NCBI GenBank assembly: GCA_002842575.1
Contig: PHDJ01000005.1
Location: 62,001 to 126,000, forward strand
Length of the DNA stretch: 64,000 nt
Direction of reading: 5' to 3'
Origin: Bacteroidetes bacterium HGW-Bacteroidetes-2
Lineage (GTDB): Bacteria; Bacteroidota; Bacteroidia; Flavobacteriales; Flavobacteriaceae
The notes under the pieces are model-generated. The model had not been told where the DNA came from. It saw nothing but the letters and a program-made list of their open reading frames with translations, and did not search any database. Each line of letters begins with the position of its first letter. The stretch's first letter is position 1. The position numbers were made by a program, and so were the translations under genes. Below, piece by piece: positions 1 through 64,000 of this stretch.

Positions 1-125
1 ATACCTAGATAAATAAATTGTGATGACAATGGAAAAACATAAACAAGAAATGCCATTCCGGCATGCAGAAGCAACAACTGTATGTAAGTAATTCGTTTTA
101 TTGGTCTTACTCTTATTGCCTTCAT
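1..125 (-). CDS. Partial N-terminus of a hydrophobic (membrane) protein, truncated by the left edge
   Basis: Minus-strand ATG at 125..123 reads MKAIRVRPIKRITYIQLLLLHAGMAFLVYVFPLSSQFIYLG with no stop to the window edge. Confidence 0.5.
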   Translation of the reverse strand, partial: MKAIRVRPIKRITYIQLLLLHAGMAFLVYVFPLSSQFIYLG

Positions 126-240
126 CAAATAAAATATTCTTTAAAAATAAGCATTATTGGGTTCTGTTCAATTTTAATCCCAAAAATACAATCTATATAA
201 AGAAAACCGTATGCTTCTTGTATCTTTCAAACCTAAAAAA

Positions 241-1296
241 TTAACGTATTATTATTTTTTCTGAATGAATCATCATTTCATTTTGCAACTGCACAAAATA
301 CATACCTTTTGATAAATTGCCTAAATTTATTTCTTGATTGGTATTGCCACTTAAAACAAATTTTCCTGAAATACTATAAACGCGATATTCAAACACAGTT
401 TGCGATACATTTTTTACATACACCAAACCGTTTGTAATTGTAGGATATAGAAATGGAGTATCTATATTATTATCTGCAACCTCTAAAACATCCCATGTTT
501 GTTCCGCATCCGGTCCATTCCATAAGATGGTAGCTAAATAGGGGTTGTCTATAAAAGGATTTCTGTTTCCTTGTACATCAAATATAACCGTGTTTCGCTG
601 TGTTTCCAAAGAAGAAACTGGATCTTCTGCATTCCATTCCAGAAAAATATCTGGCATATCCCCTAAATTTGAATAGTTTGTAGAACCAATTCCAACAGTA
701 ACCGCTGCACATTGGGTAGGATAACGAACATAAAGATACATGATAATTCGCGCTACATCGCCTTTCCATTCATTACCGGGATAAAAATTACTATCTGGTG
801 TTATTTTTGCATTTCCACTACCTTGCTCATAGGGTCTGTTGTTTCTTGAGCTATTCATCTGGCTGTCGCAGGCATGCAGTCCGTGAGCATCTGTGCCGGC
901 ATTTGGATAATTGGTTTCTAAAGGTGGTGTTGCTAAAGATCTAGGGAAAATGTGCTCTCTATTCCACAACCCAATACAAGAGCTGGATGTGCAGTTTAAC
1001 TCTTTATTTCGTAATCTATCGGTTTTTGAAATACCATCAAAATCATCATATCCATAAAGTAATAACACATCTTCTGCTTGATTGGGTTCTAAATCGGCTA
1101 TTTTTAAAATATCCCAAACCTCAGGCGTATAATTAAGCTCATAGCTGTGGGTTGTGGTTATTAAATTTGTAAGTTGTTGCTGAATTTCTTGCGGAGATAC
1201 TGTAAAATCTACTTCGTTGTAATATTCGGGTATTTGTGCTAGTAAGCATAACGGAGTAACTAGAAAGAAGAGCAAGTAGGTTGCTTTTTTTTTCAT
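241..1296 (-). CDS. Secreted endonuclease I (EndA/NucM-type) with T9SS-like C-terminal sorting tail
   Basis: NREHIFPRS, GTDAHGLHACDSQMNSSRNN and GNEWKGDVARIIMYLYVRYP motifs; C-terminal tail ...GKFVLSGNTNQEINLGNLSKGMYFVQLQ...KIIIR; start moved to MKKKATYLLFF, which begins a signal peptide. Confidence 0.88.
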   Translation of the reverse strand: MKKKATYLLFFLVTPLCLLAQIPEYYNEVDFTVSPQEIQQQLTNLITTTHSYELNYTPEVWDILKIADLEPNQAEDVLLLYGYDDFDGISKTDRLRNKELNCTSSSCIGLWNREHIFPRSLATPPLETNYPNAGTDAHGLHACDSQMNSSRNNRPYEQGSGNAKITPDSNFYPGNEWKGDVARIIMYLYVRYPTQCAAVTVGIGSTNYSNLGDMPDIFLEWNAEDPVSSLETQRNTVIFDVQGNRNPFIDNPYLATILWNGPDAEQTWDVLEVADNNIDTPFLYPTITNGLVYVKNVSQTVFEYRVYSISGKFVLSGNTNQEINLGNLSKGMYFVQLQNEMMIHSEKIIIR

Positions 1297-1423
1297 TTTT
1301 TGGGGAGTTTTAGATAAAGTGTGAATATAGTAAAAAAAAAGCACAACAAGATTTTATATACCTCTAATTCCCGTTTACCCATTTTGAAGTACCTTGCAGT
1401 ATTATTTCAAAAAAAATCTAACA

Positions 1424-2371
1424 ATGAAAATATATTTTATTAGTATAGTATTGCTCTCTTTTATTCTTAGGCTACAAAGCCAGAAACTTCCTTTGGTTTT
1501 AAATTCAGAAACCTATGTTTTTCAAGAGAATGCTGAAGGTTTTATCATTAAAGAGGAATTGCTTACGCATATTCAGTTTCTAGCCTCTGATGAACTTGAA
1601 GGCAGAAAAACAGGAGAATATGGAAATCTAGTTGCCAGAAATTATATCGTTTCTTATTTAGAATCTTTATCTTTAAACGTAACCTTACAGCCATTTTCTT
1701 TCCAAAGAAAAAAAGAAAAAATTGAAGGTATAAATATTCAAACGGTTATAAAAGGCACCGATTTTCCAGATAATTATCTGGTTATATCGGCGCATTACGA
1801 TCACGTAGGCATAGGAAAAGCAGTTGAAAATGATTCTATTTATAACGGGGCAGATGATAATGCTTCAGGAATAGCTGCCTTGCTAGTTTTAGCAAAGTAT
1901 TTTCAAGAGAATAAACCTAAAAATTCGCTTATATTTATTGCACTTGATGCTGAAGAAATGGGATTGCAAGGCGCAAAATATTTTGTAGAAAACAATAAAG
2001 AAAATAAAAAAATTGTGTTAAACATTAATATGGATATGATTAGCCGAAATGTTGACAATGAATTATACATCTGTGGCAGTCGGTTTACTAAATCACTTGA
2101 AAATTATTTTAAAAGTATTGCTGAAGATGCTTTCCCAATTACCGCTAAACTTGGCCACGACGGTCTTGATGGAAAAGATTCTTGGGTAAATCAATCCGAT
2201 CATTATTATTTTTATACGAATAACATTCCTTTTTTGTACTTTGGAGTAGAAGACCATCCTGATTATCATAAACCTTCTGATGAATTTAAAAATATTCACC
2301 CAGATTTTTATTACGAAGTGGTAAAATTTATTGCAAATACTATCACTGATTTAGATAGTAAAATAAAATAA
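1424..2371 (+). CDS. M28-family zinc aminopeptidase, secreted
   Basis: SAHYDHVG, NGADDNASG and LDAEEMGLQGA metal-site motifs; signal peptide MKIYFISIVLLSFIL at internal ATG 1424. Confidence 0.88.
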   Translation: MKIYFISIVLLSFILRLQSQKLPLVLNSETYVFQENAEGFIIKEELLTHIQFLASDELEGRKTGEYGNLVARNYIVSYLESLSLNVTLQPFSFQRKKEKIEGINIQTVIKGTDFPDNYLVISAHYDHVGIGKAVENDSIYNGADDNASGIAALLVLAKYFQENKPKNSLIFIALDAEEMGLQGAKYFVENNKENKKIVLNINMDMISRNVDNELYICGSRFTKSLENYFKSIAEDAFPITAKLGHDGLDGKDSWVNQSDHYYFYTNNIPFLYFGVEDHPDYHKPSDEFKNIHPDFYYEVVKFIANTITDLDSKIK

Positions 2372-2406
2372 ACCGAATGGTGTAACCTTAATCACTTTTT
2401 CTAAAA

Positions 2407-3369
2407 ATGGGAAATCTTATTTTTTGCCTAAATACATTTAAGTTGGAAAAATACCTTAGCATTATAAAAGAATCTTTTACTGGTTATTTCAATTATTTAG
2501 TAAATGAAATTTCCAATCCATCATGGACTAATTATTTTTATTGGTTATTGGCTTTATCCGCCTTGGTTTGGTTTCTAGAAGTAATTATTCCCTGGCGAAA
2601 AAATCAAAAAATAATTAGAAAAGGATTTTGGCTTGATGGTTTTTACATTCTTTTTAATTTTTTTCTCTTTTCATTAATTGGTTTTAATGCTGTATCTAAC
2701 GTAGCCGTAGAGTTGTTTCATGATTTTTTAGGTCTTTTTGACATAACAAATTTAGTTGCCATAAATATCCAAAACCTACCAGCTTGGGCACAATTACTAA
2801 TTATGTTTGTGGTAGCCGATTTTATACAATGGAATGTGCACCGCCAATTACACCTTCGCCCTTGGTTGTGGAATTTTCATAAAGTGCATCACAGTGTAAA
2901 AGAGATGGGTTTTGCTGCTCAGTTTCGGTTTCACTTTATGGAAACCATTTTTTATAAAGTATCGCAATATATCCCCTTAGCGATGATAGGGTTTGGGATA
3001 CAGGAATTTTTTGTGGTATATATGTTTAGTGTTCTTGTAGGCCATTTAAATCATGCCAATGTGGGTTGGAGTTATGGAATATTAGGATATATTTTTAATA
3101 ACCCGAAGATGCATATTTGGCATCACGCCAAAGAGCTTCCCAAAGAACATCCTTACGGAATGAACTATGGATTAACCCTAAGCATTTGGGATTATCTATT
3201 TAAAACAGCTTATGTGCCAAGAGATGGTAGAGATATTGTCATTGGCTTTGAGGGCGATGATAATTTTCCACAAGATTTTGGAAAGCAGGTGGTTTTTCCT
3301 TTTAGGAAGGAAAGCCAAGAATATAAAAATACTAAAGGAAATGAGATTTGCAAACTTCCTGAAAGTTAA
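2407..3369 (+). CDS. Sterol desaturase / fatty acid hydroxylase superfamily membrane protein
   Basis: Histidine clusters HRQLH, HKVHH, HIWHH and multiple TM segments. Confidence 0.88.
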   Translation: MGNLIFCLNTFKLEKYLSIIKESFTGYFNYLVNEISNPSWTNYFYWLLALSALVWFLEVIIPWRKNQKIIRKGFWLDGFYILFNFFLFSLIGFNAVSNVAVELFHDFLGLFDITNLVAINIQNLPAWAQLLIMFVVADFIQWNVHRQLHLRPWLWNFHKVHHSVKEMGFAAQFRFHFMETIFYKVSQYIPLAMIGFGIQEFFVVYMFSVLVGHLNHANVGWSYGILGYIFNNPKMHIWHHAKELPKEHPYGMNYGLTLSIWDYLFKTAYVPRDGRDIVIGFEGDDNFPQDFGKQVVFPFRKESQEYKNTKGNEICKLPES

Positions 3370-3373
3370 AGGC

Positions 3374-4777
3374 TTATTTCACCGCATCTTTCACCGTTCC
3401 ATACGTATCATACAAATAAATTAAACTTGCCATCGCAGCACCTCCCAATTCTAACTCTCTTTTATTTATTTTGTCAAAAGTATCGGTATGCGCGTGGTGG
3501 TAGTCAAAATAGCGTTGTGAATCGGGGCGTAATCCTGCCATAACATTGCCTTCTTTTTTTAATGGGGCAACATCTGCACCACTGCCTCCTTGAGCAAATA
3601 AATGAATTAAATAGGGTTCAAATAAGGGCTTCCAACTTTCAATTTGTTTAAAATCCTCTGCAGAACAATCAAAAGAAAACCCTCGTGGGCTAAACCCTCC
3701 GGCATCACTTTCTAGTGCAAAAATGTGTTTTTCTTTATTTTTATCAGCCACTTCAGCATATTTTTTTGCTCCACGTAAACCGTTTTCTTCATTCATAAAT
3801 AAAACCACCCGTATGGAATGTTTTGGTTTGTATTTAAGGTTTTTAAACAATCGTAAGACCTCCATAGATTGTACAGTTCCTGCGCCATCGTCATGAGAGC
3901 CATCTCCTAAATCCCAAGAGTCTAAATGTCCGCCTACCACTATATATGAATTAGGATATTTTGTTCCAGTTATTTCTCCTATGACATTAAAGGATTCTAC
4001 GTCTGGATAGGCAATGCATATTTGGTTAAAATAAAATTGAGTTTTAGGTTGTAATTTTAACATGCTACTAAGGTAGTTTGCTCCTTGCGTGCTTATGGCT
4101 GCAGCAGGAATTCGCTGGTCTAGAGGTAAATCGCCATAGGTCATGGTTCCGGTATGTGGTTCATCGTCAATTTTTAAACTCATAGAGCGCACTACCACTC
4201 CCACTGCACCATATTTTGAGGCTTCCATAGCACCGGAATATCGTTGATCCACACACCCGCCATAGGCTTCAAAAGTTTGTATTTTTGTTGGATCCATTGG
4301 CCGGTTATAAAACACGATTTTACCTTCAATATTTTTTTTACCTATTTTTGCTAAGTCTTCAATTCCTTGTATTTCAATTACTTGTGCTTTTAGTCCACCT
4401 ACAGGAGTTGGAGCAGAACCTCCTAAAGCACAAATATTTGTAACAGAGGTAATTCCAGTAGTGGTTTCAATATAGGCGTATTCGGGTACACCCCTTACCC
4501 ATTTAGGAACCATTACAGGCTGTAACCACACTTTGTCTAAACCAAGTTTTTCTAATTCCTCTTTAGTAAATTCAATGGCTCGTTCTGCTTCTAAAGAACC
4601 AGAAAGTCGCCCTCCAATAGAATTAGAAAGATGTTCTAACCAATCAAAGCTTTTTCCATTAAGTAAAGCTTCATTAAAAATTTTACGCAGCATAATTGAA
4701 TCTTGCTGAATTAGATTTTGTGAAAAAATTGGGCTAGTGAAAAGAAGTATAAATAAAAGAATAAATGGGTTTTTCAT
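3374..4777 (-). CDS. M28-family peptidase with PA-domain-like insert
   Basis: GGHLDSWDLGDGSHDDGAG and MNEENGLRGAKKYAE motifs; N-terminal signal peptide. Confidence 0.87.
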   Translation of the reverse strand: MKNPFILLFILLFTSPIFSQNLIQQDSIMLRKIFNEALLNGKSFDWLEHLSNSIGGRLSGSLEAERAIEFTKEELEKLGLDKVWLQPVMVPKWVRGVPEYAYIETTTGITSVTNICALGGSAPTPVGGLKAQVIEIQGIEDLAKIGKKNIEGKIVFYNRPMDPTKIQTFEAYGGCVDQRYSGAMEASKYGAVGVVVRSMSLKIDDEPHTGTMTYGDLPLDQRIPAAAISTQGANYLSSMLKLQPKTQFYFNQICIAYPDVESFNVIGEITGTKYPNSYIVVGGHLDSWDLGDGSHDDGAGTVQSMEVLRLFKNLKYKPKHSIRVVLFMNEENGLRGAKKYAEVADKNKEKHIFALESDAGGFSPRGFSFDCSAEDFKQIESWKPLFEPYLIHLFAQGGSGADVAPLKKEGNVMAGLRPDSQRYFDYHHAHTDTFDKINKRELELGGAAMASLIYLYDTYGTVKDAVK

Positions 4778-4885
4778 GGTATAGAAAGGGATTATATTTT
4801 AAAAAAATAAAAATAGTGTTTATATTTTTAATTTAGAGATACTTTATGCTTATTGAAGTGTTAAAAGTAAACGAAAAAAACTTAG

Positions 4886-5764
4886 TTATTCTTTATTCAA
4901 TTGTTCTATATAACTAGGTATTTGTAATTTTAAGTTCTCTGCTAATTCAGGCTCTTGAATATCGGTATAGGTTTGCATAACTTCAAGCAATGTTTTGGCC
5001 ACTAAATAACGTGCCGTGAGTTTATCGTCTGCCGGAATGTTATACCAAGGAGCGTAGTTTTTTGATGTTTTATTGATAGCCTTCTCATAGTTTTGCATAT
5101 AGCTGTCCCAAAGTTTTCGCTCTTTTAAATCTCCTGGAGAAAATTTCCAGTTTTTACTTTTCTTATCCAACCGACGTAAAAGTCTGCTTTTTTGTTCCTC
5201 TTTAGAAAGATTTAAGAAAAATTTAAAAATTATGGTGCCATTATCGGTTATTGTTTTTTCAAAATCGTTGATTTGTTGATAACGTTTGTCCCAAAAAGCT
5301 TCATCCACATCCTCCACATGTTCAATTCCTGGAATATTTTCATTCAATATGTATTCTTTATGCACTCTAGTTACGAGTACATTTTCATAATGCGTCCTGT
5401 TAAAAACCGAATATTTACCTCTTTCAGGCAATGCTACATAATGGCGCCACAAATAATTGTGCCTTAATTCTATGGCTGTAGGTGTTTTAAAGCTATGACA
5501 AACCACTCCCCTAACATTGAATTCTTTAAACACTTCACGAATTAAACTATCTTTTCCGGCGGTATCCATTCCTTGAAAACAAACCAAAACACCATATTTG
5601 CCATGAGCATAAAGTGTATTTTGCAAATCGCCCAGCTTTTTTGAAATACTAGCAAGTTCTTTTTCTATTTCATTTTTAGAGGCTTCTAAATGTAAATTTG
5701 TTTGTAAATTTTTTATTTTTATTGGTTGTGAGATTCTGAAATCCTCTGGTTTTAAATTTTTCAT
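4886..5764 (-). CDS. PPK2-family polyphosphate:nucleotide phosphotransferase
   Basis: GMDTAGKDSLIREVFKEFN Walker A, FNRTHYENVLVTRVH, KFFLNLSKEEQKSRLLRR. Confidence 0.88.
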   Translation of the reverse strand: MKNLKPEDFRISQPIKIKNLQTNLHLEASKNEIEKELASISKKLGDLQNTLYAHGKYGVLVCFQGMDTAGKDSLIREVFKEFNVRGVVCHSFKTPTAIELRHNYLWRHYVALPERGKYSVFNRTHYENVLVTRVHKEYILNENIPGIEHVEDVDEAFWDKRYQQINDFEKTITDNGTIIFKFFLNLSKEEQKSRLLRRLDKKSKNWKFSPGDLKERKLWDSYMQNYEKAINKTSKNYAPWYNIPADDKLTARYLVAKTLLEVMQTYTDIQEPELAENLKLQIPSYIEQLNKE

Positions 5765-5845
5765 AAGGTTGCACTTATTGGATCAAGATTTAAAGATAAT
5801 AAAAAACAAGTACGCTTTTTTTGAATATAAACTAAGAGATAAGAG

Positions 5846-6406
5846 CTACATAAACTCTATACTGTAAAGAAGTCCAAATCCGAAAGTATCAAAGCGTTTT
5901 CCGAAACTTTTAAAATTATATTCCGCAAAAAGATATAAACGTTCACTTAACGGCAATCTACCGTTAAATTTGAGTTGTAAGCCGTGACTTACATCTCCGC
6001 TGTTTATAAAAAATGTGGTTGTATCTGATCCGCTCTTGTTTATGGGTTCTAAATAAAGTACATATCCTAATCCGCCAAATACTTTAATTCTGAGTATTTT
6101 AAATATAGGGTAGTTTACTGAAAGTCCTATTTCACTGAATTGTTCATTATTACCTTTATTTCTTCGGAAATATGAACTGTACTCTGCAAGATAATAGAAT
6201 TTATGAAACGTATGATATCCTGCACGAAGTTGTATTGCCCATTCTTGCTGCAGACCTACGCTAATAAAGGGACCTACACCAAAATCAAATGTATCTTGTT
6301 GCCCGAAACTTCTGTTTGAAAAAAAGCATAGCATACAAAAAAGAAGACAACCAAAAAGTTTATTTTTTAATTTATTTACTTGCAAAAAGTTTAACATCTT
6401 GCTCAC
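5846..6406 (-). CDS. Putative outer-membrane beta-barrel protein
   Basis: Signal-peptide-like N-terminus; alternating aromatic strand pattern; start uncertain because the ORF overlaps the upstream gene. Confidence 0.5.
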   Translation of the reverse strand: MSKMLNFLQVNKLKNKLFGCLLFCMLCFFSNRSFGQQDTFDFGVGPFISVGLQQEWAIQLRAGYHTFHKFYYLAEYSSYFRRNKGNNEQFSEIGLSVNYPIFKILRIKVFGGLGYVLYLEPINKSGSDTTTFFINSGDVSHGLQLKFNGRLPLSERLYLFAEYNFKSFGKRFDTFGFGLLYSIEFM

Positions 6407-7535
6407 TTATTTCTTTTCCACCTAAAATAATAAGGCGTTCTATTACATTGCGTAATTCTCTTACATTGCCAGTCCAATCGTATTCTTGAATGAGTTTTAT
6501 GGCTTTTTTAGAAAATTCTTTTTTTGTTGTGCCCTGCTCAGTAGAAATTTTTTCTGTAAAAAAATCAACAAGTAATGGGATATCTTCTCTGCGCTCATTT
6601 AAGGAAGGAACTTGAATTAAAATAACGGCTAATCGATGGTATAAATCTTCGCGAAAACGTTTGTTTTTAATTTCTTCTTGTAGATTTTTATTCGTTGCAG
6701 CAACTACTCTAACATCTACCTTAATATCTTTATCGTTGCCAACCCGTTGTACTCTTCCTTCTTGCAGAGCACGAAGTACTTTAGCCTGAACCGAAAGACT
6801 CATATCGCCTATTTCATCCAGAAAAAGAGTGCCTCCGTTAGCCGCTTCAAATTTACCTGCTCGGTCTTTTACGGCTGAAGTAAATGCCCCTTTTACATGA
6901 CCAAAGAGTTCACTTTCTATTAATTCTGACGGAATAGCAGCACAATTTACTTCTATCATTGGGCCAGCTGCTCGTTCGCTTTTTTCATGAATCCAGTGAG
7001 CAACTAGTTCTTTTCCCGTTCCGTTTGGTCCTGTTATTAAAACTCTAGCTTCTGTTGGGGCTACTTTTTCTATAATTTCTTTAATCTTTTGAATAGGCTG
7101 CGACTCGCCTATCATTTCAAAATTTTTACTTACTTTACTTTTAAGTCTTTTATTTTCTACAACCAATTCTTTTCTATCTAAAGCAATGCGAACGGTGTTC
7201 AATAATCGGTTTAAATCTGGCGGTTTTGATATATAATCGAATGCACCTAAACGCATTGTGTTTACTGCTATATCTAGATCGCCGTGTCCAGAAATCATCA
7301 CCATCGGAATTTCTGGTTTTATTTTTTTTGTGGCTATTAATACTTCTACGCCATCCATTTTTGGCATTTTAATATCGCAAAGTATGAGGTCAAAATCTTC
7401 ATTTTTTATGAGTTCCATTCCCTCTAAACCATCTTCTGCTTCATAAACTTCATAGGTGTCATTTTCTTCAGAGAGAATTTTTTTTAGTACTCTGCGAATA
7501 GCAGCTTCATCTTCTATAAGTAATATTCTAGGCAT
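6372..7535 (-). CDS. Sigma-54-interacting response regulator (REC + AAA+), no obvious C-terminal Fis HTH
   Basis: REC domain (LLIEDEAAIRR, LILCDIKMPKMDG); AAA+ Walker A GPNGTGKE; GAFTSA loop; ends at LFASK shortly after WTGNVRELRNVIERLIIL. Confidence 0.9.
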   Translation of the reverse strand: MPRILLIEDEAAIRRVLKKILSEENDTYEVYEAEDGLEGMELIKNEDFDLILCDIKMPKMDGVEVLIATKKIKPEIPMVMISGHGDLDIAVNTMRLGAFDYISKPPDLNRLLNTVRIALDRKELVVENKRLKSKVSKNFEMIGESQPIQKIKEIIEKVAPTEARVLITGPNGTGKELVAHWIHEKSERAAGPMIEVNCAAIPSELIESELFGHVKGAFTSAVKDRAGKFEAANGGTLFLDEIGDMSLSVQAKVLRALQEGRVQRVGNDKDIKVDVRVVAATNKNLQEEIKNKRFREDLYHRLAVILIQVPSLNERREDIPLLVDFFTEKISTEQGTTKKEFSKKAIKLIQEYDWTGNVRELRNVIERLIILGGKEISEQDVKLFASK

Positions 7536-7616
7536 TCTGTTTAATTTATTTGATAAAAATAAGGTTTTATTATGGAAGTTATCCTCTTTTGAACTTTGAA
7601 TATGAGTGCTTTTAAA

Positions 7617-8504
7617 CTATGTTTTTTGGTGTATATGCAAATCTCTTTGTGGAAATGGAATGATGATACCATGTTTTCTGAATTCGGCTTCGATTTTAAA
7701 ACGCAAGTCGCTTTTTATTTTAGGGTCGATAAAACTATCTGAAATAAAAAAATTAAGAGAAAACACCAATCCTGAATCGCCAAAATCTTCAAAAAACACG
7801 ATAGGACTCGGCTTTTTTAAAACTTCTTTTTGAGCTTTAGCGCAATTTTCTAAAATTTCTTTTACTTTTTGTACATCGGTACCATAGGCAACACTTACCT
7901 TAACAAACTCTCGGGTAGCTCTGTGATTTTGTGTATAGTTGAAAATGGTTTCTGTAATAAAATTATGATTTGGTATTATGATAACTTTATCATCTCTTGT
8001 TAATGCTCTAGTGGTTCGAAGTTTTATTTCAAAAACGCGTCCTACTTTTCCATTAATTTCAATAATATCGCCTACCAAAAGTGATTTATCAAGAATTATA
8101 TAAAGACCTCCTATAATGTCTTGAAATATTTCTTTTAAGGCAAGTCCTAGACCTACAAATAAAGCTGCAGAAGCTGTAAGGAGTAAGGTTATATTTACTC
8201 CGGCAGAACTTAAAATACCAATAAAAATAAGGATGTAAAGAATGTATTTTATAAAATTAAAGATGCTTAAAAATTTAAGTTGGTCCTCACTAGGTAGCTT
8301 TCTTGAAACAATTATACGGATGAGTTTAAGCACCAAACTTGCAACATAAAAGGAAACAACAACAAGAAGTAATAAACCAACAGTAACTACAATTTTTGAA
8401 TCGTCAGCTCCTACACTAAGAATTTCTATATTAAAAAAGTGCTTAATAGAACCCCAAATATCCTGTGTAATTACATTTGTTACCGCTTCAAGATTTTCTT
8501 GCAT
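7617..8504 (-). CDS. MscS-family mechanosensitive ion channel
   Basis: AALFVGLGLALKEIFQDIIGGLYIILDKSLLVGDIIEI pore/beta domain. Confidence 0.9.
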   Translation of the reverse strand: MQENLEAVTNVITQDIWGSIKHFFNIEILSVGADDSKIVVTVGLLLLVVVSFYVASLVLKLIRIIVSRKLPSEDQLKFLSIFNFIKYILYILIFIGILSSAGVNITLLLTASAALFVGLGLALKEIFQDIIGGLYIILDKSLLVGDIIEINGKVGRVFEIKLRTTRALTRDDKVIIIPNHNFITETIFNYTQNHRATREFVKVSVAYGTDVQKVKEILENCAKAQKEVLKKPSPIVFFEDFGDSGLVFSLNFFISDSFIDPKIKSDLRFKIEAEFRKHGIIIPFPQRDLHIHQKT

Positions 8505-8508
8505 TTAT

Positions 8509-9807
8509 TTAATATTTAAGCCACTTATATAATTCTTTATACGTCGGTTTTTTACCATACATCAATATACCAACGCGATATATTTTTGCAGCAAACCAAA
8601 CCACCAAAGCAAATGTGGCAAATAGAAGGAATAATGAAATTAATATTTCCCACCAAGGCACCCCAAATGGAATACGCATCAACATAACAATGGGTGAAGT
8701 AAGTGGAACGTATGAAAAAATTACTGCTACCGTGCCATGAGGGTTTTCAATTACTGCAAAAAAACCAATATAAATGGCAAGCATTAAAGGTATTATTATA
8801 GGAAACATGAATTGTTGGGTATCGGTTTCGTTATCAACGGCAGCTCCTATTGCGGCATAAATAGAACTGTAAAGAAAATAACCTCCAATAAAAAAGAATA
8901 AAAAAGAAATTATTAATGTAGTCATAGGTAATCGTAAAATATCGTTCATCACTGTTTGTACACCACTGTTATTTACTTGATCTATCAATTCTTGATTTGG
9001 CATCGTAGTGGTTTCTAGCTGTAGTCCAAATACAGAGGTTGCTACAATTAACAGAATACCACCAAGGACTACCCAAATTAAAAATTGTGTAATTCCGGCA
9101 AGTGAGGTGCCTATAATCTTTCCCATCATCAAATGATAGGGTTTTACCGAGGAAATAATGATTTCGATGATGCGATTGGTTTTTTCTTCAATAACGCTTC
9201 GCATTACCATATTGCCATAAATAATAATAAACATCATCAATAAATAACCCGCTGCTCCTCCAAATATAGCTTTAATCCAACTAGACATTTTAGAGGTTTG
9301 CTCGCCTTGAAAATTTTCGATATGTATATCAATATTAGATTTTGAAGCTTCTATTTGAAACAAATCCACTCCATCTTGCTCCAATTTAAGGTTTGTAAGT
9401 TTTGAATTTAAGCTTTTTTCTATGTATTGAATTGCCGAAATATTTGGCGAACCTTCCACAAAAAACTGAATATTTTGGTCTAGTAGAGCAAGGGAATCTG
9501 CTTGAGGAATATAAAGCAATCCATGATATTTACCTTCTAAGCTAATTGTTTTTGCATAATCTATATCTATTTCGGCAAGGAACGTAAATTTTAAATTTTC
9601 TGAATCTTCTAAAGCATCTTTTAACAATTCACTTTGATCTAAAACAGCTATTGTTCTAACTTCTTCATTATTCAAACTGCTTAAGTACACAATTAAAAAA
9701 ATCATCCCAACCAAAATAAGCGGGCTTAAAACAGTCATTATTATAAATGACTTATTTCGCACTCTGGCATTGTATTCTCTTCTTATAATAAGTTTTAAAT
9801 TTCTCAT
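8509..9807 (-). CDS. ABC transporter permease, NatB-like ABC-2 type
   Basis: RNLKLIIRREYNARVRNKSFIIMTVLSP; SVIEEKTNRIIEIIISSVKP; adjacent to its ATPase. Confidence 0.88.
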   Translation of the reverse strand: MRNLKLIIRREYNARVRNKSFIIMTVLSPLILVGMIFLIVYLSSLNNEEVRTIAVLDQSELLKDALEDSENLKFTFLAEIDIDYAKTISLEGKYHGLLYIPQADSLALLDQNIQFFVEGSPNISAIQYIEKSLNSKLTNLKLEQDGVDLFQIEASKSNIDIHIENFQGEQTSKMSSWIKAIFGGAAGYLLMMFIIIYGNMVMRSVIEEKTNRIIEIIISSVKPYHLMMGKIIGTSLAGITQFLIWVVLGGILLIVATSVFGLQLETTTMPNQELIDQVNNSGVQTVMNDILRLPMTTLIISFLFFFIGGYFLYSSIYAAIGAAVDNETDTQQFMFPIIIPLMLAIYIGFFAVIENPHGTVAVIFSYVPLTSPIVMLMRIPFGVPWWEILISLFLLFATFALVVWFAAKIYRVGILMYGKKPTYKELYKWLKY

Positions 9808-9808
9808 C

Positions 9809-10735
9809 TTACTTATTTGCTACCGTTTGAATAAATATTTCGTTAACACTTGGTATGACTTCTACAAAGTGATTAATTTGCCCTTTTGAGGTTAAATAGG
9901 TTATTAATTCATTTGGTGAACTGTTAGCATCCATTTTTATATTTATTTTAAGTTCCTCGCCAAGGGTTTTAAAATTTGCCTCTGACACAACAAATCGATC
10001 TTTTAGTTCATTCATCAATGGTTCTTGGTTACTACAAATTAGCCCAACTTCATAGGTGTTTGATTTATAAGAAAGTTTAATATCTTTTAATCTACCATCT
10101 AATAATTTGTTTGCATTATGAATTAATGCAATATGATCACAAAGTTCTTCAACAGATTCCATCCTATGGGTTGAAAAAATTATGGTTGCACCATTTTCTC
10201 TTAATTGAAGAATTTCATCTTTTATTAAGTTTGCATTTACTGGATCAAAACCACTAAAAGGTTCGTCAAAAATCAATAATTTTGGCTCGTGTAAAACGGT
10301 AACAATAAATTGCACCTTTTGTGCCATTCCTTTAGAAAGCTCTTCAATTTTTTTATCCCACCAACTTCCAATATCTAACCTATCAAACCAATACTTTAAT
10401 CGTTCTTTAGCTTGTCCTTTTGAAAGACCTTTTAATTGTGCAAGATAAAGAGCTTGTTCGCCCACTTTCATTGATTTATAGAGCCCACGCTCTTCAGGAA
10501 GGTAGCCAATGTTTTGTATATGATGTGCTTGCAAGAGTTCCCCATCCAAAAAAACTTTCCCCGAATCAGGCATAGTTATTTGATTTATGATGCGAATAAA
10601 AGTAGTTTTTCCTGCTCCATTTGGACCTAAAAGTCCATATATGCTGCCTTTTGGCACTGCTATGGAAATATCATTTAATGCAGTAAATTCACCAAAATTT
10701 TTACAAACATTTTCTGCTACTAATAAATTTTCCAT
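9809..10735 (-). CDS. ABC transporter ATP-binding protein, NatA-like
   Basis: Walker A GPNGAGKTT, LSKGMAQK signature, LLIFDEPFSGFDP Walker B. Confidence 0.92.
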   Translation of the reverse strand: MENLLVAENVCKNFGEFTALNDISIAVPKGSIYGLLGPNGAGKTTFIRIINQITMPDSGKVFLDGELLQAHHIQNIGYLPEERGLYKSMKVGEQALYLAQLKGLSKGQAKERLKYWFDRLDIGSWWDKKIEELSKGMAQKVQFIVTVLHEPKLLIFDEPFSGFDPVNANLIKDEILQLRENGATIIFSTHRMESVEELCDHIALIHNANKLLDGRLKDIKLSYKSNTYEVGLICSNQEPLMNELKDRFVVSEANFKTLGEELKINIKMDANSSPNELITYLTSKGQINHFVEVIPSVNEIFIQTVANK

Positions 10736-10841
10736 GAAATTTTATGTGTTTAGACATTTTGTTGTTAGAATAAAAAACCCTTGAAATGTTACAGATATAC
10801 CTATAAAATTGACAAATAAAATAATCTTTTTTATAAAAACA

Positions 10842-10880
10842 AAACCCACCCTTAGAATATACAAAACCAAGGATGGGAAA
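10842..10880 (-). terminator. Rho-independent terminator downstream of dnaJ
   Basis: Minus strand CCCATCCTTGG...CTAAGGGTGGG stem followed by TTTTGTTTTT. Confidence 0.6.
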
Positions 10881-10962
10881 AAAAATTGCTATGAAAAAGA
10901 AAAATTGGTTAGTTAAGAACTAACTTAACAAATATAAGAATAAAATTTTAATCTTAATAGGC

Positions 10963-12078
10963 TTATGAAAACATATCTTTTACTTTTTCAAAAAATGATT
11001 TATCTTCTAGTTGCGGCTTGGGTTGAAAGTTACTATCGTTAGCCATTTTTTCAAAGAAATCTTTTTGTTCTTTAGAAAGAGTTTTAGGTGTCCAAACATT
11101 TATGTGAACAAGCAAATCGCCTGTTCCATAACCATTTATACTAGGAATGCCTTTATTTCGCAAGCGCAATATTTTTCCACTTTGTACGCCCTCTTCAATT
11201 TTTATTCGCACTTTACCACTAACGGTATCAATCTCTTTAGAAGCTCCTAGAGCTGCTTCAGAAAAACTTACATATAAGTCATAATGCAAATTATCGCCTT
11301 CTCGTTGTAAGGTTTCATGTACTTTTTCTTCAATAGCAACAAGAAGGTCACCTGGAATTCCATTCCCCGGTGCTTCATTCCCTTTGCCAGAAACTTTAAG
11401 CTGCATTCCATCAACAACTCCTGCTGGTATTTTTATTGAAACGGTTTCTTCAGTTAATAACATACCATCAGCATCGGCATTTGCAGGTTTTTTATCAATA
11501 ATTTGTCCTGAACCCCCACAAGTATTGCAAGGAGAAGATGTTTGCATTCTTCCTAAAATAGTATTTGTGATTCGCATTATTTGACCACTTCCATGGCAAG
11601 TAGAGCAGGTTTTATAGGTGGTTCCGTGAGCTAATTTTTTTCGTTTTACTTTTATTTTCTTTTCAACGCCATTTGCAACTTCTTCCAAAGTTAATACCAC
11701 CCGAATGCGAAGGTTACTTCCTTTCATTCTGCGTTGTCCTCCACCGCCAAAGCCACTAAAACCTGAAAAACCACCGCCTCCACCACCAAAAATATCTCCA
11801 AACTGACTAAAAATATCTTCCATGTTCATGCCTCCACCACTAAATCCTCCAGCACCATCAAAGGCTTGATGACCATACTGATCGTAACGCGCTTTTTTAT
11901 TGGGATCACTTAGGACTTCATAAGCTTCTGCGGCTTTTTTAAACATACCTTCCGCTTTTGGATCTCCCGGATTTTTGTCTGGATGGTGTTCAATGGCTTT
12001 TTTTCGATATGCCTTTTTTATTTCTGCAGCTGTTGCATTTTTAGAAATGCCTAATATGTCATAATAATCTTCTTTCAT
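10963..12078 (-). CDS. dnaJ: Chaperone DnaJ
   Basis: J-domain MKEDYYDILGISKNATAAEIKKAYR...HPDKNPGD, G/F region, CxxCxGxG zinc motifs. Confidence 0.96.
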   Translation of the reverse strand: MKEDYYDILGISKNATAAEIKKAYRKKAIEHHPDKNPGDPKAEGMFKKAAEAYEVLSDPNKKARYDQYGHQAFDGAGGFSGGGMNMEDIFSQFGDIFGGGGGGFSGFSGFGGGGQRRMKGSNLRIRVVLTLEEVANGVEKKIKVKRKKLAHGTTYKTCSTCHGSGQIMRITNTILGRMQTSSPCNTCGGSGQIIDKKPANADADGMLLTEETVSIKIPAGVVDGMQLKVSGKGNEAPGNGIPGDLLVAIEEKVHETLQREGDNLHYDLYVSFSEAALGASKEIDTVSGKVRIKIEEGVQSGKILRLRNKGIPSINGYGTGDLLVHINVWTPKTLSKEQKDFFEKMANDSNFQPKPQLEDKSFFEKVKDMFS

Positions 12079-12126
12079 GAAATTTTGTTCTAATTGAGTG
12101 GATGCTCTATTTTTAAAAAATAAAAA

Positions 12127-12678
12127 TTATTGTCCTATGATTACTTTTGGATAACGTAAAACCTTATCTCCAATGGTATAGCCTTTTTCTACAACATCGA
12201 TAATTTTTCCTTTTAAATCCTCTGAAGGAGCGGGTATTTGTGTGATAGCTTCGTGATTATCTGCATTAAAAATTTCGCCTTGTTGAACTTCAACTATTTG
12301 CAATCCTTTACTTTTTAATGTTTCTTTTAATTTATTGTTAATAAGTTGAACCCCTTGAAAAAGTGAGTCATTTCCTTCTTTTTCAATTTGTATTAAGGCG
12401 CGGTCAAAATCATCTAAAACGGGCAATAAAGACTGAATAACCTCCTGACCTGCCGTTTTAAAGAGTTCTATGCGTTCTTTGTTTGTCCGCTTTTTATAAT
12501 TCTCAAATTCTGCAAAAAGTCGTAAAAAACGCTCTTTTTCTTTTATTAATTCTTCTTCTACAGAAATGATTTCTTCAGCAGTAACATTCTCTACATCTGT
12601 ATTATTTTCTACTGTAGCTGGGTTTATATCTTCTATTTTTGTTGCTTCTGTTTCTTTTTGTTTATTTTTCTTACTCAT
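12127..12678 (-). CDS. grpE: Nucleotide exchange factor GrpE
   Basis: FAEFENYKKRTNKERIELFKTAGQEVIQSLLPVLDDFDRAL; directly upstream of dnaJ; start at MSKKNK or at MRLP (12690). Confidence 0.93.
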   Translation of the reverse strand: MSKKNKQKETEATKIEDINPATVENNTDVENVTAEEIISVEEELIKEKERFLRLFAEFENYKKRTNKERIELFKTAGQEVIQSLLPVLDDFDRALIQIEKEGNDSLFQGVQLINNKLKETLKSKGLQIVEVQQGEIFNADNHEAITQIPAPSEDLKGKIIDVVEKGYTIGDKVLRYPKVIIGQ

Positions 12679-12714
12679 TGGAAGTCGCATTTTCTATTTT
12701 AACTTTTTACCATA

Positions 12715-12753
12715 CAAAAGTACTGCCAATAACATGTAAGTGCCAAAATGTCA
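12715..12753 (-). promoter_or_regulatory. grpE promoter element: TGACA-N3-TGGCA, N12, TGGCA-N6-TTG
   Basis: Minus-strand TGACATTTTGGCACTTACATGTTATTGGCAGTACTTTTG; same geometry as upstream of dnaK. Confidence 0.6.
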
Positions 12754-12840
12754 TTTAAAAAATTTTAATATAAATTTATGCATTTTTTAAAAGAGAGCCA
12801 GTATTTTTACAAATATTAAAAAAGCCTTAAAAACTTATTT

Positions 12841-13509
12841 ATGAGAAATAAAACATACCAACTTTTTTTAGCAGCAATTTTTGTAATTACAATAACATCT
12901 TGCAAAAATGATAAACAAAACGGAACCGATGCTCGAGAAACTTTAACTACTTCTGAAACCTCAATAGTTTATTTACTAGATGCCAATGCATCCACGATTG
13001 AATGGAGTGGTCGGAAACCAACAAAAACACATACAGGAATCATTAAAATTGCCTCGGGAAGCTTTAATATATCAGAGGATAACGCTATTGAGGGAGGTGA
13101 CTTTATCCTTGACATGAGAAGCATAACTGTAACAGATCTTGATCCAGGAGATGGCAAAGAAAATCTTGAGGGCCATTTAAAAGGTACCGTTGTGGGAAAA
13201 GAAGGAGATTTTTTTGATACAAACAATTTTCCGGAAGGAATTTTTGAAGTAACTGGAGTCAAAATGGCGGATGGAAAATCTTGGTTACAAGGAAACTTAA
13301 CCCTGAAAGATGTGACAAAAAATATAGAGTTTCCTATAAATGTGTCTTTTGAAGGAAATAAAATAATATTACAAAGTGAACCGTTTACATTAAATCGTAC
13401 ACATTGGGGATTAAACTTTGGCTCAAAAAGTGTCTTTGATAATTTAGGAGACAAATTTATTAATGACGATATGGAAATCACCGTTATCGTAGAAGCTAAT
13501 AAAGCATGA
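12841..13509 (+). CDS. YceI-family lipoprotein
   Basis: Lipobox-like VITITSCKND; YceI pattern DANASTIEWSGRKPTKTHTG...GNLTLKDVTKNIEFPI. Confidence 0.9.
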   Translation: MRNKTYQLFLAAIFVITITSCKNDKQNGTDARETLTTSETSIVYLLDANASTIEWSGRKPTKTHTGIIKIASGSFNISEDNAIEGGDFILDMRSITVTDLDPGDGKENLEGHLKGTVVGKEGDFFDTNNFPEGIFEVTGVKMADGKSWLQGNLTLKDVTKNIEFPINVSFEGNKIILQSEPFTLNRTHWGLNFGSKSVFDNLGDKFINDDMEITVIVEANKA

Positions 13510-13569
13510 TACCCTTCTCATGATTTTAAACCTTATAGGATGTGCAAAAAAACGGATATTCTTTTTTAA

Positions 13570-14490
13570 TTAAATCAAGTTTTCTAATGCTTTGACCAAA
13601 GTAGGATACTTAAATTGAAACCCTTTATTTTCAATTTTCTTAGAACTTACTTTTTGTCCTGACAACACTAAAATAGCCATTTCACCTAAGATTACTTGCA
13701 AAATAAAAGCAGGAATGTTTGGCAACCATAATGGTTTTTTAAGCCTTTTAGCTATTTCAATTGTCATTTCATTGTTTGTAACTGGATTTGGAGAAACCGC
13801 ATTGTAAACACCTTCTAAATTATTTTGTAAAACAAAAAGATATAGTGCTGCAATGTCTTTAATATGAATCCAAGACTGCCATTGTTTTCCACTTCCCAAT
13901 GGTGCTCCCAATCCAAGTTTTATAGGTTGTATGAGTTTTGGTAAAGCCCCTTCTAGTGCATCTAAAACAACTCCTGTTCTAATTTTTGCAACTTTCATAT
14001 GCTCGATGGCAAATTTATCGGCGATTTCTTCCCAATTCAATACAACATTCCCTAAAAAAGAATCGTCTATTTCTTGAGATTCTTCAGTGTAAAGTTCTTC
14101 TAATGAATTTGGGTAAATATTGATACCGCTTGAGGATATAAATTGTTTTACTTGATTTTCATGCTTATGAAGTGTATTAAACAAAAGATTAGCGCTTAAA
14201 ACCCTGCTTTCGATTATTTCTTCTTTATAATCTGGCGTCCATTTACTAGCGATTGAAGCACCTGCTAGGTGAATGATGGCATCTACACCTAGAAGGCATA
14301 AAGCATCTATTTCACCTTGTTTGGGATTCCAAAAATATCCGCGATAATTTGGTTTGTTTTTTATTTTATGCTGAGAAGTGGTTAAATAATGAACATCAAT
14401 AGTATTTTGATGGCAGAGTTTAATTATTTCTTTTCCTATAAGTCCCGTAGCACCACTAATTAAAACTTTCATTGAAAAACGTATTTGCAA
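13570..14490 (-). CDS. TIGR01777-type NAD(P)-dependent epimerase (YfcH-like)
   Basis: KVLISGATGLIGKEI; HLAGASIASKWTPDYKEEIIESRV; GSGKQWQSWIHIKDIA. Confidence 0.9.
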   Translation of the reverse strand: MQIRFSMKVLISGATGLIGKEIIKLCHQNTIDVHYLTTSQHKIKNKPNYRGYFWNPKQGEIDALCLLGVDAIIHLAGASIASKWTPDYKEEIIESRVLSANLLFNTLHKHENQVKQFISSSGINIYPNSLEELYTEESQEIDDSFLGNVVLNWEEIADKFAIEHMKVAKIRTGVVLDALEGALPKLIQPIKLGLGAPLGSGKQWQSWIHIKDIAALYLFVLQNNLEGVYNAVSPNPVTNNEMTIEIAKRLKKPLWLPNIPAFILQVILGEMAILVLSGQKVSSKKIENKGFQFKYPTLVKALENLI

Positions 14491-14578
14491 CGAATTTACA
14501 ACTTACTTTGCGGTTATGCTATTTTTTAAAAAAGGTTTAACAAGACATTGCATATACCTCTTTTTAAACACTATTTTG

Positions 14579-15448
14579 CTACACTTTATTTAGTAAATAT
14601 TGACCATAACTACTTTTTTTAAGAGGCTCTGCAAGCTCTAGAAGTTGTTTTTTATCAATAAAACCTTTACGATAGGCCACCTCTTCAATACATCCTATTT
14701 TCAATCCAGTACGTTTTTCAATGGTTTTTACAAATTCTGTTGCTTCTGTTAGTGCTTCATGGGTTCCTGTATCCAGCCAAGCGTAACCGCGACTCATTAT
14801 TTGCATTTTTAATTTTTTTTGTTCCAGAAATGCCGAATTAACACTAGTTATTTCTAGCTCCCCTCTTTCAGAAGGTTGTACTTTTTTAGCGATATCTACA
14901 ACAGTATTTGGGTAAAAGTATAGCCCTACTACGGCATAATTACTTTTTGGATGTAATGGTTTTTCTTCGATACTAAGAACATTAGCAGATGCATCAAAAG
15001 CGGCAACCCCGTAACGCTCTGGATCATCAACATAGTAACCAAAAACGGTTGCTTTTTGCTCCTTTTCAACAGCTAATATAGCCTCTTGTAATAATTTTTG
15101 AAATCCTGCTCCAAAGAAGATATTATCGCCTAAGATTAGACAGACATCATCAACACCAATAAATTCTTCGCCAATAAGAAAGGCTTGTGCTAGGCCATCT
15201 GGTGAAGGTTGCTCTGCATAGGAAATCGATATTCCTAATTGTGAGCCATTCCCAAAAAGTTTTTTAAAATTAGGCAAATCGGAAGGGGTTGATATAATTA
15301 ATACTTCTTTTATGCCAGCTAATAGCAATACTGACAATGGATAGTAAATCATTGGTTTGTCATATATTGGTAACAATTGTTTTGAAACCACTTGGGTTAG
15401 TGGGTGCAATCTGGTGCCTGAACCTCCTGCTAAAATTATTCCCTTCAT
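14579..15448 (-). CDS. rfbA: Glucose-1-phosphate thymidylyltransferase
   Basis: [39 protein letters not shown]. Confidence 0.95.
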
Positions 15449-15500
15449 TTTTTACAAATTTATTAAATCGATATAGAGATTAGCAAAATAAACTTTTATA

Positions 15501-16550
15501 CTATTCTTTATACTGCTTTTCATAGTATTTTTGATAAGCTCCTGAGGTAACATGCTCTAACCAAGTTGTATTTTTTAAATACCAGTCAATCGTTTTAAAA
15601 AGTCCTTCTTCAAAAGTAACACTTGGTTTCCAGCCTAACTCTTTGCTGATTTTTGTAGCGTCAATGGCATAACGTAAATCGTGTCCTGGCCTATCTTTAA
15701 CAAAAGTAATTAAACTTTCTGATGCGCCTTCTACTTTCCCAAGTTTTACATCCATAAGCTTGCAAAGAAGTTTTACTAAATCTATATTTTTCCATTCATT
15801 AAATCCACCAATATTATACGTTTCTGATATTTTTCCATGGAGAAATACCGTGTCAATAGCCATTGCGTGATCCAAAACATATAGCCAATCACGAGTATAA
15901 TTTCCATCGCCATAAACAGGTAGTGCCTTATTTTTAAGAATGTTATGAATAAAAAGTGGGATTAATTTTTCAGGAAACTGGTTTGGCCCATAATTATTGG
16001 AACAATTTGAAATAATATAAGGCAATCCATAGGTTTCTCCATAGGCTCTTACAAAGTGATCAGAGCTAGCTTTTGAAGCAGAATATGGTGAGTTAGGATT
16101 ATAAGAAGTGGTTTCTGTGAAAAGTCCTGTTTTACCTAGGGTACCATAAACCTCATCGGTACTGATATGATAAAAAAGTTTGTTTGAAAAGTTGTTTTTC
16201 CAAGTAAACTTTGCGGCATTTAATAAATTTACCGTTCCTAAAACATTGGTTTTCAAAAATTCTAAAGGATCAGTAATTGACCTATCGACATGCGATTCAG
16301 CTGCTAAATGGATTACTTTATCAAAACGATATTTTTTAAAAAGGGAAAAAATAGTATCTGCATCGCAGATATTTGCTTTTAAAAAAGTATAATTAGCTGC
16401 CTTTTCAACATCTTTTAAATTTTCTAAATTACCGGCATAGGTTAAAGCATCAAGATTATAAATGGTATCATTAGGATATTTGTTAACAAAATACCGCACT
16501 ACATGCGATCCTATAAAACCTGCTCCTCCAGTAATTAAAATAGTCTTCAT
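15501..16550 (-). CDS. rfbB: dTDP-glucose 4,6-dehydratase
   Basis: ILITGGAGFIGSHVV; HLAAESHVDRSI; STDEVYGTLG; YSASKASSDHFVRAY. Confidence 0.95.
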   Translation of the reverse strand: MKTILITGGAGFIGSHVVRYFVNKYPNDTIYNLDALTYAGNLENLKDVEKAANYTFLKANICDADTIFSLFKKYRFDKVIHLAAESHVDRSITDPLEFLKTNVLGTVNLLNAAKFTWKNNFSNKLFYHISTDEVYGTLGKTGLFTETTSYNPNSPYSASKASSDHFVRAYGETYGLPYIISNCSNNYGPNQFPEKLIPLFIHNILKNKALPVYGDGNYTRDWLYVLDHAMAIDTVFLHGKISETYNIGGFNEWKNIDLVKLLCKLMDVKLGKVEGASESLITFVKDRPGHDLRYAIDATKISKELGWKPSVTFEEGLFKTIDWYLKNTTWLEHVTSGAYQKYYEKQYKE

Positions 16551-16573
16551 TATTTTTGAATCAAATAAAAAAA

Positions 16574-17440
16574 TTAAACAGTATCAATAAAACTCTTTTC
16601 TGTTTTATTGAAAATTATTAATCCTACTAAGAAGATAATAATTGAAATTGCTAAGGTATATAAAAAACCAAACCAGCTAAAAATACCCGTATCTAAAACC
16701 ATAAACCTAAACCCTTCAATTATTTGTGTTAGCGGATTGTACTCAACTATCCAAGCATATTTTGGCTGTTTATCTTTAATTTCTGATAATGGGTAAGGTA
16801 CCGCAGAAATATACATTAGTAAAGAAACACCAAAACCCACTAGTATATTTAAATCGCGGTATTTTGTGGTTAGTGCAGAAATAATCATTCCTAAACCTAG
16901 CCCTAAAAGAGCCATAATAAGAACATATACGGGAAATAATACCAAATTAAAATTGGGTTTAACCTCAGCACCAATAAATACATAATATAAATAAAATGCT
17001 ATAAGTATAAGTAATTGAATGCCAAATTTTAAAAGATTTGAAATGGTAACAGACAATGGCATAATGACTCTTGGAAAATATACTTTTCCAAAAATATTTT
17101 GATTTGCCGTAAAGGTATTTGATGTGCCCGTTAAACAAGCAGTAAAATAATTCCAAGCTGTTATACCGGTAAGATTAAACAAAAAGGCAGGTACGACTCC
17201 TGTTTGAATGTTTGCAATATTATTAAAAACCAAAGTAAAGATAATTGAGGTAAACAAAGGTTGGATAAAAAACCATAAAGGACCGAGAATTGTTTGTTTA
17301 TAAACCGTTACTATATCTCTTTTGACAAACAAAACTAACAAGTCGCGATAGCGCCATATTTCTTTAAAATTAATATCAACCATCTTATATTTTGCTGATA
17401 TTTCGTAAAGCCAGGTATCCTTTTCTGCGGTTTCTTTCAT
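16574..17440 (-). CDS. ABC-2 type polysaccharide exporter permease (Wzm-like)
   Basis: RYRDLLVLFVKRDIVTVYKQTILGPLWFFIQP; likely start MKETAEKD at 17440, overlapping the upstream stop (TAATG). Confidence 0.87.
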   Translation of the reverse strand: MKETAEKDTWLYEISAKYKMVDINFKEIWRYRDLLVLFVKRDIVTVYKQTILGPLWFFIQPLFTSIIFTLVFNNIANIQTGVVPAFLFNLTGITAWNYFTACLTGTSNTFTANQNIFGKVYFPRVIMPLSVTISNLLKFGIQLLILIAFYLYYVFIGAEVKPNFNLVLFPVYVLIMALLGLGLGMIISALTTKYRDLNILVGFGVSLLMYISAVPYPLSEIKDKQPKYAWIVEYNPLTQIIEGFRFMVLDTGIFSWFGFLYTLAISIIIFLVGLIIFNKTEKSFIDTV

Positions 17441-18033
17441 TAGTAACTTGCTAGAGATGCATAAATATATTTTAAGTCTTTTGCAAAAGACCAATTGGCA
17501 ACGTATTCTTTATTAATTTTAACCTTATCGGGCCAAATAACCATGTCATTAAAATATTGAGGATTTTCTTGCTGTAGTAAAACCTCCTCCTCATTTTTAT
17601 ATTTTAAAGTAGCAGGACCTGTAATACCTGGTCTTATAGAAAGAATAATTTTATCCTCTCCTTTTAATTTATCTGCATAACCAGTAATATCGGGCCTAGG
17701 GCCAACGATACTCATATCTCCAATTAATACATTGATAAATTGTGGTAGCTCGTCAAGTTTTGTTTTTCGCAGCCAATGTCCAAAACTTGTTTCTAAATTT
17801 TTTATTTCTTGAACACTTTGGTGGTTTAAACCTTTTAAGGTCCTTATTTTATACATGATAAATGGTTTTCCATTTTTTCCTATTCTTTTTTGACAGAACA
17901 AACCTGACATTTTTGTGCTAAAACCGGCAAAAACAATTAACAGTAGTATAGGAATACCTAAAACCAATACTATAAAAAAAGAAAAAACAACATCAAACAT
18001 ACGCTTAATACTTTGTTGACTTGATGTTAGCAT
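17440..18033 (-). CDS. Undecaprenyl-phosphate sugar transferase (bacterial sugar transferase family)
   Basis: SIKRMFDVVFSFF; RIGKNGKPFIMYKIRTL; LRKTKLDELPQFINVLIGDMSIVGPRPD; start set to MLTSSQQ because upstream ORF extension is an out-of-frame read of the wzc tail. Confidence 0.9.
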   Translation of the reverse strand: MLTSSQQSIKRMFDVVFSFFIVLVLGIPILLLIVFAGFSTKMSGLFCQKRIGKNGKPFIMYKIRTLKGLNHQSVQEIKNLETSFGHWLRKTKLDELPQFINVLIGDMSIVGPRPDITGYADKLKGEDKIILSIRPGITGPATLKYKNEEEVLLQQENPQYFNDMVIWPDKVKINKEYVANWSFAKDLKYIYASLASY

Positions 18034-18043
18034 AAATAGAAAG

Positions 18044-20488
18044 CTATTTTTTTTTGAATATTTTTTGAAGAAATCCTTTTTTGTTTTCTGTTTCATGATA
18101 GCCATTTCCATACCCTCCGTATCCATAGCCGTATCCATAGCCATAGCCATAGCCATAACCATATTTTGTTTTTTCTTGAAAATAATTTAAAACAATGCTT
18201 ATGTTTTTTACTTCACCTGTTTTATATTTCTCGTTTATAACTGCAAACATTCCTTTCTTGGTATAATTCTGTCTTACTACATAAACTGTAGCATCTGCGT
18301 GTTTTATAAGTTCTAAGGAATCTGCAACTAAACCAATTGGGGGTGAATCTAAAACGATATAATCATAAATTTTAGAAAGCTCTTCCATCATCTCACTCAT
18401 TCTATCACTGAGTATTAATTCAGAAGGATTTGGCGGTATTGGTCCAGAGGTAATTACATCTAAGAAAGGATACTCTGTTTTTTGAATAATTTGGTTTAAA
18501 GAAGAATCATCAATAAGATAATTCACCACTCCCACCTCATTGTTTATATGAAAATCATCAAATATCTTAGGTTTTCTTAAATCCAAACCTATTAATACAG
18601 TTCGCTTTTCACTCAATGCAAATACAGATGCAATGTTAATAGAACAAAAAGTTTTTCCTTCACCACTAACAGAGGAGGTTACTAAAACAGTTTTTGTGCC
18701 TTGAATGCCTCTTTTTTTATACATAAATTGCAAACTAGATCGAATAGCTCTAAAGGATTCTGAAATTGCAGATTTAGGCCTATTCATTACGGCTAGATTA
18801 TTAAGGTCTTTACATTTTCCTATAACACCTAAAATAGGAATGGTAGAAAGTCTTCCTATTTCTTGTACAGAATGAATTTTATTATCAAAGAAAACTAATA
18901 TAAAGACAAATACAAAGGGGATAAAAGAACCGAAAACCGCTGCTAACACATAATTAAGTTGATTATTTGGCCCCACTTGGCCTCCTCCTATATCTTTTGC
19001 TGAATCAATAACTAGAACATCACTTACATTGGCGGCTTTTACTAAGCCGGCTTCACTGCGTTTTGACAGAAATAAATTATACGCTTGTGCGCTTAAATCA
19101 AATCGCCTTTGAATGCCTAAAAGTTGCTGCTGCTCTTTGGGTAGTTTTCTTATTTCACGTTCATATTCAGCTAAGTCGTGACTAATGGTATTTAATTCTC
19201 TATTTTTTAAAGATTTAGAAGATATTATGTTTTCCAATAAAACCGCTTTTACAGCATTTATTTGTCTATCTATATCTGCAAAAATAGGTGCTCCATCTTT
19301 AAAAGAATATTGATATTTATTGCGCTCCTCTGCCAGTGAAAGGATTCTGCTTACTCCAGATACGATACTTGCCTCGCCTATACCTGCAACAGAAGGTGCA
19401 GGCACATTGCTATAATCTGTTCGGCTTATTAAGTAATCTTCAAGGATGTTATAATAATTTAATTCTTGCTGAATTGCACTTTTTCTAATATCTAAAGCAT
19501 TCAATTTATTGTTAATTTCCTGCCCTTCTGTATCTAAATCTAGTACGGTTGATGAATTCCGAAAAGCCTCTAATTCGCCTTGTACTACTGAGAGTTCATC
19601 GGTTTTAATGGCTAAAGTACTATCTATAAACTGTATGGTTTTTGTAGCAAATAAATTTTTTCGTTCCAAAACATCTTCGCCAAGTACTTGCACTGTGCTA
19701 TTTAGATAATCTACTAATTCTGCTTTATTATTTCCAGTAAGAGATAAATTTAATACTGAAGAGCCTGTTGATTCCGGTTGAACGTTTAGAGATCGGAAAC
19801 GTGAAACTGTACTGTCAAAATTTCCAAAACGAATATAAAAAGGAATGCCTACTTGTAAATGGGTATTAGAACGATGTATCACACCGCTGAAAAAAGGAAG
19901 TATAATGGTTTGTCCAAAATTAAATTCTCTGCTAAAAGTTTCTTCGGGCATGGCAATAGTGCCTTTTTCTTTGGTTCCATAATGTTGTGTAGGAAAATTT
20001 CCTGCTTCAAATGAAGCGCTAAGTACAAATTTTGAAGAATCCTTTACCGTTATGGTAATTAATTTATTTAATATTTGAGATTTTGAAGTGTCTACAACTA
20101 CCAAAAAAGGCGTTTGTTTGTAGGCGTTTTCTATTTGATATTTACCTTCTTTCAGATAACTCATATAATACTGTAACCGCTGCACCACTTTTTCTGTATG
20201 CGAACGTGTTTTTAGGGTGACAATGGCAGTATTCACTTTATCGGTTGTGCCACCCCAATTAAAAGTTAAGCTTGTTGTGGAGGTAAAAAAAGGATTTTGA
20301 TCGTCTTTTATTGAAATTAAACTTCCCATTTGATATACAGGTAGCTGTCTTACATTTATGTAGTAGGCTATACTAAAAGAAATTAGTAGAGAAACAAGAA
20401 AAAGCGGCCAATAGGAGATTAATCTAATTACAAATCCTTTAAAATCAAATGTAGATTGTAACTGCTCTATTTCAAATTCTTCTTTCAT
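18044..20488 (-). CDS. Wzc-like polysaccharide co-polymerase / BY-kinase with Gly-Tyr tail
   Basis: Wzz domain; kinase motifs LVTSSVSGEGKTFCSINIA, VLIGLDLRKPK, YDYIVLDSPPIG; tail KYGYGYGYGYGYGYGYGGYGNGY. Confidence 0.93.
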   Translation of the reverse strand: MKEEFEIEQLQSTFDFKGFVIRLISYWPLFLVSLLISFSIAYYINVRQLPVYQMGSLISIKDDQNPFFTSTTSLTFNWGGTTDKVNTAIVTLKTRSHTEKVVQRLQYYMSYLKEGKYQIENAYKQTPFLVVVDTSKSQILNKLITITVKDSSKFVLSASFEAGNFPTQHYGTKEKGTIAMPEETFSREFNFGQTIILPFFSGVIHRSNTHLQVGIPFYIRFGNFDSTVSRFRSLNVQPESTGSSVLNLSLTGNNKAELVDYLNSTVQVLGEDVLERKNLFATKTIQFIDSTLAIKTDELSVVQGELEAFRNSSTVLDLDTEGQEINNKLNALDIRKSAIQQELNYYNILEDYLISRTDYSNVPAPSVAGIGEASIVSGVSRILSLAEERNKYQYSFKDGAPIFADIDRQINAVKAVLLENIISSKSLKNRELNTISHDLAEYEREIRKLPKEQQQLLGIQRRFDLSAQAYNLFLSKRSEAGLVKAANVSDVLVIDSAKDIGGGQVGPNNQLNYVLAAVFGSFIPFVFVFILVFFDNKIHSVQEIGRLSTIPILGVIGKCKDLNNLAVMNRPKSAISESFRAIRSSLQFMYKKRGIQGTKTVLVTSSVSGEGKTFCSINIASVFALSEKRTVLIGLDLRKPKIFDDFHINNEVGVVNYLIDDSSLNQIIQKTEYPFLDVITSGPIPPNPSELILSDRMSEMMEELSKIYDYIVLDSPPIGLVADSLELIKHADATVYVVRQNYTKKGMFAVINEKYKTGEVKNISIVLNYFQEKTKYGYGYGYGYGYGYGYGGYGNGYHETENKKGFLQKIFKKK
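18101..18165. repeat. Imperfect hexanucleotide tandem repeat (ccatag-type unit) encoding (GY)n
   Basis: Direct read: ccgtatccatagccgtatccatagccatagccatagccataaccat. Confidence 0.85.
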
Positions 20489-20497
20489 TTTATTAAT

Positions 20498-21292
20498 TTA
20501 TAAACGGTTGAAAAGTAATATAGTAGTTGCCAATAAACTAATAATGGAAGCAATTGTAGTTATGGATTGAATAGCGGTTGTACCTGTTCCAAAAGATTTT
20601 TGCGGCAATGGATTTACTAATATCAAATCATTTGGCTTTAAATAATAATAAGGGGAGTTTAATGCTTCAATAGTAGTCAAATCAATATGATGCACGCGTT
20701 GCCCATAAGGATATTGCCTAATGATAATAACATCTCTTCGGTCACCAGTTAATGTTATATCTCCAGAATTTGCAATTGCTTCCATAATACTAAGCTGCTC
20801 TCGATAAATAACCTTGGAACCAGGACTTCCAATTTCGCCAGTTATCGTGTAACGTATTCCAGCTAATTTTACCGTTATAAATATATTTGCTTCTGCTTTA
20901 AAATAATTTTCTAGTAGCTCTTTTTCTAGGTTTTCTCGAACCTCTTCTACAGTAAAACCCAACACATTAACTTCTCCTAAAGTTGGAAACCGAATATTTC
21001 CGTGGGCATCTACCATAAAGCCGTCATAATACAAACGCTCTTCACCTGTTGCATTTAGGTTTTCGTCATTGATTGGATTAAACATCCCAACTAAACTTTG
21101 ATCTAAAGATTTAATTCGAATACTCAACAAATCATTTATCTGAATGCGATAGGGCTCTTGTTTCTTTTGAATAGAAATTAAAGAATCTGCCCGTTTTACA
21201 TTATCCTGTAAATAAGATAAACGCTTTGTAGAAATACAAGAAGAAAAACTGAAAAAAATCAGTAAAAAAAAATATAAATAAGTTTTTTTCAT
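20498..21292 (-). CDS. Polysaccharide export lipoprotein, Wza-like
   Basis: Lipobox FSSCISTKRLSYLQD; SLBB-like YTITGEIGSPGSKVIYREQLSIMEAIANSGDI. Confidence 0.9.
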   Translation of the reverse strand: MKKTYLYFFLLIFFSFSSCISTKRLSYLQDNVKRADSLISIQKKQEPYRIQINDLLSIRIKSLDQSLVGMFNPINDENLNATGEERLYYDGFMVDAHGNIRFPTLGEVNVLGFTVEEVRENLEKELLENYFKAEANIFITVKLAGIRYTITGEIGSPGSKVIYREQLSIMEAIANSGDITLTGDRRDVIIIRQYPYGQRVHHIDLTTIEALNSPYYYLKPNDLILVNPLPQKSFGTGTTAIQSITTIASIISLLATTILLFNRL

Positions 21293-21523
21293 TTATGGTC
21301 TGTCTAGTTAAAAACAAATATAGGGCAACCTAGGTAATTATGAAATTTTTAAGCCGCCAATATACTAAGGAAATTTGATTTAGTGTTATTTTGCTATTTC
21401 TTAAAAAGATTTAAATAAAAATAGTAGAAAATATAGGGCATTAATCTTTCATAATTATCTAAGCTTTTCTAAAAATACCTTTAATATCTCTTTATTTTCA
21501 CTTCTTTTGCAAAAAAATAAACT

Positions 21524-23392
21524 GTGAATTTTCTTTCTGTTGAAAATATAGCCAAATCCTATGGCGAACTTGTCTTGTTTAAAGACATTTCTTTTGGAAT
21601 TAATGAAGGGCAAAAAATTGGTTTTGTAGCTAAAAATGGTTCTGGAAAAACTTCTATTTTAAAAATACTTTCAGGAGAAGACACCCCAGATACTGGAAAT
21701 GTAATTTACCGAAAAAATATTGTAGTAGCATTTCTTCCTCAAGAACCAAACCTTGATGGGCACTTAACGGTAGAACAAACCATTTTTGCAGCCGACAATG
21801 AAATTTTAAAAATCATTGAACGCTATGAAAAAGCATTGACAAACCTAGAGGATACCGATGCCTATCAACATGCTTTTGAAGCTATGGATGCCGCACAAGC
21901 GTGGGATTTTGAAACTTTATACAAACAAATTCTATCTAAACTAAAATTAGAAAATTTAAACCAAAAAGTAAGCACCCTAAGCGGAGGGCAAAAAAAACGT
22001 TTAGCTCTTGCCAATGCGCTGCTCAATAAGCCCGATTTGCTTATCATGGATGAACCTACTAACCATTTAGACCTAGATATGATTGAATGGCTGGAGAATT
22101 TTTTTGCCAAAGAAAGTATCACGCTTTTTATGGTTACCCACGACCGTTACTTTTTAGAACGTGTTTGTAATGAAATGGTAGAGTTAGAAGACGGAAAACT
22201 CTACAGCTACAAAGGAAATTATTCGTATTATTTAGAAAAAAGAGACGCACGAATAGACGCTGAAGAAACAGAAACTGGCAAAGCCAAACAGCTTTTCAAA
22301 AAAGAACTAGACTGGATGCGCAGACAACCAAAAGCAAGAACTACAAAAAGTAAGTCGCGAATTCAGGATTTTCACGAAATAAAAGACCGTGCCAGCCAGC
22401 GCCGAAATAACCACAAAGTAGAATTAGAATTAAACATGGAACGCCTAGGGAGCAAAATTGTGGAATTTCACAATGTATCAAAATCCTATGGTGCCTTACC
22501 TATCTTAAACAAGTTTAATTACAACTTCTTAAAAGGAGAACGTATAGGAATTATTGGTAAAAATGGTACAGGAAAATCTACTTTTCTAAATATTCTAACT
22601 GGCAAAATGAAACCGGATCACGGTAAACTAATTATAGGCGATACCATAAAATTTGGATATTATACCCAAGACGGCATCAACATTAAAGAAGGACAAAAAG
22701 TAATAGATGTAATTCGAGAATTTGGCGATTTTATTCCACTTAAAAAAGGAAGGCAAATTTCAGCACAACAACTTTTAGAACGCTTTTTGTTCGACCGTAA
22801 AAAACAATATGATTTTGTTGAAAAATTAAGTGGAGGCGAAAAAAAACGTCTTTATTTATGTACAGTTCTTATTCAAAATCCAAATTTTTTAATTCTCGAT
22901 GAGCCAACAAACGATTTAGATATTGTAACTCTTAATGTTTTAGAAGATTTTTTACTTGATTTTCCGGGATGTTTAATTGTAGTATCGCACGATAGGTATT
23001 TTATGGACAAAGTTGTTGACCATCTTTTTGTGTTTAGAGGCAATACAATTATTGAAGATTTCCCCGGAAATTATTCTGATTTTAGAAGTTATGAAGACAG
23101 TGCTATTCTAGAAAAAAGAGAAGAAAAATCGGAAAACACCGATAAAAAATCCTGGAAAAAGGATACTCCTACAAACAAACTTACTTATAACGAACAAAAA
23201 GAATATAACCAATTAGAAAAAGCCATTGCAAATTTAGAAAAAGACAGAGATATTTTACAAGAACAGTTTGCCTCTGAAAATTGGAATGTAGAAGAAATTA
23301 AGAAAAAATCGAAAGAATTACAAAATAAAATAGACACTATTGAATCTAAAACCGAGCGATGGTTTGAACTTATTTCAAAAATGGAAGGCTAA
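21524..23392 (+). CDS. ABC-F family ATPase (Uup-like), GTG start
   Basis: Two ABC cassettes (GKNGSGKTS; GKNGTGKST), two LSGG motifs, MDEPTNHLDLD. Confidence 0.93.
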   Translation: MNFLSVENIAKSYGELVLFKDISFGINEGQKIGFVAKNGSGKTSILKILSGEDTPDTGNVIYRKNIVVAFLPQEPNLDGHLTVEQTIFAADNEILKIIERYEKALTNLEDTDAYQHAFEAMDAAQAWDFETLYKQILSKLKLENLNQKVSTLSGGQKKRLALANALLNKPDLLIMDEPTNHLDLDMIEWLENFFAKESITLFMVTHDRYFLERVCNEMVELEDGKLYSYKGNYSYYLEKRDARIDAEETETGKAKQLFKKELDWMRRQPKARTTKSKSRIQDFHEIKDRASQRRNNHKVELELNMERLGSKIVEFHNVSKSYGALPILNKFNYNFLKGERIGIIGKNGTGKSTFLNILTGKMKPDHGKLIIGDTIKFGYYTQDGINIKEGQKVIDVIREFGDFIPLKKGRQISAQQLLERFLFDRKKQYDFVEKLSGGEKKRLYLCTVLIQNPNFLILDEPTNDLDIVTLNVLEDFLLDFPGCLIVVSHDRYFMDKVVDHLFVFRGNTIIEDFPGNYSDFRSYEDSAILEKREEKSENTDKKSWKKDTPTNKLTYNEQKEYNQLEKAIANLEKDRDILQEQFASENWNVEEIKKKSKELQNKIDTIESKTERWFELISKMEG

Positions 23393-23490
23393 TTTAAGTT
23401 CTCTTATCTTGCCTCCTTTATTTATTTAAACTGCAAAAACAAGAAAGTTGAGGTTGAAAAATTAATATATATTTGTGTAAAACAAACTGC

Positions 23491-24363
23491 ATGCAATTTC
23501 TAATTTATCTATTAGTTTACCCCATACTTTGGCTAATTTCCATTTTGCCTTTTCCCTTATTATATGCCTTTTCTGATGTTGTTTATATTTTAATATATCA
23601 CATCATAGGCTATCGAAAAAAAACGGTACGTGAAAATCTAGCATTGGCTTTGCCACATCTTTCAAAAGAAGAACGATTAGTTATTGAAAAAAAATCATTC
23701 CACCATTTATGTGATATGTTTTTAGAAATGATAAAAACTATGTCTATTTCAGAGGAAGAAATGGATAAGCGATTTCAATTTACAAATTTGGAGGTTTTCT
23801 TGAGTTTAGAAAAAAAAGAGAAAAGTATTGCCTTATTATGCGCTCATTATGCTAGTTATGAATGGGTAATTTCGATGAATAAAAAAATTACTTTTGAAGG
23901 ATATGCAATTTATAAAAAAATTGCTAACCCCTATTTTGATAAGCTAGTTAAAGACATTCGCTCAAAATTTAATGCACATCTAATCACCACAAAAGAAACT
24001 GCAAAGATTATTTTAAAAAACCAAAATAAAAAAATATTATCTACTTACGGTTTTGCAGGAGACCAAACGCCAAAAATTAATAAAGCCCATCACTGGACAC
24101 CTTTTATGGGCGTAAACGTTCCGGTGCATACCGGTGCAGAATTGCTAGCAAAACGTTTTGATATGAATGTGGTTTTTCTGAAAGTAAAAAAACTAAAACG
24201 TGGTTATTATCAAGCCACTTTTGAAGTCCTTTCTGAAAATGTAAAGTCTATTCCTGATTATGAAATTTCTGATAGATTTGTAAAACGCGTTGAGCAACAA
24301 ATAGCGGAAGCTCCAGAATACTACCTATGGACACACAAACGATGGAAACATAAAAAAGTTTAA
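23491..24363 (+). CDS. LpxL/HtrB-like lysophospholipid acyltransferase
   Basis: GYRKKTVRENLALALP; LCAHYASYEW; GDQTP; start corrected to ATG 23491. Confidence 0.88.
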   Translation: MQFLIYLLVYPILWLISILPFPLLYAFSDVVYILIYHIIGYRKKTVRENLALALPHLSKEERLVIEKKSFHHLCDMFLEMIKTMSISEEEMDKRFQFTNLEVFLSLEKKEKSIALLCAHYASYEWVISMNKKITFEGYAIYKKIANPYFDKLVKDIRSKFNAHLITTKETAKIILKNQNKKILSTYGFAGDQTPKINKAHHWTPFMGVNVPVHTGAELLAKRFDMNVVFLKVKKLKRGYYQATFEVLSENVKSIPDYEISDRFVKRVEQQIAEAPEYYLWTHKRWKHKKV

Positions 24364-24405
24364 TTTGTTGGTTTTGAATGGTATTTTTTTTGTCAAAAAT
24401 CACCA

Positions 24406-25788
24406 TTATACAAGCTCTCCTATTTCTTTTATAATTCTTTCTGCCAAAGCATCTGCCTCATCCTGGGTTTTTGCTTCGGTGTAAATGCGAATAATTGGCT
24501 CTGTGTTTGATTTCCGCAAATGCACCCAATTGGTTGTAAAATCAATTTTCACTCCATCAATAGTTGTAATTTCTTCAGAAACGTAACGATTTCTTATTTT
24601 GTCTAGTAGGGCGTCCACATTTAAATCAGGGGTTAACTCCATTTTTTTCTTGCTCATAAAATAACTAGGATAGGTAGCACGAAGTGCGCTAGTTTTCATT
24701 TTTTTCTCAGCTAGCAAACTTAAAAACAGGGCTACTCCTACAAGACTATCCCTTCCGTAATGGCTTTCCGGATAAATAATTCCTCCATTACCTTCACCAC
24801 CAATTATAGCACTAGTATCCTTCATTAACTGCACAACATTAACTTCACCCACTGCACTTGCTTGATATTTACCTCCGTGTTTTTCTGAAATATCCCGTAA
24901 GGCTCTGGAAGAAGATAAATTTGAAACGGTATTTCCCGGGGTTTTGCTAAGTACATAATCGGCACAGGCTACAAGAGTATATTCTTCGCCAAACATTTCA
25001 CCATCTTCACAAACCAAAGCTAACCGGTCAACGTCAGGATCTACAACGATGCCTAAATCTGCTTTTTCTTTAACCACAAGTGCTGAAATTTCGCCTAAAT
25101 GCTCTTTCAGTGGTTCTGGATTGTGAGGAAAATTGCCATTTGGTGTGCAAAATAGTTTTATAGTTTGTACCCCTAATCGATCTAAAAGTAAAGGTACTGC
25201 AATACCTCCAGTAGAATTTACTGCATCTACAACCACTTTAAAATTAGCTTTTTTAATAGCCTCTGAATTTACTAATGGCAAGTCTAATATTTCATCAATA
25301 TGAATATCTATATAAGCATCATTCTTAGTGATTTTTCCTAAATAATCTACTTCAGAAAACAAAAAGGATTCCTCTTCTGCTATTTTTAATATTTTTTCAC
25401 CTTCAACAGCGTTTAGAAATTCCCCTTTATTATTTAGTAATTTTAAAGCATTCCATTGTTTGGGATTATGGCTTGCAGTAAGAATAATTCCACCATCTGC
25501 CTGCTCCAATGCCACTGCAATTTCTACAGTAGGAGTTGTTGATAATCCCAAATCAATGACATGAATTCCCATTCCCACTAGTGTATGCATCACTAATTCC
25601 TGTATCATTTCGCCAGATATTCGGGCATCTCTCCCTACAACCACTCGGTAATGTTCTTTTTTGCGTTGTTGTTTTACCCAACTGCCATAAGCCGCCGCAA
25701 ATTTCACAGCATCAACAGGCGTTAAATTATCTCCTACACCCCCGCCAATGGTGCCACGTATACCTGAAATTGATTTTATTAAAGTCAT
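24406..25788 (-). CDS. glmM: Phosphoglucosamine mutase
   Basis: SISGIRGTIGGG; ILTASHNPKQWNALK; DPDVDRLALV; RKSNTEPIIRIYTEA. Confidence 0.9.
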   Translation of the reverse strand: MTLIKSISGIRGTIGGGVGDNLTPVDAVKFAAAYGSWVKQQRKKEHYRVVVGRDARISGEMIQELVMHTLVGMGIHVIDLGLSTTPTVEIAVALEQADGGIILTASHNPKQWNALKLLNNKGEFLNAVEGEKILKIAEEESFLFSEVDYLGKITKNDAYIDIHIDEILDLPLVNSEAIKKANFKVVVDAVNSTGGIAVPLLLDRLGVQTIKLFCTPNGNFPHNPEPLKEHLGEISALVVKEKADLGIVVDPDVDRLALVCEDGEMFGEEYTLVACADYVLSKTPGNTVSNLSSSRALRDISEKHGGKYQASAVGEVNVVQLMKDTSAIIGGEGNGGIIYPESHYGRDSLVGVALFLSLLAEKKMKTSALRATYPSYFMSKKKMELTPDLNVDALLDKIRNRYVSEEITTIDGVKIDFTTNWVHLRKSNTEPIIRIYTEAKTQDEADALAERIIKEIGELV

Positions 25789-25942
25789 CTTTAAATTTTA
25801 AACGTTATATATGAGATATTTTTTTATTCGAATTTGATTTAGGTTTCTTTATTTCTATATATCCATACTATACTCAATACTATCATGCAAATATACAACA
25901 CCAAAACGGGAAAACTTACAAGCTATTTTGTAATTTGGCACT

Positions 25943-26542
25943 ATGAATTTTCTAGCCCATATCTATCTTTCTGGAAACAATGAAGAGGTCATCATTGGCA
26001 ACTTTATTGCCGATGGCATCAAAGGTAAAAAATATCAAAAATATCCCGATGGCATACAAAAAGGAATTTTACTACATCGCGAAATTGACACCTTTACCGA
26101 TGCACACCCCATTGTAAGGCAAAGCACTAAAAGACTTCACGAAAAATATGGGCATTATAGCGGTATTATCGTTGACATCCTTTATGACCATTTTTTAGCA
26201 AAAAACTGGAATACGTATAGTTCTATTCCTTTAGATACATTTGTAGACAACTTTTACCAATTACTCCATAATAATTTTGACCTTTTACCATTACGCATCC
26301 AAAAAATGATGCCTTTTATGATAGCCGATAATTGGTTATTGAGCTATGCCACGGTGCCAGGTATTAGTAAAATATTATACCAAATGAATTACCGCACAAA
26401 AAACAAATCTAAAATGAATTTTGCCGTTTTAGAGTTAGAGGAATATTATAATGCATTTGAAACCGAATTTACCTCCTTTTTTATAGAACTTAACAATTTT
26501 AGCACAACTAAATTAAAAGAAATATGCGATACATTTATATAG
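25943..26542 (+). CDS. ACP phosphodiesterase (AcpH-like, DUF479)
   Basis: MNFLAHIYLSGNNEEVIIGNFIADGIKG; GILLHREIDTFTDAHP; DILYDHFLAKNW. Confidence 0.9.
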   Translation: MNFLAHIYLSGNNEEVIIGNFIADGIKGKKYQKYPDGIQKGILLHREIDTFTDAHPIVRQSTKRLHEKYGHYSGIIVDILYDHFLAKNWNTYSSIPLDTFVDNFYQLLHNNFDLLPLRIQKMMPFMIADNWLLSYATVPGISKILYQMNYRTKNKSKMNFAVLELEEYYNAFETEFTSFFIELNNFSTTKLKEICDTFI

Positions 26543-28212
26543 CACTTTTACTAGCTTTTATTTCCTGCAAACAAGAAAGTATTAAGGTAAAAAAACAAGG
26601 TCTTATTGCCGAAAATGCCATGGTGGTTACCGCTCGAGTTGAAGCCTCTGAAGTAGGTCTTTCCATTTTAAAACAAGGTGGAAATGCCTTTGATGCCATG
26701 GTTGCCACAGAATTAGCGCTTGCAGTAGCTTTTCCTTTTGCGGGAAACATAGGCGGTGGCGGCTTTATGGTTTATCGCACAAAAGATGGTGAAATTGGTG
26801 CTTTAGATTATAGAGAAAAAGCACCACTTACTGCCCATCGGGACATGTATTTAGACAGTTTAGGAAATGTAATTCCTAATAAAAATTCCGTAGGAGGAAC
26901 TTCAGTAGGTGTTCCTGGAACTATAGCAGGTGTTTTTGCGGCTCATGAAAAATTTGGCAGTTTGCCTATGCAAACCATTCTTAAACCGGTTATTGCTCTT
27001 GCTAAAAAAGGAGTCGTAGTAACTCAAATTCAGGCAAAAAATTTGGCAATTTCAAGAGAAAAAATTCGTGAAGTAAGCGGTGAAAACACTTTATTTTCAA
27101 AAAAATATGAAGTAGGTGACACTATTAAACATATAGCCTTTGGCAAAACATTACAAAAAATTCAAAAAAATGGAAAAGACGAATTTTACAAAGGTGAAAC
27201 AGCAAAAATAATAGTTACTTTTTTACAACACAACGGAAGCAATATCACCTTAGAAGATTTAGAAAAATATGAAGCAAAATGGCGAGAACCTGTTATTTTC
27301 AATTTTAGGGATTTAAAAGTCATTTCCATGAGCCCCCCCTCAAGTGGCGGAATCTGTTTAGGACAAATATTAAAAATGATAGAACCATACAATATAGCCA
27401 GTTATGGACATAATTCAGAAAAAGCAATACAAATTATAACCGAAGCAGAACGGCGTGCGTATGCTGATAGAAGCTTCTACCTTGGCGATCCTGATTTTGT
27501 TGATGTTCCAACAGAAAGATTACTTGAAAACAGCTATTTAAAAGAAAGAATGACCTCTTTTTCTTTTGAAAAAGCTACTAAATCTGAAGATGTTTCTCAT
27601 GGCACTTTGCAAATAACTTCTGAAAGCAATGAAACTACTCACTACTCTATTGTAGATAGTTTTGGTAATGCCGTTTCTGTAACCACCACTTTAAATAATG
27701 CATACGGATCTAAACTTTACAGTGAAGAAATAGGAATGTTTTTTAATAATGAAATGGATGATTTTAGTGCCAAACCGGGAGAACCAAATAGTTATGGACT
27801 TATTGGAGCAGAAGCAAACGGTATCGCTCCCGAAAAAAGAATGCTTAGTTCTATGACTCCTACAATTATAGAAAAAGACAATAAACTTTGGATGGTTTTA
27901 GGAACACCGGGGGGCTCCACAATAATAACTAGTGTCCTACAAACTATTTTAAACGTGTACGAATTTAATATGACTATGCAAGAAGCTGTAGATGCCCCGC
28001 GATTTCATCACCAATGGCTGCCAGATGAAATTACTTTTGAACCCGACTCCTTCTCTCCAGATCTTATACAAAAACTTGAAAATAAAGGATTTAAAATAAG
28101 TCAAAAAAACACTTCAATTATAGGAAGTATTACCGCTATTCTTGTTTTAAAAGACGGAAATTATGAAGCAGGAGCTGACCGAAGAAGAGATAATAAAGGT
28201 GTTGGCTTTTAA
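26524..28212 (+). CDS. ggt: Gamma-glutamyltransferase, lipoprotein
   Basis: GGNAFDAMVATELALAVAFPFAGNIGGGGFMVYR; NETTHYSIVDSFGNAVSVTTTLNNAYGSKL nucleophile region. Confidence 0.93.
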   Translation: MRYIYIALLLAFISCKQESIKVKKQGLIAENAMVVTARVEASEVGLSILKQGGNAFDAMVATELALAVAFPFAGNIGGGGFMVYRTKDGEIGALDYREKAPLTAHRDMYLDSLGNVIPNKNSVGGTSVGVPGTIAGVFAAHEKFGSLPMQTILKPVIALAKKGVVVTQIQAKNLAISREKIREVSGENTLFSKKYEVGDTIKHIAFGKTLQKIQKNGKDEFYKGETAKIIVTFLQHNGSNITLEDLEKYEAKWREPVIFNFRDLKVISMSPPSSGGICLGQILKMIEPYNIASYGHNSEKAIQIITEAERRAYADRSFYLGDPDFVDVPTERLLENSYLKERMTSFSFEKATKSEDVSHGTLQITSESNETTHYSIVDSFGNAVSVTTTLNNAYGSKLYSEEIGMFFNNEMDDFSAKPGEPNSYGLIGAEANGIAPEKRMLSSMTPTIIEKDNKLWMVLGTPGGSTIITSVLQTILNVYEFNMTMQEAVDAPRFHHQWLPDEITFEPDSFSPDLIQKLENKGFKISQKNTSIIGSITAILVLKDGNYEAGADRRRDNKGVGF

Positions 28213-28525
28213 AAATATTTAATAAATGTAGGTATTATACTACTTTTGTAAGAATTTTGTTTAAATTAGCAGGCTGATTACAAACCAAACTGATAATAAA
28301 TATAAAGCAGAAAGACTATTGGGGAACCGTCTTTAATGTTTTAATGTCAATAAAATTAGGGAAAATAAGTGATTTATATTTCGTAAGAATATTTAAAAAT
28401 TATAAAAATTTAGTTCCATAATTATTGTAATATAAAACATTTTAGAATATAAAAACAAACATCTTATAGCAAAAGATTCCTTTAGTTTCAAAAAAAACCA
28501 CTTGGTTACTGCATCGTAAATATGC

Positions 28526-29539
28526 ATGGGAAATAAATCTTTAATTAAAGATATTTTGAGACTGATGCCACTATTATTTAGCGGTATTTTGTGTGTCGCC
28601 ATTATATATTTATTATGGGATAAACTGACTTTTGACCCTGCTTTTCTAACCCTTCTTGAACGTATTTTAAAAATTATTATCACTATAAGTGGTGTCATTT
28701 CAGTTTCTATAATGTTCTATTTGGCAACGATGGTGATTAACCTAAGAACAAACCGAACAAATATCATTTCTGATTTAAATAAAATTACCCAAAAAATGCA
28801 TAATTTCAGATCGATTATTGATCTTCTTTTGCGTTCTAAAATGTGGTTGCCAGGTTTAAAACATTATCTAGATGAAGAATATGCTAATTTAAACTTTTTT
28901 GAGGTTAAGGAATTTTATAAAGGCTCTTCAAAATTGGCTATAGAATTTTTGCAGGAAAATCACCCATACCAAGATACAGAAAATTTATATCTAGAATTTA
29001 AGGCTTTATTAATCACTTCGCCTAAAGAAAAAATAGTTACAGAAAACATTAAATACCCAAAACACTATGACAATACCATTGTTGAAAAATGGTTAGAACA
29101 CAAATGTGGTTCGGGGCTTTGGTATTATTTTGGCTATAAATATGCATCCTTCAAAAGTGCTTTAGACCTAGAAGCTGTTTTTGAGCGTCATCAAGACAAA
29201 ATAATGACTTTGGCGCAATCCATAGATAGCGAAGCCTTTGAAGATTCCTCCTTTAATGAAGTTTTTCTATCTAAACTTGGCGAATATATAAATAAAGAAG
29301 TCATTCCAAAACTTCACCAATACCAAACTTTTGCCGCACAAAAACTTCCTAAAATGGTTAACTATATATTTGTTTTATTTTTAGGGTTTGTGCTTTTTGG
29401 GGTACTATTGCCAATACTCTACCTTTTGTTTTCTCTTGACCCTTTTATGCTTGTTCTTTCCATTTCTATAATTATTAGTTTAATTTTCTTCATTGCAACC
29501 TCTTTTTATCAGTTTTTAACCAAAGAAATTGAAATTTAA
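28526..29539 (+). CDS. Hypothetical membrane protein
   Basis: 337-aa ORF with N-terminal and C-terminal hydrophobic segments; no family recognised. Confidence 0.6.
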   Translation: MGNKSLIKDILRLMPLLFSGILCVAIIYLLWDKLTFDPAFLTLLERILKIIITISGVISVSIMFYLATMVINLRTNRTNIISDLNKITQKMHNFRSIIDLLLRSKMWLPGLKHYLDEEYANLNFFEVKEFYKGSSKLAIEFLQENHPYQDTENLYLEFKALLITSPKEKIVTENIKYPKHYDNTIVEKWLEHKCGSGLWYYFGYKYASFKSALDLEAVFERHQDKIMTLAQSIDSEAFEDSSFNEVFLSKLGEYINKEVIPKLHQYQTFAAQKLPKMVNYIFVLFLGFVLFGVLLPILYLLFSLDPFMLVLSISIIISLIFFIATSFYQFLTKEIEI

Positions 29540-29610
29540 AAACCAATAAATTACTGTTATTTTAACATTACAAAAGGAACTTGACCTTTACTATTTTGGC
29601 ATAAAATAAG

Positions 29611-29618
29611 TATCTTTG
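29611..29618 (+). promoter_or_regulatory. TATCTTTG -7 box 5 nt before the uvrA ATG
   Basis: TATCTTTGCAAACATGG. Confidence 0.55.
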
Positions 29619-29623
29619 CAAAC

Positions 29624-32455
29624 ATGGTTAAAAAAGAGGATTTTATTGAGGTTTTTGGTGCCAGAGTGCACAATCTCAAGAACATTGATGTTAAAATTCC
29701 AAGAGAAAAATTAGTAGTTATTACTGGGCTTTCTGGCAGTGGGAAATCGTCATTAGCTTTTGATACGATTTATGCTGAAGGACAACGCCGGTATATTGAA
29801 ACGTTTTCCGCTTATGCAAGACAATTTTTAGGTGGTTTAGAACGACCGGATGTCGATAAAATTGATGGACTTTCACCTGTTATCGCCATTGAACAAAAAA
29901 CCACGGGAAAAAACCCTCGATCCACAGTTGGTACCATAACTGAAATTTATGACTTTTTACGACTTTTATATGCTAGAGCAGCAGATGCTTATAGCTATAA
30001 TACCGGTAAAAAAATGGTTAGTTATACCGATGAGCAAATAAAATTGCTTATCCTTGAAGAATTTTTAGATAAAAAAATTACTTTTCTGGCACCAGTAATT
30101 CGCTCCAGAAAAGGACACTATAGGGAGCTGTTTGAGCAAATTGCAAAGCAAGGTTTTCTTAAGGTGCGAGTAAACGGCGAGATGTTAGATATTACCAAAG
30201 GAATGAAAGTAGATCGCTACAAAACCCACGATATAGAAATAGTAATCGACAGGCTTCACCTTTCGTCTGACCTAGACAACGAAAACCGACTAAACGAGAC
30301 CATTAAAACCGGTATGTATCACGGCGAAGATGCCATTATGATTTTAGAAAATGAAAGCCAAGAAATTCGCTATTTCAGTAGAACTTTGATGTGTCCTAAA
30401 ACAGGAATTTCCTACCCAAATCCAGAGCCAAATAACTTTTCTTTTAACTCTCCAAAAGGAATGTGCCTTCACTGCAAAGGACTTGGACATTTGTATGAAG
30501 TAGAAGTAAATAAAATTATTCCCAATAAAAAATTATCCATAAAACAAGGAGCCATAGTACCTCATGGAGTACAAAAAGACAATTGGATTTTTAAACAACT
30601 GGAACTCATTGCCGAAAAATTCACATTCAAACTTACAGACCCCATTGAAAAAATACCAGATGAAGCGCTACAAATGATTTTATATGGAGGCAAAGAAAAA
30701 TTTGAAGTTGAATCAAAAACTCTTGGCATTACCCGAAGTTATAAAATTGACTTTGAGGGCGTTGCCACTTTCATTCAAAACACCTATAATAGTAACGACA
30801 CTTCTTCTTTAAAACGCTGGGCAAAAGAATATATGAACCATATATCGTGTCCTGAATGTGAAGGAGCCCGCTTAAAAAAAGAATCCTTATTTTTTAAAAT
30901 AAACGAAAAAAACATTGCTGAATTAGCAGAAATGGATATTGATGAGCTACAAAAATGGTTTCTAGACCTCCCAAAAAATCTTTCAGAAAAGCAAATTAAA
31001 ATAGCAGAAGAAATCATCAAAGAGGTAAATACAAGAATACAATTTTTGGTTGATGTTGGGTTAAACTACCTTTCCCTAAGTAGAAGTTCAAAATCTCTTT
31101 CAGGCGGTGAATCGCAGCGCATTCGGTTAGCCACACAAATAGGCTCGCAATTAGTGGGCGTTCTTTATATTCTTGACGAACCAAGCATTGGGTTACACCA
31201 AAGGGATAATGAAAGGTTGATTCATGCCCTAATTCAGTTAAGAGATTTAGGAAACTCTGTAATCGTAGTAGAACACGATAAAGAAATGATTGAAAATGCT
31301 GACCACGTTATTGATATTGGCCCTGGCGCTGGAAAGTTTGGTGGAAAAATAATTTCAGAAGGAACGCCTGAAGAATTGAAAGAACAAAATACTTTAACCG
31401 CATCCTATCTAAACGGAACAAAAAAAATTGAAATTCCAAAAAACAGAAGAGTAGGCAGTGGTGAATTTTTAAAACTCAGTGGAGCTACAGGAAACAATCT
31501 AAAAAATGTAACACTAACTATTCCCCTAGGGACGATGACAGGTATTACAGGAGTTTCCGGAAGCGGAAAATCTTCTTTAATTAATGAAACGTTATATCCC
31601 ATTTTAAATGCCTATTACTTTAACGGTGTTAAAAAACCTCTTCCCTACAAAAAAATAGAAGGATTAGAGCATATTGATAAAGTAATAGATGTAAACCAAT
31701 CGCCTATTGGCAGGACTCCCCGATCAAATCCCGCAACCTACACTGGCGCATTTTCAGAAATTAGAAGCCTCTTTGTTAAAGTACCTGAAGCAATGATACG
31801 TGGTTATAAACCGGGTCGTTTTAGTTTTAACGTAAAAGGTGGCAGGTGTGAAACCTGTCAGGGCGCAGGAGTTCGGGTCATAGAAATGAATTTTTTACCT
31901 GATGTATATGTTACTTGCGAAACCTGTCAAGGCAAACGATTTACCAGAGAAACTTTAGAAATACGTTATAAAGGAAAATCTATTTTTGATGTATTGGACA
32001 TGACCATCAATGAGGCGGTATCCTTTTTTGAAAACATCCCAAAAATATATAGAAAAGTAAAAACAATACAAGACGTAGGTTTAGGATACATTACTCTAGG
32101 ACAACAATCTACAACCCTTTCTGGTGGGGAAGCACAACGCATAAAATTAGCAACCGAATTATCAAAACGAGATACCGGAAACACCTTATACATACTAGAT
32201 GAACCCACCACTGGATTGCATTTTGAAGATATAAGAGTTTTATTAATAGTGTTGAATAAGTTGGTGGAAAAAGGAAATACTGTACTCGTTATAGAGCACA
32301 ACATGGATGTTATAAAAACGGTTGATTATATTATAGACATTGGCCTAGAAGGCGGAAAAAAAGGTGGGAAGATTATTGCCGAAGGAACTCCGGAAACTAT
32401 TGCAAACCACAAAAAAAGTTATACTGCCAAGTTCTTAAAAAAAGAGTTATTTTAG
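29624..32455 (+). CDS. uvrA: Excinuclease ABC subunit A
   Basis: [59 protein letters not shown] and CxxC zinc modules. Confidence 0.97.
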
Positions 32456-32504
32456 CAAAAAAACCTAGGGAAACAAGTACACAAACTGTTACATTTTAAA
32501 ATAC

Positions 32505-33194
32505 ATGAGAAGAGAAACACATACCAGAGAATGGAATGAAGTAAAAACAAATGATTCATGGGCAATATTCAAAATCATGGGTGAATTTGTAAGCGGCTAT
32601 GAAAAAATGAGTAAAATTGGCCCTTGCGTTTCCATTTTTGGATCTGCAAGAACAAAACCCGACAATAAATATTACCTATTAGCCGAAAAAATTGCAAAAA
32701 AAATAACAGAGAGTGGTTATGGCGTAATTACAGGAGGTGGCCCAGGGATAATGGAAGCCGGTAATAAAGGAGCACATCTTGCAGGAGGCACTTCGGTTGG
32801 GCTGAATATTTATTTGCCTTTTGAACAGCATGATAATCCTTATATTGATAGTGACAAAAGTTTAGATTTTGATTATTTTTTTGTAAGAAAGGTAATGTTT
32901 GTTAAATACTCACAAGGTTTTGTGGTTATGCCAGGAGGTTTTGGCACACTTGACGAACTTTTTGAGGCCATCACCCTTATTCAAACAAAAAAAATTGATG
33001 CGTTTCCTATTATTCTAGTAGGTACAGAATTTTGGGGAGGTTTGATTGATTGGATACGTGTAACCATTCAAGACAAGTTTGGAAATATTAGCTTAGGTGA
33101 TATAGATTTATTAAATTTAGTTGACACCGAGGATGAAGTTTTACATATTTTAGATGAATTTTATGGAGAATATAATCTTAGTCCCAATTTTTAA
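32505..33194 (+). CDS. LOG-family (TIGR00730) protein
   Basis: GVITGGGPGIMEAGNKGA; VVMPGGFGTLDELFEAITLIQT. Confidence 0.92.
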   Translation: MRRETHTREWNEVKTNDSWAIFKIMGEFVSGYEKMSKIGPCVSIFGSARTKPDNKYYLLAEKIAKKITESGYGVITGGGPGIMEAGNKGAHLAGGTSVGLNIYLPFEQHDNPYIDSDKSLDFDYFFVRKVMFVKYSQGFVVMPGGFGTLDELFEAITLIQTKKIDAFPIILVGTEFWGGLIDWIRVTIQDKFGNISLGDIDLLNLVDTEDEVLHILDEFYGEYNLSPNF

Positions 33195-33206
33195 AAAATT
33201 AACAAA

Positions 33207-34451
33207 ATGCAAATAAAAAATTTATTATTCGGTTTCTGTTTTTTTATATTTCATGGAGCCTTTGCTCAAGAAATTATAAAAACAATGTTTTACAACGTTT
33301 TTAATTATCCTAGTGCACCTACGCCAAATAGAGCACAAATTTTATCGGACATCATTGACTTTTACGACCCTGATATTTTTATGGTTTGCGAAATAGAAAC
33401 AGAAGAAGGCGCAGAGGATATTTTGAATAACGCCCTAAACAATAATGGTGTTATTTATGAAAGAACCCCTTTTGTTGCAAATCAATCCGGGATTTCTGAA
33501 TTACAACAAATGGTGTTTTTTAAATCCTCTAAATTTTCACTAGAAACTACTGATATCATTGTAACTAGCGTAAGAGATATCAATAGATTTCAACTAAAAC
33601 TTCTAACAGATGACCAACAAAATAATCCTATTTTTCTGGACCTATATGTAGCACATTTAAAGTCAAGTACTGGATCTGCAAACCGACAAATACGTTTTGA
33701 AATGGTTTCTGAATTTACTGCTACCTTACCCAATTTAGATCCAAATTCCTTTGTAATTTTCACAGGCGACTTAAATTTATATAATGCTACTGAACCCGCA
33801 TACCAAGAACTTTTAAATCCTAACAACCCCATCACTATGGCAGACCCTCTTGACGCTCCCGGAGCTTGGCAAGACGACCCAAACTTTGCTTACTTACATT
33901 CACAAAGTACCCGATTAAGCAACGTAGGTTTTGGGGGTGGAGCCGGTGGTGGATTAGACGATAGATTTGATTTTATACTTGTTTCTGAAAATATGCTGCA
34001 AAATCCAGAAATGCACTATGTGGAAGATACATATAAATCTTTTGGCAATAATGGAAATTGCTTAAACAACCGCATTGACTCTCCAGACTGTGATGGTTTT
34101 TACAGCCAAGCCCTGCGTGACCGATTGTATTTAATGAGTGATCATTTGCCCATTGTTATGCAATTACAAACCAATCAAACATTTTTAAGCACTCCTGATT
34201 TTTCAGCCACAAATCTTATACAATTTCCATCAGGAAATATTTTTACAAATTATTTAAACATTCAAGTAGATAGCAGCATACAACAAGATATAGCTTTTGA
34301 CGTTTACAATGTATTGGGTCAAAAAATGGCAACCATTGTAAACAATAACTCCATTATCTATACCCTTGATATTTCAAGCTATGCGAGTGGAATTTACTAC
34401 TTGATTCCAAACCAGTTTTCTAATAAAACCTATAAATTTTTAAAAAAATAA
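33207..34451 (+). CDS. Secreted endonuclease/exonuclease/phosphatase-fold protein with T9SS-like tail
   Basis: FTGDLNLY, DHLPIVMQL; C-terminal FDVYNVLGQKMATIVNN...ISSYASGIYYLIP. Confidence 0.85.
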   Translation: MQIKNLLFGFCFFIFHGAFAQEIIKTMFYNVFNYPSAPTPNRAQILSDIIDFYDPDIFMVCEIETEEGAEDILNNALNNNGVIYERTPFVANQSGISELQQMVFFKSSKFSLETTDIIVTSVRDINRFQLKLLTDDQQNNPIFLDLYVAHLKSSTGSANRQIRFEMVSEFTATLPNLDPNSFVIFTGDLNLYNATEPAYQELLNPNNPITMADPLDAPGAWQDDPNFAYLHSQSTRLSNVGFGGGAGGGLDDRFDFILVSENMLQNPEMHYVEDTYKSFGNNGNCLNNRIDSPDCDGFYSQALRDRLYLMSDHLPIVMQLQTNQTFLSTPDFSATNLIQFPSGNIFTNYLNIQVDSSIQQDIAFDVYNVLGQKMATIVNNNSIIYTLDISSYASGIYYLIPNQFSNKTYKFLKK

Positions 34452-37274
34452 TTGAGAACAGTTGCTAAATTTCTTTGGGCATTTTTAGTTATAATGTGTT
34501 ATGGTAGTCTTTCAGCGCAACACGAAATAACCATTTTTGCTGAATTAAACACAGAAACAAATACCCTTCAAATTAAGCAACAAGTAAACTATAAAAACAC
34601 TTCAACCAAAACACTAGATACCATATATTTTTTAGATTGGGCAAATAGCTTTTCCTCTAAAACCACTCCCTTAGCAAAACGGTTTTCCTATAATTTTCAA
34701 AGTAATTTTCATTTTGAAAAACAACAAAATCGAGGTAAAACTTTTTTACACTCCATATCAAATGATTCTTACAAAACCATGAAATGGAAAAGAGGGGAAG
34801 AAGTAGATATTATCCAAGCTATACCTGAATATTCTATCGCTCCCGGAGAAACCTATATATTTAATTTTGTTTATGAAGTAAAACTTCCAGATGCAAAATT
34901 CACTCGATTTGGTTATAAAAAAAATGGAGATTACAATTTAAAATTCTGGTTTATAGCTCCCGCAGTTTTTGATGGACAGTGGCAAGCATATAGCAATAAA
35001 AATTTAGACGATTTTTATATGCCCCCTTCTAGCTTTAACATTCAATTTAAAACACCAGAAGAATTTCAAGTAACATCCGATTTAAATTTCGCTAATGACA
35101 CCTTTTTAAATGGTTTTAAAACCGTCACATTAAAAGGCGAAAACAGAACTTCAGCAACACTCTATCTGGAAAGAGAACCTACTTTTGAAAGAATAATTAC
35201 CGATGAGGTTGAAGTGATAACAAGTATCGATGATAAAGGTCTTTTTCCTCCTTTAAAAGCACTTCAAATTGATAGAATTATTCAATTTTTAAAACAGGAG
35301 TTAGGAAATTATCCTTTTGAAAAAATGGTGATTTCTGATGAAGAGTATAAAAAAAATCCAGCCTATGGGTTAAATCAACTACCTAGTTTTATTCGTCCTT
35401 TTCCGGATGGCTTTCAATATGACATTGAACAACTAAAAACTATTACAGGAGTTTACCTAAAAAACACTTTACAATTAAATCCAAGAAAAGAACATTGGCT
35501 TGTAGAAGCTTTGCAGATATATTTGATGATGAAATATACAGACACGTATTATCCCGAAATGAAAAGTGCGGGAAATTTAAGCAATGTTTGGGGATTAAAA
35601 TGGTTTCATGCTGCACAATTAGAATTTAATGACCAATATGCTTTTTTGTATATGAATTCTGCCCGTTTAAATATTGATCAGCCTATAGGAATGAGAAAAG
35701 ATTCCTTGATAAAATACAATGCAGAAATAGCCTCAGGATACAAAGGAGGTGTAGGACTTCATTACCTCAATAAGTATCTAGGAAGCACTATTGTTGACGA
35801 ATCTATAAAAGAATATTATAAAGAATATCTTTTAAAACCAGCCAAAGCAAAGAATTTCAGAACTATTCTAGAATCCAAAACAAGCAAAGATGTGTCTTGG
35901 TTTTTTGATGAATATGTAGCTTCCAATAAAAAAATAGATTACAAGATAGGGAAAGTGGAAAAAATAGACGATTCACTTGCAATTACTATAATCAATAAAA
36001 GAAAAAATACCATGCCTTTTTCCTTATATGGCATGAACAAGAAAAATATTGTTTCTAAACAATGGGAAGATGGTTTTGAACACACAAAAACCATAAAAAT
36101 TTCTAGTGAAGGTGTAGATAGAATTGCCATTGATTTTGAACAAAAAATACCTGAATTTAATAAAAGAAACAACTACAGAAAAATAGATGGAATTTTAAAA
36201 AAGCCATTACAATTTCGTTTGTTACAAGATATAGAAGACCCCGAATATCAACAGCTTTTCTTTATGCCAGTTTCTGAATACAACTTATATGATGGTATTA
36301 CATTAGGTGCAAAATTGTACAATAAAACGGTGCTTACAAAAAATTTTATATTTAAAATTGAACCACAATATGGGTTTACATCAAATACTATTGTTGGAGG
36401 TGGCTCTGCCTTTTACACCTACCCTATAGAAAACAAAAAACTTTATGCCTTGATATTAGGCGTTTCAGGAAGAACCTTTTCATACAATACCGATTTGTTT
36501 TATAGAAAATTAGCCACTTTTTCTACTTTAGCTTTTAGAGAATTAGATTTAAGAGGTAATAAAAAAAGATTTATTAATTTGAGAAATGTTTTAGTACAAA
36601 GAGACATTAACACTAATATTATAATTCCTGATGAGCCAAACTACAACGTCATCAATTTACAATATGTAACCTCAAACATCAACTTAATTGATCATATAAG
36701 AGCTAAATTTGATTATGAAATCTCTTCTAAATTTCAAAAAGCTCACGCTACAGTTGAATACAGAAAATTGTTTTTAAATAACCGTCAGCTTAACCTTCGC
36801 CTTTTTGCAGGCACTTTCATAACCAATAAGAATGCCGCGGAATCTAACTTTTTTAGTTTTGCTTTAGACAGGCCTACAGATTATCTTTTTGATTATAATT
36901 ATTATGGAAGGTCAGAAAACTCTGGCTTGTTTAGCCAACAAATTATTTTTGCCGAAGGTGGCTTTAAATCTAAGTTAGATACACCATTTGCTAACCGATG
37001 GATGACCACTTTAAATGCCAGTACAAACATCTGGCAATTTATTCATGCTTATGGAGACGTTGGCTTAGCTAACAATCGCTATATTGGTACCAAAGCTCTT
37101 TTTGATACAGGAATAAGGGTAAGTTTAGTGGCTGATTATTTTGAATTATATTTTCCTATGTATTCCAGTATTGGCTGGGAACCTTCACAGAATAATTATG
37201 ACCAAAAAATACGGTTTATAGTTACTTTAAGCCCAGATACTTTGTTTAGATTATTTTCTAGAAGATGGTATTAG
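34452..37274 (+). CDS. M1-peptidase-like protein without HEXXH, with C-terminal outer-membrane-barrel-like region; TTG start
   Basis: M1-like N-terminal architecture; WLVEALQIYLMMKY in place of the WLNEGFAxY region; strand-rich C-terminus ending RLFSRRWY. Confidence 0.65.
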   Translation: MRTVAKFLWAFLVIMCYGSLSAQHEITIFAELNTETNTLQIKQQVNYKNTSTKTLDTIYFLDWANSFSSKTTPLAKRFSYNFQSNFHFEKQQNRGKTFLHSISNDSYKTMKWKRGEEVDIIQAIPEYSIAPGETYIFNFVYEVKLPDAKFTRFGYKKNGDYNLKFWFIAPAVFDGQWQAYSNKNLDDFYMPPSSFNIQFKTPEEFQVTSDLNFANDTFLNGFKTVTLKGENRTSATLYLEREPTFERIITDEVEVITSIDDKGLFPPLKALQIDRIIQFLKQELGNYPFEKMVISDEEYKKNPAYGLNQLPSFIRPFPDGFQYDIEQLKTITGVYLKNTLQLNPRKEHWLVEALQIYLMMKYTDTYYPEMKSAGNLSNVWGLKWFHAAQLEFNDQYAFLYMNSARLNIDQPIGMRKDSLIKYNAEIASGYKGGVGLHYLNKYLGSTIVDESIKEYYKEYLLKPAKAKNFRTILESKTSKDVSWFFDEYVASNKKIDYKIGKVEKIDDSLAITIINKRKNTMPFSLYGMNKKNIVSKQWEDGFEHTKTIKISSEGVDRIAIDFEQKIPEFNKRNNYRKIDGILKKPLQFRLLQDIEDPEYQQLFFMPVSEYNLYDGITLGAKLYNKTVLTKNFIFKIEPQYGFTSNTIVGGGSAFYTYPIENKKLYALILGVSGRTFSYNTDLFYRKLATFSTLAFRELDLRGNKKRFINLRNVLVQRDINTNIIIPDEPNYNVINLQYVTSNINLIDHIRAKFDYEISSKFQKAHATVEYRKLFLNNRQLNLRLFAGTFITNKNAAESNFFSFALDRPTDYLFDYNYYGRSENSGLFSQQIIFAEGGFKSKLDTPFANRWMTTLNASTNIWQFIHAYGDVGLANNRYIGTKALFDTGIRVSLVADYFELYFPMYSSIGWEPSQNNYDQKIRFIVTLSPDTLFRLFSRRWY

Positions 37275-37360
37275 CTTTAGAAATAAGAGAAAAAATAAAT
37301 TGAAATATTCCTACCTATAAGCAAGTTATAAATTGTTTTAACCTTGTTTGCCATAGCTTC

Positions 37361-38191
37361 TTAAAGAAGTTCTATACCGTCTTCCTTAATTTCAATTTTT
37401 TTATCTCTATAAAGTGTTCCGATTGCTTTTTTGAATAATTTTTTACTCAACCCCAATTGGTTTTTTATTTCTTCTGGGCTTGATTTATCGTGTAGAGGTA
37501 AAAATCCTCCGGCGGCTTGTAATTCTTCTAACACAAATTGTGCATTAGGCTCAATACTTTTAAACCCTTCTTCTTGCAAAACAACATCAATTTTTCCATC
37601 TTCTCTTACTTTTTTAATAAAAGCATCTAGTCTGTCACCGGTGCGTATGTCTTCAAAAATATTTTCTTTATAAATAAGACCTTCATGTTTTCGATTAATG
37701 ATGACATTGGCACCTTTTTCAGTAAGGTGTGTCACAAGAATATCTACTTTGTCAAACTTTTTTATGGCTATGTTATCGTTAGACAGATATTTTTTTGTTT
37801 TACTAGAACCCACTAATCGATTTGTTTTTTCATCTAAATAAGCATAAACGATGTACCAATTACCCACTTGCATGGGTCTGGCTTGCTCCTTAAACGGAAC
37901 AAACAATTGTTTTTCTAGATTCCAATCAACAAATGCACCATATTCATTGACGTCCATACAGCGTAGATATCCAAAATTGTTGAGGGTTACGTAGGGCTTT
38001 AAGGTTGTAGCTGTTATTCGTTCTTCATGGTCTAAATAGACGAAAACCGTTATAGAATCCCAAATTTTAAATTCTTTAGGCACATATTTATTTGGCAATA
38101 AAACTTCATTGCCATCTTTATCTGCAAGATATACCCCTTGTGTAGCTTCTCGGATAATTTCTAAATTGTTGAATTGCCCTATTTCTATCAT
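37361..38191 (-). CDS. CvfB-like S1 RNA-binding protein
   Basis: Tandem S1-like modules (GAFVDWNLEKQLFVPFKEQ) and C-terminal winged-helix-like GLSKKLFKKAIGTLYRDKKIEI. Confidence 0.87.
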   Translation of the reverse strand: MIEIGQFNNLEIIREATQGVYLADKDGNEVLLPNKYVPKEFKIWDSITVFVYLDHEERITATTLKPYVTLNNFGYLRCMDVNEYGAFVDWNLEKQLFVPFKEQARPMQVGNWYIVYAYLDEKTNRLVGSSKTKKYLSNDNIAIKKFDKVDILVTHLTEKGANVIINRKHEGLIYKENIFEDIRTGDRLDAFIKKVREDGKIDVVLQEEGFKSIEPNAQFVLEELQAAGGFLPLHDKSSPEEIKNQLGLSKKLFKKAIGTLYRDKKIEIKEDGIELL

Positions 38192-38226
38192 TCCTCAATA
38201 TTTTTACAAAGGTAGTGGAATGCCAT

Positions 38227-38260
38227 AAAAAAAGCGACTTAAATTAAGGCCGCTTTTTTA
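38227..38260. terminator. Rho-independent terminator (stem AAAAAAGCG.CTTAAATTAAG.CGCTTTTTT)
   Basis: Direct read of inverted repeat with flanking A/T tracts. Confidence 0.65.
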
Positions 38261-38278
38261 AATTTAAAAAAAAATATT

Positions 38279-38620
38279 TTATTTGTAAACAGACTCTTTT
38301 TTAAAGTGTTTTGCAAGCATATAATATACTACTGCTCTGTACTTATTTTTATTTGATTGCCCGTAGGTATTTATAACACTGGCAATTGCTTTGTCTAAAT
38401 CAGCGCTATCTTTTAGCCCTAATTTTTTGATAAGAAAATTGTTTTTTACTGTTGCAAGTTCTTTAGAATCCGTACCGGAAACTGTTGAAGAATCGGCATT
38501 GTAAATGGATGGCCCACAACCAATTGTAACTTTTGTTAATAAATCCATGTCTGGAGCTATTTTACACTTTTCTTTTAAATCTGTAGCATATTTTGCTATT
38601 AACTCGTCTCTTTTACTCAT
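38279..38620 (-). CDS. DUF2853-family protein
   Basis: MSKRDELIAKYATDLKEKCKIAPDMDLLTKVTIGCGPSIYNADSSTVSG. Confidence 0.8.
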   Translation of the reverse strand: MSKRDELIAKYATDLKEKCKIAPDMDLLTKVTIGCGPSIYNADSSTVSGTDSKELATVKNNFLIKKLGLKDSADLDKAIASVINTYGQSNKNKYRAVVYYMLAKHFKKESVYK

Positions 38621-38662
38621 ACCTTAAATTTTTATTTATAGATGAATAACAAATTTAAAAAA

Positions 38663-40333
38663 TTATTTTAAATTTCTAAAATAATCTAACAGGATTGTGT
38701 CATTTTCTTTTCTAGGGGTAAGTATTTCTAGAAGTATTGGACGATTACTTTCTAAATAGAAGGATTTTATGTTTTGATGTATTTCTTCTTCATTAGATGC
38801 ACATTGATAGGTAATAGAATACATTTTGCAAAGCTGTTTTGCCGTTAAAGCATGGGTGGTTTCAAAAAAGGTTTCAAAGTTTTGGATGTCTTTATTGCCC
38901 TGTAATATTCTAAATATTCCGCCTCCATTGTTATTAATAAGTAGTATGCGAAAGTTATTAGGTATGTAATTATTCCACAAAGCATTGGAATCATAGAAAA
39001 AACTTAAATCGCCTGTAATAAAAGTGGTTCTTGTTTTTGATGCATATGCTGCACCTATAGCAGTTGAAGTACTTCCGTCAATGCCACTTGTGCCTCGATT
39101 GCAAAAAACGCTTATTGTTGGGCTTATCAAAAATAGCTGTGCATATCTTATGGTGGCACTATTGCTCAACTGAAGCATCGAATTTTTGGGCAATGATTTC
39201 AATAAAACATCAAATACTTTTAAATCACTTAATCCTATAGTTTGTAGAAAGGAATTATGTTTGACCTGCTTACAGTTTTTTATTTCTATAAAGTTACTTT
39301 GGTATTCACTTTTTAATTTTTCAGTGAAAGGAAGAAAAGCAGAAAAAAATGTTTGAGGGCTTACTTCAAAATATTTGGTTAAACAAAAATAAGTGTCATA
39401 AGCTTTCTTTTCATCTATATGCCAATGGTGCTCTGGTTGATACCTTCGCAAAAAGTTTTTAATTTTTTTGGAAATCACCATGCCACCAAAAGTTAATAGA
39501 ATTTCTGGTTGTAAATTTTTTAAATCCTCTTCTGATAATCCGTCAATTAAGGAATCTATAGAGGACACAAAAGATTCTTGATGCAAATTAGAAGTTGTTT
39601 CAGTAAATACCAATACACTTGCGTCATTAGCAAGAACATGAAGCCATTTTTGCTCTATGGAATTGGGATGTAATACACCAACTAAAATTAATTTTCGTTT
39701 TGCGTTATTCCAGACAGTTACAAATTCAGAAAGATCTTCTTCTATTTTTTTAGGTGCGTGGTTGGCTGGAACATGCTGAGGGCGCACTTGAAGGTCTTCA
39801 ACCATACCATACAAAGGCTCTTCAAAAGGTGCATTTATATGAACTGGACCTTTAATTTCTATAGCAGTATTTAGGGCAATATTAATTTGGGTTTCATTAT
39901 AAAGCTGATGGTCATGGTCTTGCCCAATTACTAAATTTGCTGAATACAAAATATGGTTTGCAAAAACATTTTCTTGCCTAATGGTCTGACCGTCGCCTAT
40001 ATCAATAAAATTTTTAGGTCTGTCTGCTGAAATTACAACTAAAGGAATGTCACTATAAAAAGCTTCTGCTATTGCGGGATAAAAATTAAGAACTGCTGAA
40101 CCTGAAGTGCAAATAACCGCTACAGGATGTTTGGTTTGTTGTGCTATGCCAAGGGCAAAAAAAGCTGCACAGCGTTCATCAACAATACTAAACACACTAA
40201 AATTTTCATTTTCTGAGAATGCTATGGTCAAAGGAGCGTTTCTAGATCCGGGACAAATAACGATATGCTTAATTTCTTTGGCTAAGCAAAGTTGCGTAAT
40301 GGTTTGGGCTAAGGGAATGTTTGAAAATTTCAT
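38663..40333 (-). CDS. menD: SEPHCHC synthase MenD
   Basis: VICPGSRNAPLTIAF; TSGSAVLNFYPAIAEA; ISADRP; GTSGIDGSTSTAIGAA. Confidence 0.94.
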   Translation of the reverse strand: MKFSNIPLAQTITQLCLAKEIKHIVICPGSRNAPLTIAFSENENFSVFSIVDERCAAFFALGIAQQTKHPVAVICTSGSAVLNFYPAIAEAFYSDIPLVVISADRPKNFIDIGDGQTIRQENVFANHILYSANLVIGQDHDHQLYNETQINIALNTAIEIKGPVHINAPFEEPLYGMVEDLQVRPQHVPANHAPKKIEEDLSEFVTVWNNAKRKLILVGVLHPNSIEQKWLHVLANDASVLVFTETTSNLHQESFVSSIDSLIDGLSEEDLKNLQPEILLTFGGMVISKKIKNFLRRYQPEHHWHIDEKKAYDTYFCLTKYFEVSPQTFFSAFLPFTEKLKSEYQSNFIEIKNCKQVKHNSFLQTIGLSDLKVFDVLLKSLPKNSMLQLSNSATIRYAQLFLISPTISVFCNRGTSGIDGSTSTAIGAAYASKTRTTFITGDLSFFYDSNALWNNYIPNNFRILLINNNGGGIFRILQGNKDIQNFETFFETTHALTAKQLCKMYSITYQCASNEEEIHQNIKSFYLESNRPILLEILTPRKENDTILLDYFRNLK

Positions 40334-40387
40334 GGATACTACAAAGGTATCACACTTAAATTATATTTACTAAATACTCACTAAAAA

Positions 40388-41515
40388 TTACAATAAAATT
40401 TGCATCAAAGTTTCCGCTTTATATTGGGTTTCTTTCCACTCTTCTTCTGGAATTGAATCTATAGTTATGCCGCCTCCCACATAAATGGATACTATGTCCT
40501 CTACAATCTTCATACACCTTAAATTTACATAAAGGTCTGTATTTTTTTTTGTACTCTTATTTATTTCTTTTATCTCCTGGTTAAAAAAATCTTCTGAAAA
40601 ATTAATTTCACCTAAAAATCCAGCATAAAATTCTCTATCATAATTTTCATAGTTTTTTATAAACTTTTTTGCGTCGTCTTTTGGCAAACCACAAACTGCT
40701 GGCGTGGGATGTAATTTTTTAATTAAACACAAAACATCACATAATCTGGTATTTATCGTTCCACCTATTTCCGTTTTAAGATGGACTACGTTTCCAGCAA
40801 TGCTTGTTGTGGGTTTTGAAATCATTAAAATGGGAACAATTTTTTCTAAAGCTTTTTCAAGATATTCTGTTACTATGGCTTGCTCTTCTTTTTCTTTTTC
40901 ATTCCATATAGTTTTATGATTTTCCTGATACTTTTGAGTTCCAGCAAGAGCCATTGTTCGGAAAGTTTTATTTTCTAATGAAAAAAGAGATTCTGGTGTT
41001 GCCCCTATCCATAGCCCTATTTTTGGGTGGTACCAACAATAAACAAATGCAAAAGGATATTTTGCTAATAGTTTTTGCAAAGTTTCAATAACTGTTTCTT
41101 CTGATTTTATATTGGTAATTTTTACTTGTTGTTTTCTTGAAAGTACAACCTTTCTAAGCCCATTTTGATGTATATGTGCAATGCCTTTTTCTACTAAATT
41201 TATATGTTCTTCCTTTTGTTTATCGTTTTCAGGCAAAAACTTTGCTGTTTTATTTATTTTATTTTCATTAGGAAGCTTTTCCAAGGTAGTTTTATGAAAT
41301 TCGCAGTTCTCTAATGGGAAAATTATAGATTGGAGTTCGTCATCAAAAGGTGAAAAAATAAATCCACTTTCTGAAAAATTAGATGACAAATATAATGCAT
41401 TACTTGTCTGTTTAATTAAATTCAAAGTATCCTTACCCGGCTTTCTATAGATTACAAATGGCAAATCACTGATGTAATGCGTACGCATCTCAGCAAATAA
41501 GTCATGTAGTTTCAT
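40388..41515 (-). CDS. menF: Isochorismate synthase
   Basis: LRKVVLSRKQQV; MALAGTQ; LHPTPAVCGLPKDDA; YAGFLGEI; VGGGITIDSIPEEEWKET. Confidence 0.92.
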   Translation of the reverse strand: MKLHDLFAEMRTHYISDLPFVIYRKPGKDTLNLIKQTSNALYLSSNFSESGFIFSPFDDELQSIIFPLENCEFHKTTLEKLPNENKINKTAKFLPENDKQKEEHINLVEKGIAHIHQNGLRKVVLSRKQQVKITNIKSEETVIETLQKLLAKYPFAFVYCWYHPKIGLWIGATPESLFSLENKTFRTMALAGTQKYQENHKTIWNEKEKEEQAIVTEYLEKALEKIVPILMISKPTTSIAGNVVHLKTEIGGTINTRLCDVLCLIKKLHPTPAVCGLPKDDAKKFIKNYENYDREFYAGFLGEINFSEDFFNQEIKEINKSTKKNTDLYVNLRCMKIVEDIVSIYVGGGITIDSIPEEEWKETQYKAETLMQILL

Positions 41516-41549
41516 ACATATAAATTTTAGGTGGGGATGTTTTTGGTTA

Positions 41550-41963
41550 TTAAATAGTTATCGTTGTTAATTTGACTAAAGATATTAATTCATTTTCAGT
41601 ATTCATAATTTTTATTTGCCAAAGTTGTGTTGTTCTTCCATTATGTATGATAGAAGCCACTGCATAAACAAAACCATCGCGAATTGATTTTACATGATTT
41701 GCTGAAATTTCAATGCCTCTTACCTGTACATTTTTGGAATCTAAAAAAACAAAAGCGCAGGCACTGCCTACACTTTCAGCTAGTGCTACAGAAGCCCCTC
41801 CATGCAAAACACCATCTGGCTGGTGCACTTTTGGAGTTACCGGCATTCTGGCAGTTAAACTTGTTTCTGTAACATCTACAAATTCAATTTCTAATGTTTC
41901 CATTAGTGTGTTTTTTGAGATTGCGTTACATTGTTTTAAAATTTCTTCTTTATTTAAATTCAT
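41550..41963 (-). CDS. PaaI/MenI-like hotdog thioesterase
   Basis: HQPDGVLHGGASVALAESVGSACAF; adjacent to menFD. Confidence 0.9.
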   Translation of the reverse strand: MNLNKEEILKQCNAISKNTLMETLEIEFVDVTETSLTARMPVTPKVHQPDGVLHGGASVALAESVGSACAFVFLDSKNVQVRGIEISANHVKSIRDGFVYAVASIIHNGRTTQLWQIKIMNTENELISLVKLTTITI

Positions 41964-42004
41964 AGCTTTGGGTTACCTTTGTAAAAATACAAAAACATTA
42001 TATA

Positions 42005-42661
42005 ATGTCCTATAAAGAAAATGAGGTTTCCTATGAACATATCAACACTTTTTCAACGTTAAATATTGTTACTGAAAAAACTAAAAATATCTGGTTTGTT
42101 TGTCATGGTTTAGGATATTTAAGCAGGTATTTTATTCGATACTTTAATGATTTAAATCCCGATGAAAACTACATTATTGCACCTCAAGCCCCTTCAAAAT
42201 ATTATCAGGGGAATGATTTTAAACACGTAGGTGCCTCATGGTTAACTAAAGAAAACACCCTTCTAGAAACAGAAAATGTTTTGAATTTTTTAGATAGTGT
42301 TTACAAAAAAGAAAAATTAGAAAAGCAACCTAATTTAATTGTTTTAGGTTTTTCACAGGGTGTTTCTATTTCATTGCGATGGATAGCTAAGCGCAAAATA
42401 CAATGCAAAGTAATTATTATACATTCGGGTGGTATTCCTAAAGAACTTTTAAAAGAAGATTTTCGTTTTTTAAATTTGAAATCAAAAGTATATTTAGTGT
42501 ATGGCAATGATGACAAGTATATTGATGCAAAAAGGGCAAATTATGAAGAAACAAGAGCTAAAGACCTTTTCGGGAACAATCTAAATATTCTACAATTTAA
42601 TGGTAAGCATGAAATAAACAGCAAACTATTAAAAGAGCTTTCTGATGACAATTTCAAATAA
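42005..42661 (+). CDS. Alpha/beta-hydrolase esterase
   Basis: LIVLGFSQGVSISLRW nucleophile elbow; VCHGLGYL; GNDDKYID. Confidence 0.83.
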   Translation: MSYKENEVSYEHINTFSTLNIVTEKTKNIWFVCHGLGYLSRYFIRYFNDLNPDENYIIAPQAPSKYYQGNDFKHVGASWLTKENTLLETENVLNFLDSVYKKEKLEKQPNLIVLGFSQGVSISLRWIAKRKIQCKVIIIHSGGIPKELLKEDFRFLNLKSKVYLVYGNDDKYIDAKRANYEETRAKDLFGNNLNILQFNGKHEINSKLLKELSDDNFK

Positions 42662-42790
42662 TAATAACAATAGGCAATTACGAATAAATAGTAGAAAAAA
42701 AATGCATTTCATCGAATATATTTGCATTTTATCTAAATGTTTTTGTACATTCGTTTCAACGTTTAGAGAAAAACCCAAATTACTCTACTT

Positions 42791-43498
42791 ATGAAAGCAC
42801 TAACCTTACTGTTTGTAAGCATTTTAACTAGTTTTACAACATTTGCACAAATATCTGAATTAGAAAAACAAGCTCTTGTAGATTTTTACCAAAGCACAAA
42901 TGGTGATTCATGGAATACTCCATGGAATCTTGAAACATCGGTAACTTTGTGGCACGGAGTTACTGTTGTAAGTAATACCGTTGTGGAAATCGATTTAGGG
43001 TTTAATAATTTAACTGGAACGCTTCCTGCTTCTATCGGAAATCTTTCGAATCTGAAATCTTTAAAATTATTTTTTAATCAATTAGAAGGTTCACTTCCTT
43101 CTGATATAGGAAACTTAACTCAATTACAAATTTTAGATGTAAATAGCAATAACCTAATTGGTGAAATTCCTTCTTCCATTGGTAATCTTTCTCAATTAAA
43201 CACTCTTTTATTAGGCAGTAACAAATTTTCAGGCACACTCCCTGAAGAATTAAGCACTTTATCCAACCTTACCACCTTAGTGGTTTTTGATAACCAGCTT
43301 ACTGGAAATATACCACTTACTTACAATCAGTTAAAAAACATGTCTGAATTAGTTGTTGCAGAAAATAAATTTTCAAACACCAACCTATACATACCCATTG
43401 AAATGCTTACTTCAGTAGGAGTTCCTATGATTTTTAAAGATGTTAATGTAATGGATAATACCGAAATATCTACCATCGTTCTGGACGATAATGATTAA
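42791..43498 (+). CDS. Secreted plant-type leucine-rich-repeat protein
   Basis: Repeats LTGTLPASIGNLSNLKSLKLFFNQLEGSLPSDIGNLTQLQILDVNSNNLIGEIP; signal peptide. Confidence 0.88.
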   Translation: MKALTLLFVSILTSFTTFAQISELEKQALVDFYQSTNGDSWNTPWNLETSVTLWHGVTVVSNTVVEIDLGFNNLTGTLPASIGNLSNLKSLKLFFNQLEGSLPSDIGNLTQLQILDVNSNNLIGEIPSSIGNLSQLNTLLLGSNKFSGTLPEELSTLSNLTTLVVFDNQLTGNIPLTYNQLKNMSELVVAENKFSNTNLYIPIEMLTSVGVPMIFKDVNVMDNTEISTIVLDDND

Positions 43499-43520
43499 TA
43501 TTTTTTAAATTTAATAGATG

Positions 43521-43553
43521 AAACCACATTTTCAAGGAAGTGTGGTTTTTTTA
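43521..43553 (+). terminator. Rho-independent terminator after the LRR gene
   Basis: AACCACA...TGTGGTT followed by T-rich tract. Confidence 0.65.
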
Positions 43554-43641
43554 TTATAAAATCATAGTATTGCATTTCTTCAAAAGAATAAATGCTACAA
43601 AGACTTCAATGCCTTTAATAAACATTGAATTTATTGCTTAA

Positions 43642-43675
43642 AAAAAGCTGCCTAAAATTAGACAGCTTTTTATTA
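43642..43675 (-). terminator. Rho-independent terminator downstream of dnaK
   Basis: AAAGCTG.CTAA..TTAG.CAGCTTT stem flanked by A/T tracts. Confidence 0.65.
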
Positions 43676-43696
43676 CTTTAAATTTCTGAAAGATTA

Positions 43697-45613
43697 CTAC
43701 TTCACTTCTTCAAAATCTACATCTTCTACATCACTGCTTTCTTTATCAGTTTCGTTACCGTTACTTGATGCTTCTGCTCCATCCCCACTTGAAGTTCCTC
43801 CTTGTGGTTCTGCTTGTGCTTTGTACATTTCTTCAGAAGCAACTTTCCAAGCTTCATTAATTTTGTCTAAAGCTGGTTGTATAACAGCAACTTCTTTCGT
43901 TTCAAAAGCTTTTTTCAATTCTTCCAAAGCATCTTCAATTGGTTTCTTTTTATCGGCAGATAATTTATCACCAAACTCGGTTAACTGGCTTTCGGTTTGA
44001 AAAATCATCGCATCTGCCTCATTCAATTTGTCGGCTTTTTCTTTTGCGATTTTATCGGATTCTGCATTTGCTTCGGCATCTGCTTTCATCTTTTTGATTT
44101 CATCTTCTGTCAATCCTGAAGAAGCTTCAATACGGATGTCTTGTGTCTTATTTGTTGCTTTATCTGTAGCGCTTACTTTAATGATACCGTTAGCATCAAT
44201 ATCAAAAGTTACTTCAATTTGCGGTGTACCCCTTCTAGATGGTGGGATTCCGTCAAGGTGAAAACGGCCTATGGTTTTATTATCTGTTGCCATTGGGCGT
44301 TCTCCTTGCAATACGTGAATCTCAACACTTGGTTGATTATCTGCTGCAGTAGAGAATACCTGTGACTTCTTTGTAGGGATGGTTGTGTTTGCCTCAATAA
44401 GTTTAGTCATCACACTTCCCATAGTTTCTATACCTAATGATAGTGGTGTAATGTCTAGAAGCAATACATCTTTTACATCACCGCTCAATACACCTCCTTG
44501 AATTGCTGCACCTACGGCAACTACCTCATCTGGATTAACACCTTTGCTTGGTGCTTTTCCGAAGAATTTTTCTACTGCTTCTTGCACTGCAGGAATACGG
44601 GTAGATCCACCTACTAATATAATTTCGTCGATATCGCTTTTAGATAATCCGGCAGCTTTTAGTGCTTTTTCACAAGGTGCTATCGTTCTTTTTACTAAAT
44701 CGTCTATTAATTGCTCAAATTTTGCTCTGCTTAAAGAACGCACCAAGTGTTTTGGTCCGCTTGCTGTAGCTGTAACATAAGGCAAGTTAATTTCAGTTTG
44801 TGCTGAAGAGGATAATTCAATTTTAGCTTTTTCAGCGGCTTCCTTTAAACGTTGTAACGCCATTGGGTCTTTGCGAAGATCCATATCTTCTTCTGCTTTA
44901 AACTCCTCTGCCAACCAATTGATGATTTTTTGATCTACATCATCCCCACCAAGGTGAGTATCCCCATCTGTGGATAGTACTTCAAATACGCCATCACCCA
45001 ACTCTAAGATGGAAACGTCATGCGTTCCTCCACCAAAGTCAAATACAACGATTTTTTGATCTTTTCCTTTTTTGTCTAACCCGTATGCTAATGCTGCAGC
45101 AGTTGGTTCATTGATAATACGTCTTACTTTTAAACCTGCAATTTCTCCCGCTTCTTTTGTAGCCTGACGTTGTGCATCATTAAAGTATGCTGGAACAGTA
45201 ATTACTGCTTCAGTAACGGTTTGTCCTAAATAATCTTCGGCAGTTTTCTTCATTTTTTGAAGAACCATAGCTGAAAGTTCTTGAGGAGTGTACATTCTTC
45301 CATCTATGTCTACACGTGCTGTATCGTTATCACCTTTAACCACTTTGTAAGCAGCATGTTCAGCTTCACTTTTAGACTCAGAATATTTATTTCCCATAAA
45401 ACGCTTTATAGAAGCAATGGTTTTAGTGGGATTAGTAACTGCCTGACGTTTTGCAGGGTCACCCACTTTAATTTCGCCACCTTCCACAAATGCAATTACA
45501 GATGGTGTTGTTCTTTTTCCTTCCGCATTAGGAATTACCGTTGGCTCGCTACCTTCCATTACGGCTACGCACGAGTTGGTTGTTCCTAAGTCGATTCCAA
45601 TTATTTTACTCAT
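43697..45613 (-). CDS. dnaK: Chaperone DnaK (Hsp70)
   Basis: [41 protein letters not shown]-terminal [11 protein letters not shown]. Confidence 0.98.
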
Positions 45614-45663
45614 AATTATTTTTATTTATTAATTTTCAACCTTTTAATTTTCTATCTGTTATT

Positions 45664-45702
45664 CAATGATTGTGCCAGCGGGTTAATTATGACATGTTGT
45701 CA
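45664..45702 (-). promoter_or_regulatory. dnaK promoter element: TGACA-N3-TGTCA, N12, TGGCA-N6-TTG
   Basis: Minus-strand TGACAACATGTCATAATTAACCCGCTGGCACAATCATTG. Confidence 0.65.
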
Positions 45703-45876
45703 GAAATATAATTTTATATTTTTTTAATATTGGTATTTCTTGAAAAACATTTTATTTTGAGCTTTGTATAATTAGTATTAAGGCAAAATATTATTAGAAA
45801 TTAGTACTAATTCTGGATTAAACTATTTAAATAGCCTCCAATGATTTTTATCATTTTTTATAAATTATTTAGAAAA

Positions 45877-45884
45877 TACCTTTG
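45877..45884 (+). promoter_or_regulatory. TACCTTTG -7 box upstream of the OmpW-family gene
   Basis: Match to Bacteroidetes TAnnTTTG. Confidence 0.55.
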
Positions 45885-45908
45885 GTATAATTCTAAACTA
45901 ATATAACT

Positions 45909-46568
45909 ATGAAAAACGTATTTTTTCTTTCTATTGCAATTGCATTATGCAGTTTTAACTTTGGTTATTCACAAGAAACAGATGCAAGCGCATCAAATGA
46001 TTTTAGCAAGTGGCAATTTAGACTTAGGGGCATTGCAGTAACTCCAGATGAGAGTGCTAAAATTGGAACTATTGGTGGTACTGTTGATATTTCTACATCT
46101 GTTGTACCAGAGTTTGATATTACTTACTTTTTTACCAAAAATTGGGCGGCAGAGCTTATACTTGCTACCACAAACCATGATGTAGAGGCTGTAAATACGG
46201 CTGTTGGTAAAATAGATTTAGGTGATGTATGGCTTTTGCCGCCTACACTTACCGCTCAATACCATTTTACAGAATTGGGCTCTTTTAAACCTTACTTAGG
46301 TGCTGGGTTAAACTACACTATTTTTTATAGTGCTGATGAAGGACCGGTTGCTGATGCTATTGATTATGACAATGCTGTTGGTTTTGCTTTTCAGCTTGGT
46401 TTTGATTATATGATTAGTGATAAATGGTTTATTAATTTTGATGCTAAAAAAATACTTTTGAATACCGATGTAAAAGTAAACGCAACTACTGCCCTTGGTG
46501 CAACTGTGGGCGCAGATGTAGATATTGACCCTTGGGTTTTTGGTATCGGTATTGGCATGAAATTATAA
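45909..46568 (+). CDS. OmpW-family outer-membrane protein
   Basis: Signal peptide; WQFRLRGIAVTPDESAKIGTIGGTVDISTSVVPEFDITYFFTKNWAAELIL; FKPYLGAGLNYTIFY. Confidence 0.92.
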   Translation: MKNVFFLSIAIALCSFNFGYSQETDASASNDFSKWQFRLRGIAVTPDESAKIGTIGGTVDISTSVVPEFDITYFFTKNWAAELILATTNHDVEAVNTAVGKIDLGDVWLLPPTLTAQYHFTELGSFKPYLGAGLNYTIFYSADEGPVADAIDYDNAVGFAFQLGFDYMISDKWFINFDAKKILLNTDVKVNATTALGATVGADVDIDPWVFGIGIGMKL

Positions 46569-46594
46569 TCCATACATTTGTATTTTATACTTTA

Positions 46595-46630
46595 AAAGCT
46601 GTCTAAAAATATGTAGGCAGTTTTTTTATT
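46595..46630 (+). terminator. Rho-independent terminator after the OmpW-family gene
   Basis: AAGCTGTCTA...TGTAGGCAG followed by TTTTTTT. Confidence 0.55.
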
Positions 46631-47896
46631 TTATGTAATTTTTAGTAACTCTTTCCAGCTTGTAGTGTATCTAGGACTTCTTTCTTCTTGTATGAGTTGC
46701 CATTCTTTCTTACGGCTGCCGCATTGGGCGGAATAGACGGTGGCTTTTCCATATTTATGATTGAGTTTGTCAAAGACTTTTAGGAGTTCGTTTGTGTTTT
46801 TTTTTGGTGTATGAAAAAGGTTACCCTGCACATATCTTTCGGGCAAAATTCCGCTAAGGCAGACACCCACTTTTTTATAGCGAAAACCCGGTTTGTAGAT
46901 GTTATACAAACCCTCTTTAGCTGCCGCAATGAGTTGAAAAGTATCGTTAGTTGCCACCGGAAGTGTCATGGTTATACTTTTTGAATACTGTTTATCGATA
47001 GTACTGAAACTATTGGTATGTATAAAAACCTGCACATAATTGGCACAGGATTGCTGCGCCCGAAGCACCTCAGCAACTTCGGAAATATAATAGGCACAAG
47101 CCTCTTCTATCAAACTTAGGTCTTCTAGCTTTTTACCAAAGGATTTTGCTGTGCCTATCCCTTTTTTTGGTTTAGGCATTTCTACAATGTTTAAGCACGA
47201 TTTCCCGTTAAGTTCATGCCAGATACGCAAGCCCACAACGGTCATGTGCTTTAGCACCCAGGCTGGAGAGAGTTTGCTAAAGTCGTATGCATTATATACT
47301 TGTATGCTCTCTAGTCGTTTAGCATGCTGCCTGCCAATGCCCCAAACGTCTTTTATTTTTGTCCATTTTAATGCTTTCACTCGCTTTTCTTCGGTGTCGA
47401 TTACATATACATGGTGTAATTGTTTTGGAAATTTTTTAGCAATCTTGTTTGCTACCTTTGCCAGAACTTTTGTATGGGCAATGCCTACACCCACCGGAAG
47501 TCCAGTGTAGCGAAAGACCGTTTCTTTAATTTTCATGCCATAAGCATTCATGTCTATTCCAATAATACCACTTACATCTAAAAAAGACTCATCAATACTG
47601 TAAATTTCCACAAGAGGGGAAAAGTTGTGCAAAATATTCATCACTCGTTGCGACATCTCGCCATAAAAGGCATAGTTAGAAGAAAACATATGGACGTTGT
47701 TTGCTGCCAGCTCGTCTTTAATTTTGAAAACTGGTTCAAACATTTTAATATTGGTCAGTACTTTTGCTTCCTTATTAGCAGCAATAATGCAACCATCATT
47801 ATTACTGAGCACTACCACAGGCTTCCCCCACAAATCAGGACGAAATATCTGCTCGCAAGAGGCATAAAAACTATTGCAATCGACTAGTGCTATCAT
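46631..47896 (-). CDS. umuC: Y-family DNA polymerase UmuC
   Basis: MIALVDCNSFYASCEQIFRPDL; YSIDESFLDVSG; GIAHTKVLAKVANKIAKK. Confidence 0.95.
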   Translation of the reverse strand: MIALVDCNSFYASCEQIFRPDLWGKPVVVLSNNDGCIIAANKEAKVLTNIKMFEPVFKIKDELAANNVHMFSSNYAFYGEMSQRVMNILHNFSPLVEIYSIDESFLDVSGIIGIDMNAYGMKIKETVFRYTGLPVGVGIAHTKVLAKVANKIAKKFPKQLHHVYVIDTEEKRVKALKWTKIKDVWGIGRQHAKRLESIQVYNAYDFSKLSPAWVLKHMTVVGLRIWHELNGKSCLNIVEMPKPKKGIGTAKSFGKKLEDLSLIEEACAYYISEVAEVLRAQQSCANYVQVFIHTNSFSTIDKQYSKSITMTLPVATNDTFQLIAAAKEGLYNIYKPGFRYKKVGVCLSGILPERYVQGNLFHTPKKNTNELLKVFDKLNHKYGKATVYSAQCGSRKKEWQLIQEERSPRYTTSWKELLKIT

Positions 47897-48261
47897 GGAG
47901 CTTTATGAATGATATAAGTAATCACTCCCCAAAGGGTGTATTCCATCTCTAACTTTTTTAAGTCTATTTCAATTACTAAAAAGTCGCCATCTTTAACCAC
48001 CAACGCTAAATTACCGTTTTTTGGAGAAAGTGATCGATCTATAAGCAATACATCCTTATCATGAATTTGGAAATATTCCATTTCACTACCTTCTGTCCGG
48101 ATAAAAAAAGTAGCATCCGGATTTGTTACAAGCTCTTTGTGCAAATCGATACTTGGTTCAGTATAATGTGTTGCTGCACTTGGGAATCCCGTTTGTTTAG
48201 AGACTTCTGCCCGGTGTTGTTCTTTGGCTCTTATAAGCTTGCCTGGGGAATGGATTTGCAT
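47893..48261 (-). CDS. umuD: UmuD-like S24 peptidase
   Basis: FPSAATHYTEPSIDLHKELVTNPDATFFIRTEGSEME; ATGA overlap with umuC. Confidence 0.93.
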   Translation of the reverse strand: MQIHSPGKLIRAKEQHRAEVSKQTGFPSAATHYTEPSIDLHKELVTNPDATFFIRTEGSEMEYFQIHDKDVLLIDRSLSPKNGNLALVVKDGDFLVIEIDLKKLEMEYTLWGVITYIIHKAP

Positions 48262-48265
48262 ATTT

Positions 48266-48294
48266 CAAAGATACTAATTTTGGATATATTCCAA
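48266..48294 (-). promoter_or_regulatory. umuDC promoter: TATCTTTG -7 box and TTGGA-N5-TCCAA palindrome
   Basis: Minus-strand TTGGAATATATCCAAAATTAGTATCTTTG, 4 nt before ATG. Confidence 0.6.
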
Positions 48295-48439
48295 TACATA
48301 AAATAAATTTTAACACAAAACAAAAACCATTTTTATCTAATCCTTTAAGTATCAAACGGCAAAACATAAACCTTAAATTGCGCTTAATATTTCTGTTAGA
48401 AGATTTTAAGATGCTATATTTGTGATATATTAAAAGATT

Positions 48440-49864
48440 ATGGAAAGTATTAGTGTTTTTGATATGCTTAAAATAGGTGTTGGACCTTCCAGTTCACACA
48501 CACTTGGACCCTGGCGCGCTGCGCAACGATGGATCAAGGAACTGAAAACCGCCGGACAATTTGAAGAAATTACCGAAGTATATGTCGATTTATATGGTTC
48601 CCTTTCTTTAACAGGAAGAGGGCATGCCACAGATTTAGCTAGCGTTTTAGGGCTTTGCGGTTATGATCCTGTTACGATTCCCATTGAATCCATCGCTACG
48701 GAAATTGATTTTATAAAAAAGAATCAGAAGCTGGTGTTGAATGGGGAAAAAGCCATTGCATTTCAAATAGAAGAAAATGTGGTGTTCCATAAAAAGTTTT
48801 TAGACTTTCATCCAAACGGGATGACTTTTAAAGGTGTTTTAAAAGACGGCACTAAAATAAGTTCTACTTTCTATTCTATTGGCGGTGGTTTTGTGGTGAA
48901 GAAAGATCGAAAAAACGCCAAACTTAAAAAAGAGCAATTCAGCACCTTTCCATTTCCCATAGAAAAAGCAACAGAACTACTGATGTATTGCAAAACCGAA
49001 GGAAAAAAAATTTCTGAAATTGTTTTGGAAAACGAACGATCCCTGCGCAGTGATGCCGAAATTGATGCAGGACTCAAAGCCATTTGGAAAGTAATGCTGG
49101 AATCCATGTATGTGGGTTGCCACACCGAAGGCATTCTTCCCGGGGGACTCAATGTTACCCGGCGTGCTTTTAATACCCACCAAAGCCTAATAGGCGATGC
49201 ATCTTACAATAATCCTGATGAATGGATAGAAACGATTAGAAATACCGAAGTGAAGTTTCGTCAAATCCTGAAATGGGTAACCTGTTTTGCCCTTGCTGTA
49301 AACGAAGTCAATGCGTCTTTAGGGAGAGTGGTTACTGCACCAACTAACGGCAGTGCCGGTGTGATTCCTGCAGTAATGATGTACTATATGGTCATTGAAA
49401 ATCACGATGCTGATTTTGAGGATGTAAAACAATTTATGCTGGTTGCGGGCGAAATAGGCAGTTTGTTTAAAAAAGGAGCTACCATTTCTGCAGCTATGGG
49501 CGGTTGTCAGGCTGAAATAGGGGTATCTTCAGCGATGGCGGCAGGCGCATTGACCGAACTAATGGGCGGTACTCCTGAACAAGTACAAATGGCCAGTGAA
49601 ATTGCCATGGAGCATCATTTAGGACTTACATGCGATCCTATTGGGGGTCTTGTTCAAATACCCTGTATTGAACGCAATGCCATGGGAGCCATAAAAGCCA
49701 TAAATGCTGCTGAAATGGCTATGGATGGTGATGCTTCAAAAGCAAAAGTACCATTAGACAAAGTAATCGAAACCATGTGGGAAACCGCTAAAGACATGAG
49801 TTCCAGATATAAAGAAACCAGTGAAGGAGGCTTGGCTGTACGGGTAAATATGAGCGATTGTTAA
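48440..49864 (+). CDS. sdaA: L-serine ammonia-lyase, single-chain iron-sulfur type
   Basis: SISVFDMLKIGVGPSSSHTLGPWRAA; APTNGSAGVIPAVM; HHLGLTCDPIGGLVQIPCIERNAMGA. Confidence 0.94.
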   Translation: MESISVFDMLKIGVGPSSSHTLGPWRAAQRWIKELKTAGQFEEITEVYVDLYGSLSLTGRGHATDLASVLGLCGYDPVTIPIESIATEIDFIKKNQKLVLNGEKAIAFQIEENVVFHKKFLDFHPNGMTFKGVLKDGTKISSTFYSIGGGFVVKKDRKNAKLKKEQFSTFPFPIEKATELLMYCKTEGKKISEIVLENERSLRSDAEIDAGLKAIWKVMLESMYVGCHTEGILPGGLNVTRRAFNTHQSLIGDASYNNPDEWIETIRNTEVKFRQILKWVTCFALAVNEVNASLGRVVTAPTNGSAGVIPAVMMYYMVIENHDADFEDVKQFMLVAGEIGSLFKKGATISAAMGGCQAEIGVSSAMAAGALTELMGGTPEQVQMASEIAMEHHLGLTCDPIGGLVQIPCIERNAMGAIKAINAAEMAMDGDASKAKVPLDKVIETMWETAKDMSSRYKETSEGGLAVRVNMSDC

Positions 49865-49865
49865 T

Positions 49866-50081
49866 TTATCCTTCTTCTTTCTCAAGATTTTTTTTTACTT
49901 CTACTCCAGTGTAAACATCTAAGACACTATTACCCCTATTGTCTTTAGCATTAGCATTCGCTTTATTTGCTAACAATAATTTAATTAAGGGTAGGTTTTT
50001 ATCCCCAACCCAAACTGCCTTATGCAAAGGCGGTTTCCACTTTTTGATTTTTATTGTCTGTGGCAAATTATTTAATAACAA
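49866..50081 (-). CDS. Short ankyrin-repeat protein or remnant
   Basis: PPLHKAVWVGDKNLPLIKLLLANKANANAKDNRGNSVLDV (about one ankyrin repeat). Confidence 0.45.
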   Translation of the reverse strand: MLLNNLPQTIKIKKWKPPLHKAVWVGDKNLPLIKLLLANKANANAKDNRGNSVLDVYTGVEVKKNLEKEEG

Positions 50082-50530
50082 TTATCTTTCTGCCTGCTAT
50101 CCATTATAGAAACAATTTTCCATTTATTTTTATCAAGGTATAACTGAAAAATATTTACCCCGCAATGACTTATTATGTCATTTAAATAAAAAGTATATGG
50201 AGTTGATACTGTTGCTAATACGCCATATACAGAAATGGTATAGCTATGTAATTTTTCTTCAAATTTTACTTCCTCTGGAATAGTAGCTATTGAAATCAAA
50301 AAATCTTCAAAATTTTTTGAGCTTAATACATTTTCATTAGTAGGACTAACGATTATCGATTGTAAGTGAATGTCATCACTCACCAAGTATTTCATTAATA
50401 ATGTATCTTTCTGATGAAAACCTTCAAAGAAAGTGATTATTACTTTTTTAACATCATTTTCTACATCTGCTTGCTGCGCTTTTGAAATAGAAATGGCTAA
50501 TAAGAGTAAAAAAGAAATCTTTTTTTTCAT
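50072..50530 (-). CDS. Secreted NTF2/SnoaL-like protein
   Basis: Signal peptide; VKKVIITFFEGFHQKDTLLMKYLVSDDIHLQSI...KWKIVSIMDSRQ. Confidence 0.6.
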   Translation of the reverse strand: MKKKISFLLLLAISISKAQQADVENDVKKVIITFFEGFHQKDTLLMKYLVSDDIHLQSIIVSPTNENVLSSKNFEDFLISIATIPEEVKFEEKLHSYTISVYGVLATVSTPYTFYLNDIISHCGVNIFQLYLDKNKWKIVSIMDSRQKDNCY

Positions 50531-50594
50531 AATTCAAATCTCTTTTGAAAGTAGTTAGCTAATTTAGTACTTTTACCGCTATAAATAGCAACCT

Positions 50595-51413
50595 ATGTCT
50601 GTAGCAAAAAAAGATTACAAGCGCATTACCACCAAAACGCTGGTGGATATGAAATCACGTGGCGAAAAAATATCTATGCTTACTGCCTATGATTTTTCTA
50701 TGGCACAAATTGTAGATGGAGCAGGTATTGATGTCATTCTAGTTGGCGATTCAGCATCTAATGTTATGGCGGGTCATGAAACCACACTTCCTATTACATT
50801 AGACCAAATGATTTATCACGCAGCGTCTGTGGTAAGAGCAATTCACAGAAGTTTAGTTGTGGTAGATTTACCTTTTGGCAGCTACCAAAGCGATCCAAAA
50901 GAAGCCCTTCGATCTGCTATACGAATTATGAAAGAAAGTGGCGGTCACGCAGTGAAAATGGAAGGTGGTCAAGAAATTAAAGAATCTATAAAGCGAATTT
51001 TAAACGCTGGCATCCCCGTGATGGGCCATTTAGGACTAACCCCACAATCTATTTATAAATTTGGCACTTATACAGTAAGAGCAAAAGAGGAAGCTGAGGC
51101 GCAACAACTTAAAGAGGACGCGCTTCTATTAGAAAAAATTGGTTGTTTTGCTATTGTTTTAGAAAAGGTGCCTGCAAAACTTGCTGAAGAAATTGCAAAA
51201 AGTCTTACCATTCCTATTATTGGAATTGGTGCCGGTGGTGGTGTTGACGGGCAAGTATTAGTAATTCACGATATGCTTGGGATGAATACAGAATTCAGCC
51301 CGCGTTTTTTGAGACGTTATATGGATTTACATACCGAAATGACCAAAGCATTGCAACAATATTCAAAGGATATTAAGTCAGGAGATTTTCCTAATAAAGA
51401 GGAACAATATTGA
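50595..51413 (+). CDS. panB: 3-methyl-2-oxobutanoate hydroxymethyltransferase
   Basis: [48 protein letters not shown]. Confidence 0.96.
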
Positions 51414-51459
51414 GTTTTATACTAGCTTAACATTCCACTTCTTTTATACACTTTTAAGT

Positions 51460-52155
51460 TTGATTAAAACCATCACAAACAAAAATAACCTTCAAATACT
51501 TTTTGAAGACAACCACTTGTTAATTATAAACAAGCGTTCTGGTGATATTGTACAAGGAGACAAGACCGGAGATAAACCTTTAAGCGAAGTAGTAAAAGAT
51601 TATATCGCTGAAAAGTACAATAAACCTGGAGCCGTATATCTTGGGGTAGTTCATCGAATAGACAGACCCACATCTGGCATTGTAGTTTTTGCAAAAACCT
51701 CAAAAGCGCTTGCTCGTTTAAATAAATTATTTTCAGATAGAGAGACTAAAAAAACCTATTGGGCAATTGTTAAAAATGAACCGCCAAAAAAAAATGACAC
51801 CCTTGTTCATTTTTTAATAAGAAATTCCAAGCAAAACAAATCCTATGCACGAGCAAAAGAAGTGCCTGAAAGTAAAGAAGCAATTTTAGAATATGCAATA
51901 CTAAAAAAATTAGATAATTACTTTTTATTAGAAATTGACTTACATACAGGAAGACATCACCAAATTAGGGCACAATTATCTGCAATAGGTTGTCCTATTA
52001 AGGGAGATTTAAAATATAATTTTGACAGAAGTAATCTGGATGGAAGCATTCATTTACACGCAAGAAAACTAGTTTTTACTCACCCAGTAACTAAGGAAAT
52101 ATTGACTATAATTGCAAACCCACCAAAAGAGGTGATTTGGGATACTTGTATTTAA
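51460..52155 (+). CDS. RluA-family pseudouridine synthase, TTG start
   Basis: VHRIDRPTSGIVVFAKT; LHTGRHHQIRAQLSAIG; LHARKLVFTHPV. Confidence 0.92.
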   Translation: MIKTITNKNNLQILFEDNHLLIINKRSGDIVQGDKTGDKPLSEVVKDYIAEKYNKPGAVYLGVVHRIDRPTSGIVVFAKTSKALARLNKLFSDRETKKTYWAIVKNEPPKKNDTLVHFLIRNSKQNKSYARAKEVPESKEAILEYAILKKLDNYFLLEIDLHTGRHHQIRAQLSAIGCPIKGDLKYNFDRSNLDGSIHLHARKLVFTHPVTKEILTIIANPPKEVIWDTCI

Positions 52156-52805
52156 ATTTTTACAAATTCGTTTTTTAGGGCATAAATAACTAAGCCCACC
52201 CTATTTTTAATATTTAATCTATTAAAAAGTTCTTGGCGATAGCCATCGATAGTCTTTGGGCTAAGGCTCATAACATCGGCTATTTCTTTATAGGTCATTT
52301 CGGTACAAGCCAACTGTAAAAATTTTAACTCGTTTTCTTTCAGTTTTATTTTTTCGCCTTTGGCTTCATTCAAGGCATTTAGTAAAGTAGTGGAAACTTT
52401 ATCTGAATGAAAATAGCCTTTTAACATCACTTCTTCTAAAGCTAGTTTTAAATTATCAGGATGTATGTCTTTTAAAAGGTACCCTTTTGCGCCGAAACGC
52501 AACATTTTTAAAATTACTTTTTCGTCATCATCCATGGACAGAGCTAGTACTTTTATTGATGGATGGTTTAAGGTTAGATATTGCATAGTTTCAAAACCAT
52601 TCATAACAGGCATATTGATATCTAATAAAATGACATCTGGAATATGTTTTTGAATTTTGAGTTTGTTTTGAAAATCCACTCCATTTTTTGCATGGAAAAG
52701 CACTTTAAAATTTGGGAAAGAATTAATTAACCCTTCTAATGAGCCAGCAAATAAAAGATGGTCATCCACAATTACCAAATTATATATTTTCTGATTACCA
52801 CTCAT
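52152..52805 (-). CDS. NarL/FixJ-type response regulator (REC + LuxR HTH)
   Basis: LVIVDDHLLFAGSLEGLI; LLDINMPVMNGFE; LACTEMTYKEIADVMSLSPKTIDGYRQELF. Confidence 0.94.
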   Translation of the reverse strand: MSGNQKIYNLVIVDDHLLFAGSLEGLINSFPNFKVLFHAKNGVDFQNKLKIQKHIPDVILLDINMPVMNGFETMQYLTLNHPSIKVLALSMDDDEKVILKMLRFGAKGYLLKDIHPDNLKLALEEVMLKGYFHSDKVSTTLLNALNEAKGEKIKLKENELKFLQLACTEMTYKEIADVMSLSPKTIDGYRQELFNRLNIKNRVGLVIYALKNEFVKI

Positions 52806-53577
52806 GTTTGTAAGGATATTTTATAAATAAGGAAGTTCCAGAGCTTACTAACGAAGAAATAGTAAAACTAGCGTTAAGCAATTCAGATCGACTTTTCATG
52901 GTTTGCATTCCGTTGCTAGTTTCTACTTGGCTCATATCAAAACCAATGCCGTCATCTTTTATTTCAATTTCTAAAACATCGTATTTGAAATTTAAATGTA
53001 CAAATAAATTTTCAGCTTTAGCGTGTCTTATCACATTAGAAAGAAATTCTTGAAGGATTCTAAAAATAATAATTTCATCGGATGCTTTAATATCAACAAT
53101 GTCACCTTCAATGGTACTAGTTACGTTTAAAAAATTAAGGCGTTTAAAACGCTCCAACTCCAAATTTAAAGATTTTAACAACCCATTTTTTAGTACCATG
53201 TCTGAATTTAAAGTCTTTGAAATGTTTCTTACCTCTTTTACTGTAGAGGCAACAAGTTGTTTTGTTTCTTCAATTTGGGTTTGAAATTCAGAGGGTATTT
53301 TATTTGCAATTAAATTTAGCTGCATATTAATAACAGAAAGTAATTGCCCAACATTATCGTGCAGCTCCCAGGAAATATTTTTCAAGGTTTGTTCTTGAAT
53401 TTCTATTTGAGCAGTAGAAAGTTCTATTTCAAACCGTTTGTTTGCCTCAAACTTTTCTAATAATAGCTTGTTTTTTCGTTTTATAAAGGCGTATAAAAAA
53501 ATCAAACCAAAAACAAAGACCAGAAGTAATATACTTATAAAATAAAAAATTAATAAAACCTGTTCTTTTTCGAGCAT
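52795..53577 (-). CDS. HisKA_3-type sensor histidine kinase with one TM and no sensor domain
   Basis: ISWELHDNVGQLLSVINMQ; FRILQEFLSNVIRHA; IKDDGIGFD. Confidence 0.92.
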   Translation of the reverse strand: MLEKEQVLLIFYFISILLLVFVFGLIFLYAFIKRKNKLLLEKFEANKRFEIELSTAQIEIQEQTLKNISWELHDNVGQLLSVINMQLNLIANKIPSEFQTQIEETKQLVASTVKEVRNISKTLNSDMVLKNGLLKSLNLELERFKRLNFLNVTSTIEGDIVDIKASDEIIIFRILQEFLSNVIRHAKAENLFVHLNFKYDVLEIEIKDDGIGFDMSQVETSNGMQTMKSRSELLNASFTISSLVSSGTSLFIKYPYKHEW

Positions 53578-54263
53578 AGTATAAATCCTAAAATAAACGT
53601 ACCGTATAAAAATAAATTAAGATAAAGATACATTTTCGTTTTAAAAGTTATGAAAAATTCATTCCCTTCTTTAAAATAATTCATATAAATTTCAATAGGA
53701 GTAGTACAGAGATAAAAAATCAAGACCCCAATGGAAACATAAAAAGGAAAATATTTTTGAAGTTTAAGGATCATATCACTTTTAAGTAATTGCAGATAAA
53801 AAGTCATAATACTTAGAATCATTAATATAACTCCACCAATAGTTATAAAAGGAACATTTGCCGATCCTAAAATTGAAATATCTAAAAGTAAATAAACGCC
53901 ATATATAAAATAAATAAGCACAACCATTTTAATAAGCATCTTTTTTAGCTTAAAATCTGTAAATGACAAGAAATAAAGGGAATAAAAAACAGAAGTTATT
54001 AAAGTAAAAATGTTGTAAAGCCATGAGTTTCTTTGAAAAAAAGTACCTTTTAAGAAACCAAAATATTCATAATTAGTAAAATACGCAATAGCGGGTATCG
54101 CTCCAGTTGCTTCCACAACCACAATTAACCATAAAAAATAAACGAAATATCTTGTTGCATCTTTCGGCTTTACCTTTATAAGGTAATACAAACCAAAAAT
54201 TGCCGCCAAAATTTCAATAATGGTTATAGGAAGAACGCTTTTTAAAAAGAAAATAAAGTCCAA
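53550..54263 (-). CDS. Putative 7-TM integral membrane protein
   Basis: Seven hydrophobic segments by eye; overlaps histidine kinase start by 28 nt. Confidence 0.7.
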   Translation of the reverse strand: MDFIFFLKSVLPITIIEILAAIFGLYYLIKVKPKDATRYFVYFLWLIVVVEATGAIPAIAYFTNYEYFGFLKGTFFQRNSWLYNIFTLITSVFYSLYFLSFTDFKLKKMLIKMVVLIYFIYGVYLLLDISILGSANVPFITIGGVILMILSIMTFYLQLLKSDMILKLQKYFPFYVSIGVLIFYLCTTPIEIYMNYFKEGNEFFITFKTKMYLYLNLFLYGTFILGFILCSKKNRFY

Positions 54264-54269
54264 TTTTTA

Positions 54270-54626
54270 TTAGTAATTTATTGGAGGCCAACCACCTAAA
54301 CCATGATTAAAAGGGGCTACAGTATAGTTGTTTTCTGATTCTTTACTTGAGCCGTTTGTAGGTGCTATAAAAACGCAAGCTTTATTTGTAATATCGTTAT
54401 TATATGCCCCAAAATAAATACGCACTCCGGGATTAGTTATTCCTTGTTTTTTAGATTCTTCTTTTACATAGGTTAAATATTCTTCTAACTCTGCCACACT
54501 ATAAAAAAATTCTCGGGTATCGATAGACCCAATTGCTCTGTTGATTTCTGGCTCTCTTGTTTTTTTCCAATTGTCTTGAAGGGTCCTTGCTTCCTCCACT
54601 GTAACGCATTTTGCAGGTATGGCCAT
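54270..54626 (-). CDS. Hypothetical 118-aa soluble protein
   Basis: ORF 6 bp upstream of the 7-TM gene, same strand; ends GLGGWPPINY. Confidence 0.65.
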   Translation of the reverse strand: MAIPAKCVTVEEARTLQDNWKKTREPEINRAIGSIDTREFFYSVAELEEYLTYVKEESKKQGITNPGVRIYFGAYNNDITNKACVFIAPTNGSSKESENNYTVAPFNHGLGGWPPINY

Positions 54627-54705
54627 GATTTTTGAATTTTTGGTTGTTAGCTAGTGTAAAAATAACTTTAAAATATTAATATTTATGGCATAAGAGGAAG
54701 AAGAA

Positions 54706-54737
54706 GGTAAAATCCTTATTTCAATAAGGATTTTACC
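54706..54737 (-). terminator. Perfect inverted repeat (15-bp arms), probable terminator of the pxp operon
   Basis: GGTAAAATCCTTATT-TC-AATAAGGATTTTACC, 30 bp past the pxpC stop. Confidence 0.6.
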
Positions 54738-54767
54738 TATTTTTTTAAAAAAAATATGTAATGTATA

Positions 54768-55619
54768 TTAGTATTCTAAAAATAAAAACATCACTTTATC
54801 TCCCGCATTTTTTTGTGCTAATTGGTTAATAGATTTCTCAGTAAGTTGAAGTATTCTTGCATAACCTCCCGTGGTTTGTGCATCTCGCATTAGAACCATA
54901 ATTTTGCCCGATGGTGTAATTTGTACCGTACCGGGCTGTACGGGAGCGGTTATTATTTCCTTAGCTGTTATTATTGATGCATTTTTTAGCAAATAGGCCA
55001 TGCGGTTACTTTGAGAGGTAACTGTAAAATGTAATTTCTGTAATTTACTTTGGTCCTCTTTTGTAAGATTCTTAAATTCAGGCCCTTTTAAAACCTCTAA
55101 TCTTTCTGCTGTAAAATGGGTTTTCTTTACATGTACAGAGGCATTGGTTTTAATGCATTTTTTTTCGGATTGGTTTATTTCTAAAATAGTTCCCTTTTGT
55201 AGTAATCCTTTTGCGTTTATACCTTTATAAAAACTGGAGCTGCCTAGTGTTTTTTCTGCTTTAAATCCTCCTTTCACTGCAAGATATCCTCTAAAACCAA
55301 AAGTTGGTAAACCAAAATTCAAAATACTTTCCATAGAAACTTCTATAGGAGTGTTCATAGATATTTCTTTATAATTTAAAGTGGGAGTAAACCCTGCTCC
55401 TGTTATAACAATTTGTGTTGCTGTTTTAAATTTTAAAACAGGACCCAAAAAGGTAATTTCCAATACGGCACAATCTTTAGCGTTTCCTAAAAGTTGGTTA
55501 GCCAATTTTGCCGAATATCCATCCATAGCACCACTTATAGGCACGCCATATTTTCGATATCCGTATCTCCCTAAATCCTGAATAGTTGTATATAAACCCG
55601 AAGAAAGTATCTCAATCAT
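54768..55619 (-). CDS. pxpC: 5-oxoprolinase subunit C (biotin-dependent carboxyltransferase family)
   Basis: GLYTTIQDLGRYGYRKYGVPISGAMDGYSAKLANQLLGN. Confidence 0.92.
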   Translation of the reverse strand: MIEILSSGLYTTIQDLGRYGYRKYGVPISGAMDGYSAKLANQLLGNAKDCAVLEITFLGPVLKFKTATQIVITGAGFTPTLNYKEISMNTPIEVSMESILNFGLPTFGFRGYLAVKGGFKAEKTLGSSSFYKGINAKGLLQKGTILEINQSEKKCIKTNASVHVKKTHFTAERLEVLKGPEFKNLTKEDQSKLQKLHFTVTSQSNRMAYLLKNASIITAKEIITAPVQPGTVQITPSGKIMVLMRDAQTTGGYARILQLTEKSINQLAQKNAGDKVMFLFLEY

Positions 55620-56343
55620 TGTAGATTTTTCTTTTTAATATATATGTTCCTTCTTTAATTTGTGCTGCAATAATTTGAAAATGTTTTTTTGAAATAGAAA
55701 CAAACTTCACATAATCACCTGCTTGTAGTAATGAAGGGTTAGCTCTTGTCGCATCAAAAAAATAAAAAGGGGTTCTTCCAAGGATATTCCATCCTCCGGG
55801 TGAATCTATGGTGTAAATTCCAGTTTGATTACCTCCTATAGCAACAGAGCCTTTTTGAATAAGATCTCGAGGTTCTTTTTTACGTGGAAAAAAAAGTGCA
55901 TCTGCCAATCCTCCTAAATAAGGGAATCCTGGTAAAAACCCTAAAAAATAAACACGGTAAAGAGGTTTTGTATGCAATTGAATTATTTTTTTAATAGGGA
56001 ATCCTGAAAGTTCTGAAAATTCATGCATATCTAACCCAAATTCTTCATCATAACAAACTGGTATGTCATAAATAAACCTTTTTTGGATGGGTTCGAGTTT
56101 TATTTCCTTTTTCAATAGAAGCTGCAGCTGTTTCATAAAAACATCGATTGCTACTTTAGGTTTTACATAAATTGCAATTTCAAGAAACGATGGCACGGTT
56201 TCTATAATTTTATTGTGAAACATAGTGTTCATCCATTCATTTATCTTTATAATTTCGTCATTACAAGCAGTGTTTATTTCTCCTTTCCATCTTAAAAGAA
56301 TTGTATTTTCTCCAAATTTTTCTATTTTAGGAAGGATTTTCAT
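55612..56343 (-). CDS. pxpB: 5-oxoprolinase subunit B
   Basis: YRVYFLGFLPGFPYLGGL; GSVAIGGNQTGIYTIDSPGGWNILGRTP. Confidence 0.92.
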   Translation of the reverse strand: MKILPKIEKFGENTILLRWKGEINTACNDEIIKINEWMNTMFHNKIIETVPSFLEIAIYVKPKVAIDVFMKQLQLLLKKEIKLEPIQKRFIYDIPVCYDEEFGLDMHEFSELSGFPIKKIIQLHTKPLYRVYFLGFLPGFPYLGGLADALFFPRKKEPRDLIQKGSVAIGGNQTGIYTIDSPGGWNILGRTPFYFFDATRANPSLLQAGDYVKFVSISKKHFQIIAAQIKEGTYILKRKIYND

Positions 56344-57074
56344 GAGGTGTAGATAGAGTGGATTTTCATTTGCATCCGTAGGTATTTTAAAATTTCTACC
56401 GCATTCACATGGTCACCATGAACACAAAAACTAGAGGCTATAATTTCTTTTTTTAATCCGGAATTAGTTGTGATTTTTTGTTGCATCACCATTTCAAATA
56501 ATTGGTTCCAAGCGTCTTCTGCATTAGTAATAATAGCTCTGTCTATATTTCTTTTTACTAAAGTCAAATCATCATTATATCTTCTATCTATAAATGCTTC
56601 ATAAACTAAAGGAAGTAACTTTTTAGCTTTTATTGCCAGTTTAGAATCATAGGGCACGTATAGTTTGGCTTTTGCATTTGCTTTTAGAATGCCTTTTAAA
56701 ACTGCTTCAGCTGTTAAATCATCTACGGAAGACAAATTATATAATGCACCATGCAATTTAACATGATGTATGCTTATTCCTTCTAAAACACAAAGTTTTT
56801 TAAAATTCGTTATTTGTTGAAAAATTGTTTCAGAAAGCTCTTTTTCTGTAATTGAAATTATTTTCCTTCCAAAATTTTCACTATCGGCAAAGGAAGGGTG
56901 TACCCCAACTAGAACATTGTGTTTTTTAGCTAATCGAATTGCCTTTAACATTGATTTTTCGTCACCATAATGACCGCCACAAGCTATACTACATGATGAA
57001 ATAAGTGGCATGAGCTTTTCATCGTTGCCTGAACCTTCACCTAAATCTGCATTGATGTCGATAACTTTTTTCAC
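56340..57074 (-). CDS. pxpA: 5-oxoprolinase subunit A (LamB/YcsF)
   Basis: IDINADLGEGSGNDEKLMPLISSCSIACGGHYGD; GVHPSFADSENFGR; CVHGDHVNAVEI. Confidence 0.94.
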   Translation of the reverse strand: MKKVIDINADLGEGSGNDEKLMPLISSCSIACGGHYGDEKSMLKAIRLAKKHNVLVGVHPSFADSENFGRKIISITEKELSETIFQQITNFKKLCVLEGISIHHVKLHGALYNLSSVDDLTAEAVLKGILKANAKAKLYVPYDSKLAIKAKKLLPLVYEAFIDRRYNDDLTLVKRNIDRAIITNAEDAWNQLFEMVMQQKITTNSGLKKEIIASSFCVHGDHVNAVEILKYLRMQMKIHSIYTS

Positions 57075-58294
57075 ACGATTTTAAAAACTTTAAGTAAACT
57101 AAATACCCCTAAAATTATGGTTGCCAATAAAATAATTATTCCTAATATGTTTTGCATTTTGCTATTCTTATAGGATCCTAAAACCGAACTTCTGTTCACT
57201 ACCCAAAGTAAAAATCCTGCAATAATAGGAAGTAATAAGCCATTTGCCACTTGGGCAAATTTTATGATTTCTATAGGTCGTAACCCTAAGGAAGAAAACA
57301 CAACCCCCATAAGTAAAACAAACATCCATACACTTCTAAATTTAGCCGATTTCAATCCTCCCTTCCATCCAAAACAACCTCTTGCTACATAAGCTGCTGC
57401 TAAAGGTGCTGTAATTGCAGAGGTTATACCTGCTGCAAATAAGCCAATGCTCAGAAAATAGGTAGAAAAACTTCCGTAAAGTGGCTCCAGTCCTTTTGCT
57501 AAACCAGAAATATCTTTCATTTCATGATGTTCAATGGATGCGGCACAAATAATAATAGCCATAGACACTACACCACCCAATAGAATAGAAACCAACGCAT
57601 CTTTTCTAGCTATTTTTAAATCTTTGACACCATTCCATTTTTCTTGCACTAATGCGGCGTGTAAAAATAAATTATATGGCACAACTGTGGTTCCTACTAA
57701 TCCAATCACGACCAAAAGACCGTCTTTTGGAAGTTTAGGTATAAAAATTGCTTCCAGTACTTTCATCATATCGGGTTTGGTAATAATAGCCGTTATTATA
57801 AAGGATATACTCATTAAAATAACCAAACCTATTAAACTGCGTTCTATAGATTTATAATTGCCTATAAAAAGTAAAACAAACGCAATTACTCCAATCAAAA
57901 GGCTTAAAAAATTAATTTTCAATCCTATAAATGCTATTGTATTTTCATTAAAAAAGGTTTGTAATCCCAAAACTCCTCCGCTAATATTTCCGGCTTCATA
58001 GGCTGCGTTTCCTATTATAATAGCAGAAAGTATAAGTAAAATTGCTATACCTTTAAGAAAAGGGGCTGTAATTTCTGCTTTAACTGTTTCAGCTAATCCT
58101 TGCCCATAAACTAACCCGAGTCGCACTGCCATTTCTTGTAAAACCAGGGTTGCAAGTATAGACAAAACCATTGCCCATAAAAGCGTAAATCCAAATTGAA
58201 CGCCTGCTAGTGTACATACAGTTACTGTGCCGGGACCAATAAAAGCCGCAGCTATAAACGATCCAGGGCCTATATTTTTAAAAAAATTACTCAT
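57071..58294 (-). CDS. Nramp-superfamily transporter with divergent TM1/TM6 motifs
   Basis: GPGSFIAAAFIGPGTVTVCTLAGVQFGFTLLW; VGTTVVPYNLFLHAALVQ. Confidence 0.88.
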   Translation of the reverse strand: MSNFFKNIGPGSFIAAAFIGPGTVTVCTLAGVQFGFTLLWAMVLSILATLVLQEMAVRLGLVYGQGLAETVKAEITAPFLKGIAILLILSAIIIGNAAYEAGNISGGVLGLQTFFNENTIAFIGLKINFLSLLIGVIAFVLLFIGNYKSIERSLIGLVILMSISFIITAIITKPDMMKVLEAIFIPKLPKDGLLVVIGLVGTTVVPYNLFLHAALVQEKWNGVKDLKIARKDALVSILLGGVVSMAIIICAASIEHHEMKDISGLAKGLEPLYGSFSTYFLSIGLFAAGITSAITAPLAAAYVARGCFGWKGGLKSAKFRSVWMFVLLMGVVFSSLGLRPIEIIKFAQVANGLLLPIIAGFLLWVVNRSSVLGSYKNSKMQNILGIIILLATIILGVFSLLKVFKIV

Positions 58295-59414
58295 CGTTAT
58301 GCAAAGTGTTCAATGCATAAATAGCAAAACTTCCAAGCCAGTGTCCACCTTCATAACTATCTCCAATTAAATTAGGGTAAGAATAGGCAATATGTTTGTT
58401 TGCTAAATTTTTAAGATGTGCATATTCTGGATACTGTTTTGAAAGCGCATAAAAACTCCAAGCTCTACTGAAATTAAGCCCGTCAAGATGAACGAGTTTG
58501 CCATCAGATCGGTCCATTACTTCACCAACTGCTATGAAATAAGAATCCTCTTTTAATTCTGGTAAAAAAGCATCTAACCAATTTAAAAACTCTTCTTTTG
58601 AAAGTACGCGTCGCATAATATCCACCTCCTCTAAACAAGGCGATAGAAAATCATACCCACTAGGCTCCCAAGAAATTGGACAATTAATATCCTTTAAATA
58701 AAACTCTTTTGCTCTTTTTACAATAAGTTTTTTTAATTCAATTTCTCCTCTAGAAACCGCATAATCGTATGCAAAAGTGAGACCAAATGCAGTATTTGTA
58801 TGTTCTCCCACCCGAATAGGATATACTAGTTTTGGCAAAAATTCTTTATATCGCATCACTATAATATCTACTAAAGGTTGCAGGTTTTTTGCTAGTTTTT
58901 GAGCATTTGGGTCTTGCCAACTGTGTAATTCTTCAGATAGTTTTAAAAGCCATGCCCAACCATAAGTTCGCTCAAAAGAACTATTCACCTTTTTATCAAA
59001 ATAGCGAACTTCTTGTGCGATTTTTTCTTCGGTAATGTTGTTTGTTAGGATAGTTTTAATTTCTTCGGCCTTTTCCAATTCGGGAAATTGTTTTAGTAAA
59101 GTAACCAAAGACCAATAGCCATGCACTGCACTATGCCAGTCAAAACACCCATAAAAAACAGGATGTAAAACAGAAGGTTCTTTTAAATCTTCTGCGCTTT
59201 CAAGTACTTGCCCAAGTTTGTATGGATAATTTGTTTCAACACAATGTAATGGAAGTTCTACCAGTTTATTAGCTTCTTCCACAGTAAAAAATGGTTCTGT
59301 GAAGATTTTGGTATTTGTTTTTTCATGTGGCATTTCCTCTGAAGCTTTCTTTGTTTTATCAGAACATCCAAAAATGGTTACTCCTATTAAAAATAAAATT
59401 ATTTTTCTAGTCAT
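58287..59414 (-). CDS. DUF2891-family lipoprotein
   Basis: Lipobox IFGCSDK; HPVFYGCFDWHSAVHGYWSLV; GEHTNTAFGLTFAYDYA; GSFAIYAL. Confidence 0.85.
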   Translation of the reverse strand: MTRKIILFLIGVTIFGCSDKTKKASEEMPHEKTNTKIFTEPFFTVEEANKLVELPLHCVETNYPYKLGQVLESAEDLKEPSVLHPVFYGCFDWHSAVHGYWSLVTLLKQFPELEKAEEIKTILTNNITEEKIAQEVRYFDKKVNSSFERTYGWAWLLKLSEELHSWQDPNAQKLAKNLQPLVDIIVMRYKEFLPKLVYPIRVGEHTNTAFGLTFAYDYAVSRGEIELKKLIVKRAKEFYLKDINCPISWEPSGYDFLSPCLEEVDIMRRVLSKEEFLNWLDAFLPELKEDSYFIAVGEVMDRSDGKLVHLDGLNFSRAWSFYALSKQYPEYAHLKNLANKHIAYSYPNLIGDSYEGGHWLGSFAIYALNTLHNDE

Positions 59415-59484
59415 TTTAAATTCTTTTCTGATTGGTAAATCGTATTTTAGTAGTGAACTAATTTAGATATTTTAAATTAAACCT

Positions 59485-60870
59485 ATGCCCACTTCCTCAA
59501 CTATTTCCAATATAAAAGAAAAACAAAACAATTTTTTTGCTATTGGAAAAACCAAAGAAATTACCTTCAGAAAAGAGGCTTTAAAAAAACTACTAGCCGT
59601 TATCCAAAAAAATGAAGAAGCTATTTGTAATGCCCTTTATTCAGATTTCAAAAAATCAAAATTTGAAAGTTTGGTTACCGAAGTAGTATTAGTAGTTAAG
59701 GAATTGCAATTATCTATTAAAAATATTGACAAATGGACAAAGCCAAAAACAGTTAAAGCGTCGTTTTTGAACTTTCCATCAAAAGATTTACTCTATACAG
59801 AGCCTTATGGAACGGTACTAATAATTGCCCCATGGAATTATCCTTATCAACTAGTTATAGCACCACTAATTGGTGCAATTGCTGCTGGAAATACAGTGGT
59901 TATTAAACCAAGCGAGCTTACCCCGGCAACATCTGCACTTTTAGAAAATATAATTTCAGAAACCTTTTCAGCGGAATATATTTTGGTAATTCAAGGCAAT
60001 AAGGATACCGCGCAAGAATTATTACAACAAAAATGGGATTACATTTTCTTTACCGGAAGTGTAAAAGTGGGAAAAATAATAGCCAAAGCAGCAGCAAAAC
60101 ACCTTACCCCTATGACCTTAGAATTGGGAGGGAAAAACCCTTGCATTATAGACGAAACGGCTAAACTTAAACTTTCTGCACGTCGCATCGTTTGGGGAAA
60201 ATTTGTCAATGCAGGGCAAACCTGCATTGCGCCAGATTATCTTTTAGTACACAAAAGTATAGAAACAGATTTTATAAAAGAACTACAAAAAGAGATTGTT
60301 AAGGCTTACGGGGAAAATCCGAAAACCTCTAAAGACTATCCCAGAATAATAAATACATCTAATTTTGAGCGTTTGTCTGCTTTTCTTAAAGATGGAAAGG
60401 TTTTAGCAGGAGGAGAATGCGACAATACGGATTTATATATATCCCCAACATTATTACAAAATCCTTCGTTAGAAAGTGAGGTGATGCAGGAAGAAATTTT
60501 TGGCCCTATATTACCAATTTTAACCTATTTAACAGCAGCAGATTTAGAAAAAATAATCTTGCGTTATGAAAAATCACTTGCCCTTTATGTGTTTTCTGAA
60601 AATAAGGTTTTTGCTGAAAAAGTTTTAAAAGATTTTTCCTTTGGTGGAGGCGCGACTAATGATGTAATGATACAGTTTGTCAATCACCGATTGCCTTTTG
60701 GCGGTGTAGGAAGCAGTGGGATGGGTGCCTACCATGGAAAACATTCTTTTGAAACATTTTCGCATAAAAAATCCATTACAAAAAAGGGTACATGGTTGGA
60801 TATTCCTTTTCGTTATGCTCCTTATGGTGGAAAAACCAATCTGATTAAAAAGATTTCAAAATGGATTTAA
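59485..60870 (+). CDS. Aldehyde dehydrogenase, class-3-like
   Basis: IAPWNYPYQLVIAPLIGAIAAGNTVVIKPSE; FTGSVKVGKII; LELGGKNPCII; NAGQTCIAPDY. Confidence 0.93.
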   Translation: MPTSSTISNIKEKQNNFFAIGKTKEITFRKEALKKLLAVIQKNEEAICNALYSDFKKSKFESLVTEVVLVVKELQLSIKNIDKWTKPKTVKASFLNFPSKDLLYTEPYGTVLIIAPWNYPYQLVIAPLIGAIAAGNTVVIKPSELTPATSALLENIISETFSAEYILVIQGNKDTAQELLQQKWDYIFFTGSVKVGKIIAKAAAKHLTPMTLELGGKNPCIIDETAKLKLSARRIVWGKFVNAGQTCIAPDYLLVHKSIETDFIKELQKEIVKAYGENPKTSKDYPRIINTSNFERLSAFLKDGKVLAGGECDNTDLYISPTLLQNPSLESEVMQEEIFGPILPILTYLTAADLEKIILRYEKSLALYVFSENKVFAEKVLKDFSFGGGATNDVMIQFVNHRLPFGGVGSSGMGAYHGKHSFETFSHKKSITKKGTWLDIPFRYAPYGGKTNLIKKISKWI

Positions 60871-60873
60871 CTT

Positions 60874-62412
60874 TTAGGTTTTTTTTTTGAGTTTTAAGCT
60901 ATATAAGTCGTGACGTCTGTCTTTTAAGTTTCTAACACTTCCATAGCTATGTAATTCTTTAAGCAAGTCTAAATCAACATCTACAAGTAAAGTACTTTCG
61001 GTATTTGGCGTGGCTTCGGCTTTAATTCCGTTTACGGGAAAAGCAAAATCAGAGGGTGTAAAAACAGCACTTTGGGCATACTGAATATCCATGTTATTTA
61101 CCTTTGGTAAATTGCCCACATTACCAGCTATAGCTACATAACATTCATTTTCGATGGCTCTGGCTTTTGCGCAGTTTCTTACTCGTTCATATCCATTTTG
61201 TGTGTCGGTCATAAAGGGTACAAAAAGAATTTTCATGTCTTGGTCTGCTAAAATTCTTGCTAATTCTGGAAATTCTACATCATAACAAATAAGCACTCCT
61301 ATTTTGCCACAATCGGTTTCAATGGTTTGTAATTTATTGCCTCCTTTTATACCCCAAGCAGATTCTTCAGCAGGAGTGATATGCAATTTTTCATAGCGTT
61401 CAAAACTTCCATCTCTTCTACAAACAAAACCCACATTGTAAAGATGGTCATCCATTCTAAAAGGCATACTGCCGGTTAAAATATTAATGTTGTAAGAAAT
61501 AGCAAACTCGCAGAATTTTTCTAACAAAGGTTCTGTAAAATCAGAAAGTGCTCTTATGGCTTCGGCTTCATTTAAGTGATTAAAATCTGCCATTAAAGGT
61601 GCGTTGAAAAACTCAGGAAATAAGATAAAATCACTTTGATAATCTGAAACAGCATCTACAAAAAATTCAATTTGATTTACTAAGGCATCAAAATTTTTGA
61701 ATAGTCTCATTTGCCATTGCACTAATCCTAAACGAACTACGACTTTTTCAGTATGAAGTGATTTACTTGGTTTGGTATAATAAATATTGTTCCATTCCAT
61801 CAAGGTGCCAAACTCCATGGATTCTAAATCCCCTCCTAAGTAGCCTTTAATAACCTTTCTAACGTGAAAATCATTTGCTAGTTGAAAGGAAAGTACGGGG
61901 TCGTATACTTCTTTTAATTTTACTTTTTCGATATATTGTTTTGGAGAAAGCTCATTCACGTGTTTGCTATAATTTGGAATTCTTCCACCAAAAACTATGG
62001 AACGTAAATTTAACTGTTCACAAAGTTCTTTTCTTGCTTCATATAAACGTCTTCCTAGGCGCATACCTCTGTATTCTGGATGAATAAAAACATCTATTCC
62101 ATAAAGTACATCTCCATTATCATCGTGGGTACTAAAAGTAAAATCACCAGTAATTTCTTTATAGGAGTGGTCATCTTCAAATTTTTTAGAATCGACTATA
62201 ATACTTAATGCACAGCCTGCAATTTTTCCGTCAATTTCAATACACAATTGTCCTTGCGAAAATTTTTTTAGAAGAAGTTTTATTTCTTTTTCTTTCCAAT
62301 AAGCCTCTGGCATCTTGTTGTAGGATTTTATCATAGATTTTTTCAATTCCAAATAATCTTCTACTACAAGGTTTCGCAATTCAATTTTTCTGGATTTATC
62401 TAAAGTTTCCAT
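60874..62412 (-). CDS. Fusion of GNAT acetyltransferase and carbon-nitrogen hydrolase
   Basis: GNAT half (IHPEYRGMRLGRRLYEARKE); nitrilase half with LFPEFF, YEKLHIT, GVLICYDVEFPELAR. Confidence 0.92.
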   Translation of the reverse strand: METLDKSRKIELRNLVVEDYLELKKSMIKSYNKMPEAYWKEKEIKLLLKKFSQGQLCIEIDGKIAGCALSIIVDSKKFEDDHSYKEITGDFTFSTHDDNGDVLYGIDVFIHPEYRGMRLGRRLYEARKELCEQLNLRSIVFGGRIPNYSKHVNELSPKQYIEKVKLKEVYDPVLSFQLANDFHVRKVIKGYLGGDLESMEFGTLMEWNNIYYTKPSKSLHTEKVVVRLGLVQWQMRLFKNFDALVNQIEFFVDAVSDYQSDFILFPEFFNAPLMADFNHLNEAEAIRALSDFTEPLLEKFCEFAISYNINILTGSMPFRMDDHLYNVGFVCRRDGSFERYEKLHITPAEESAWGIKGGNKLQTIETDCGKIGVLICYDVEFPELARILADQDMKILFVPFMTDTQNGYERVRNCAKARAIENECYVAIAGNVGNLPKVNNMDIQYAQSAVFTPSDFAFPVNGIKAEATPNTESTLLVDVDLDLLKELHSYGSVRNLKDRRHDLYSLKLKKKT

Positions 62413-62507
62413 GGAGGCTAGTTTGTATTATTTTTCAAATTTACTCTTAAAAATGGCAGCTTTTGAAAGTACTAAAAATCTTTGGCAAGAAATTAAGAAT
62501 TCTGCTA

Positions 62508-64000
62508 TTAACCAAACCATCCATCCCTATCTAAACTTCTGTATTGAATGGCTTCAGAAATATGGGTTCCGGTAATGGATTCACTTCCTTCTATATCTGC
62601 TATGGTTCTTGAAACCTTCAATATACGATCATACGCTCTAGCAGAAAGATTTAAACGTTCCATAGCTGTTTTTAATAACCCAAGAGATGCTTCATCTAAT
62701 TTACAAAATTCGCGAATTTGCTTTACCCCCATTTGTGCATTGTAGTGAACGGCATCTAAATTTTGGAAACGCTTGGTTTGTATATCTCTTGCTTTTGTAA
62801 CACGTTCACGAATTACCACACTTTCTTCTCCTTTTCGTTCTTCGCTCAATTTTTCAAAAGGTACAGGGTTAACCTCTATATGGATATCGATTCGATCCAG
62901 AAGCGGTCCTGAAATTTTACTCAAATACCTTTGCATTTCAGCTGGCGAAGAAGTAACTGGTGCGTCTGGGTCATTAAAATAACCTCCTGGACTTGGGTTC
63001 ATGCTTGCTACTAACATAAAACTACTTGGGTAAGTAACTGTAAATTTTGCTCTTGAAATTGTTACTTCTCTATCTTCTAGTGGTTGTCGCATTACTTCTA
63101 AAACACCCCGTTTAAATTCTGGTAATTCATCCAGAAACAAAACGCCATTATGCGACAAAGAAATTTCGCCAGGTTGTGGGTATGCTCCACCTCCCACAAG
63201 TGCAACATCACTAATAGTGTGGTGTGGACTTCTAAAAGGGCGTTGTGTCATAATACCAGAATGTTCCTTTGTTCTTCCTGCAACGCTATGTATTTTTGTG
63301 GTTTCTAATGCTTCGGTCAGGGTCATTGGGGGTAAAATGGAGGGTAATCGTTTTGCTAACATCGTTTTTCCCGATCCTGGAGGGCCAATAAGGATTATAT
63401 TATGTCCGCCAGAGGCTGCTATTTCCATACATCGTTTAATGGATTCTTGTCCTTTTACATCTGCAAAATCAAATTCTGGGTGGCTTAAATGTTCATAAAA
63501 TTCAGCTTTTATATCCACTATGGTTTGATGCAAGGAGGTGTTTTTATCAAAAAAGTCAATAACTTCATCAATTGATTCCACTCCATATACTTCTAAGCCT
63601 TCAACCATTGCTGCTTCTTTTGCATTTTGCTTTGGCAGGATAAAGCCTTTAAATCCATCTTCTTTTGCTTTAAAAGCAATGGGTAAGGCACCACGAATGG
63701 GTTGCACTTTTCCATCTAAGGAAAGCTCTCCCATAATAATGAAATCATCGGGATTATTGATAAGTTTAATTTGTTCTGTGGCACCAAGAATACCTATAGC
63801 TAATGGCAAATCATAAGCAGATCCCTCTTTTCTTAAATCGGCCGGAGCCATATTGAGGGTTATTTTTTTTCCTGGAATTTTATAGCCATTGTTCTGAAGT
63901 GCAGCAGCTATGCGAAAATTACTTTCTCGGATTGCATTATCGGGCAGCCCTACCAAATGATAGCCAACACCTGCACTACCCACATTAACCTCTATGGTAA
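62508..64000 (-). CDS. ComM/YifB-like Mg-chelatase family AAA+ protein, N-terminus cut by the right edge
   Basis: VNVGSAGVGYHLVGLPDNAIRES; IGPPGSGKTMLAKRLPSILPP; reading frame stays open past the ORF-track start to 64000. Confidence 0.93.
   Translation of the reverse strand, partial: TIEVNVGSAGVGYHLVGLPDNAIRESNFRIAAALQNNGYKIPGKKITLNMAPADLRKEGSAYDLPLAIGILGATEQIKLINNPDDFIIMGELSLDGKVQPIRGALPIAFKAKEDGFKGFILPKQNAKEAAMVEGLEVYGVESIDEVIDFFDKNTSLHQTIVDIKAEFYEHLSHPEFDFADVKGQESIKRCMEIAASGGHNIILIGPPGSGKTMLAKRLPSILPPMTLTEALETTKIHSVAGRTKEHSGIMTQRPFRSPHHTISDVALVGGGAYPQPGEISLSHNGVLFLDELPEFKRGVLEVMRQPLEDREVTISRAKFTVTYPSSFMLVASMNPSPGGYFNDPDAPVTSSPAEMQRYLSKISGPLLDRIDIHIEVNPVPFEKLSEERKGEESVVIRERVTKARDIQTKRFQNLDAVHYNAQMGVKQIREFCKLDEASLGLLKTAMERLNLSARAYDRILKVSRTIADIEGSESITGTHISEAIQYRSLDRDGWFG

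Follow-up and report, generated by a model that had tools for sequence, protein, structure and literature searches.

A sigma-54 promoter with a rigidly spaced upstream palindrome at chaperone genes of Bacteroidia and EBP1 as its most likely activator

The window analysed here is the whole stretch of 64,000 nucleotides from Bacteroidetes bacterium HGW-Bacteroidetes-2, a member of the Flavobacteriaceae whose genome comprises 3.0 Mb in 89 contigs. On its minus strand it encodes the chaperone DnaK (43697-45613; NCBIfam NF001413 and TIGR02350 above cut-off), the nucleotide exchange factor GrpE (12127-12690; NCBIfam GrpE models) and, directly downstream of grpE, DnaJ (10963-12078; NCBIfam DnaJ models). 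The N-termini of homologues suggest that grpE starts at an internal Met (MSKKNK). An earlier note on this DNA had claimed that dnaK and grpE are preceded by a bipartite element of identical spacing. Both copies were confirmed to the base, TGACAACATGTCATAATTAACCCGCTGGCACAATCATTG on the minus strand at 45702-45664 and TGACATTTTGGCACTTACATGTTATTGGCAGTACTTTTG on the minus strand at 12753-12715, with a gap of 12 in each. Counted from the first T of TGACA, the element consists of TGNCA at positions 1-5 and 9-13, an N12 spacer, TGGYA at 26-30, N6 and TTG at 37-39. Upstream of dnaK, the left half is the palindrome TGACA-ACA-TGTCA (45690-45702, minus strand), found at the same distance in relatives, and the right half is the sigma-54 -24/-12 element TGGCACAATCATTG (45664-45677, minus strand), from which a start near 45651 is inferred. 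Upstream of grpE, the palindrome TGACA-TTT-TGGCA (12741-12753, minus strand), conserved in the family, is followed by the -24/-12 element TGGCAGTACTTTTG (12715-12728, minus strand), identified from the sequence and its relatives, with an inferred start near 12702. The latter overlaps a sigma-A -7 box, TACTTTTG (12715-12722, minus strand), 21 nt downstream of the TTTTG of the palindrome, with an inferred start near 12710. Both palindromes are proposed below to be sites for a dimer of the protein EBP1, that of dnaK centred at about -45; binding data are available for neither.

When the whole window was searched with 3 mismatches allowed, the dnaK and grpE elements were the only matches. In 100 dinucleotide shuffles of the window a mean of 0.17 matches was obtained, and no shuffle reached two. 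The right half alone, TGGYA-N6-TTG, occurs 11 times, and TGNCA-N3-TGNCA precedes it at a gap of 12 only at dnaK and grpE; the other sequences have at least 5 mismatches at the palindrome position. A third strict palindrome of the window, TGCCA-CGG-TGCCA at 26347-26359, is located inside an ORF without a -24/-12 element at the right distance and is probably due to chance.

Comparison with other genomes established motif, geometry and regulon. The motif was found with at most 2 mismatches in 37 of 40 relatives, and a reversed control almost never matched. With the spacer left free between 2 and 32, an exact match was present in 143 of 151 Flavobacteriaceae genomes, and the reversed control yielded 0 throughout. 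Among the approximately 150 matches listed, the spacer measures 13 in seven, 11 in two and 12 in all the others. The motif is not due to chance. The opened matches lie in front of grpE, dnaK, htpG, groES and hsp20, less often in front of ftsY, yidC and a rhomboid protease gene; the few opened ones with 2-3 mismatches look random. A profile based on sequence alone ranked grpE, dnaK, groES, hsp20 and htpG as the top five in the genome of the window itself. There, the spacer at htpG is 13, and a weaker copy with a spacer of 11, AGACATTTTGTCG-N11-TGGCTTAGGATTTG, precedes clpB. The genome-wide scans scored only part of the candidates, and the list of regulon members should not be taken as complete. 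Absence of the motif from orthologous heat-shock genes would have refuted the earlier note; it was found upstream of dnaK, grpE, groES, htpG, hsp20 and clpB. This supports the dedicated chaperone regulon that had been postulated, for which heat induction is not shown. Likewise, the fixed distance suggested for the palindrome as a possible activator or repressor site is borne out by the free-spacer scan, in which a gap of 12 dominates and 11 and 13 are rare; direct evidence for a bound protein is lacking.

Beyond the family, 30 more distant genomes were compared by scoring upstream regions anchored on the protein instead of the motif. Sixteen of these genomes belong to other orders of the class. 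Both halves precede grpE in 14 of the 16, with a spacer of 12 or 13. At dnaK, the -24/-12 element is present in 15 of them and a palindrome is recognisable in about half; several dnaK promoters outside the Flavobacteriales display a clear -24/-12 element only. Shuffles of the anchored regions almost always gave 0/100. The two grpE misses, G184 and G278, are at least partly caused by a wrongly chosen start: In G184 the profile finds the element before grpE, and in G278 visual inspection reveals a poor, degenerate copy with CGGCA as -24 box. In families f24 and f35, which lie outside the class, the -24/-12 element of grpE is kept, and no recognisable palindrome was seen within 600 bp. Since some grpE genes outside the class retain the promoter without the palindrome, sigma-54 control probably predates this geometry.

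The left half was analysed in 66 elements. Although the grpE copy does not look like a palindrome, it shares the symmetry of the dnaK copy because TGNCA is self-complementary. Position 3 (A44/T15/C7) mirrors the complement of position 11 (A44/T19/C3), and T is avoided at position 0 just as it is in the complement of position 14. Judged from these frequencies, TGNCA-N3-TGNCA is one two-fold symmetric site. The N12 spacer is nearly devoid of information, with 0.17 bits per position compared with 1.7 to 2.1 in the boxes. In the flanks at chaperone promoters 0.08 bits per position were measured, and no further conserved upstream element was seen there. The information at the fixed box positions is inflated, as the 66 elements were picked by pattern. 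The spacer contrast, the symmetry between positions 3 and 11 and the T/A avoidance at positions 0 and 14 were not selected for.

The right half corresponds to a -24/-12 promoter of the sigma-54 type. In TGGYA-N6-TTG, the distance from GG to G is that of -24/-12 promoters, and the GG of the -24 box and the G of TTG are invariant in 66/66 elements of a set chosen with 2-3 mismatches allowed. In the -13/-12 GC dinucleotide, the G is invariant and C follows in only 19 of 66 elements; the window has A at dnaK and T at grpE. This lack of a conserved C weakens the sigma-54 assignment and does not exclude it. RpoN is present in 31/31 genomes examined (own copy on contig C74, 485 aa), which together with the GG/G spacing substantiates the sigma-54-like box of the earlier note. 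That reading also required mapped starts at such elements. In F. psychrophilum, the mapped starts of groESL, lon, dnaK, grpE-dnaJ, htpG, clpB and the rhomboid protease gene are assigned to the motif SM4 with a typical -24/-12 box (Guerin et al., 2021, PMC9723704); the start of the dnaK orthologue is thus among those mapped at an SM4 promoter, and the orthologue starts do carry a sigma-54 motif. The accessible part of that study describes the SM4 cluster as induced by osmotic pressure and during growth on blood agar, without a report on heat, and an inventory of sigma factors confined to sigma-A, sigma-54 and ECF (PMC9723704). A computational survey of sigma-54 regulons across the phylum found promoters enriched before GroEL, GroES, GrpE, DnaJ, DnaK and IbpA, with the highest values in Flavobacteriia (PLoS One, 2025, PMC12316311). 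The excerpt at hand of a TSS paper on B. thetaiotaomicron makes no mention of a sigma-54 motif (PMC7366714). Sigma-54 control of these chaperones has, hence, already been published; rpoN dependence in the organism of the window has not been shown. The absence of a CIRCE signature, also claimed before, is matched by the absence of HrcA (PF01628) from the own genome and from 146 of 149 class members. The only three members with HrcA (G380, G350 and G315; L277-L279) all belong to genus g261 of family f79, possibly with an acquired system.

Polymerase with sigma-54 depends on an AAA+ activator. Besides RpoN, the own genome encodes only two full PF00158 proteins, the enhancer-binding proteins EBP1 and EBP2. 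EBP1 is located on another contig, not in the window (L097:5479-6777). It comprises an AAA+ domain (residues 20-265; PF00158 score 228 bits) and a C-terminal Fis-type HTH (PF02954 HTH_8, residues 392-429), lacks an N-terminal regulatory domain and is the only EBP with a DNA-binding domain in this genome. In 17 orthologues, the G[AS]FTGA loop, K46, D111-E112 and the arginine-finger residues R166 and R172 are invariant, and the alignment of orthologues shows the same for the Walker motifs and the recognition helix of the HTH. In the AlphaFold model (mean pLDDT 73), the AAA+ core and the three-helix C-terminal HTH are both predicted with confidence. The linker of about 120 residues between them is mostly disordered apart from one long helix (280-308). 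This helix is conserved (EREILYKVLFDM...DLKKL; consensus EREILYKVLFDMKxDxNDLKKLTLEL) and is a candidate for a partner docking site or a dimerisation helix. EBP1 is found in 118/118 Bacteroidota genomes, and in Flavobacteriaceae its locus always reads topA / miaB-EBP1-lptE-tpr-secG-groES-groEL. Bacteroidia-type EBP1 proteins with 72% and 53% identity also lie behind a palindrome on contigs titled Rhizobium sp. Q54 and Caulobacteraceae (L288, L329), which are probably misbinned metagenome contigs.

EBP2 (6372-7535, minus strand) was attractive at first because it sits in the window itself, beyond grpE-dnaJ. It combines a receiver domain (PF00072) with a sigma-54 AAA+ domain (PF00158), and an activator of the chaperones that answers a sensor kinase could be built in this way; its position on the grpE-dnaJ side and its conservation in the family would agree with such a role. 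However, it has no HTH, its orthologues (387-390 aa) likewise end after the AAA+ lid, and no DNA-binding domain is present in any orthologue examined. EBP2 was, therefore, rejected as reader of the palindrome. In addition, its GAFTGA loop reads GAFTSA in the own genome and GAFTSA or GSFTGA in the orthologues checked, and it is absent from G278, where RpoN and the dnaK element persist. An EBP2-driven chaperone response is accordingly very unlikely. In G278, EBP1 is the single PF00158 protein. This relative has RpoN and keeps both the palindrome upstream of miaB-EBP1 and a recognisable, weaker dnaK element.

Comparison also revealed the palindrome at the operon of EBP1. The strict TGNCA-N3-TGNCA was found upstream of miaB in 49 of 55 miaB-EBP1 operons. 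In the named operons it is present in 31 of 35, compared with a background of 0.012 per 310 bp calculated from its density elsewhere in the same loci; the named records that have it include Flavobacterium, Gillisia, Psychroflexus, Tenacibaculum, Chryseobacterium, Pedobacter, Chitinophaga, Ferruginibacter and Dyadobacter. A -24/-12 element after the palindrome was found in none of the 49 (0/49). Instead, a sigma-A -7 box similar to TAnnTTTG lies 16-21 nt downstream of it in 43 of 49; the own-genome site reads TGCCACTTTGTCA ... TATCTTTG. At this distance, the TTG of the second half-site stands at the expected -33. A palindrome that overlaps the -33 region of the sigma-A promoter of the operon suggests that EBP1 may repress its own synthesis, which is an inference. 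In the loci of Bacteroidales and Capnocytophaga that were seen, EBP1 is not encoded behind miaB, and no strict palindrome was found directly upstream of EBP1.

That EBP1 reads the palindrome is inferred, too, and there are no data here on what binds it. A transcription factor other than an EBP could occupy the site at the chaperone genes and at the EBP1 operon, while EBP1 or EBP2 acts without reading it. EBPs without DNA-binding domain that work from solution do exist (PMC3844500), and EBP2 is built so. Yet the HTH of EBP1 is fully conserved with an invariant recognition helix, the palindrome marks the operon of EBP1 itself, and the uninformative flanks of the chaperone promoters (0.08 bits per position) leave no other conserved element upstream. 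Such a factor would have to be assumed as a second universal regulator, and we regard its involvement as unlikely, though not as far-fetched.

The earlier note had cautioned that the grpE copy can also be read as a sigma-A -7 box. This proved correct: TAnnTTTG coincides with bases of the element in 13 of 20 grpE elements, where it is perfect and stands at the distance from the palindrome that is typical of the EBP1 operon. It was found in none of 50 dnaK, htpG, groES and hsp20 elements. This distribution identifies sigma-54 as the common denominator, and grpE seems, from its sequence, to have two overlapping promoters. Transcription of grpE is predicted to begin at two sites separated by about 8 nt, near 12702 with sigma-54 and near 12710 with sigma-A. 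The sigma-A start would be basal and may be repressed by EBP1, and the sigma-54 start would be activated by it. The grpE boxes, with the palindrome covering a possible -33, and the location of the EBP1-operon site on a sigma-A promoter could also be taken to mean that the palindrome is a plain heat-shock repressor operator over sigma-A promoters and that the likeness of TGGCA-N6-TTG to sigma-54 promoters is fortuitous. This is contradicted by the 0/50 for the -7 box in the other elements, by the near invariance of TGGYA-N6-TTG at fixed distance and by the absence of HrcA. Furthermore, the published assignment of the F. psychrophilum starts is to SM4, a sigma-54 motif (PMC9723704). A mere operator at these genes can hardly be upheld.

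Most likely, EBP1 is the proteostasis activator of Bacteroidia and acts from a rigid promoter-proximal site; this assessment is based on comparative sequence data, and binding, heat induction and the signal are inferred or untested. TGNCA-N3-TGNCA, which is centred some 45 bp ahead of the start and shares its helix face with the -24 box, would be bound by an EBP1 dimer. The centre of the palindrome (position 7) and the GG of the -24 box (positions 27-28) are 20-21 bp apart, i.e. two helical turns, and spacers of 11 and 13 shift the helical phase by only a tenth of a turn. There, the dimer is inferred to seed or dock the hexamer directly beside the closed complex. EBP1 would remodel sigma-54 polymerase on dnaK, grpE-dnaJ, groESL, htpG, clpB and hsp20, and direct contact with the polymerase is one possible reason for the rigid spacing. 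At its own operon, bound EBP1 would block sigma-A polymerase and, by this means, establish a negative feedback loop. EBP1 lacks a sensor domain, so that its control must come in trans. It might be kept inactive by a chaperone or some other partner until misfolded protein titrates this partner away, an inference that draws on PspF-PspA, HrcA-GroEL and sigma-32-DnaK. A chaperone as inhibitor of EBP1 is an attractive analogy, which is untested. Altogether, we consider it probable that these genes have a sigma-54 promoter with a rigid proximal site and that EBP1 binds the palindrome, activates the chaperones, represses its own operon and is controlled in trans; binding, knock-out and heat-shock data do not exist. 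Points that speak against this reading are the variable base after the G of the -12 box, the dnaK promoters of other orders with a clear -24/-12 element only, the poor elements of G278, and the lack of a palindrome at lon and of a strict one directly upstream of EBP1 in Bacteroidales. Only tentatively, and with some reserve, it can be proposed that proteostasis in Bacteroidota is governed by EBP1 as its ancestral, dedicated regulator. It would be a sensorless protein set by free chaperone that acts at a fixed distance from the same helix face without looping, and the sequence downstream of the palindrome would decide between activation and repression.

Enhancers of PspF are conventional upstream sites. 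The Fis-type HTH of NorR binds short inverted repeats, GTCA-N3-TGAC, and the half-site spacing is similar in the EBP1 palindrome. NorR requires three upstream sites (PMC2941729), whereas, judged from the sequence, a single site fixed at -45 is enough here. PspF of the E. coli phage-shock system resembles EBP1 as a sigma-54 AAA+ protein without N-terminal regulatory domain, with a C-terminal HTH and a stress regulon; PspA acts in trans to keep it inactive (PMC3791423). In contrast to PspF, EBP1 has the linker of about 120 residues with one conserved helix and other targets. Conventional sigma-54 enhancers are commonly located 70-150 bp upstream at quite variable positions (PMC3844500). A distal enhancer of this kind is not what is found here: Only gaps of 11-13 occurred, despite 2-32 being allowed, and the centre is near -45. 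HrcA/CIRCE and sigma-32 systems share the target genes and the feedback on the operon of the regulator, but promoter and protein type are unrelated.

The SM4 promoters of F. psychrophilum comprise the same gene set and the same -24/-12 box, and three PF00158 proteins are named as possible activators; an upstream palindrome, a fixed spacing or an activator of the chaperone cluster is not mentioned in the portion of that paper available to us (PMC9723704). The phylum-wide survey, in its available portion, uses a promoter matrix only and names neither an activator nor an upstream element (PMC12316311). A literature search for the palindrome, for a heat-shock activator of Bacteroidota and for rpoN-controlled chaperones retrieved only these two papers; subscription journals were not covered, and absence is not proven. 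Within the searchable literature, the fixed symmetric site, the tentative assignment to EBP1 and the putative autoregulatory copy appear to be new. In Bacteroidia, which lack HrcA (3 of 149 genomes have it) and, as far as the F. psychrophilum inventory shows (PMC9723704), sigma-32, the regulator of chaperones has remained unnamed in this literature. The question concerns gut, oral, marine and fish-associated members of the class. A single candidate protein, together with a DNA site and a geometry, can now be offered for laboratory testing. They would exemplify a sigma-54 activator placed rigidly and close to its promoter, as opposed to the distant, flexible enhancer of textbooks.

Three further upstream regions are of note. 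TGCCA-AGC-TGGCA upstream of groES was dropped as a second palindrome: Relatives show a stem TGCCAGC...GCTGGCATTTTTT, the apparent terminator of the secG operon. The arms of this stem (TGCCAGC...GCTGGCA; L158-L163) match the TGNCA half-site, either by chance or because the terminator doubles as a binding site. Upstream of lon (L119/L362; own genome C46:44544), a clear -24/-12 element, TGGCATAACTATTG, is present without a palindrome; lon shares a co-expression cluster with the chaperone genes in F. psychrophilum (PMC9723704). Upstream of hsp20 (L109/L126; own genome C30:6298-6367), two palindromes, AGACATTTTGGCA and AGACATTATGACA, are situated before the sigma-54 promoter at a distance of 32 bp from each other, corresponding to about three helical turns. 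Unlike the groES one, the second hsp20 palindrome has no terminator explanation. Many hsp20 relatives have T(T/G)GNCA further upstream as well.
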